Source of the DNA: an uncultured Clostridia bacterium
GTDB lineage: Bacteria > Bacillota > Clostridia > Oscillospirales > Ruminococcaceae
Reading direction: 5' to 3'
Length of the DNA stretch: 36,409 nucleotides
Assembly (NCBI GenBank): GCA_947175385.1
Contig: CAMWMN010000011.1
Location: 1-36,409, forward strand
Positions 1 through 36,409 of the stretch are shown here, in pieces. A program made the position numbers and the translations under genes. How positions within the stretch are numbered: the first letter of the stretch is position 1; the number at the start of each line of letters is the position of its first letter. The notes below the pieces were generated by a model, which did no database searches, was not told the DNA's origin, and saw only the letters and a list, made by a program, of their open reading frames with translations.

Positions 1-197
1 GTTAGTTGTTTGAGCTATAACCATAATCTGCTATTCCGAGAGAAGTTATGGCGCGTTATAACTCAAAGCAACCTATGGGTGACCAGTGCAAATCCGAAAT
101 GTGAGCGGCGCGGCATACCGCGAAGCGGTGTGCCGTGACGCTCAGCAAGCACAAATGAAATAGCTTTGCTATTTCATTTGTGCGGTTTCGGATTTGC
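1..197 (+). repeat. Repeated 5'-UTR element, copy A: conserved upstream block (1-87) plus three-way-junction RNA-like structure (88-197)
   Basis: Outer stem GCAAATCCGAAA (88-99)/TTTCGGATTTGC (186-197). Inner hairpin 102-144. Inner 16-bp perfect hairpin 149-183. About 10 nt before the RBS of the 218 CDS. Near-identical to 655-849. Confidence 0.8.
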
Positions 198-217
198 CAT
201 TAAAATAAGGAGACATT

Positions 218-625
218 ATGAAACCGATTCCCGGGCAAGTTTGGACGGATAAAAAACGCACGTTTCTGGGATTGCCGTGGTCGTTTACGCGGTATATCCT
301 CACGGAGAAAAAGCTGATTACACGCAAGGGATTCCTCAGTATCACCGAGGACGAGGTGGAACTGTATCGGATTCTGGACAAGAGCCTGAGAATCTCGTTC
401 GGGCAGCGGTTGGACGGCACTGGTACGGTGATCCTCAACTGCAAGGACGTGGACACGCCCGTTAAGGAGATACAGTCCATAAAGAAACCGCGCGAGTTTA
501 TGGAGATTCTCGAGAAATATGTGGACGAACAGCGCGACAAATACGGCACGCGCGGGCGGGATATTATGGGATTCACTCCGCATGACCATAACGATGATAT
601 TTGCGGAGAGAGTCACGATGTGTAA
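218..625 (+). CDS. PH-domain (bPH_2/YdbT-like) small protein
   Basis: Provided ORF; RBS aaggag upstream; sequence pattern ITRKGFLSITEDEVELYRILD...DVDTPVKEIQSIKKPREF resembles bacterial PH domains. Confidence 0.65.
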   Translation: MKPIPGQVWTDKKRTFLGLPWSFTRYILTEKKLITRKGFLSITEDEVELYRILDKSLRISFGQRLDGTGTVILNCKDVDTPVKEIQSIKKPREFMEILEKYVDEQRDKYGTRGRDIMGFTPHDHNDDICGESHDV

Positions 626-654
626 TAATAGTTGCTGGAGAATAACTGTTAGCA

Positions 655-849
655 GTTAGTTGTTTGGACTATAACCATAATCTGCTATTCCGAGAGAAGT
701 TATGGCGCGCTATAATTCCAAGCAGCCTATAGTCGACCGGTGCAAATCCGAAATGCGAGCAGCTCGGCTCACGCGTAGCGTGAACCGGGTCGCTCAGCAA
801 GCACAAACGAAATAGCAAAGCTATTTCGTTTGTGCGTTTTCGGATTTGC
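655..849 (+). repeat. Repeated 5'-UTR element, copy B
   Basis: Near-identical to copy A. Outer stem 742-753/838-849; inner hairpin 801-835 with a compensatory T-A to C-G change and an inverted loop relative to copy A. Directly before the RBS of the 871 CDS. Confidence 0.8.
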
Positions 850-870
850 TATTAAAATAAGGGGTAATTT

Positions 871-1539
871 ATGGACATTTCAAGAATAGCCGATATAGGC
901 ACGATAAGTCAAACCAGTCAGACGCGCTCGGTAGAACGGCGGACGGAGGATAAAGCCTCCACGCTTGCAACGGAGCACACCGACAGCTTTGTGAAGTCCG
1001 AGGCGGCGTTTATGCCCGCGTATACCAAGAAGTCCGCGCAAAAGCAGACCGCGGACAACAATCTGCTGCAAAAGGAGAACTCCGAGCGAACGATTGATAA
1101 GGTTGAGGAGAGCGGTGAGCAGGTTTCGCGCGGCGAGCTTATGACAAAAGGAATAAGCCACATAATCCGTGCGATGTTCGTCAAGCAAGGCGAGGTGCTG
1201 TTGGGCAGCGTTCCGTCTATTGGTGCGAAAATGTATGCCGAAGAGCTGTTGTCGCAGTTACGCGCGCTGTACGGAAACTCCGCTGCCGAGGAGAACACAC
1301 CCGAGTATTGGCAGCCCGATGAAACCGCCGCGCGTATGTTGATGTTCTTTGACAGCGTGGAATTGGGCGAGGGTACCACCCAGGCTCTGGGCAACAGGGA
1401 AAATACGCTGGAGCGTTCGTTCCTCAGCGCGTTCAACGAAACCGAACAGCTTTTCGGCGGTCGCGGTCGATTGCCGTTGGAGAGCTACGAAACCAAGAGG
1501 TTGGTTCTGGAAAGCTATTTTGCAAAGGCGGTTTTGTAA
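871..1539 (+). CDS. hypothetical protein
   Basis: Provided ORF with RBS (aaggggt); stop overlaps the ATG of the TatD gene (TAATG), so probably coupled. Confidence 0.7.
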   Translation: MDISRIADIGTISQTSQTRSVERRTEDKASTLATEHTDSFVKSEAAFMPAYTKKSAQKQTADNNLLQKENSERTIDKVEESGEQVSRGELMTKGISHIIRAMFVKQGEVLLGSVPSIGAKMYAEELLSQLRALYGNSAAEENTPEYWQPDETAARMLMFFDSVELGEGTTQALGNRENTLERSFLSAFNETEQLFGGRGRLPLESYETKRLVLESYFAKAVL

Positions 1540-2309
1540 TGCCTATTTTTGACACTCACGCGCACTATTGGCGCGCGGACTTCGGTGATGAACTGGACGC
1601 AGTTCTGGAGCGGCTTCCGAGCCAAGGTGTGGAGCGCGTTCTGGCGATTGGCTGCGATATTCCCACAAGTGTTGAGGAAATCGAGCTTGCAGAAAGATAC
1701 GATTATATCTATGCCGCCGTGGGATTCCACCCAGAGAACGCGGCGGAGTTGCCCGATGATTGGGAATCCAAACTGACGGAGCTGCTGAAACACGACAAGG
1801 CAGTGGCAGTGGGTGAAATCGGGTTGGATTATCACTACCCGGACGGCGCGCCCAAAGAGGTTCAGCGAGAGGTGTTTATCCGACAGCTTGAGATTGCTGA
1901 GCGGCTGAACTTGCCCGTGGTTATTCACTCGCGTGACGCAAGCGGAGATACGCTCGAAATTCTCAAGAAGTATAAGCCGCGCGGAGTGCTGCACTGCTTT
2001 TCCGGGAGTGCGGAAATCGCACGGGAGGTCGTAAAGCTCGGAATGTATGTCGGGTTTACGGGAGTATTGACGTTCAAGAACTCCAAAAAGGCTTGGGCGG
2101 CTTGCGAGGCTGTACCCATTGAGCGGCTGCTGTTGGAAACGGATTGTCCGTATATGGCACCCGTGCCGCATAGGGGCGAACGCTGCGACAGCTCGATGAT
2201 TAAGTTCACCGCCGCGAAAATGGCGGAGATAAAAGGGGTAGACACCGAAGAAATGATTGAGATAGCGCGTGAGAACGGGGAAAGGTTGTTTTTTGATGAT
2301 AACATATGA
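1539..2309 (+). CDS. tatD: TatD family metal-dependent hydrolase
   Basis: MPIFDTHAHYW, GEIGLDYHY, VIHSRDA, VLHCFSGS, LLLETDCPYMAPVPHRG are hallmark TatD motifs. Confidence 0.93.
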   Translation: MPIFDTHAHYWRADFGDELDAVLERLPSQGVERVLAIGCDIPTSVEEIELAERYDYIYAAVGFHPENAAELPDDWESKLTELLKHDKAVAVGEIGLDYHYPDGAPKEVQREVFIRQLEIAERLNLPVVIHSRDASGDTLEILKKYKPRGVLHCFSGSAEIAREVVKLGMYVGFTGVLTFKNSKKAWAACEAVPIERLLLETDCPYMAPVPHRGERCDSSMIKFTAAKMAEIKGVDTEEMIEIARENGERLFFDDNI

Positions 2310-2763
2310 AAAAGCCGCTCCGGCAATGCTTGATATGGTTTTGAAAATGCGCCGCGAATGCTGCGCGTGCGTTTTCGGGAAGGACGAAAGCGCGTTTGAT
2401 GGCGAATTTATGCGGATTTCCCGAGAGTACTTTGCCAATTCCGACCAGACTACGGTTCTCGCGTTTGACGGCGAGCGGGCGAAAGCCGCCTCCAAAGCTG
2501 TCGGCTGCGCGACAATGTGCTATATCACGCTTATGCCGACACTCGACCATCCGACAGGAAAACGCGGTCACGTAATGAATGTCTACACTGATCCGAATTA
2601 TCGGCGGCAGGGAATCGGGCGGAAGATGATGGAAATGCTGATCAACGAGGCGAGGGAGCGCGGAGTTACGCATATTTCGTTGGACGCTACTCCCGATGGA
2701 GCAAAGCTGTATAAATCGTTGGGGTTTAAGTACTCAAACGAAAATATGGAGATTATACTTTAA
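2296..2763 (+). CDS. GNAT family N-acetyltransferase
   Basis: MNVYTDPNYRRQGIGRKMMEMLINEARERGV acetyl-CoA binding motif; ATG at 2296 preferred over the upstream GTG at 2269. Confidence 0.88.
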   Translation: MITYEKAAPAMLDMVLKMRRECCACVFGKDESAFDGEFMRISREYFANSDQTTVLAFDGERAKAASKAVGCATMCYITLMPTLDHPTGKRGHVMNVYTDPNYRRQGIGRKMMEMLINEARERGVTHISLDATPDGAKLYKSLGFKYSNENMEIIL

Positions 2764-2872
2764 TGTGTTGCAACCTATCGAGGTGTAATCCAAACGCGTT
2801 ATAATTCACGCCAACAAATCGGCGATGCAATTTAAGCGCGTTATAACCCTAAACAAGTGTTTGGTAACTAAT

Positions 2873-2989
2873 GCAAATTCAAAACGCGAGCGGCGCGTTG
2901 CACTTTGCAAAGCAAAGTGAAGCGTGCCGCTCAGGCGAGTACAGACGGAAAATGCGAAGCATTTTTCGTCTGTACGGTTTTGAATTTGC
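2873..2989 (+). repeat. Repeated 5'-UTR element, copy C (three-way junction), with degenerate upstream block about 2764-2872
   Basis: Outer stem GCAAATTCAAAAC/GTTTTGAATTTGC (2873-2885/2977-2989). Inner hairpins GAGCGGC..CACTTTGC aaa GCAAAGTG..GCCGCTC and GTACAGACGGAAAATGC gaa GCATTTTTCGTCTGTAC. Directly before the RBS of the 3010 CDS. Confidence 0.8.
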
Positions 2990-3009
2990 CATTTAGATAA
3001 GGAGTTTAT

Positions 3010-3954
3010 ATGGATAGTGATGGCGGTCGAAGTGTAAATGAAAAGGAACACAAGGTGGCGAGGTTTTTCCTCGCGCCGCTTATCGGGCTTAACAAGGGGA
3101 TCTCCGCGCTGCTGAAAAGGGCATTGGGCGCGAATTACGCGGACGTTTCCGAGGAGGAGGTCCGCGATTTGGTGGACGCGCTCGCCAAGGACGAGGACGA
3201 GGACGGAATAGAGGAGAAGTCCGCAGAGATGATAAACAACATCTTTGAATTTGACGACCTCACCGCCGGAGACGTTATGACACACCGCACGTCTGTTGTC
3301 GGTGTGGACGTGAAGTCCATCACGCTCGATGATTTGATTTATCTCGCGCTGGAGATGGGCTTTTCGCGAATCCCCGCGTATGAGGAGAGCGTGGATAAAA
3401 TCGTCGGAATCGTTATCGTCAAGGACTTACTGTGCCTTATCGGTAAAGAGGATTTGTCCGATTTTAATATCGTGGATTTTCTGCGTGACGTGCAGTTTAT
3501 TCCCGAGGCTTGCAGCGCGTCCGATATTTTCAGGATCCTCACCGAAAACCGCGCGGGTATGGCGGTGGTGGTGGACGAATACGGCGGCACGGCGGGAATC
3601 GTTACGTTGGAGGACATAATCGAGGCGGTTATGGGCAATATCCAGGACGAGTATGATGACGAACAGCAGTTGATTACCAAAATCGGAAACCAAGTGTATG
3701 AGGTTTTGGGCGAGGCAGATCCCGATGAGGTGTTTGCGCTGTTTGGCGTGGAGCTGCCCGAGGATCACGAGTATGAAACCGTCGCGGGATTTGTTGCGGA
3801 TAAGCTCGGCTATATCCCCGAGGATACGGACGGAACACACCGCGCGTCGGTTCTGCCGTCCGTGGATTATGAGGGAGTAAAGCTGGTAGTTATGCGGGTC
3901 GAGGACAGAACAATGCGGAAAATCCGCGTGATTAAAATGCCCGAAAAGTCATAA
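3010..3954 (+). CDS. hemolysin/CorC-type CBS-domain protein (CorC_HlyC C-terminal domain)
   Basis: Two CBS regions (DVMTHRTSVVGVDV...; ENRAGMAVVVDEYGGTAGIVTLEDIIEAVMGNIQDEYD) and a C-terminal transporter-associated domain. Confidence 0.92.
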   Translation: MDSDGGRSVNEKEHKVARFFLAPLIGLNKGISALLKRALGANYADVSEEEVRDLVDALAKDEDEDGIEEKSAEMINNIFEFDDLTAGDVMTHRTSVVGVDVKSITLDDLIYLALEMGFSRIPAYEESVDKIVGIVIVKDLLCLIGKEDLSDFNIVDFLRDVQFIPEACSASDIFRILTENRAGMAVVVDEYGGTAGIVTLEDIIEAVMGNIQDEYDDEQQLITKIGNQVYEVLGEADPDEVFALFGVELPEDHEYETVAGFVADKLGYIPEDTDGTHRASVLPSVDYEGVKLVVMRVEDRTMRKIRVIKMPEKS

Positions 3955-4833
3955 TCCCGCATATTCCGAAACAAGCGAAAGAGTGGAGCTGTACCGCTCA
4001 TCGTCCGTATCGCAGCCCGTCACCACCGAAATGTATGTATCGCTATCTTTGACAAATGCCGAGATAAGGCAGCAGCCCGCTTTTGAGGTCGTTCCCGTTT
4101 TCAGACCGATTGCGTCTTTGCGGTAAAATTCGTCATCGGGATTCAGAAGGCGGTTTGTGTTCGTCCAGTTGATGTTCTCGCCCGACTCAAAAACAACGTA
4201 TTTTTGGTACTCCGTGACGATTTCCCGTATTTCGGGAACAGACAGCGCATATTTCGCCAGAACGCTCAAGTCGCGCGCGGTGGAATATTGTCCGCGGCTG
4301 TCGCTGCCATCGGGAGTGGTAAACCGGCTGTTGTTCATTCCGAGTTGTTTCGCGGATTCGTTCATAAGTTCGCAGAAATGTTCCACGGCGGCAGAATTGG
4401 ACAACTCTTCGTTCGGATTCTCCGCCCTCGCGACAGAAACCGCGACCGTATAAGCCGCGTCATTCCCCGACACCATCAGCATTCCGCGAATCAAATCGCG
4501 CAATGTGAGTTGATGTCCGGGCGCAATCAGGCAGACGCTGGACTCGGGCGGCAGCATTTGCAGCTCACTCCCGACGGTAATCACCTCATCGGGACGCATA
4601 CTCTTCAGTGCAACCGAGGCAGTCAGCAGCTTTGTAAGGCTTGCCGGAGCAACGCGCATATCAGCGTTGTATTCAAACAGTGTTTCGGCGTTGCCTTCTC
4701 GGCATACTATCGCTGCCATTCCGTCAAATTCCTTGTTATTTGGCTTTTTGTACTCGCAAATCAGTATTGCCAACACCGTGACAAGCAAAAGCAACGGAAT
4801 GGCGCACTTAATGATCCGTATAAATTTATTCAT
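3949..4833 (-). CDS. D-alanyl-D-alanine carboxypeptidase (peptidase S11, DacF-like)
   Basis: SxxK motif APASLTKLLTA, SGNDAAYTVA, LKTGTTSKAG. Confidence 0.92.
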   Translation of the reverse strand: MNKFIRIIKCAIPLLLLVTVLAILICEYKKPNNKEFDGMAAIVCREGNAETLFEYNADMRVAPASLTKLLTASVALKSMRPDEVITVGSELQMLPPESSVCLIAPGHQLTLRDLIRGMLMVSGNDAAYTVAVSVARAENPNEELSNSAAVEHFCELMNESAKQLGMNNSRFTTPDGSDSRGQYSTARDLSVLAKYALSVPEIREIVTEYQKYVVFESGENINWTNTNRLLNPDDEFYRKDAIGLKTGTTSKAGCCLISAFVKDSDTYISVVTGCDTDDERYSSTLSLVSEYAGL

Positions 4834-5022
4834 AATGATTCTCCCTTCTGTTCAAACAGCATATTAGCTTGCATTTTCCCTACCTGCGGCAGGGGAAACG
4901 CAAAAAAAACCAAGTCTGTTTATGTGTACATTATAACACAAAAGAGGACGGAGTTTCTGAAGATTTTCTTACGATTTTATTATGATTTTATTAATTTACA
5001 AAACGCATAGGAGTGGTAAATT

Positions 5023-5658
5023 ATGACAAAAAAACAACTTGCCGCCGAGGTTATCGCGCGACTGAAAGAGGAATACCCCGAGGTGAAATGCGCGCTTGTC
5101 TACTCAAAGCCGTATGAGCTGCTTATCGCCACACGGCTTTCGGCGCAATGCACGGATGTACGCGTGAATAAGGTTACCCCCGCGCTGTTTGAGCGTTTCC
5201 CGAGTGTGGAGAAGTTCGCGGACGCGGAGGTCAGCGATGTGGAGGAATACATAAAGTCCTGCGGACTGTTCCATACAAAGGCGCGGGATATTGTGGAGAT
5301 GTGCCGCGTTTTGCGCGATGTTCATGGCGGGGAAGTTCCCGATTCGATTGAGGAACTTGTAAAGCTCCCCGGGGTAGGACGCAAAACCGCGAACCTGATT
5401 GTCGGGGATCTGTACGGAAAGCCCGCGATGGTGTGCGATACTCACGTGATTCGGCTTACAAATCGACTGGGACTGTCCACAGGTACGGACGCGGCAAAGG
5501 TGGAAAAGCAGCTCCGCGCGGTCGTTCCACCCAAGGAGGGTCTGATGCTGTGCCATAGACTGGTGTGGCACGGGCGTGGCGTTTGCTCCGCGAGAGCACC
5601 GAAATGCGGAGAGTGTACGTTGGCGGGGATTTGCAAGTCAAATAAGCCCGATAAATAA
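5023..5658 (+). CDS. nth: endonuclease III
   Basis: HhH motif LPGVGRKTANLIVGDLYGKPAMVCDTHVIRL and C-terminal 4Fe-4S Cys cluster (C..C..C.LAGIC). Confidence 0.95.
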   Translation: MTKKQLAAEVIARLKEEYPEVKCALVYSKPYELLIATRLSAQCTDVRVNKVTPALFERFPSVEKFADAEVSDVEEYIKSCGLFHTKARDIVEMCRVLRDVHGGEVPDSIEELVKLPGVGRKTANLIVGDLYGKPAMVCDTHVIRLTNRLGLSTGTDAAKVEKQLRAVVPPKEGLMLCHRLVWHGRGVCSARAPKCGECTLAGICKSNKPDK

Positions 5659-5660
5659 AA

Positions 5661-5686
5661 GACCGCTCCCGAAAGCGGGAGCGGTC
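5661..5686 (+). terminator. Rho-independent-type hairpin downstream of nth
   Basis: GACCGCTCCCG aaag CGGGAGCGGTC perfect 11-bp stem. Confidence 0.7.
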
Positions 5687-5790
5687 AGACTGTCGATAAA
5701 CCCTCATCTGCGTCGTCAGGGGTTTGTCGGCAGCCATAAAGGCTAGCCGACAAGCCGCTTCCTAGCATCTGAGGGCTTCTCGACAGTCTG
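5686..5790. repeat. ~105-bp intergenic palindromic element (MITE-like or structured RNA)
   Basis: Termini CAGACTGTCGA/TCGACAGTCTG; inner CCCTCA/TGAGGG; apical TTGTCGGC-AGCC-ataaa-GGCT-GCCGACAA. Confidence 0.65.
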
Positions 5791-5821
5791 AAAGGTGACT
5801 TTTTATACAAGCGGGTTTGGT

Positions 5822-6730
5822 TTATTCGCCATAGATCTCAATACGAAGATCATCAAGATGGTCATAGTCAAAGACTTTGCCCTTGTAGGTGATTTTTATT
5901 TTTTTGCAGTATTCAAAGGTATGGATGTTGTTGCATCCATTTAATTCGATAACACTGTCGGGTAACTTAAGGTCTGTAAGACTGGCGCAGTATTGGAAAG
6001 CATAGGTCTGGATTGTGGTCACCCCGTCGGGGACATCAAGGCTTTCCAGATTTGTACAGCTCGCAAATGTCTCTCTGCCGATTACGGTTATGCCGGCGGG
6101 CAATTTAACACTTTTAAGACCTGTGCAGCTCTTAAATACCAAGTCGCCCATAGTGGTGGCTCCGTCGGGTATTTCAATGCTTGTCAGACTTTCGCAGCCG
6201 CAGAAAGCAGCATTGTCTATCGTAGTTACGCTGTCGGGAATATCAATGCTTGTGATACCTGCGCAGTTGTAAAAAGCCTGGATTCCGATTACGGTTACAG
6301 TATCGGGAATCGTGATGCTTTTGATGCCCGTATTGTTCACAAAGTCCTGCTTAAAGGCGCTGTCGCCGATTTTGACTACCGGCTTGTCCTCAATTGTATC
6401 GGGAATCACAATGTCGGTTGGATCCCCCTCATAACCGGCGATTACAATGCCGTTAAGAGCGTCATCGTAGAAGTACTTAAATTCGCCGTTGCTCTTGATT
6501 TCGGGTTTAATATCCTGTGGAGTGCTGACATCTCCGCCCACTTGTGAATCCTCGCTTGTATCTGTGGAGCTGTCGTTTCCAACCGTTGACGAGGGTTCGC
6601 TTGTCTGAGAGGAGTTATTTGTCTGCGTGGAGTTGTTGTTCCCGATGGGGGTTTTGTCGTTGTTTCCGCTGCACGCCGTCAGGGTAAGAAGAATAGCCGC
6701 GCTTGCTAAAATCGGTATAATCTTTTTCAT
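5822..6730 (-). CDS. BspA-like leucine-rich repeat (LRR_5) lipoprotein
   Basis: Lipobox LTACS; repeats such as ITSIDIPDSVTTIDNAAFCGCESLTSIEIP. Confidence 0.92.
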   Translation of the reverse strand: MKKIIPILASAAILLTLTACSGNNDKTPIGNNNSTQTNNSSQTSEPSSTVGNDSSTDTSEDSQVGGDVSTPQDIKPEIKSNGEFKYFYDDALNGIVIAGYEGDPTDIVIPDTIEDKPVVKIGDSAFKQDFVNNTGIKSITIPDTVTVIGIQAFYNCAGITSIDIPDSVTTIDNAAFCGCESLTSIEIPDGATTMGDLVFKSCTGLKSVKLPAGITVIGRETFASCTNLESLDVPDGVTTIQTYAFQYCASLTDLKLPDSVIELNGCNNIHTFEYCKKIKITYKGKVFDYDHLDDLRIEIYGE

Positions 6731-6891
6731 ATTCGTTTTCCTTTCTTAACATCTTTGGGGTGATGTATGTAATACAATTTAATATATTATATCACAAATT
6801 TAATGTGGTTTCAAGATATATGTTACACAAATTCTGAAATTTCGTATTTGCGGAATTTGTTGATATTACCAAAATTTAAGGAGATGATTTT

Positions 6892-7461
6892 ATGGATTTC
6901 GTCACCGAAGTAAAATCCCTTGCGGTGAAGGCTCGTGAACGCGACACGAAATTCCACAGATTCGGTGCGTTGGGGCACAGGTATGAATTTAATCCGCCGA
7001 TTTTAATTGACAAGGTGCACGAATTTGAGGCGGCAAGCGGCTTGACGCTCCCGGAAGCGTATGTTCTCTACCTTACACAAATCGGAAACGGCGGCGCGGG
7101 ACCGGATTACGGACTGTTCCCGTTAGAGAAAATCAAAGCGATTTACGACCCCAATGAGGAGATTTTCCTTGATAAAAAGGATTATGACGAGGAGTGGGTG
7201 GAGATATGCCGCGCGTATGATGAATCGCTTGAAAATGATGACGGCGAGTATCTGCGAATCGAGAGCCGTGCGTTTAACGGCTCGGTGATTATCGGTACAC
7301 CCGGCTGTACAATGTACACGATTCTGATGTGTAAGGGTGAGAATTACGGAAAAATCGGCGTAATTGATTCCGATATGGTCGAGGAGTACGTTCCGCAAAT
7401 CTCAGACAAGACCTTTGAGGAGTGGATCCTTGAATATTTTCGGAAAGCGGCGGAAGGATAA
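6892..7461 (+). CDS. SMI1/KNR4 (SUKH) family protein
   Basis: EFEAASGLTLPEAYVLYLTQIGNGGAGPDYGLFPLE is typical of SUKH domains. Confidence 0.88.
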   Translation: MDFVTEVKSLAVKARERDTKFHRFGALGHRYEFNPPILIDKVHEFEAASGLTLPEAYVLYLTQIGNGGAGPDYGLFPLEKIKAIYDPNEEIFLDKKDYDEEWVEICRAYDESLENDDGEYLRIESRAFNGSVIIGTPGCTMYTILMCKGENYGKIGVIDSDMVEEYVPQISDKTFEEWILEYFRKAAEG

Positions 7462-7462
7462 A

Positions 7463-7499
7463 AAATCCGCGCTCGGGGAGAGCGCGGATTTGATTTTTA
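7463..7499. terminator. Bidirectional-type terminator between convergent genes
   Basis: AAATCCGCGCTC ggggag AGCGCGGATTT flanked by A and T tracts. Confidence 0.75.
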
Positions 7500-8156
7500 T
7501 CATCCGTTGATTGCTTTGTACAGATCTTCTATGTGTTGATAGTCATAGGAAGTTCCCTTGTATGTTGCGTTTATGCTTTCACAATGAGCAAAGGCGTCAT
7601 AGCCGATTTCGGTCACGCTGTCGGGAATGGTTATATTCGTAAGGCTTGAGCAATTATCAAAGGCATAGTCGCCGATTTTGGTAACGTTGCTCGGGATAGT
7701 TATGCTTGTAAGGTTCATACAGTTGACGAACGTACTTACACCGATTTCTGTCAGACCACTGCCGATAGTCACGCTTGCAAGCCCCGTGCAGTAATCAAAA
7801 ACGTGGTCGCCCATCTTAATTACACTATTGGGAATAGTTATGCTTGTAATGTCCGTAAGCCCCGCAAACGCTCCGTCTTCGAGCTTAACAACGGGACTCC
7901 CCTCCAGAGTATCGGGAATTATTACTCTTCTTGTTTCTCCCTCATAAACGGTTATCACCATACCGTTTAATTCGCTGTCAAATTTATATTTGAACCTGCT
8001 TTTGAACCCGCTGTCGGGCGTGCTGTTGTTTATAAGTCCGGACGAGGGCGAGTTGTTCGGTTTTTTGGTAGTTCCCGTGTTCCCGTTGTTTCCGCTGCAC
8101 GCTGTGAGAAGCATAATGCCAACCAAAGCCGCCGTCGTGAAGTTTTTTGCTTTCAT
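7500..8156 (-). CDS. BspA-like LRR_5 lipoprotein (paralogue of 5822-6730)
   Basis: Lipobox LLTACS; LRR_5 repeats; shared ELNGMVITVYEGE..VIIPDTLEGSPVVKLEDGAF block. Confidence 0.92.
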   Translation of the reverse strand: MKAKNFTTAALVGIMLLTACSGNNGNTGTTKKPNNSPSSGLINNSTPDSGFKSRFKYKFDSELNGMVITVYEGETRRVIIPDTLEGSPVVKLEDGAFAGLTDITSITIPNSVIKMGDHVFDYCTGLASVTIGSGLTEIGVSTFVNCMNLTSITIPSNVTKIGDYAFDNCSSLTNITIPDSVTEIGYDAFAHCESINATYKGTSYDYQHIEDLYKAING

Positions 8157-8448
8157 AAAAAGTTCCTCCTAAAATGATTTTGCAAGTCCCTCGTATATTT
8201 TGAGGGGGTGTTGCATACCTGCGCTGTAAAGTATATCGATATTATATCACATTGTATTGCGTTTTGCGATATACATAATTAACAAATTGTCGGGAAATTA
8301 TACGAAAAAATGTGAATTATGTGCAAAATATTAATGCGTGTACAGTTCTGTGTGCTTTTCCCCGACAAACTGAAAATTGAAATTATAAAGCTATTAAGGA
8401 ATCGCTGATTAAATGGTTTTTACAAAATCTTAAGCCTTGTTTTATACA

Positions 8449-8475
8449 GTTCTCCCCGCCTGCGGCGAGGAGAAC
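8449..8475. repeat. REP-like small palindrome
   Basis: GTTCTCCcCGCC tgc GGCGaGGAGAAC. Confidence 0.5.
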
Positions 8476-8496
8476 CGCAATTAAACCAGTGTTTCC

Positions 8497-9561
8497 TTAA
8501 TTTTGATGCTCCCCCTGTGCAATTTCATGCAATATATCTGAAAATTCCTCTGATTTTGACTCTAACAAACCATGTGTAGTATCTTTCATAATATACATTT
8601 TTTTACGTGGAGCATTTACCGATTCAAAATAATCTTGTGCAATCAGATAATTAGTCTGATAATCTTTATCGCCGTTTATATTATAAAATGGCATTTGATA
8701 ATCGGTTTTGCCAAGTAATGAGAATTTGTTAAATTCATCCGACCTCAAAAATTCAACATATACGCTATAATCTGAATTGATATAATTATAAAAATCTCCA
8801 AGTGAGTAGTATGGATTAAATACCTGTGCGGCAATCAGGTTATAATCTGTTCCATCAACAAGCATGTTATAGCCATATTTTTCCATTAGTGCATTTCTGG
8901 CCGCAAAATATTCTATTGAAAAACCACCAACATCCAATTTCTCAATGAGTCTCTTACTCTCTTCGTCGTTTCCCGACCATTTGATGGCTTCTTCCTTAAA
9001 GGCAATTTCATTCTGATAGAAGTCAACAAGCTGTCCTGTCCCTATATAACATTCGTAATATTCGGGATATTCAAGAGCAAGATTACACCCGAAATACGTT
9101 CCCCACGAATGACCAAGCAATGTTATCTTATCCTTGCCAAGATAGTCTAATAGAAATTTTGTCATTTCCACGCCGTCGCTCATCATGAGGTCATATGTCA
9201 ATGCGGTGTCATTCTGGTCAGAAGAATAGCTTTTTCCGCAATTTCTTTGATCCCACGTAACAACCGTGTACACATCAGACCATTTTCTGGTGAAGGCATA
9301 ATCATAAAGGCTTGTAGACGAGCCCGGCCCGCCATGCAGATATAATAAAACGGGGTTGTCTTTATCTTGTCCGTAAATACTTATCCACTGCTTTGTGCCG
9401 TTTATATCTACATATACTGTCTCATTTATACCGCCCTCAGGTGTTTGACCATAAATCCTCTGCCCGATAAATCGAACAATTAGAAAAAGTACAATGACAG
9501 CAGCAAGTACAATGAATATCCATTTCAGTATTTTGAAAATAACTTTCAAGAACTTTTTCAT
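8497..9561 (-). CDS. alpha/beta hydrolase (proline iminopeptidase-like), N-terminal membrane segment
   Basis: LYLHGGPGSSTS, WDQRNCGKS, LLGHSWGTYFG, DTTHGLLESK; start set at MKKFLKVIF behind ggaggtata rather than the longer ORF. Confidence 0.9.
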   Translation of the reverse strand: MKKFLKVIFKILKWIFIVLAAVIVLFLIVRFIGQRIYGQTPEGGINETVYVDINGTKQWISIYGQDKDNPVLLYLHGGPGSSTSLYDYAFTRKWSDVYTVVTWDQRNCGKSYSSDQNDTALTYDLMMSDGVEMTKFLLDYLGKDKITLLGHSWGTYFGCNLALEYPEYYECYIGTGQLVDFYQNEIAFKEEAIKWSGNDEESKRLIEKLDVGGFSIEYFAARNALMEKYGYNMLVDGTDYNLIAAQVFNPYYSLGDFYNYINSDYSVYVEFLRSDEFNKFSLLGKTDYQMPFYNINGDKDYQTNYLIAQDYFESVNAPRKKMYIMKDTTHGLLESKSEEFSDILHEIAQGEHQN

Positions 9562-9785
9562 TATATACCTCCCACAAAATTGATTTGTTGAATTGTTCGT
9601 CATTACCATTATACCACATTGTATTGTGCTTTGCAATGTACATAACCCACAAATCGACGCGTTTTATTTTGGATTGTTTGTGCATATTTCATAAATTATT
9701 TGTATGAGGCTCCATAAATTGAAAGCAACAACGGGTTGCTTGATTTTTCAAAATCGCGGTGGTATAATATCTATGAGGTGATGAT

Positions 9786-10235
9786 ATGGATACAAAAGAT
9801 GTTATACTTAAACTCCGAACCCAAAACGGATTATCCCAAGAAGAGCTTGCGGAAAAGGTTTATGTTACCCGTCAAGCTGTATCCCGCTGGGAAAACGGTG
9901 AAACCGTTCCGAACACGGAAACCTTGAAGCTGCTGTCAAAGCTGTTTGATGTGTCTATCAATACGCTTTTGGGGTCTCCGAGAAAGCTGATTTGCCAATG
10001 CTGCGGTATGCCGCTTGATGATTCCTCCATCAGCAAAGAGCCTGATGGCACATACAACGAGGAGTACTGCACATGGTGCTATGCCGATGGGAAATTCGTT
10101 TATACAAGTCTTGAGGAGCTGACCGATTTTCTTGTCGGACATATGTCAAATGATAATTTCTCCCCGGAACAGGCGCGGGAGTATTTTAACAAGATGCTGC
10201 CAACGCTTAATCATTGGAAACAGACGGAGGATTGA
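9786..10235 (+). CDS. XRE family transcriptional regulator with C-terminal putative zinc-ribbon domain
   Basis: HTH LRTQNGLSQEELAEKVYVTRQAVSRWENG; CQCCGMPLD...YCTWCYADGKF. Confidence 0.92.
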   Translation: MDTKDVILKLRTQNGLSQEELAEKVYVTRQAVSRWENGETVPNTETLKLLSKLFDVSINTLLGSPRKLICQCCGMPLDDSSISKEPDGTYNEEYCTWCYADGKFVYTSLEELTDFLVGHMSNDNFSPEQAREYFNKMLPTLNHWKQTED

Positions 10236-10416
10236 GTTACAGTAAGACTGCGCAAAGGTGGGGATTATTCGCACTCGTATAGGACACGGTCTTGCACGAA
10301 AAATCTTCAAATTGTTTTTATTTTGTCAAATTCCGCAAAACGGCTGTACAAGCCGTTTTGCGCTGCGTTGTTCCGCCTCTGCACGCCTTTTGCACAAAAT
10401 TTTTTCAAAAAACCCC

Positions 10417-10445
10417 TTGACAAATCCGAAAAGACGTGTTATAAT
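10417..10445 (+). promoter_or_regulatory. Consensus sigma-A promoter for the tRNA pair
   Basis: TTGACA-17 nt-TATAAT. Confidence 0.85.
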
Positions 10446-10499
10446 GTAATAGTCACGAAGCGTGTCTGCGTTATCGCTTAAATGTGGCACGGAGCAAAT

Positions 10500-10575
10500 G
10501 CTGGTGTAGCTCAGTTGGTAGAGCAGCTGATTTGTAATCAGCAGGTCAGGGGTTCGAGTCCGTTCACCAGCTCCA
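10500..10575 (+). tRNA. tRNA-Thr (TGT)
   Basis: Acceptor GCTGGTG/CACCAGC, anticodon loop TTTGTAA, GGTTCGAGTCC T-arm, encoded CCA. Confidence 0.95.
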
Positions 10576-10607
10576 CTTTGTTCGGATTTCGATCTGAACT
10601 TATATTA

Positions 10608-10693
10608 GGATGCGTTCCCGAGTGGCCAAAGGGGACAGACTGTAAATCTGTTGCGTTTTCGCTTCGGTGGTCCGAATCCACCCGCATCCACCA
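10608..10693 (+). tRNA. tRNA-Tyr (GTA), type II with long variable arm
   Basis: Acceptor GGATGCG/CGCATCC, anticodon loop CTGTAAA, variable arm GCG-tttt-CGC, encoded CCA. Confidence 0.95.
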
Positions 10694-10694
10694 A

Positions 10695-10748
10695 TATGAT
10701 TTAGAAAGTGCACATTTCTGAAAAGAAATGTGCACTTTCTAAATCATA
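10695..10748. repeat. 25-bp perfect inverted repeat with GAAA loop next to attL
   Basis: TATGATTTAGAAAGTGCACATTTCT gaaa AGAAATGTGCACTTTCTAAATCATA. Confidence 0.9.
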
Positions 10749-11286
10749 AGGTATATATAACATGAAACGGTCGCCGCCCCGTGAGTTATAAATGCCGGTA
10801 GTGTTTCCATCTATGCGCACATTGGCATAACCTCTCGTCACAGGCAGTGAAATCTGAGGGATTCGTGTCGGTCTTCTCCTTCCTGCTTCTGCGGTTGATG
10901 TGGCTGCTTTGTGTAGATGCCTCACAGCGGCTACTCGCAGAATGCGTAGGTCCCAGACGGCAGGAGATCATCTGTTGTTGCGTGATGGGATTCAATTTGT
11001 AAGGTAAATACTCAAGGCTCAAAGCAGCACAATAAAGACGTTCGTAAAAGCCATTCAGAAATTGCAGTTTCTGTCTGCCTTGTGGAGTGTTCAAGCACCC
11101 CGCTAGGTTGCGGGCTTTTTTATTTACCTTTTTCGTTATACCATATTTTGGAGGATTGTCAAGCCCCCTTTGAAGTTTTTTCAAAATTTTTCCTTTGGGG
11201 TTTTCGTGATATATGTAGCACAATCTCTTTTCAGGACTGAAAAAGAAAACTTGTTATAATTTAAGACAACTTTCAGGAGGTAAATT

Positions 11287-12798
11287 ATGAGCATTTTTGG
11301 ACGTAAGGAAATCGCACAACTTAAGAAAGAGCTTGAAACAAGTAATAAGAGGAATGAGGTCTTGCAATCAGAAGTTGCGGAATTTAAGGAGAAATACAGT
11401 CGATATTTTTCTGCTTTGAATCAATCTAACAAGGAGATTGAGAATTATAAATCGGAACTTTTGAAAGCTAATACAGAGGCTCATGATTACAAGAGAAAAT
11501 ATGCGGAACTTCTGGCTAACACTCCTGAATTTACGATTCCGGGGCAAATCTCGGCAGACGCAGCAGTTGAGGAATTAGCAAGACTGAAAGAAAAATGTGC
11601 GGATTATGAAAAAAGTTTGAACAATGTAAACCGTGAGAATGCGAAATACAGGCAGGATATATCCGTCCTTCGGGATAAGGTGAAGAAATTAGAAGACGAT
11701 TATAATGACCTTTTTAATTCCATAGAATTCGATGACGAGTGCAGAAACAATTCCTCCAAAACTAAGGATCCCTTTTATGAGATTGTAAACGATGTACGAG
11801 ACGAACCAAAACTGATGGCGTCAATATATCTGAGCAAAAAGGACTTTTTTTCGCCATATGAGTATAGAATGTATAATCTTTTGGAAAATATGATATACGA
11901 TTTTCGTGATGAGTTTGGTGATTTGGCTGTATTTTCGAAGATGAGGTTGGCTGATATAGTCGGACTTTTTGAGCAAAATTATAATACAGGAGAGCGTTCT
12001 TTTTGTGATTGCATTGGAAAAAATCCAAACAAAAAAGGTGTTTGCGAATTGATAGATAGATTTATGTCCAATTTTAACAATAACGATTATAAAAGGGCTT
12101 TTCTATTTCCGTTACTTCGTTCACACATTGATTTTCTTATATGTGATCACAACGAAGGCAAATCCAATCCGATTTTAGCCATAGAGGTACACGGTTCGGA
12201 ACACGATAGAAATTCGACCAATCCCGATTGGAAGCGTATACATAATGATAGCTTTAAGATATCACTGTTTAACCCTCAAAATAATGCAATGAAAATAAGG
12301 CTGTTGATAGTAAAAAACCAAGAGTTGAACAACGCAGAAAAATTGCGCAATAAAGTATATAAAGCAATTAAATTGTGCTTAGACTGTGAAAATATTATTG
12401 ATTTTGTCAAGGGAAAAAAGTGGAATAATGTAATATATAATAATCCTAAACGTATTTATGTTAATAACGAAGAAATTTTACTTACTGATAGTCAAGCAGA
12501 GGCACTTGAATCAATGGGTGCAATTCTGTCAAAATCGAAAGGGAATATTAGGCATTACGAATACAAGGGAGTGAAGTATGTGGAATTGGGAGAAAATCCA
12601 GTAAGTTCCTCATTACTACATAACAAATTCGCGGATAAGCTGATGGAGGAGTTAGATAAGGCGGGGATTAAATATCAAGCGAAATGTGCGAAAGAAACCG
12701 TGATTTCTGTTGCGACGGCCGATAAGCAGTCGTTTGACACAATCAAAAAAGACCTTACCAACAGTTTGAACAACAAGGGCAAACAAACCCAAACCTAA
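11287..12798 (+). CDS. coiled-coil protein with DUF2726-like (PD-(D/E)XK-type) domain
   Basis: N-terminal coiled coil; FFSPYEYRMYNLLE..VFSKMRLADIV...SHIDFLICDHNEGKSNPILAIEVHGSEHD matches the DUF2726 pattern; RBS aggaggt. Confidence 0.7.
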   Translation: MSIFGRKEIAQLKKELETSNKRNEVLQSEVAEFKEKYSRYFSALNQSNKEIENYKSELLKANTEAHDYKRKYAELLANTPEFTIPGQISADAAVEELARLKEKCADYEKSLNNVNRENAKYRQDISVLRDKVKKLEDDYNDLFNSIEFDDECRNNSSKTKDPFYEIVNDVRDEPKLMASIYLSKKDFFSPYEYRMYNLLENMIYDFRDEFGDLAVFSKMRLADIVGLFEQNYNTGERSFCDCIGKNPNKKGVCELIDRFMSNFNNNDYKRAFLFPLLRSHIDFLICDHNEGKSNPILAIEVHGSEHDRNSTNPDWKRIHNDSFKISLFNPQNNAMKIRLLIVKNQELNNAEKLRNKVYKAIKLCLDCENIIDFVKGKKWNNVIYNNPKRIYVNNEEILLTDSQAEALESMGAILSKSKGNIRHYEYKGVKYVELGENPVSSSLLHNKFADKLMEELDKAGIKYQAKCAKETVISVATADKQSFDTIKKDLTNSLNNKGKQTQT

Positions 12799-12851
12799 AC
12801 CTATGTCAAGTCAAATACTACATTCACGTGTCACCAGCGACACAATTTCCA

Positions 12852-12890
12852 GAAGATTCCCCGCTTTCACAAGAGGGGGAATCTTTTTAT
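12852..12890 (+). terminator. Terminator after the DUF2726-like gene
   Basis: agATTCCCCgctttcacaagaGGGGGAATcttttt hairpin plus T tract. Confidence 0.7.
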
Positions 12891-12967
12891 TTTCAGTCCT
12901 GAAATTTTGTGTGTCACGGGTGACACAAAAAATGCGGGGCAAACGCTCCGCTTTTTATACTTATGTA

Positions 12968-14182
12968 TCACCGCTTGTGACGATTTTGATTCGGCGGATT
13001 GCGGTGAGGCGGATTCTGAGCATTCCGTTCGCGGCACTTCTTTCTTGCTTCATCAAGCTTCTGCGACAGGGTTTTGGGCGGATTGGCTGCTTGAATGAAC
13101 TTCCTTTGTTCGTACATCTCCACTGTAAGTGCTGTGTTCTGCTTATGTAAAACCGCTATTTCATCGTCTTTCGCGTTGAGTTGTTCGTCTTTTTGGGCGA
13201 GCTGTTCATCACGTTCGGAAAGGGCTTGTTTCAATTCGGAAATCTCTCTTTTCGCGGATTTAAGCTCGCGGCGGCGATTTTCTACTCCCTCCTTGATTTT
13301 ATCAGCCCAGTTGTTAATGAGATTCGCGAGGGCTTGTCCGAACGAGAAACGCGGGGCGGTGAGGACGGCCGTGTTTCCAATTCCATCGGGGAGCGCGGAA
13401 AATTTGACAATATTGATGTTGTTTTGTGTGCCGCGTGTAGATGTGTAATTTGGGTGTACATACAAATTCTCTGTTTGTTTTGTTTTAAGGTTTATTTTGT
13501 CTTCCGTCAAAATTTTATATGGTCGTTCCTGCCCTATGTACAATTCCACTCCGTCTTGGAAAGCTGAGAAAATTTTCAAATGAATAGATGTTTTATCCTT
13601 ATTGTATCTGTCACAATACATAAAGAAATACATTTTTTCATTTGAATTACCTGTTGGAGTTGTGAGCAAATAATCGGCATTAATATCTACTTGTCTGTAT
13701 TTCCCATCAGGTGTTTTAATGAGAGTATTTGGTTTCTTCCATTTGTAGAAATCCCCTTTATAGGCTTCGGACAAAATTGATTCTATATTCTTTAATCTCT
13801 CAATGCGATTATTAATTGTATAACACTGTTGCGATTGGGGATTAAACGTTTTATTAATCGGCGACTCCAGAATCTTTCTATCCTCGGTGGTAAAATCCGA
13901 ATATTTTAACTTGCCGCTTAGTATACTCTCTAAAGCAGCACGTTTCAAACTGTTTTTATTTCTTACAAGCGTTTGGACTGTTGGAATATGGTCTAATCCG
14001 ACAACATGTGTAAATTCTGCCGGATTGACCGATATTACAAAAGATAACGCTTTGTTATTTTTTCCAACTGTAATTTTGAAACAGAAGTTTGAAACATTCT
14101 TAAATGATTGGGCAACCTCCAGAAAAGTTTGATTATCCGACGAAAACCACCCCCAATTATCAAAAAAGCCTTGATTTCTCAA
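12968..14182 (-). CDS. PBECR4-like domain protein with C-terminal coiled coil; 5' end uncertain
   Basis: FLEVAQSFKNVSNFCFKITV...EFTHVVGLDHIP resembles PBECR4-type MGE proteins. The only in-frame start (TTG 14182) lies inside a terminator hairpin. Confidence 0.5.
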   Translation of the reverse strand: MRNQGFFDNWGWFSSDNQTFLEVAQSFKNVSNFCFKITVGKNNKALSFVISVNPAEFTHVVGLDHIPTVQTLVRNKNSLKRAALESILSGKLKYSDFTTEDRKILESPINKTFNPQSQQCYTINNRIERLKNIESILSEAYKGDFYKWKKPNTLIKTPDGKYRQVDINADYLLTTPTGNSNEKMYFFMYCDRYNKDKTSIHLKIFSAFQDGVELYIGQERPYKILTEDKINLKTKQTENLYVHPNYTSTRGTQNNINIVKFSALPDGIGNTAVLTAPRFSFGQALANLINNWADKIKEGVENRRRELKSAKREISELKQALSERDEQLAQKDEQLNAKDDEIAVLHKQNTALTVEMYEQRKFIQAANPPKTLSQKLDEARKKCRERNAQNPPHRNPPNQNRHKR

Positions 14183-14380
14183 GGCTTTTTGGCATATTTT
14201 CTTTTCAGCATTTCCGCCTAGTAGGACTACGGTTCTTATGCAACCTCACAATAAGCTCCGCTTCGCCTTTGCCTACCCAAATTCGAAGTTTCATCACTTG
14301 CTCCCATCGCTACGACTGTTAAGTTTCGTCGTTGAGAGTCAGCTGCTTTCGCTGCCTGCATAACAGCTTTCACTGTTTCT
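14160..14380 (-). ncRNA. Candidate leader RNA / small RNA with short ORF (14236-14361, 41 aa) ending in a terminator
   Basis: Minus-strand TTGACA (14410-14415)-17 nt-TATAAT (14387-14392) and terminator hairpin 14163-14190 followed by T6. Confidence 0.6.
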
Positions 14381-14386
14381 AAGTAT

Positions 14387-14415
14387 ATTATATGCTACTT
14401 TTTTGCGTTTGTCAA
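14387..14415 (-). promoter_or_regulatory. Consensus sigma-A promoter
   Basis: TTGACA-17 nt-TATAAT on the minus strand. Confidence 0.8.
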
Positions 14416-14491
14416 CCCCTTTTTCAAAATTTTCTTGAAATTTTTTTCCATTCTGAAAAAGAAAAATCTGCGCGGATACACATAGCACCAT

Positions 14492-15073
14492 CTAGAAGAT
14501 GATTTCCGTCGTGTTCTCCGGGAACTTCACCAGAGCGCACCTATACACGCATAAAATATCGCACCCCTTGTACAATCGGCGTTTGGAGTCGCTGATGTGA
14601 TAATGCCCGCAGATGTTCAATCCCGGTTTGTTTTTCACGATGTATTTTGAAATGCCTTTAAGTCCGCAATGTGCGTTGTCAAGCCGTTCCATAGCGTGAT
14701 ACACGGTATCGTGAGAAATCAGAATATCCGCTTTTGGGCAGAGCTTTGCGGCGATAATACTCTCCCTCTGCGTGAGCATCGGATAATCACCGTTCTTGTA
14801 TCGATGAGAGCCGCCGAATCCCGCGATGGTTACGCCGTTCACCGTGACGGACTTTCCGTCAAGATTTTGGATTCCGCAGCGGGACAATGTACTCGGCTCG
14901 TCGTGATTTCCCAGAACGCCGAATAACGGCTTTTGCACAAGCCGCTTAATGATTTTCAGTGCTGCGTCGGGAATATCTCCGAGCAGACAGCAGCAGTCAT
15001 ATTCCAACTCGCGGATAAGCTCAAGCTCGTCCACGCTCCAATCGTGCAGGTCGGCTATTGCAAGAATTATCAT
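14492..15073 (-). CDS. metallophosphoesterase
   Basis: AIADLHDW, LLGDIPD, GVLGNHDE, ISHDTVYH, GHYH; ATG overlaps the upstream stop (ATGA). Confidence 0.85.
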   Translation of the reverse strand: MIILAIADLHDWSVDELELIRELEYDCCCLLGDIPDAALKIIKRLVQKPLFGVLGNHDEPSTLSRCGIQNLDGKSVTVNGVTIAGFGGSHRYKNGDYPMLTQRESIIAAKLCPKADILISHDTVYHAMERLDNAHCGLKGISKYIVKNKPGLNICGHYHISDSKRRLYKGCDILCVYRCALVKFPENTTEIIF

Positions 15074-16200
15074 TTTTCTTCTCCTCCGTACAAATCGTGA
15101 TTCACCCACGCTTGGTAATAGCTGCCGATTGTTTCCGGAGCGTTATACAGTGTGGTTATCAAATACGCGCGGATATTGCGCACATTGGTCTTGTTCTTTT
15201 TCAGCGCGGTCAGAACGTAATCAATATGCCCCTCGTCAAGCTTCAGAAATACGGACTTTACCAGTTCCTTTGGATACTCCTCACCGTTTGCGCGGATTGT
15301 CGGTTTCGTTGAGCAAATCACGTCCAACATTATCGAGAGAAGCTCATCAATTTGTGCTTTCTCACCGGAATTATTCGCGCATAAATCCTCGTAGGAAATA
15401 TTTTCTTTCAGGATTGAAAAATAAAATTCTCGTTTGGATTGCGAATCAATCCCATCAATCACATCAGCCGAATCCTCGCGCGTATGCGCGATTGATGGAT
15501 TGATTATCTCAGGATTATTATATTTAGATTTTATAAAGTGCTGCTCCGACGTTTCGGCGGAGCTTGCTCCTACCTTTTGTCGAACCTTGCTCCGCCCTTT
15601 TGTCGGAGCAATGGAAGAATGCGGGTTTGCGGGCATTTTTTCGCGATTTTCATCAATATTTTCGGACATTTCGGGATTAATTTCCTCGGCAATTTCCGTG
15701 TAATGGTCCTCACAATTTTCGGAATCACTTTCGGGCATAATTGTCCCCAATCCTTCTGACAGAAAATTAATCAAGTTCTGAGTTTCGGGATTCGGAGTGG
15801 TCGGACGCTTTTTCTCGTAACGCTCGGCAGCGGCGGGTTTAATCTCACGCATTTTCGCCTCTCCCGCAGCAATTAAATCCTGCAGCACAGTAACGTCCTC
15901 GACTATGTAAAAGCTCCGTTTTGCGGGCATTCCGCGCAGTTCTGAGCGAATCAATCCTGCGCTTACGAGATTATCCACAGCGCGTTTTTGCTGTTTTTCG
16001 GAGAGCGCGGTACTCTCGGCGAGGTCGGGAGCGGTGGAGTAGAACCACCCGTCCTCACGCATTCCGCGCTCGGAATAGTAGTAAAATTTCGAGATTAACG
16101 CGCCATAAATTACCGCCTCATTCAATCCCAGAGCGTGCGCCAACGGACGGTTTACCGTAACCGTGTTCGCGGGATTTACCAGTTGAAAAATCGCATTCAT
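15070..16200 (-). CDS. replication initiator-like protein (winged helix N-terminus, DUF6017-like C-terminus)
   Basis: NRPLAHALGLNEAVIYGALISKFYYYSERG...STAPDLAESTALSEKQQKRAVDNLVSAGLI; NVRNIRAYLITTLYNAPETIGSYYQAWVNHDLYG. Confidence 0.75.
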   Translation of the reverse strand: MNAIFQLVNPANTVTVNRPLAHALGLNEAVIYGALISKFYYYSERGMREDGWFYSTAPDLAESTALSEKQQKRAVDNLVSAGLIRSELRGMPAKRSFYIVEDVTVLQDLIAAGEAKMREIKPAAAERYEKKRPTTPNPETQNLINFLSEGLGTIMPESDSENCEDHYTEIAEEINPEMSENIDENREKMPANPHSSIAPTKGRSKVRQKVGASSAETSEQHFIKSKYNNPEIINPSIAHTREDSADVIDGIDSQSKREFYFSILKENISYEDLCANNSGEKAQIDELLSIMLDVICSTKPTIRANGEEYPKELVKSVFLKLDEGHIDYVLTALKKNKTNVRNIRAYLITTLYNAPETIGSYYQAWVNHDLYGGEEK

Positions 16201-16296
16201 ACTTTTGTCCTCCTTAGTTTTTGGGGATTATATCACATTCCCAACTGCAAAAAAATGAAATTCTTTGCAACAAAAAATCCCGAAATTAATCGGGAT

Positions 16297-17925
16297 TCAA
16301 ATTATTTTATCGGGAGCTTGCTTTTGCTGCTCCGGCTCTTGTTTCGATTTGTTTTCCTGCTCGTTTTGCGCCTTTAGAAGATTGTCGATGTAGTTGCCCT
16401 CGACAATTTCCTCGTATGCGCTGATGAGCGTTTTTACGCGAGCGAGCTTGAGCTGTTCCTCAATCAATTCCGATTTCAAATTCTGAACATACATTGGAAT
16501 CAATTTCAAACGCCGCTCCAGATTTTCAATATCCTCCTCGGATTTAATTCCGTATTTCCCCGCCTTTTCACGAGCCGTCGAAATTTTCATCTGCGCCATC
16601 GTGTCCTTGGAATTTTTCAAGTCTGAAAATAAAAGTTTTATCTGCGCAATATCGGATTTCAATGTGGGAATTTCGGTATTAAGCCGATTAATTTCCGCAT
16701 TTTTCTCCGAGATATTTTTCGTGAAATCCTCAGCGGCAGCGTAAATTTTATCGCGGGAATCCAAATTCAAGTCGTGCATTGTAAGCAACTGTTCCGAAAG
16801 AAAATTGATGTCGCGGTCGTTGTCAAACGTGTAAATCTTTTTCGGATTTGTTTTGCGCGGACTGTAACGCAGCGTGCGGATCTCGATGATTGTATGCGTA
16901 ATTGTCGCGTAAAACGGTTGTTCGATTTCGGTTGATGTTTTAGATTTTGCCGCGACAGCTTTCGGGAATTTTTCTTTTTCGGTGATGCGTTTCTCCAGAT
17001 TTTTCGGAGAATATTCTTCGCCGAGAGATTTCAAACGCACAAATCGCTGCGCCTTTGGCGACTTCACCGCGATGTATTTTGCGTCAGATTTTATTTCATA
17101 ACCGAGCTTGGTTTTCAATTTTTGGAGCAAATCCGCGAGATTCTCCGAGGAATAAATCAAGCGGTCAATATCAAGCGCGATTTCCGCGCGGATTCCAATA
17201 TTTTTCTGCGGAATAAATTTCGCCGCGACCGCCGCGCAAGTCTTTTGCGCGTATTCTTTGTATTCATCGACCTTCATATAATCACGGTGAATATTTTTAT
17301 TGTCGCGGGAAAATCCGTGCTTTTTCAAAATTGCTTCAAGATGATCCTTTTCTTTTTCCGCCCAGATGGTTTGCTCATTTGCGGATCGGTTTACAGAATA
17401 AAATCCTTGTTCAAGCAATGCGCCCTTTAACGAAACGGCAGTCGACAATCCCTGTTTGTGACTGTGACAAATCGGAATGAAATCAATGTGAAGATGAGGC
17501 GTTGCCTCGTCCAGATGCATAACCGCATTGAAAACTTTCAGATTGGGATTTCTTTTTTCAAATTCCAGCATATACTCATCAAGCATTTCCTTTGCGGCTT
17601 CCTCATTAATTGTTCCAATGCCGCGGTTATCCTTGTCGCCGATTTGCACGATTATCTCACGAAAAAGTTTTTCCTTTTTTGATTTCATAATCTCGTGGAG
17701 ATAGTCGGACTTTTTTCTGTCAGCGCGTTTCTGTTTCGCGTTATATCCCTCGACAGCCTTGTCAAAAAGCTCGTGATATTTATCAGCGAGATTTTCCTTT
17801 TTGTATGCAATATTCAATGAAATTCTATCGCAGTTAACGTTCTTTGCAATGAAGTCGCGGTTATTGTGTTCAACCACTCCATCGTCAATTCGGAACGAAA
17901 GTGAAACATTTTTTGAATTGCTCAT
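16297..17925 (-). CDS. plasmid mobilization relaxase (Mob_Pre/MobV-like)
   Basis: NAVMHLDEATPHLHIDFIPICHSHKQGLSTAVSLKGALLEQGF; start MSNSKNVSLSFRIDD behind acggaggtaacaag. Confidence 0.88.
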   Translation of the reverse strand: MSNSKNVSLSFRIDDGVVEHNNRDFIAKNVNCDRISLNIAYKKENLADKYHELFDKAVEGYNAKQKRADRKKSDYLHEIMKSKKEKLFREIIVQIGDKDNRGIGTINEEAAKEMLDEYMLEFEKRNPNLKVFNAVMHLDEATPHLHIDFIPICHSHKQGLSTAVSLKGALLEQGFYSVNRSANEQTIWAEKEKDHLEAILKKHGFSRDNKNIHRDYMKVDEYKEYAQKTCAAVAAKFIPQKNIGIRAEIALDIDRLIYSSENLADLLQKLKTKLGYEIKSDAKYIAVKSPKAQRFVRLKSLGEEYSPKNLEKRITEKEKFPKAVAAKSKTSTEIEQPFYATITHTIIEIRTLRYSPRKTNPKKIYTFDNDRDINFLSEQLLTMHDLNLDSRDKIYAAAEDFTKNISEKNAEINRLNTEIPTLKSDIAQIKLLFSDLKNSKDTMAQMKISTAREKAGKYGIKSEEDIENLERRLKLIPMYVQNLKSELIEEQLKLARVKTLISAYEEIVEGNYIDNLLKAQNEQENKSKQEPEQQKQAPDKII

Positions 17926-18049
17926 CTTGTTACCTCCGTAAGATTTTGAAAATACTTTTTCGCGGAAATTGAAAAAATCCGTACAAAAATTGGATTCTTT
18001 TTCAGCATTGAAACGATTTCGCCGAAACCGATTTTCGCGGCATTTTCCA

Positions 18050-18160
18050 ACACAAAATACAGGGGGTGCGCCAAAGTTGCTATACTCTATAGCAATCTTG
18101 GCAAAACTCCGTTTTGCTAAGATTTGCCATATCGCTAGGGACACCCTAGAACCCGTGGAT
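18050..18160. other. Putative oriT: three successive inverted repeats upstream of the relaxase gene
   Basis: TTGCTATA ctc TATAGCAA (18077-18095); CTTGGCAAAAC tcc GTTTTGCTAAG (18097-18121); CTAGGG aca CCCTAG (18135-18149). Confidence 0.6.
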
Positions 18161-18222
18161 TTTCTTGAAAAAATTTTCTCGTTTTCGCTTTCGCTTTTCG
18201 GGAAAATTTTTTCAAAAAAATC

Positions 18223-18343
18223 AAAAAACCTCGCCTAAAATATTTCACATTCTGTGAAAACTTTTTCGGATTTTTATTTCAAAAATATTTTCGATTCTCG
18301 AAAAATTTTTGAAAAAATCCGCGCTATCGCGGCGAGGTTTTTT
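18223..18343. repeat. Long structured palindromic region between the DUF3991 gene and oriT/relaxase
   Basis: Outer AAAAAACCTCGCC (18223-18235)/GGCGAGGTTTTTT (18331-18343). Inner TTTCACA ttc TGTGAAA (18243-18259) and CGGATTT..CG attct CG..AATCCG (18267-18321). Confidence 0.7.
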
Positions 18344-18382
18344 GCCGACCTAGGGGCTTCGCCCCTAAAACCCTTTTTCAAA

Positions 18383-19294
18383 TTACCGATGAGAATGCGT
18401 AGATTTTGGCGGCGATTTTTGCTGCGTTTGCGCTAAATTCCGTGTGGATTTTTGAAGCAGTTCATTGTAATCTTTAACATTGTTTTCCTCTAAAATTCTG
18501 CGGCACGGAATCAAATTATTTGTTTCCGTGAATTTAATTCCCTTCTCGTCATTGTCCACACACGAGTAAATTTTCATTCCGCTTTCTGCGATTTTTTTGA
18601 GCGAATTTTGTTTCAATCCTGCCATTGAAACCAACACGGAATTTTGAATTTTATCTTGATTCGCAAGCTGTTTGAAACTCAGCAAATCAATCGCGGATTC
18701 AAAAACATAACACTTTTGCGGGATTCCAATAGTCACGGCGAACACGCTTTCGCCGGTTCCCTCCGCAACTCCTTTGAAGCGTTTTTCGGAATTTGTGCCT
18801 TGAATTTCCGCGCCGACTATTTTTCCGTTCTCGTCACGGTGGACGAAAACCGCGTTTCCGCGCGTGTCTTGATACAGGAGTTTATCGCGCGCCAATTGCG
18901 AAACAATTTCGGAATTTATTCCGCGCGTTTTGCAAAGATACGCGAAAACTTTTTTCATATTATCCGCTTTTTCGGGCATAACCAATTCTTTTTTCTGTGC
19001 CGAAAAAGAATTGGTTTCGTGGCGCGGAGTGTGTGAAATTTCGCTGCCTGTCAATTCGCGGACGGCGGTTTTGAAATCCATTTCCAACATTTCCGTCAAG
19101 CAGTTTATCGCGTTGCTTCCGCCCTTGTTCGCGGAAAAACACGTCCACTGATTCGTATTGACATTGATGTAAAATCCGCCGAATCCCTTGACGTGCAGCT
19201 CGTCTTTTTTTAACTCGCAATCATACCCGTGCGTCTGAAAGTACTCCGCGAGGTTTGCACCGCGCGACGTTTCCACCTGCTCTTTCCATTCCAT
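18383..19294 (-). CDS. DUF3991 and TOPRIM domain-containing protein
   Basis: Zinc-ribbon-poor primase-like N-terminus, DENGKIVGAEIQGTNSEKRFKG, CYVFESAIDLLSF, YSCVDNDEKGIKF. Confidence 0.85.
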   Translation of the reverse strand: MEWKEQVETSRGANLAEYFQTHGYDCELKKDELHVKGFGGFYINVNTNQWTCFSANKGGSNAINCLTEMLEMDFKTAVRELTGSEISHTPRHETNSFSAQKKELVMPEKADNMKKVFAYLCKTRGINSEIVSQLARDKLLYQDTRGNAVFVHRDENGKIVGAEIQGTNSEKRFKGVAEGTGESVFAVTIGIPQKCYVFESAIDLLSFKQLANQDKIQNSVLVSMAGLKQNSLKKIAESGMKIYSCVDNDEKGIKFTETNNLIPCRRILEENNVKDYNELLQKSTRNLAQTQQKSPPKSTHSHR

Positions 19295-19351
19295 AAAATC
19301 AGTCCCTTCATAAAAAATGCCCCGACTTTTCATCGGGGCATTATAAAATTA

Positions 19352-20340
19352 TCATCTGCCGCGTTTCGGCGGATTTGGTTTTTTCGGAGGAATTTCGCCA
19401 TCGTGTCCGTTAAGATTTTCGCTATCGTCAATCGCGACTTCATCAACTTTCTCGATGTTGAGTTCCTTGTTCAACTTCTCCAGACGCGCGGATTTTTCGC
19501 GCAGCTCGTCTGCGTACTCGAACGGTGCGTCCTTGGTGCGTTCCGCTTCGGTGAGATTTCTTTGCGCGTACTCAAGCTCATTTTGCAGACTCGAAATTTT
19601 CTTGTCAATACCGATTTTCAGAATGTTTTCAAGCCGCGTTATATTTCCCATATCACTGTCGAGATTTGTTTCCGAATCGTAAGTCAGACCGTCATCTCGA
19701 TGCAGAAAAAGATTTGGAGCAGCCGCAAAATTCACTGTCAGTGAGAGCTTAAATCCGCAGTATTCGCCGATTTCCGTATTGGTTTTAGACTTTCATAACT
19801 GCCATTATTTCACGCCTTAGAGCTTCTCCCGCTTTGGCGCGTTCGGTGTAGATTTTTCCGCCGATTTGCACGGAAAATTCACCGTCCGGCAGCACGTTTT
19901 TCTCTGCAGTCTCTTTGTCGGCTTTTGCTTTAGGCAGCGCGATTTCCGTAATCCTTTGAATGCTCGCGCTATATCCCGCGATTCTGTCTTGCAATTCGAA
20001 TCTATGTTTTTGATGTTTGCTTTCAAGCAGCCGCAGCCGCGCAACATTATTATCCAATTCGATTTTCTCCTTGATTCGCGGGTCGCCGCTTGCGATAGCT
20101 TGCATCTCGGAATAATTCAGAACCATCTCGTCAACGTCGCTGCACGTTCTCACTGGGCAGAAGCTGCCTCCAAGAGTTTTCCCGGTCATAATCTGAGAAA
20201 TAAATTTCTGCTTGTTGACGATGATGGACATCATATACGAATCGAACGTCTTTTCAGTCAGATAGTTGAACACCCGAACGCTTTTATTTTCGTTGCCGCG
20301 CCGGACAATTCGTCCTAAACGCTGCTCCAAATCTGTTGAA
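19352..20340 (-). pseudogene. C-terminal remnant of LtrC-like N6-methylase/SNF2-helicase protein, frameshifted
   Basis: STDLEQRLGRIVRRGNENKSVRVFNYLTEKTFDSY...VNKQKFISQIMTGK then, in another frame, SKTNTEIGEYCGFKLSLTVNFAAA...NITRLENILK...PFEYADELREKSARLEKLNKELN. Confidence 0.8.
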
Positions 20341-20377
20341 CATACTTTACGGTACATCTGGATAATCGAGTGTATGA

Positions 20378-20414
20378 CATCACAACAAAAAAGAACCCCG
20401 CCGATTTGTAATCG
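20378..20414. terminator. GC-rich hairpin at the edge of the insert
   Basis: GAACCCCGCCGATttgtaATCGGCGGGGGTTC. Confidence 0.6.
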
Positions 20415-20555
20415 GCGGGGGTTCAAGCAAATACAGAAAGGCTGCGCAGAAAACTACGCAGCCTTTCTTGTCATATTCGTTGGGGTTTGAAATCAATGCA
20501 GAGGCAATGATATTAGAAAAAATACAAATTAGCCTAATAAAATTGGAGCTTGTTA

Positions 20556-21217
20556 TTATGTTCCAAACGGACAAGCGACCATGCAAAGACCGCAAGCATT
20601 TTTTCTTCCATGTGTTTTAATATATAAACTTCTTTTTTCGTTACATAACCTATAATCTATTATATCACTTCTTAATGAATTGATATTCCATTGTACATCA
20701 TGCAATGCTTTATATGGGCAAACATCAACACATTTATTGCAATTTTCAGGACAATTACTCTTTAAGATTTTGTTACCATAAACAAATTGTTCATTTATTA
20801 AGATTACAGATAGCCTTATTCTTGGTCCATATTTTTTTGTAATAACAACATCATTTTTTCCAATCCAACCTAATCCAACATTTACTGCCGCAAACTTGAA
20901 AGAAAAAGGAGCTATCAAATCTACCTCGTTGTTTTGCGCAACAGATGGAATATAATATTTCGCTTTATTTTCATCAAGCATTTTTGCAGTTGTGCTAAAA
21001 TTTTTTCCAATACTTTTTTAGCATCTTGAATACCCTTTTCAAACTTTTCTTCAGAATATGTTTCAATTGTAAGTTGTTCCCCGTAAGGGACTGCAAATAC
21101 TAAAGCAGATTTATATGTATTTGCATATTCACTGTATGCAATATTTGTTAATCCATAAATAACTTCCGGATATTCTAAAAATATATTGCGAATATTCTTT
21201 TCAACCATGTAAACCAC
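20556..21217 (-). pseudogene. Epoxyqueuosine reductase-like (QueG-like) 4Fe-4S protein, split by a frameshift
   Basis: Frame 1 ends ...KKVLEKILAQLQK; frame 2 continues MLDENKAKYYIPSVAQ...FSFKFAAVNVGLGWIGKNDVVITKKYGPRIRLS...CPENCNKCVDVCPYKAL...CGLCMVACPFG. Confidence 0.75.
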
Positions 21218-21309
21218 CTCAAAAAACTTCCTATTTATCTGTGAGTTCTTCGATATACAAATTATACCACATTATCCGCTATTTGTCAAAAAATTTTGCA
21301 GATTTATTC

Positions 21310-21627
21310 CTAAAATTCACTATCAAATATCATTGCTGAGTTCCTCTCCAAGTCCTTCAAAGCGTCAACCGCCTGATTAAGCACAAGCTGATACATCGCG
21401 TTGCGGATCGAGCTTGTAATGCTGGCATCGGAGCTTGACGTGACCTCCGCGATATATTCATCAACCGTTCTATAGCGGTCTAAATAACGGCACACGGCAT
21501 TCAGAAAACTTCCCTCGTATTTCCCCGAAAGCTTGTAATCGTCCTCTATATTGCTGTCGGCTTGTTCAAGCAGCAAGTTGATGATCCGCAGCCGATTGTT
21601 ATTTTCTTTTATCGGACTTATAAGCAT
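21310..21627 (-). CDS. hypothetical protein
   Basis: Provided ORF in the insert; no family recognised. Confidence 0.45.
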   Translation of the reverse strand: MLISPIKENNNRLRIINLLLEQADSNIEDDYKLSGKYEGSFLNAVCRYLDRYRTVDEYIAEVTSSSDASITSSIRNAMYQLVLNQAVDALKDLERNSAMIFDSEF

Positions 21628-21684
21628 ATGTACCGCTATGTCCGAAATTCCTAATTTGTCGCAAATGCTTTTTAATTTCGGCTC

Positions 21685-21915
21685 TTACGTCCGAGCGTTG
21701 TTGCCCCCGATAAGATAATCCGCTGAAACGTCCAAAACGTCTGCCGTTTCCCCCGCAACTATGATGTCGGGTACTCTGTTCTGGCTCTCGTAATACCCCA
21801 CCGAGCTTTTGGAGAAACCGACCTTGTTCGCAAATTCCCCAATGGTAAGACCGCGCTCCAGCCGCAGTTCCTTTAATCTTTTAATGAAAATTTCTCGATA
21901 ATAATCACGTGTCAT
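21685..21915 (-). CDS. XRE family helix-turn-helix regulator
   Basis: FIKRLKELRLERGLTIGEFANKVGFSKSSVGYYESQNRVPD; start placed at MTRDYYREIF. Confidence 0.75.
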   Translation of the reverse strand: MTRDYYREIFIKRLKELRLERGLTIGEFANKVGFSKSSVGYYESQNRVPDIIVAGETADVLDVSADYLIGGNNART

Positions 21916-23779
21916 AATTTCCCAAAGCGCAGAGCAGATTATAATCGTTATCATCGCTGAAAACGGAAGAATTTTCGCGGAAATTTACATCCCCGTACTG
22001 CTTGACAAAACTGTCGTACTGCTCGTTAAGCGCGGTCTGGAGCGTGGAAAGCTCCTCATCGGAGCAGCGGTTCTCTTGTGCGGTAATCACTCCGCGCTCC
22101 TCGGCGCGCTTTTCCTCGCGCCGCGACTTGACAATATCCCGCTGCAGACGCATTACCGCGCGGTCGAGCTGTTCTGCTAGCCCGGCTCGGGTTGCCAAAT
22201 ACGCTCCGGGAACTGGTTCGCAGGTTGCCTCTTGCCCGATTCTCCCGGACGTCATTTGCATTTTTCCGAGAATCATTTCGGGGTGGTCAACAAAATACTG
22301 ATTCACGGAAATTCCCTCGGAAATTTCGGCAGTGTAGCACCAATCGGGATTTTCCACCGCCATTTTCTCGCGCTTTGCAGAAAAATAATATCGCTCGTGA
22401 CTTCCGTTCCCGCGTTCGCGAACGCGTTATTCGGCAGACGAATCGCACCCACCAAATTCGCGCGTTTCGCCAGATATTCGCGCACCTTGGAATTGGCTTT
22501 ATCAAGCGTTCCTTTGGACGGTTACAAACGCGACAATTCCTCCCGATGCAACCTTGTCGAGCGTTTTCGCAAAGAAGTAGTCGTGAATCAGAAAATGTTC
22601 CTTGTCGTAACGTTTATCCGCAACGGAATAATTTCCAAACGGCACATTTCCGACCGCGAGGTCGAAAAAATTGTCCGGAAAATCTGTGCTTTCAAAGCCG
22701 TTGATTTGGATTTCCGCGTTTGGGTAGAGCTGCTGCGCGATTCTCCCGGTTATGCTGTCAAGCTCCATGCCGAACAGCTTGCTGTCGCTCATTTTATCGG
22801 GAATGCAGCCGAAAAAGTTCCCGATTAGGACATTTCCCGACTTAAATCCCATATTCCCGACCGCCTTGTAAATCACGTTTATCACGGTCGTGGAGGTGTA
22901 ATGCGCGTTCAGAGTGCTGCTGCGCGCCGCCGTGTATTCCTCGTCTGTCAGCAGCTCCTTCAGCTTCGAGAATCCCTTTGTCCACGCGGAGTTTTCGCTG
23001 TCAAACACCTGCGAAATTCCGCCCCAACCGACATACTGCGCAAGGATTTTCTGCTCGTCGGGAGTCGCAGTTCTACCCTCGGATTCAATGGATTTCAGCG
23101 TTTTTATCGCGTTAACGTTTGCGCGAAATTTTGCCTTTGCTCCACCCTCGATGGTGCTTTCGTCAGTAATCGTGAAGTTCCTGCTGATTTCGGGAAAGTC
23201 ATCAGACCGCTCCATTGTGACGTTTTCGGAGGTTAATTGTTGCTCAACAATTTTCGGAACAGCCACCAGATACTCGCCCCCGTCCTTTGTCAAATGCTCT
23301 TTCCAATGCCCGAAAATGCTGCTCACGGACTGAATTGAATCCTTGTCTGCGTTCTCAAAATCAATCGAAAAATCACCGCCTATTTCAGTGATTATCCACA
23401 CATTTCCGTCGTATCTTACATAGTCGCCGACCTGCAATTCATCAACACTTTTGGGATTTTCGGACGGCAGAAATTCCGGGGAAATCTCGGAGGATTTGCG
23501 CAGCGTGGGAGTTTGTTCCGCGTCAATAAGGTCGTGCATACGGTCGTAGTCCTCCTTGCTCATTCGGTTGGGGTCGTATGCGTAAGGGTCGAAATTCTCC
23601 TCCGGGGCGTAGGTATACTCATCATACGGGATTCCGTTTTCGTGCGCAAATTCCGCGCGCGAGGAATTTAGGAATGCCTCACGGATTTCTGCATTATAGT
23701 ACAAAATTGTACTACGCGCGTCTACCGCCTTTGCCAATTCGGGATTTTCGATTTCGCACTCAATAGGAGCTTTTTGCAA
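21905..23779 (-). pseudogene. N-terminal remnant of LtrC-like N6-methylase/helicase protein, with frameshifts and truncation
   Basis: ILAQYVGWGGISQVFD, LNAHYTSTTVINVIYKAVGNMGF, FDLAVGNVPFGNYSV, then SKGTLDKANSKVREYLAKRANLVGAIRLPNNAF in a second frame and VENPDWCYTAEISEGISVNQYFVDHPEMILGKM in a third. Confidence 0.85.
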
Positions 23780-23848
23780 CGCTTCGCGAACGTTCTCGTT
23801 CTCGGCAGTCAGCTTGTAAACATAATCTTTCCAAGATTCATCTCTATA

Positions 23849-23895
23849 AAATCTGTTGCGTTTTCACTTCGGTGGTCCGAATCCACCCGCATCCA
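23849..23895 (+). repeat. attR-like partial tRNA-Tyr (3' half)
   Basis: Identical to tRNA-Tyr 10644-10690 except G to A in the variable arm. Confidence 0.9.
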
Positions 23896-23919
23896 TCAGC
23901 GCGGTATCCGCGCAGTCGA

Positions 23920-23950
23920 TTCCCAATGAAACGCTCATTGGGAATTTTTT
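23920..23950 (+). terminator. Terminator downstream of attR (probably the displaced original tRNA terminator)
   Basis: TTCCCAATGA aacgc TCATTGGGAA TTTTTT. Confidence 0.75.
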
Positions 23951-24199
23951 GTTTTCGCTGTAAGGTTGAAGCGATAATCTTATTTGTCGGCGAATCGCAG
24001 TTGAGGAAAAAGTCCTTGCTTTCGCAAGGGCTTTTTTGCTCAGCGCAAAGGCATTTGCGGCTCGCCTTTGTCGAACCGCGAATGCTCTTTGCCGGCGCAC
24101 TTTTTCCTTTGCGAACCACTTCGCGAAACCTGAAAAACTGCGCGGAGTAGTTCCTCTCAAATAAGGTAACCCCCCCACTCCGGCGGGGAGGGTTTTTGT

Positions 24200-24785
24200 T
24201 TATCCCGAATAGCCCTCTTTATACCAAGTGCGCCATTTATCGGCAAAAGGCTCTTTTTCAACTTTACCCGATCTGTCAATATTTATGGAAGAAGGTTTTC
24301 CGGTGTAATTTTCATCGGCATAGACCAGATAAATATTAAAGGCGCGGTCTTCATTGAATTTCAGGGATTCCAAATACGCGTTCATAACCAACAGCATATC
24401 TCCGTCCTCGTCATAGTAAGCCTCAATGTATGAAAAAAACGGGATATATATGTTCTCCGTCATTTTGATATTTATCCCGCAGTCCTGCCAGTGCCGACAC
24501 AAATTCCTCACCGATAATGTCCTTTTCCGACGGTGCGGACAATAGGCTGCCATTTTCGGCATTGAACTTGGCGATATACAGTCCGTCAATGTACAAACCC
24601 TTAAAATAAGACGTTATCTCATCAAAGCTCTCCCTGTTGGAATAATAGTAGTTTTCCACCATGCGATGTTTGGATTTAGCCTTGTCGAATGATATTTTCA
24701 ACAATATAGCCGGAATAACCATTGTCAACAGAATCCATATACAAACCGAAATAAGAACCTTGTATCTTAATTTAACATTTGACAT
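24200..24785 (-). pseudogene. membrane-anchored hypothetical protein interrupted by a frameshift at a T7 run
   Basis: MSNVKLRYKVLISVCIWILLTMVIPAILL...DKYQNDGEHIYPVF (frame 1) continues SYIEAYYDEDGDMLLVMNAYLES...WYKEGYSG (frame 2). Confidence 0.65.
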
Positions 24786-24830
24786 AAATTCCTCCGATAT
24801 TCTTATTATATATTATACTTTCTCTATTCC

Positions 24831-25235
24831 TCACTGAAGAATGATTTCAAAGGAGTAGTCGTTCTGAATTGACTTCAAATGCTCCTGCTGTTCCAAAGTA
24901 AAGTTTGAAACAACAACCGTAAGGTGACATTTACCCTTAAACTTTTCGATTGTGGAATAGTCTTTCATATACACGTTGGTTCTGAATCCCCAACTTGATC
25001 GATCAAAGGAGAAAAACGATTTATCCGTAAATGAAAAGTAAAGAACATCGCCCAGGCGATATTGAGTGCTCTTTGTCGCTGTATTGCAAAAACAAACACA
25101 ATCCAAAATATAATTTTCAGGATCTCCATGATAAGAAAAGTAATATCTTGTTGTTCCACATGTGCGGTCATCCACGGACTCTGCGGTGAACAAGCCGTCA
25201 TACTCTCTCAATGCGTCGGCGAAGTATTCCTTCAT
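24831..25235 (-). CDS. hypothetical protein
   Basis: Provided ORF; no family recognised. Confidence 0.55.
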   Translation of the reverse strand: MKEYFADALREYDGLFTAESVDDRTCGTTRYYFSYHGDPENYILDCVCFCNTATKSTQYRLGDVLYFSFTDKSFFSFDRSSWGFRTNVYMKDYSTIEKFKGKCHLTVVVSNFTLEQQEHLKSIQNDYSFEIILQ

Positions 25236-25594
25236 ATATTCAAATGCCTGTCAATTACCGGCTTCATTATGCATAGCTATAATACATACCGCTCCGCACC
25301 CCGCGCACGAAACGACATAACCAATCGCCGCAAATATTAACGATATAACGCACAAAACCACAACAATTGCTGTACGGACTTTAGACATCGGATTATTTTT
25401 CATACCAAAGCACCGCCCATTCTGTTACATATGTTATAGCTTTTATTTTACCGAATGTCAACATTTATGTTACCTCTGTTACCGAATTGTAAATTATTTG
25501 TAACCGTATTGTAACCTTTTTGATGTAATATCCCCGCGTGAAAAGCGTTATTTAGTATAGGAGCTTAAATTTTACCAATAGGGGAGGAATACAT

Positions 25595-26902
25595 ATGAAA
25601 AAACATTACATAATAATCGCTTTAGCTCTTGCCATATCGCTTACGGGCTGCAGGGAAAATAATGCCGCTCAAACTTTGGGAGCGTTAAACGAACACAACG
25701 CGGAATCCCTCGTTCAGCCAATAAAGCCCGAACCCGCAGAATCAACGGAATCCGAAGAACCCGTTGATTCTGCGAAAGGAGTGGATTCCGAGCCGATAAC
25801 ACCCGTACATATTGAGGACATTCACGATTGGGACGAAAATAACCGCCTTTACAATATTGACGGCATTTATGACAATGTGGAACGTTACGAATCCGAATTT
25901 GAAATGGTTGATGGTCGTAAAGTTCTTTGGAGTGGACTGAACGATCCTTTGGACGAGAAATACGACCCCAACGTTGCAGTGGAGTTTGCAAAAGCGCACT
26001 GGAATGACGGTCTGGACGTCTGCGCGCCGTTCGTTTCGCGCTGCCTGAAAGCGGGCGGGTTGTCCATCGGTTCGCACAGCTCCACGCTGCTGAGTATGCA
26101 GCTCCTGAACTCGGGTCTGGGTTTCGGGCAGTTTGTTCCCGTGAACAGTGACCGCACCGTAACTCTCCCGGACTATGCCGCTCCGGGTGATGTGGTTCAG
26201 GTCTATTGCCCCTACGAGGGAACAATGAATCATTCGCTGTTGTTTGTCGGCAATGACGAGGACGGGCATATGAAGGTGTGCTGTCACAATCTTGCGAACA
26301 GCGGAAAATACGCGTTTAAGGTGGACAGAAGATGTTATGACTGCTCCACTCCGATAACGCAGGTGTTCTTTTATCACTTTTACGGTGAGAACGAAGCGCT
26401 CCCGGACGGGATTTCCCAAGACACGATTCTGTTTGAGGATTCGGGCTATGTGATTCCGAACGAAACCTATGACCGCGAAAAGGCAGCCGCATACGCGCGT
26501 GAAAATCCGTATGACGGATTGGGGCAGCTCGGCGCTGAGCATTTGTGGGCGGCGATTTCCGAGGGAGGAATCAAAGAGGGATACCCGATTCAGACCGCCA
26601 CATTTATGCAGCTTGTCAAGTCGCGGCTTGGCACAATGTATTCCGTGGACATAAACCCCGACCGAACGATTACGCTGCCGAAGTTCGTTCAAGGTGGCGA
26701 CGTCTGTCTGCTCTATTGCCCCGGAGAGGGAATGATTTACAGCTCGTTTATCATCAAGGGTACGGACGAAAAAGGCAGAATGCTCGCGTATTCGTATGAC
26801 AAGGTGAACGATGGCGCTATGCCGTTTCTCGTAGAGAGCGTCTGTCCGTCTGTTGTCTGCGATGGGAATATTACAAGGGCTATGATTTATCATTTTGACT
26901 AA
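25595..26902 (+). CDS. lipoprotein with two tandem amidase-like (amidase_6/NlpC-P60-like) domains
   Basis: Lipobox LTGCR; GLDVCAPFVSRCLKAGGL...NHSLLFVGNDEDG; diverged second repeat 26470-26890; RBS ggggagg. Confidence 0.8.
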   Translation: MKKHYIIIALALAISLTGCRENNAAQTLGALNEHNAESLVQPIKPEPAESTESEEPVDSAKGVDSEPITPVHIEDIHDWDENNRLYNIDGIYDNVERYESEFEMVDGRKVLWSGLNDPLDEKYDPNVAVEFAKAHWNDGLDVCAPFVSRCLKAGGLSIGSHSSTLLSMQLLNSGLGFGQFVPVNSDRTVTLPDYAAPGDVVQVYCPYEGTMNHSLLFVGNDEDGHMKVCCHNLANSGKYAFKVDRRCYDCSTPITQVFFYHFYGENEALPDGISQDTILFEDSGYVIPNETYDREKAAAYARENPYDGLGQLGAEHLWAAISEGGIKEGYPIQTATFMQLVKSRLGTMYSVDINPDRTITLPKFVQGGDVCLLYCPGEGMIYSSFIIKGTDEKGRMLAYSYDKVNDGAMPFLVESVCPSVVCDGNITRAMIYHFD

Positions 26903-26914
26903 GGAGGAAATATT

Positions 26915-27901
26915 ATGAAATCAAGCAATACAATCAACATTTTAGGATTATCGGTAATTCTCGGAATGTCGTTTTTGGGGTGCGCGGACAAGAGCACCGA
27001 AAGCGCGGACAATCCGCAAAGCACTGCGGAAAACAGCTCTATAAATTTGTCGGTTTCCGAAGACTTTGAAAGTTCTGAAGATACCGAAAACTCCGAGCCG
27101 AAAATACCCGATGGAGAGCCGACAAATCTTATCGGGCTGGACGGGAAACCGATTTACACGGGCGAAATCAACACAAACATAACCGACCCGGAAATTATTG
27201 AGCGGCTTTCCGATGATATGTTTTACGAGCAGCCCATAAAGCCCAACGCGATGGTGGATTCGTTCCTGTTTTTCAAGCCCTCAACGGGAATTTCGTACAA
27301 TATCTACGACAATCCCGAGATGTTCGGCGAGGAGGACGGTTTCAGGCATTTTATCGGTGAGAAACCCGAAAATCAGAATGAATGGCAGCGCGTTTACGTT
27401 GGCGATAAAATCTGCGGGCTTACCCTTAAAATCGCCGAAATGGGCTTAGTGAAAAGCGAAGCGGGCAATTACAGTCCAACCAATCGGTATTATTGCGAAT
27501 TTGACGGAACGATTACCTTAACGGGGTATTTGTACGTCAACTCCCCCGCAGAGTGGTACGGTATGCCCGGTGGGGAAATGACGCTGTATTTCTGCGAGGG
27601 AGCGATTCCGATGATTCCAAGCTCGGCAGTGGAAAATATTCCGCCCGAGGAACAGGGATTTACGGATAGCATCATTTTCAATCACGTTGATTTTATGGGG
27701 ACTTCCGAGATTACAAGTCTGGCTCTTGATGAAACGATTGACGAAACCACCGCAGATATGTCGGGAATTTCCCGCGGCGATGTGGTAAAGGTCAAGGCGA
27801 CCTTAAGCAATTTCAAGTACTATGTCAGACCCGATATTACAACATACACAGCGCACCTTGAAAATATCGAAATGATTTCCGATGTAATTGAGAATGGTTA
27901 A
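26915..27901 (+). CDS. putative lipoprotein, paralogue of the next gene
   Basis: Lipobox FLGCA; RBS aaggagg. Confidence 0.75.
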   Translation: MKSSNTINILGLSVILGMSFLGCADKSTESADNPQSTAENSSINLSVSEDFESSEDTENSEPKIPDGEPTNLIGLDGKPIYTGEINTNITDPEIIERLSDDMFYEQPIKPNAMVDSFLFFKPSTGISYNIYDNPEMFGEEDGFRHFIGEKPENQNEWQRVYVGDKICGLTLKIAEMGLVKSEAGNYSPTNRYYCEFDGTITLTGYLYVNSPAEWYGMPGGEMTLYFCEGAIPMIPSSAVENIPPEEQGFTDSIIFNHVDFMGTSEITSLALDETIDETTADMSGISRGDVVKVKATLSNFKYYVRPDITTYTAHLENIEMISDVIENG

Positions 27902-27907
27902 GGGGGT

Positions 27908-28774
27908 TTGTTTATGAAGAGATTTGCATCAATTATTGTCACGACGATTTTTATCGCGGGACTGGCGGGGTGCAATAAGTCCGCAGATTCGGGTGATTCT
28001 TCGGATACAGTGTCCGAATCGGTATTTGTCGGAGAAGTCATCTATAACGGCTCGACTACCGCAGAAACGTTCCTTACGGGGCTTGACGGCAAGGCGATAA
28101 CAGCAGCGGAAATCACGCGGCTTGCCGTCAAGGATTCCAAGATGGACGGAGTTCTTGATCAAATCAGCTTTGAACGCGCCGAATGTGACGGGTTCGCCTA
28201 TGCATTCAAGCCGAGTGTCTATTTTGACAAATCCGCGAACTCAGAGATGTTCAACGAAGATGTGTTTATCGGAGAAGGTGTCAATTCAACGGAGTTTACA
28301 CGCGTCAATGTCGGGGACAAATTCGGCGGATTAACCGTTAAATCCGCGCGGACGGTATTCAGCGCGGTTAATATGAACGATGAATCATATTACGAGGGCA
28401 GCGAAATAGAGTTTGAGGGAGAAATCACACTCACAGGTGTTATGCATATTCCACAGGTGGACGATAAGTATCAAAATGTGTATCTTGATATGGAGTTCTC
28501 GCCCGACAGCACGACAAAGTTTCCTCTTTCGGTAATTTTTTTTGCCACAGACGGAAAAATCACGCGCTCCACGTATTGTAGGGGTGGGTATTATACCGAT
28601 ATTCCCACAATTTATCTCGGAAAGTTCTCAGACTATGATATCAACTTTGACGGAATCTCCCAAGGAGAATCCCAAGCCGCCGAGATAACTGTGGATAATG
28701 TGAAGATGGTCTGCGGAATACAAGGCGACTGTGGTCATGTCACTGCGGATTTGGTTAGTGTGAAAAAACTGTAA
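27908..28774 (+). CDS. putative lipoprotein
   Basis: Lipobox LAGCN; shares VGDKxxGLTxK and xxGxITLTGxxxx blocks with 26915-27901. Confidence 0.75.
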   Translation: MFMKRFASIIVTTIFIAGLAGCNKSADSGDSSDTVSESVFVGEVIYNGSTTAETFLTGLDGKAITAAEITRLAVKDSKMDGVLDQISFERAECDGFAYAFKPSVYFDKSANSEMFNEDVFIGEGVNSTEFTRVNVGDKFGGLTVKSARTVFSAVNMNDESYYEGSEIEFEGEITLTGVMHIPQVDDKYQNVYLDMEFSPDSTTKFPLSVIFFATDGKITRSTYCRGGYYTDIPTIYLGKFSDYDINFDGISQGESQAAEITVDNVKMVCGIQGDCGHVTADLVSVKKL

Positions 28775-28782
28775 ATACAAAA

Positions 28783-28810
28783 AATCTCCCCGAAGAGATT
28801 CGGGGAGATT
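28783..28810. terminator. Terminator between convergent genes
   Basis: AATCTCCCCG aagagatt CGGGGAGATT. Confidence 0.8.
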
Positions 28811-28821
28811 CGTTTTATCTG

Positions 28822-30561
28822 TTATCTGTACAGATCCTGCGCCTTGTAGCTTGTATGCAGAATCTCGTGCGCCTTGTGTGAGTTCGGCTCGCCGAGGAAC
28901 TCCTTGTACAGAGCCTGAACATCGGGGTTCTCGTGCGACCGCCGCAAGGTCTTGCTCTCGTCAATGCCGTACAGAACCTTTGCGCGGTCTGCGCGTATAT
29001 CCGTGAAGTTGCGCACGGACGCGGGCTGGATAATCTGTCCTCCGCCGTTTACGCAGCCGCCGGGACAAGCCATAATCTCGATGAAGTCGTAGCTTGCTTC
29101 GCCCGCCTTAATGCGTTTGAGCAGAGCCTTTGCGTTCGCAAGACCGCTTGCAACCGCCACACGAACTTTCTTGCCCGCAACATCGTACTCGGCTTCCTTG
29201 ATGCCCTCAACACCGCGAACCTCCTTGAACTCAATGGGGGAATCGTTATTTTCGCCCGTGAGCTTCCATACTGCAGTACGCAGAGCGGCTTCCATAACAC
29301 CGCCGGTCGCGCCGAATATAACCGCCGCGCCTGTGCCCTCGCCAAGCGGAGAATCGGGCTGCTCGTCAGGAAGGTCATTGAACATAATGCCCTCTTTCTT
29401 GATGAGTCGAGCCAGCTCGCGCGTGGTAATCGTGATGTCCACATCGGGGATTCCCGCCGCCGACTGATCCTCGCGGTTGATTTCATATTTCTTCGCGGTA
29501 CACGGCATTACCGATACGGAAACAATATCCTCGGGGTTCTTGCCGAGCTTCTGCGCGTAATAGGTCTTTACGATCGCGCCGAACATCTGCTGCGGCGACT
29601 TGCAGGTAGACAGATTCGGGATAAACTCGGGGAAGTAGTTCTCGCAGTAGCGAATCCAACCCGGCGAACAAGAGGTGATCATCGGCAGTGTTCCGCCGTT
29701 CTGAACGCGTCCGAGGAACTCGTGCGCCTCTTCCATAATCGTCAGATCCGCCGAGAAATTGGTATCGAATACCTTATCGAATCCCAATCTGCGCAGTGCG
29801 GCAATCATCTTGCCCTCTACGTTAGTTCCAACGGGGTAGCCGAACGCTTCACCCAAAGAAGCGCGGACTGCGGGCGCGGGCTGAACAACCACGATCTTTT
29901 CGGGGTCTGCAATCGCGTCCATAACCTTGTCGGTATCGTCCTTTTCGTGCAGTGCGCCTGTTGGGCACGCGGTGATGCACTGTCCGCACGATACGCACGC
30001 GGTATCCGCGAGGTTCATATCAAATGCCGAGGCAATCTGGGTTGCGAATCCGCGCTCGTTCGCGCCGATAACGCCGATTCCCTGAGTTACCGCGCAAGCG
30101 GCCACACAACGGCGGCAGAGGATACATTTCGAGTTGTCGCGAACCATATGCGCTGCAGAGTCGTCAATATCCACTGCGGGATTCTCGCCCAGGAACTTGT
30201 TCTCATCGATTCCATACTCGTAGCACAGTTCCTGAAGCTCACAGCTTCCGCTGCGGACGCAGGACAGGCACTCGCGCTTGTGATTCGAGATGATAAGCTC
30301 CAATGTTGTCTTGCGGCTTTCAATTACCTTGGGGGAATTGGTGATGATCTCCATTCCCTCGTTTACGGGGTATACGCAGGACGCAACCAGAGATCTCGCT
30401 CCTTTAACCTCAACCACGCAGATTCGGCACGCGCCGATTGCGTTGATGTCTTTTAAGTAACACAGCGTCGGGATTTTGATTCCCGCAAGACGAGCAGCCT
30501 CCAGAATCGTGCTGCCCTCGGGAACGGAATAATCCCTGCCGTTAATCTTTATATTAACCAT
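28822..30561 (-). CDS. hydA: [FeFe] hydrogenase catalytic subunit, NADH-dependent/bifurcating type
   Basis: 2Fe-2S and 4Fe-4S N-terminal clusters; H-cluster motifs TSCSPGWIRYCE, MPCTAKKYE, EIMACPGGCVNGGGQ. Confidence 0.95.
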   Translation of the reverse strand: MVNIKINGRDYSVPEGSTILEAARLAGIKIPTLCYLKDINAIGACRICVVEVKGARSLVASCVYPVNEGMEIITNSPKVIESRKTTLELIISNHKRECLSCVRSGSCELQELCYEYGIDENKFLGENPAVDIDDSAAHMVRDNSKCILCRRCVAACAVTQGIGVIGANERGFATQIASAFDMNLADTACVSCGQCITACPTGALHEKDDTDKVMDAIADPEKIVVVQPAPAVRASLGEAFGYPVGTNVEGKMIAALRRLGFDKVFDTNFSADLTIMEEAHEFLGRVQNGGTLPMITSCSPGWIRYCENYFPEFIPNLSTCKSPQQMFGAIVKTYYAQKLGKNPEDIVSVSVMPCTAKKYEINREDQSAAGIPDVDITITTRELARLIKKEGIMFNDLPDEQPDSPLGEGTGAAVIFGATGGVMEAALRTAVWKLTGENNDSPIEFKEVRGVEGIKEAEYDVAGKKVRVAVASGLANAKALLKRIKAGEASYDFIEIMACPGGCVNGGGQIIQPASVRNFTDIRADRAKVLYGIDESKTLRRSHENPDVQALYKEFLGEPNSHKAHEILHTSYKAQDLYR

Positions 30562-30585
30562 AATAGTTTACTCCTTATTTTAATG

Positions 30586-30680
30586 GCAAATTCAAAAACA
30601 CGCTCTTGAAATGCTGCGCAGCGGCATTTCAAGACCGTTCGCTGAGCGACACGTTACACCGCTTCGCGTTTTGAATTTGC
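30586..30680 (-). repeat. Repeated 5'-UTR element, copy D (three-way-junction type)
   Basis: Outer stem 30586-30597/30669-30680 (GCAAATTCAAAA/TTTTGAATTTGC); inner hairpin TCTTGAAATGC..GCATTTCAAGA (30604-30634); on the minus strand directly before the hydA RBS. Confidence 0.75.
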
Positions 30681-30717
30681 ATTTCACCCCTAAGACTTGA
30701 CGTGAGTTATAGAGTGC

Positions 30718-32592
30718 TTAGCTCTTGCTGATCGCGCCGAACTTACAATTAGACGCGCAGACGCCGCACTTGATACACTTGTTGGTGTCAATTTTGAACG
30801 GGGATTTGATTTCGCCGCTGATAGCTCCAACGGGGCACTTCTTTGCACACAGCGAACAGCCCTTGCAGAGCGCGGGATCGATCTTGTATGCCAACAGGCT
30901 CTTGCAGACGCCTGCGGGACAGCGCTTGTCCTTAACGTGCGCCACATACTCATCTCTGAAATATCTCAGCGTGGACAAAACGGGGTTGGGTGCGGTCTGT
31001 CCGAGTCCGCACAGAGCGTTGTCCTTTATGTAGTAGCAGAGCTTTTCGAGCTTGTCGAGATCCTCCATTGTCGCCTTGCCCTCGGTGATTTTCGTGAGTA
31101 TCTCGTACATTCTCTTTGTGCCGATTCGACAAGGAGTACACTTTCCGCAGCTCTCGTCAACGGTAAATTCGAGGAAGAACTTGGCAATGTCTACCATACA
31201 GTTGTCCTCGTCCATTACGATAAGTCCGCCCGAACCCATCATAGAGCCAATGGAAATCAAGTTGTCGTAGTCAATCGGAATATCCAGATGCTGAGGAGGA
31301 ATACAGCCGCCGGATGGTCCGCCCGTCTGAGCTGCCTTAAACTTCTTTCCGTTCGGGATTCCGCCGCCGATGTCCTCAATAACCGTGCGGAGGGTCGTTC
31401 CCATCGGAACCTCAACAAGTCCCGTGTTGTGGATCTTACCGCCCAACGCGAATACCTTTGTACCCTTAGATTTCTCCGTACCCATTGACGCGAACCACTC
31501 TGGTCCCTTCAGGATAATCTGGCACACGTTCGCGTAGGTTTCAACGTTGTTCAGAATCGTGGGCTTCGCGAACAGACCCTTAACAGCCGGGAACGGCGGA
31601 CGGCATCTCGGCTCGCCGCGGTTGCCCTCGATAGAGGTCATCAGCGCGGTTTCCTCGCCGCAGACGAACGCGCCCGCGCCAAGTCTGAGCCCCAGACGGA
31701 AACTGAATCCCGTGCCGAAGATGTTATCTCCGAGCATTCCTGCCTCTTCAGCCTGCTTGATAGCGATTTCCAGACGCTCAACGGCAATCGGATACTCCGC
31801 TCTTACATAGATATATCCTTGGTTCGCGCCGATTGCGTAACCCGCGATAGCCATTGCCTCGATTACGGAATGGGGGTCGCCCTCCAAAACGGAGCGGTCC
31901 ATAAACGCGCCGGGGTCGCCCTCGTCCGCGTTGCAGCAAACATACTTCTGCTCGTTTTGCGAAGCCTTGGCAAACTGCCACTTGCGCCCGGTGGGGAATC
32001 CCGCGCCGCCGCGTCCGCGCAGTCCCGACTTCAGCAGGACATCGATTACATCGTCCTGCGACATTGATGTCAGAACCTTATTCAGTGCCTGATAGCCGTC
32101 ACGCGCGATGTACTCCTCGATGTGCTCCGGGGAGATAAGTCCGCAGTTGCGCAGCGCAACACGGTGCTGGTGCGCGTAGAACGATGTATCGTTCAGCGAC
32201 TTGATTGTGTCACCGTCAACGGTTTCCGCATAGAGGTACTTCTTTACGGGAATACCGTTCTTGAGGTGCGATTCCACGATTTCGGGAATGTGTGCCAGCT
32301 CTGTCTTGGAGTAGAATGTACCCTCGGGATACACGATCATAATCGGACCGAGCGCACACAGACCAAAGCAGCCCGTCTTTATGATATTTACCTTGCCCTC
32401 TAAGCCCTGAAGCTTGATTTCCTCTTCGAGTTTCTCTATGATTTTCATAGATCCGCTGGAGGTACAGCCCGTACCGCCGCAGACCAGAACGTCCTTAACG
32501 CCGTTATCCTTGCCCTCGACGCGGACGTTTACGACCTCCGCCGCCTTGGACTTAATGGCATTAAGCTCATCTAAATTTCTAATTTTATCCAT
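30718..32592 (-). CDS. hydB: NuoF-like/HydB subunit of electron-bifurcating hydrogenase
   Basis: Thioredoxin-like 2Fe-2S N-terminus, GLRGRGGAGFPTGRKW, NADEGDPGAFMDR, C-terminal 2x4Fe-4S ferredoxin domain. Confidence 0.94.
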   Translation of the reverse strand: MDKIRNLDELNAIKSKAAEVVNVRVEGKDNGVKDVLVCGGTGCTSSGSMKIIEKLEEEIKLQGLEGKVNIIKTGCFGLCALGPIMIVYPEGTFYSKTELAHIPEIVESHLKNGIPVKKYLYAETVDGDTIKSLNDTSFYAHQHRVALRNCGLISPEHIEEYIARDGYQALNKVLTSMSQDDVIDVLLKSGLRGRGGAGFPTGRKWQFAKASQNEQKYVCCNADEGDPGAFMDRSVLEGDPHSVIEAMAIAGYAIGANQGYIYVRAEYPIAVERLEIAIKQAEEAGMLGDNIFGTGFSFRLGLRLGAGAFVCGEETALMTSIEGNRGEPRCRPPFPAVKGLFAKPTILNNVETYANVCQIILKGPEWFASMGTEKSKGTKVFALGGKIHNTGLVEVPMGTTLRTVIEDIGGGIPNGKKFKAAQTGGPSGGCIPPQHLDIPIDYDNLISIGSMMGSGGLIVMDEDNCMVDIAKFFLEFTVDESCGKCTPCRIGTKRMYEILTKITEGKATMEDLDKLEKLCYYIKDNALCGLGQTAPNPVLSTLRYFRDEYVAHVKDKRCPAGVCKSLLAYKIDPALCKGCSLCAKKCPVGAISGEIKSPFKIDTNKCIKCGVCASNCKFGAISKS

Positions 32593-32621
32593 ATAACGAT
32601 ATCCTTCCTATGTAATCAGTA

Positions 32622-33116
32622 TCAATTATACTTCTCGAGTATCTTGTCCACATCGTCAACAGTAAGGCGTCCGTAAACGTCCTCGTTGACTGTCAGCACG
32701 GGAGCAAGTCCGCACGCGCCGATACAGCGGCAAGCGTCCAGTGAGAACTTCCCGTCGGGGGTGATCTCGCCGCTGCCTATGCCCAGCTTTTCCTGCAGCT
32801 TGTTGAAAATATCGCCCGAACCTTTTACATAGCAAGCCGTGCCAAGGCACACGGAAATCTTGTACTGCCCCTTGGGGTTGATGGAGAACTGCGCGTAGAA
32901 CGTTACTACTCCATACACCTTTTCAAGCGGTATCTCCATTGCGTCCGCTATCATCGTCTGCACCTCAATGGGGAGGTAGCCGTAAATCTCCTGAGCTTTC
33001 TGGAGTATCGGCATCAGCGCGCCGGGGTCGTCCTTGTGCTCCGCGATAACCGCGCGCAGCCGCTCCTCTTGCTCGGCAGTTCCCGAAAACGGAACCGCGC
33101 TCTTCTTAAAAGCCAT
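32622..33116 (-). CDS. hydC: NuoE-like/HydC 2Fe-2S subunit
   Basis: VYGVVTFYAQFSINPKGQYKISVCLGTACYVKGS...CRCIGACGLAPV. Confidence 0.94.
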   Translation of the reverse strand: MAFKKSAVPFSGTAEQEERLRAVIAEHKDDPGALMPILQKAQEIYGYLPIEVQTMIADAMEIPLEKVYGVVTFYAQFSINPKGQYKISVCLGTACYVKGSGDIFNKLQEKLGIGSGEITPDGKFSLDACRCIGACGLAPVLTVNEDVYGRLTVDDVDKILEKYN

Positions 33117-33409
33117 GTGGTATAGCCTCCTTATTTTTATTTGCAATTCCCGCGCCACCGGCGGGAATCTACAATCTGTATATCGTTTTATACTATTTAT
33201 GCCAAACCCGATATATCACTATGTATTATACCACATATTCGACAAAAAATCTATATCTATCCCCGATTTTGTGAATTTTTTCATTGTAGAATTTACATCG
33301 CATTTATTGTGCAAATTGCACAAAAGGCGCTTGATGTCAAGAAAATATTGGTATAAGTTAGCTAAAACTAACTTCTTTTCGATAAAACAAAAAAACTAAT
33401 AAATTCCTC

Positions 33410-33438
33410 TTGACAAACGGAATCCGATGTGCTATAAT
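33410..33438 (+). promoter_or_regulatory. Consensus sigma-A promoter for the dockerin gene
   Basis: TTGACA-17 nt-TATAAT. Confidence 0.85.
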
Positions 33439-33507
33439 TTATTTAACGGGGGCACAAACATATAAACCCCTAGTAAAAATTTTTTCTATACAGGAGGATT
33501 TTGGGAA

Positions 33508-35388
33508 ATGAAATCAAAAAAACAAGCAATTTTTGCCGCTGTGATGTCATCGATCATTGCGGTGAACTCCTTTGGTGTATCGGCGTTTGCAGTCGAGCCT
33601 GAAGACTGTGAGCACACACTTACTAAGACTGAAGCAAAAACGGCAACTTGCAAGGAAGATGGAACTAATGCATATTGGACTTGCACCACTGCCGATGGCT
33701 GTGGTAAAGTTTTCTCTGATGAGGAGGCAACAAATGAAACCACTGTTGAGGACATGAAAATTGCTAAAGAAACTGTGGCTCACACAAAGGGAACCAAGGT
33801 TGAGGCTAAAGATTCTAATTGCACAGAAACCGGTAATGTAGAGTATTGGCCTTGCACAGTATGCGAAAAGAAATTTTCTGATGAAGCTATGACAACAGTA
33901 ATAGCGGATGCGGATGTAACGGTGGCTATAAATGCAAACGCGCATGTATACAGCGCAGAAAAGGTTGCGGAAGTAGCTGCTACTTGCACTGCCGATGGTA
34001 CAAAAGCACACTATACATGCACAAAATGCTCCAAGAAGTTTTTGGAGAAAAACGGTACTGAAGCCACAGCTACTGACCTCAAAATTGCTGCAACCGGTCA
34101 TACATATGCTGATACTTGGACCAGTGATGAAACCAACCACTGGCATGCAGCAACCTGCTCTCATACAGATCAGAAAGATGGCAATGCAGCACACACTTGG
34201 GTTGCCGGTTCAGCTAGTGACAAGAAAAAGTGCTCTGTATGTGAAAAGGAAGTAACAGTTACACTTTCTGATGCTGAGTGTACTCACACTCGTGTTAAGC
34301 ATGATGCAGTAGATGCGACTTCTTGCCAAGCTGGCGGCACTATCGAGTACTGGACTTGCGAAGATGCTGGCTGCTCTGGCAAAAAGTTTGACGCAGCAAC
34401 CGGCGGACACGAGATTGATATTATTGATACTGCACCTTTGGCTCACAATTTTGGCGAGTGGACAGTTAAAACACCGGCAACAACAGAAGCTGCCGGCGTA
34501 GAAGAGCGCGCATGCACATACGAGGGATGCACTGAAAAGGAAACTCGTGCAATTGCTCAACTGACACCCACACCCACTCCTACACCTACTCCCACCCCCA
34601 CACCTACTCCTACACCCGATCCCGATCCGACTCCCGCTCCCGTACCCACCGAGGCGGTAAAGGTTGAGGTTGAGGAAAAGGAAATCACCGAGGACAACAA
34701 CGCTATTAAGGAAGATGTTACCGTAGCAGTTGAGCCCGGCAAACCCGCAACCGATGAAGAAACAGGAGTTTCCGTAACCGTATCCGAGACCGATACAGCA
34801 GCAAAGGAAACAACCCTTAAGGTTGAAGCTCCGACTTCCACCACAGATATTGCAACTTGGGCAGAGGAAGTTCTTACAAACGTTGAAAGCGCAAAGGCTG
34901 CAGACGTTAAGAAGTCCGTTGAAGAGGCTATCAATGCTGTTGCCGACGGAAAGGGCTTCGCACTGAATTTCACACTTGTTAACAGCGATAACGAGTCTGT
35001 TCAGCCCGACAAAACGGTTCAGATTACCATTCCTGTTCCCGAAGCATACAAGACCGCTGAGAAGCTGTATGTTTACCACATCACCGAGCGCGGCGCGGTT
35101 GAGGTTCTCTCGAAGATGGTTGACGGCAATGTCGTAATCAACGCAGGCAGCTTCAGCCCCTACATCATCACCACCGAGAAGCTCGCTAATGTAAAGACCT
35201 ACGATACCGGCGATGCAGACCTTGATGAAAGGTTGAGCGCAAGAGACGCAACAGCAGTTCTGAAGCACTGTGTAGAAATCGCGATCCTTAAGGATGAGGG
35301 ATTGTTCTACGCGGATATGAACGGCGATGGCGTTGTCAGCGCTGCGGACGCTACTCTGATTCTCAAGAATCTTGTTGAAACCGCATAA
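33508..35388 (+). CDS. secreted Cys-rich-repeat protein with PT linker and C-terminal type I dockerin
   Basis: Signal peptide; repeated C..G...YW.C..C units; (PT)n linker; dockerin DTGDADLDERLSARDATAVLKHCVE...ADMNGDGVVSAADATLILKNLVE. Confidence 0.88.
   Translation: MKSKKQAIFAAVMSSIIAVNSFGVSAFAVEPEDCEHTLTKTEAKTATCKEDGTNAYWTCTTADGCGKVFSDEEATNETTVEDMKIAKETVAHTKGTKVEAKDSNCTETGNVEYWPCTVCEKKFSDEAMTTVIADADVTVAINANAHVYSAEKVAEVAATCTADGTKAHYTCTKCSKKFLEKNGTEATATDLKIAATGHTYADTWTSDETNHWHAATCSHTDQKDGNAAHTWVAGSASDKKKCSVCEKEVTVTLSDAECTHTRVKHDAVDATSCQAGGTIEYWTCEDAGCSGKKFDAATGGHEIDIIDTAPLAHNFGEWTVKTPATTEAAGVEERACTYEGCTEKETRAIAQLTPTPTPTPTPTPTPTPTPDPDPTPAPVPTEAVKVEVEEKEITEDNNAIKEDVTVAVEPGKPATDEETGVSVTVSETDTAAKETTLKVEAPTSTTDIATWAEEVLTNVESAKAADVKKSVEEAINAVADGKGFALNFTLVNSDNESVQPDKTVQITIPVPEAYKTAEKLYVYHITERGAVEVLSKMVDGNVVINAGSFSPYIITTEKLANVKTYDTGDADLDERLSARDATAVLKHCVEIAILKDEGLFYADMNGDGVVSAADATLILKNLVETA
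34563..34620 (+). repeat. Tandem hexamer-type coding repeat encoding the Pro-Thr linker
   Basis: ACACCCACACCCACTCCTACACCTACTCCC... Confidence 0.9.
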
Positions 35389-35409
35389 AATCCACGCATA
35401 AACAAATTT

Positions 35410-35437
35410 CGCTCCCCGGAGAGGGGAGCGATTTTTT
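35410..35437. terminator. Terminator between the convergent dockerin and cohesin-like genes
   Basis: CGCTCCCC ggaga GGGGAGCG ATTTTTT. Confidence 0.8.
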
Positions 35438-35449
35438 ATACCAAATTTG

Positions 35450-36085
35450 TTATTTTCTCTTTCTCGCCGCGACAACGATTGCCGCGCCCGTCAGAACCAG
35501 CGGGACAATCGTGATTGCCGCGCCCGTAGCGGGGCTGCCTGTTGTGCCGCCGGAATTTCCGCTGTTTACAGCAGAGCTGTTGCCGGAGGTGGTGCTGCTT
35601 GTTGTGGGGGTGCTCGAAGTGCTGCTTGTGGAAGTGCCCTCAGTTACAAGTCCTGTTACGGGAATGGGGTCGACCGCTCCGGGATAATCCGCGTGTTCGG
35701 AAATCGCAAACCGCACGTTTTCACCCGTTTTCGCGATGACTTTATATGTGAATGTCGCGACAACGCTGTCCTTAGCGTAAGAATCGCCGGTGAATGTCGC
35801 CGCGCCGCTTTCCGCGGTAAATTCTCCGCCCTCAACATTGGAGCTTACAAACTCCAGACCCTCGGTTTTGACCATAAATCCACCTCTTGTAATGCCGCTT
35901 TGCGTAACCTTTACGGAGAATGTCACGTTCGCGCCGTTTACGTAGTCGCCGGCAGTCTTGGCGGCGGTGAGGTACGTTCCCTGAACAGACTCCTCAGCAT
36001 TCGAGGGATCCGCCGATTCTGCGAATGCCGCCGATGTAAGCGACATAGCCGCAAGTACCATTCCAATGGAAATTGCCTTTTTCAT
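35450..36085 (-). CDS. cohesin-like domain protein with C-terminal sorting-type anchor
   Basis: Signal peptide; VTFSVKVTQSGITRGGFMVKTEGLEFVSSNVEGGEF...VVATFTYKVIAKTGENVRFAI; S/T-rich linker; SPATGAAITIVPLVLTGAAIVVAARKRK. Confidence 0.65.
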   Translation of the reverse strand: MKKAISIGMVLAAMSLTSAAFAESADPSNAEESVQGTYLTAAKTAGDYVNGANVTFSVKVTQSGITRGGFMVKTEGLEFVSSNVEGGEFTAESGAATFTGDSYAKDSVVATFTYKVIAKTGENVRFAISEHADYPGAVDPIPVTGLVTEGTSTSSTSSTPTTSSTTSGNSSAVNSGNSGGTTGSPATGAAITIVPLVLTGAAIVVAARKRK

Positions 36086-36106
36086 TCTGAATCACTCCTA
36101 TAATAA

Positions 36107-36136
36107 AATCCCGATGTAAAGTTTCACATCGGGATT
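36107..36136 (-). terminator. Terminator of the right-edge dockerin gene
   Basis: AATCCCGATGT gaaacttt ACATCGGGATT then TTTATT on the minus strand. Confidence 0.7.
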
Positions 36137-36182
36137 ATTATTACCTGAAATATACGATTTAACCGGGGATTGGAAAAAATCT

Positions 36183-36409
36183 TTACGCGCGCTCAACCAA
36201 GGTCTTGAGGATTTCGGTGGCATCTTGGGCATTGATGCGGTCATCGCCGTTTACGTTGGCATTTATGTAACTCTGACCGCTCAGGGTTATTTCTCCTACG
36301 GAATACTTCAAAATTAGAGTAGCGTCGGCAGCGTTAACCTTTCCGTCAAGATTCACATCGCCCCTTTTCCAAGTAGTTTCGGGAATTAATTCGGGGGTCG
36401 AGCCGGACG
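36183..36409 (-). CDS. C-terminal part of a dockerin-containing protein (runs off the window)
   Basis: Manual minus-strand translation: SGSTPELIPETTWKRGDVNLDGKVNAADATLILKYSVGEITLSGQSYINANVNGDDRINAQDATEILKTLVERA*. Confidence 0.85.
   Translation of the reverse strand, partial: SGSTPELIPETTWKRGDVNLDGKVNAADATLILKYSVGEITLSGQSYINANVNGDDRINAQDATEILKTLVERA

Follow-up and report, generated by a model that had tools for sequence, protein, structure and literature searches.

The four structured repeats in the window (the whole stretch of DNA analysed here, 36,409 nt, contig 11 of the host genome G000, which comprises 2.47 Mb in 171 contigs) are best explained, with a probability of about 0.6, as copies of a genus-restricted, structure-defined, non-autonomous MITE-like element that acts as an insulated mRNA leader. 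The usual view of small mobile repeats is that they survive where they are least harmful; the present family occupies the place with the most influence on translation and keeps an exact RNA architecture there. An estimated one gene in ten is led by a copy (~260 copies for about 2,400 genes), and turnover is so fast that 92%-identical genomes bear different versions before the same gene. The family therefore offers an unusual natural test of a mobile repeat as an mRNA leader, its three-armed fold being kept while the letters change almost completely.

The copies in the window and their neighbours

The initial annotation placed four copies of a three-way junction (3WJ) in the window, and a covariance model (CM) built from 19 copies recovered exactly these four intervals, which are listed below with the sequences adjoining them.

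47..87, + strand: ~41-nt TATAA unit adjoining copy 1 (TATAA 57-61), with a second unit upstream (TATAA 16-20)
88..197, + strand: 3WJ copy 1, outer arms GCAAATCCGAAA / TTTCGGATTTGC (CM 94.3 bits; MFE -75.5 kcal/mol, z -11.5)
198..217, + strand: copy 1 tail CATTAAAATAA, GGAG (209-212) and spacer to ATG 218 of the bPH_2 gene
701..741, + strand: ~41-nt unit adjoining copy 2 (TATAA 711-715; preceding TATAA 670-674)
742..849, + strand: 3WJ copy 2 (CM 82.9 bits; MFE -68.6 kcal/mol, z -11.1)
850..870, + strand: copy 2 tail TATTAAAATAA and GGGG, then ATG 871 (222-aa protein without a Pfam family)
2832..2872, + strand: ~41-nt unit adjoining copy 3 (TATAA 2842-2846; preceding TATAA 2800-2804)
2873..2989, + strand: 3WJ copy 3, outer arms GCAAATTCAAAA / TTTTGAATTTGC (CM 80.0 bits; MFE -75.1 kcal/mol, z -10.3)
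2990..3009, + strand: copy 3 tail CATTTAGATAA and GGAG, then ATG 3010 (CorC_HlyC/CBS protein)
30562..30585, - strand: copy 4 tail CATTAAAATAA, GGAG and spacer, then ATG 30561 (hydA)
30586..30680, - strand: 3WJ copy 4, hairpin 1 degenerate (CM 39.6 bits; MFE -43 kcal/mol, z -4.8)
30681..30718, - strand: TATAA unit adjoining copy 4, starting just past the stop codon of the upstream gene and part of the insert by empty-site comparison

The TATAA-bearing units of ~41 nt stand in tandem at copies 1–3, and the tail motif (at most two mismatches) follows all four copies. This tail had been taken for the ribosome-binding site, and it does follow every copy, but at hydA the YATTAAAATAA belongs to the inserted unit and the GGAG pre-exists in relatives without the insert. 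The downstream genes are those originally named (PH-domain, hypothetical, CorC-like and hydA), the Pfam check giving a bacterial PH domain after copy 1, CorC_HlyC and CBS after copy 3 and an Fe-only hydrogenase after copy 4, which is located between a NuoF-like gene and hydA. When the whole window was searched against Rfam at the gathering score, no family matched any of the four copies, and at a lax threshold the surroundings of copies 1–3 yielded nothing except one weak match, to NrrF at 2940-3086, which was rejected because it lies on the opposite strand and scores well under the threshold. Elsewhere in the window, a drum RNA (RF02958) at 14189-14299 (- strand) scored 55.1 bits, which exceeds its gathering score.

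Fold, copy number and placement

The shared plan consists of a 12-bp outer stem, a 0-nt joint, hairpin 1, one A, hairpin 2 and GG. Exactly two inner helices, making a 3WJ, were found in 195 of the 205 copies parsed, and within these 195, J0, which links the outer stem to hairpin 1, was 0 nt in 175 copies, J12, which links the two hairpins, was one A in 169, and J3, the final joint, was GG in 149 and GT in 26. The 12-bp outer arms are terminal inverted repeats, perfectly complementary in 127 of the 195, and fall into many families (GCAAATTCAAAA, GCAAATCCGAAA, GCAAATTGCGAA, GAAATTCCGAAA and others). An outer stem of 12–13 bp enclosing inner hairpins had been described; two inner helices are indeed present in all four copies, the stem itself is 12 bp, the next base pairs into hairpin 1, and hairpin 1 of copy 4 is degenerate. 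Core length is mostly 90–120 nt, with extremes of about 65–180 nt among full-length matches, and coding capacity is excluded by size only.

Changes of sequence with pairing kept, as first proposed from the four copies, were confirmed in the 19-copy set, with 95.3% of cells paired, 35 of 45 pairs changed on both sides and a covariation score of 0.514, compared with 0.181 when shuffled and at most 0.10 with the partner slid. Copies from other species of the genus, in a structure-fitted alignment with some rows in antisense, had 44 of 45 pairs changed on both sides (score 0.553). Hairpin 2 sequences recur with different arms and a different hairpin 1, indicating that modules are shuffled between copies. 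Copies in other species have a consensus related to the ~41-nt unit ahead of them. Folding of each copy on both strands showed more G.U pairs in the inner helices of the sense strand, where G.U exceeds A.C, with counts of 113 vs 40 in the first 67 copies, 160 vs 56 in G000 and 222 vs 39 in the close relative G018. This excess stems partly from wobble pairs inherited at set positions of hairpin 1; after removal of the columns with more than 20% wobble, G.U/A.C values of 116/55 (columns p = 0.16), 121/29 (p = 3e-4) and 103/18 (p = 5e-4) were obtained for G000, G018 and the other species, respectively. In copies that are kin by descent, the wobble excess points to a sense single strand, which may be RNA or folded single-stranded DNA alike.

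The 5' arm pattern gave 184 matches in G000 and 7 for the reversed control, which excludes chance, and the 19-copy model found at least 148 copies in this genome, where 150 candidates at most were scored. A G000 sample of 826 kb (33% of the genome) held 86 distinct places, or ~257 when extrapolated genome-wide, and 119 copies were found in 996 kb of G018, so that a genome may carry up to about 250–320. A second model (R2), made from 103 copies of several species, detected the element in 14 of 41 genomes of the genus (1 to at least 98 copies each); with stricter filters and 16 candidates scored per genome, 245 genomes from elsewhere in the class gave no copy. Repeats are lost from fragmented assemblies, which makes these counts lower bounds. 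Among the genomes examined, the family is thus patchy and restricted to one genus. An exact pattern search outside the host returned one relative and a single Flavobacterium match, the latter taken as chance; a phage origin was rejected, viral contigs being without the exact tail/arm pattern, and two negative genomes scanned with a de novo 3WJ finder gave only matches resembling noise by eye. On the HydA tree, presence and absence need 7 changes, at least 5 of them on well-supported branches. The sisters G006 and G013 have near-identical HydA (tree distance <0.01) yet 39 and 2 copies, respectively, a gap due either to very recent amplification or loss, or to assembly drop-out.

In G000 and G018, the distance from the end of the 3' arm to the start codon has a median of 22–23 nt (quartiles 21–30), most copies ending 21–26 nt ahead of it. 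A sense Shine-Dalgarno sequence (SD) and start were found within 45 nt for 68 of 86 copies in G000 and 91 of 119 in G018, compared with 1 and 0 in antisense. The downstream gene, as called by a crude gene finder, is co-oriented in 73 of 83 cases (G000) and 110 of 118 (G018); about three quarters of copies also have the upstream gene on their strand, which places many of them within operons. The genes led include purA, pyruvate kinase, uppP/bacA, Sir2, dnaG, fabD, a class I tRNA synthetase, accC and glutamine synthetase. The argument that unrelated downstream genes speak against a ligand-specific riboswitch therefore holds; the genes are not of one pathway, as those of a metabolite riboswitch would be. 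In the sister species G006 and G023, most copies are not ahead of an SD in the modelled orientation; the 5'-UTR position stated originally is accordingly not obligate for the element.

The SD is located outside the 3WJ and its pairing is independent of it, the unpaired probability being 0.60 with the 3WJ and 0.58 without, and the outer stem formed in 144 of 159 whole leaders when these were folded. The suggestion of a thermosensor found no support, as the SD is not sequestered in a meltable stem. Pairing between the upstream unit and the tail showed no excess (own -5.18 kcal/mol, swapped partners -5.22 kcal/mol), and SD sequestering by the upstream unit was rejected on this ground.

Mobility and turnover

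Long matches between the genomes G000 and G018, 374 kb in all, show 91.7% identity. Among the G000 copies whose orthologous place was sampled, 36 are also filled in G018 and 18 are not; reciprocally, 35 G018 copies are shared with G000 and 12 are not. The hydA site is filled in G000, and G018, with a 98% identical HydA, has only TAAcgggagaggagtataaattattATG; short native spacers in most other genus members examined indicate that the empty site is ancestral and that the window copy is an insertion. In G021, the same site carries its own, different tandem element, the first unit of which surpasses every shuffled version in folding as a 3WJ (z -3.6), whereas the second does not stand out. About ten further differences between G000 and G018 are insertion-type, the empty site stopping at the SD or close to it, and four others resemble internal deletions leaving remnants (sites read by eye). 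Shortness without coding capacity, terminal inverted repeats, high copy number and insertion polymorphism were all found, as in a MITE. The preference expressed in the initial annotation for a mobile or amplified cis-acting mRNA element, or a MITE-like repeat of 5' UTRs, is supported by the further copies in the host, the strong covariation in both larger alignments, an orientation relative to genes that is far from random in the host and the place of the element outside any Rfam family.

Where a site is shared, the flanking genes are ~92% identical, compared with a median of ~65% for the 3WJ and ~64% for the 41-nt unit. Shared-site elements are as divergent as random paralogues, only 2 of 36 reaching 99%; copy 2 and its G018 orthologue, for example, are 68% identical beside a gene that is 98% identical. 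Paralogues with 95–100% identical 3WJs have different 41-nt units and tails, and tandem pairs are 97–99% identical. Either other copies have moved into old sites, or favoured genes acquired a different copy in each lineage. One clear flank repeat of ~9–10 bp was seen at L032:8862, and for copies without an upstream unit the flank match was 6.88, against 6.51 ± 0.13 for shuffled partners, with no excess in the rest; target-site duplication as a general rule is unsupported by this comparison. A more far-reaching proposal, offered tentatively and at somewhat less than even odds, is that the element is maintained by its fold, prefers the slot just upstream of SDs, swaps helices and replaces itself faster than genes diverge, so that leaders would be rewritten genome-wide with their architecture preserved. 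A different MITE-like element, with ends CAGACTGTCGA...TCGACAGTCTG, lies next to a terminator hairpin at window positions 5685-5809; it is missing from the same place in G018, and copies occur elsewhere in G018 and G000.

Mechanism, competing explanations and related repeats

The mobile unit would comprise the ~41-nt TATAA unit (often tandem), a ~100-nt palindromic core with 12-bp terminal inverted repeats and YATTWARATAA. Moved by a presumed enzyme, it would settle in the gap that separates one gene from the native SD of the following one, with sense orientation nearly throughout in the host species; the following gene would thereby acquire it as a 5' or intercistronic leader. The RNA is predicted to form a self-contained 3WJ whose junction is fixed (0 nt / A / GG), with the SD left free, and such an insulating leader may determine the fate of the downstream cistron. 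The operon mRNA could be cut around the AU-rich unit and the new 5' end shielded from 5'-to-3' decay, or a shared factor could bind at the junction. The insulating leader is favoured because the SD is free, the operon position is common and only the architecture is kept; since most copies are off the SD in G006 and G023, the leader role may reflect only which insertion sites are tolerated. The natural controls make it testable whether a selfish repeat can become a general mRNA leader, and whether the RNA or the DNA fold is selected.

The main null is a selfish repeat tolerated before SDs, that is, a purely selfish MITE/REPIN-like DNA repeat whose fold would serve transposition (as a cruciform or folded single strand) and which would survive by SDs either because it is harmful elsewhere or because its target is AT-rich with polarity. 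It would account for the insertion polymorphism, the patchy distribution (5 or more changes on the HydA tree, sisters with 39 and 2 copies), the perfect outer arms in 127 copies and the copies outside leaders in G006 and G023. It is nevertheless judged rather unlikely, as the near-absence of antisense copies at SDs (1/205 in G000 and G018) would need a strongly polar target or selection, and loci are kept while their sequence is replaced. Moreover, Y1 transposase (PF01797) had no match in G000 or G018, the two richest genomes, and RAYT/IS605-type single-strand transposition was rejected for this reason.

The main functional rival to the insulated leader is a junction-binding factor: one RNA-binding protein or ligand would recognise the 3WJ and unite hundreds of genes in a single post-transcriptional regulon. 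The invariant junction A and GG, the fixed joint lengths with helices free to vary, and the sharing of the architecture by several species with different arms are consistent with this, as are targets that are unrelated housekeeping genes. An alternative fold sequestering the SD was not found, however, the unit and tail show no matched pairing, and the same gene occurs with or without the element in close relatives, which is odd for an essential regulon; such a common regulatory RNA seems slightly less probable still than the null.

That the TATAA unit is the active part, a portable promoter with the 3WJ as passenger, is quite improbable. TATAA is fixed at -31 from the 5' arm and repeats in ~41-nt steps (peaks at -31 and -72, plus -112 in G018, in about 200 copies), and at hydA the unit and 3WJ were inserted together. 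Against this, the aligned upstream consensus has no conserved -35 at the right spacing, the unit precedes about 80% of copies and about 20% have no recognisable one, and the covariation of the 3WJ would be left unexplained. Copying of folded leader RNA to DNA with insertion upstream of SDs would explain the near-complete sense orientation in G000 and G018 and the sense-strand wobble excess, but is highly improbable, and reverse-transcriptase mobility was rejected, since PF00078 (RVT_1) does not follow copy number and is absent from G006, G023 and G033, which carry 39–98 copies. No transposase or autonomous parent turned up in searches that covered the Y1_Tnp and RVT_1 families, neither of which tracks the element.

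Several known systems resemble the insulated leader proposed here in part. The ERIC/RU repeats of enterobacteria are non-autonomous, palindromic, MITE-like mobile repeats of ~100–130 bp with many intergenic copies (PMC2759123, PMC2229807), and ERIC, depending on its orientation, can cause transcripts to be cleaved within operons (reviewed in PMC3049150). The present element is likewise small, palindromic, non-autonomous, mobile and abundant between genes, and differs in being a fixed-junction 3WJ conserved mainly through pairing and set in sense at a fixed distance before SDs. Pneumococcal BOX, RUP and SPRITE are also small, modular interspersed repeats with extensive base pairing, believed to influence the genes transcribed with them and over-represented between convergent genes (PMC3049150), whereas the element described here lies mostly immediately before SDs (in two species) and has hairpin modules shuffled between arms. 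REP/REPIN sequences with RAYT (TnpA-REP) are amplified palindromes for which structure is a key feature, as it is here, and recognition is of the single strand (PMC3116915, PMC8266576); the present genomes G000 and G018 have no Y1 transposase, and the core is a ~100-nt 3WJ. Riboswitch-type leaders share a structured, covarying 5' leader upstream of the SD; the element differs from them in its unrelated genes, the lack of an SD-sequestering alternative in the folded leaders, its mobility, its hundreds of copies and its patchy occurrence in one genus. In the open literature, with most subscription journals outside its scope, ERIC/RU, BOX/RUP/SPRITE and REPIN were found as analogues and none of the reports described this element, a weak sign of novelty.

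Other structured repeats accompany the family. An extra hairpin module (GCGGCATCCGTGCCGC / GGGCGGTCGC-like) is nested in hairpin 1 of some 3WJ copies and is present in other repeats too, and a second class of 3WJ, with arms such as AAAATCCAAAA / TTTTGGATTTT, a short first hairpin and a long second one, is also found directly before SDs.

L045:17315-17484, L131:17742-17913 and L191:19700-19869: GCGGCATCCGTGCCGC / GGGCGGTCGC-like module
L031:14318, L039:13659, L045:4458, L050:14130 and L049:5967 (some coordinates on strand-oriented sequence): second 3WJ class

A further repeat, with ends GGCAACACCGCACAA...TTGTGCGGTGTTGCC, occurs in L131 and L204 of G018 and was once found inserted within a 3WJ leader.
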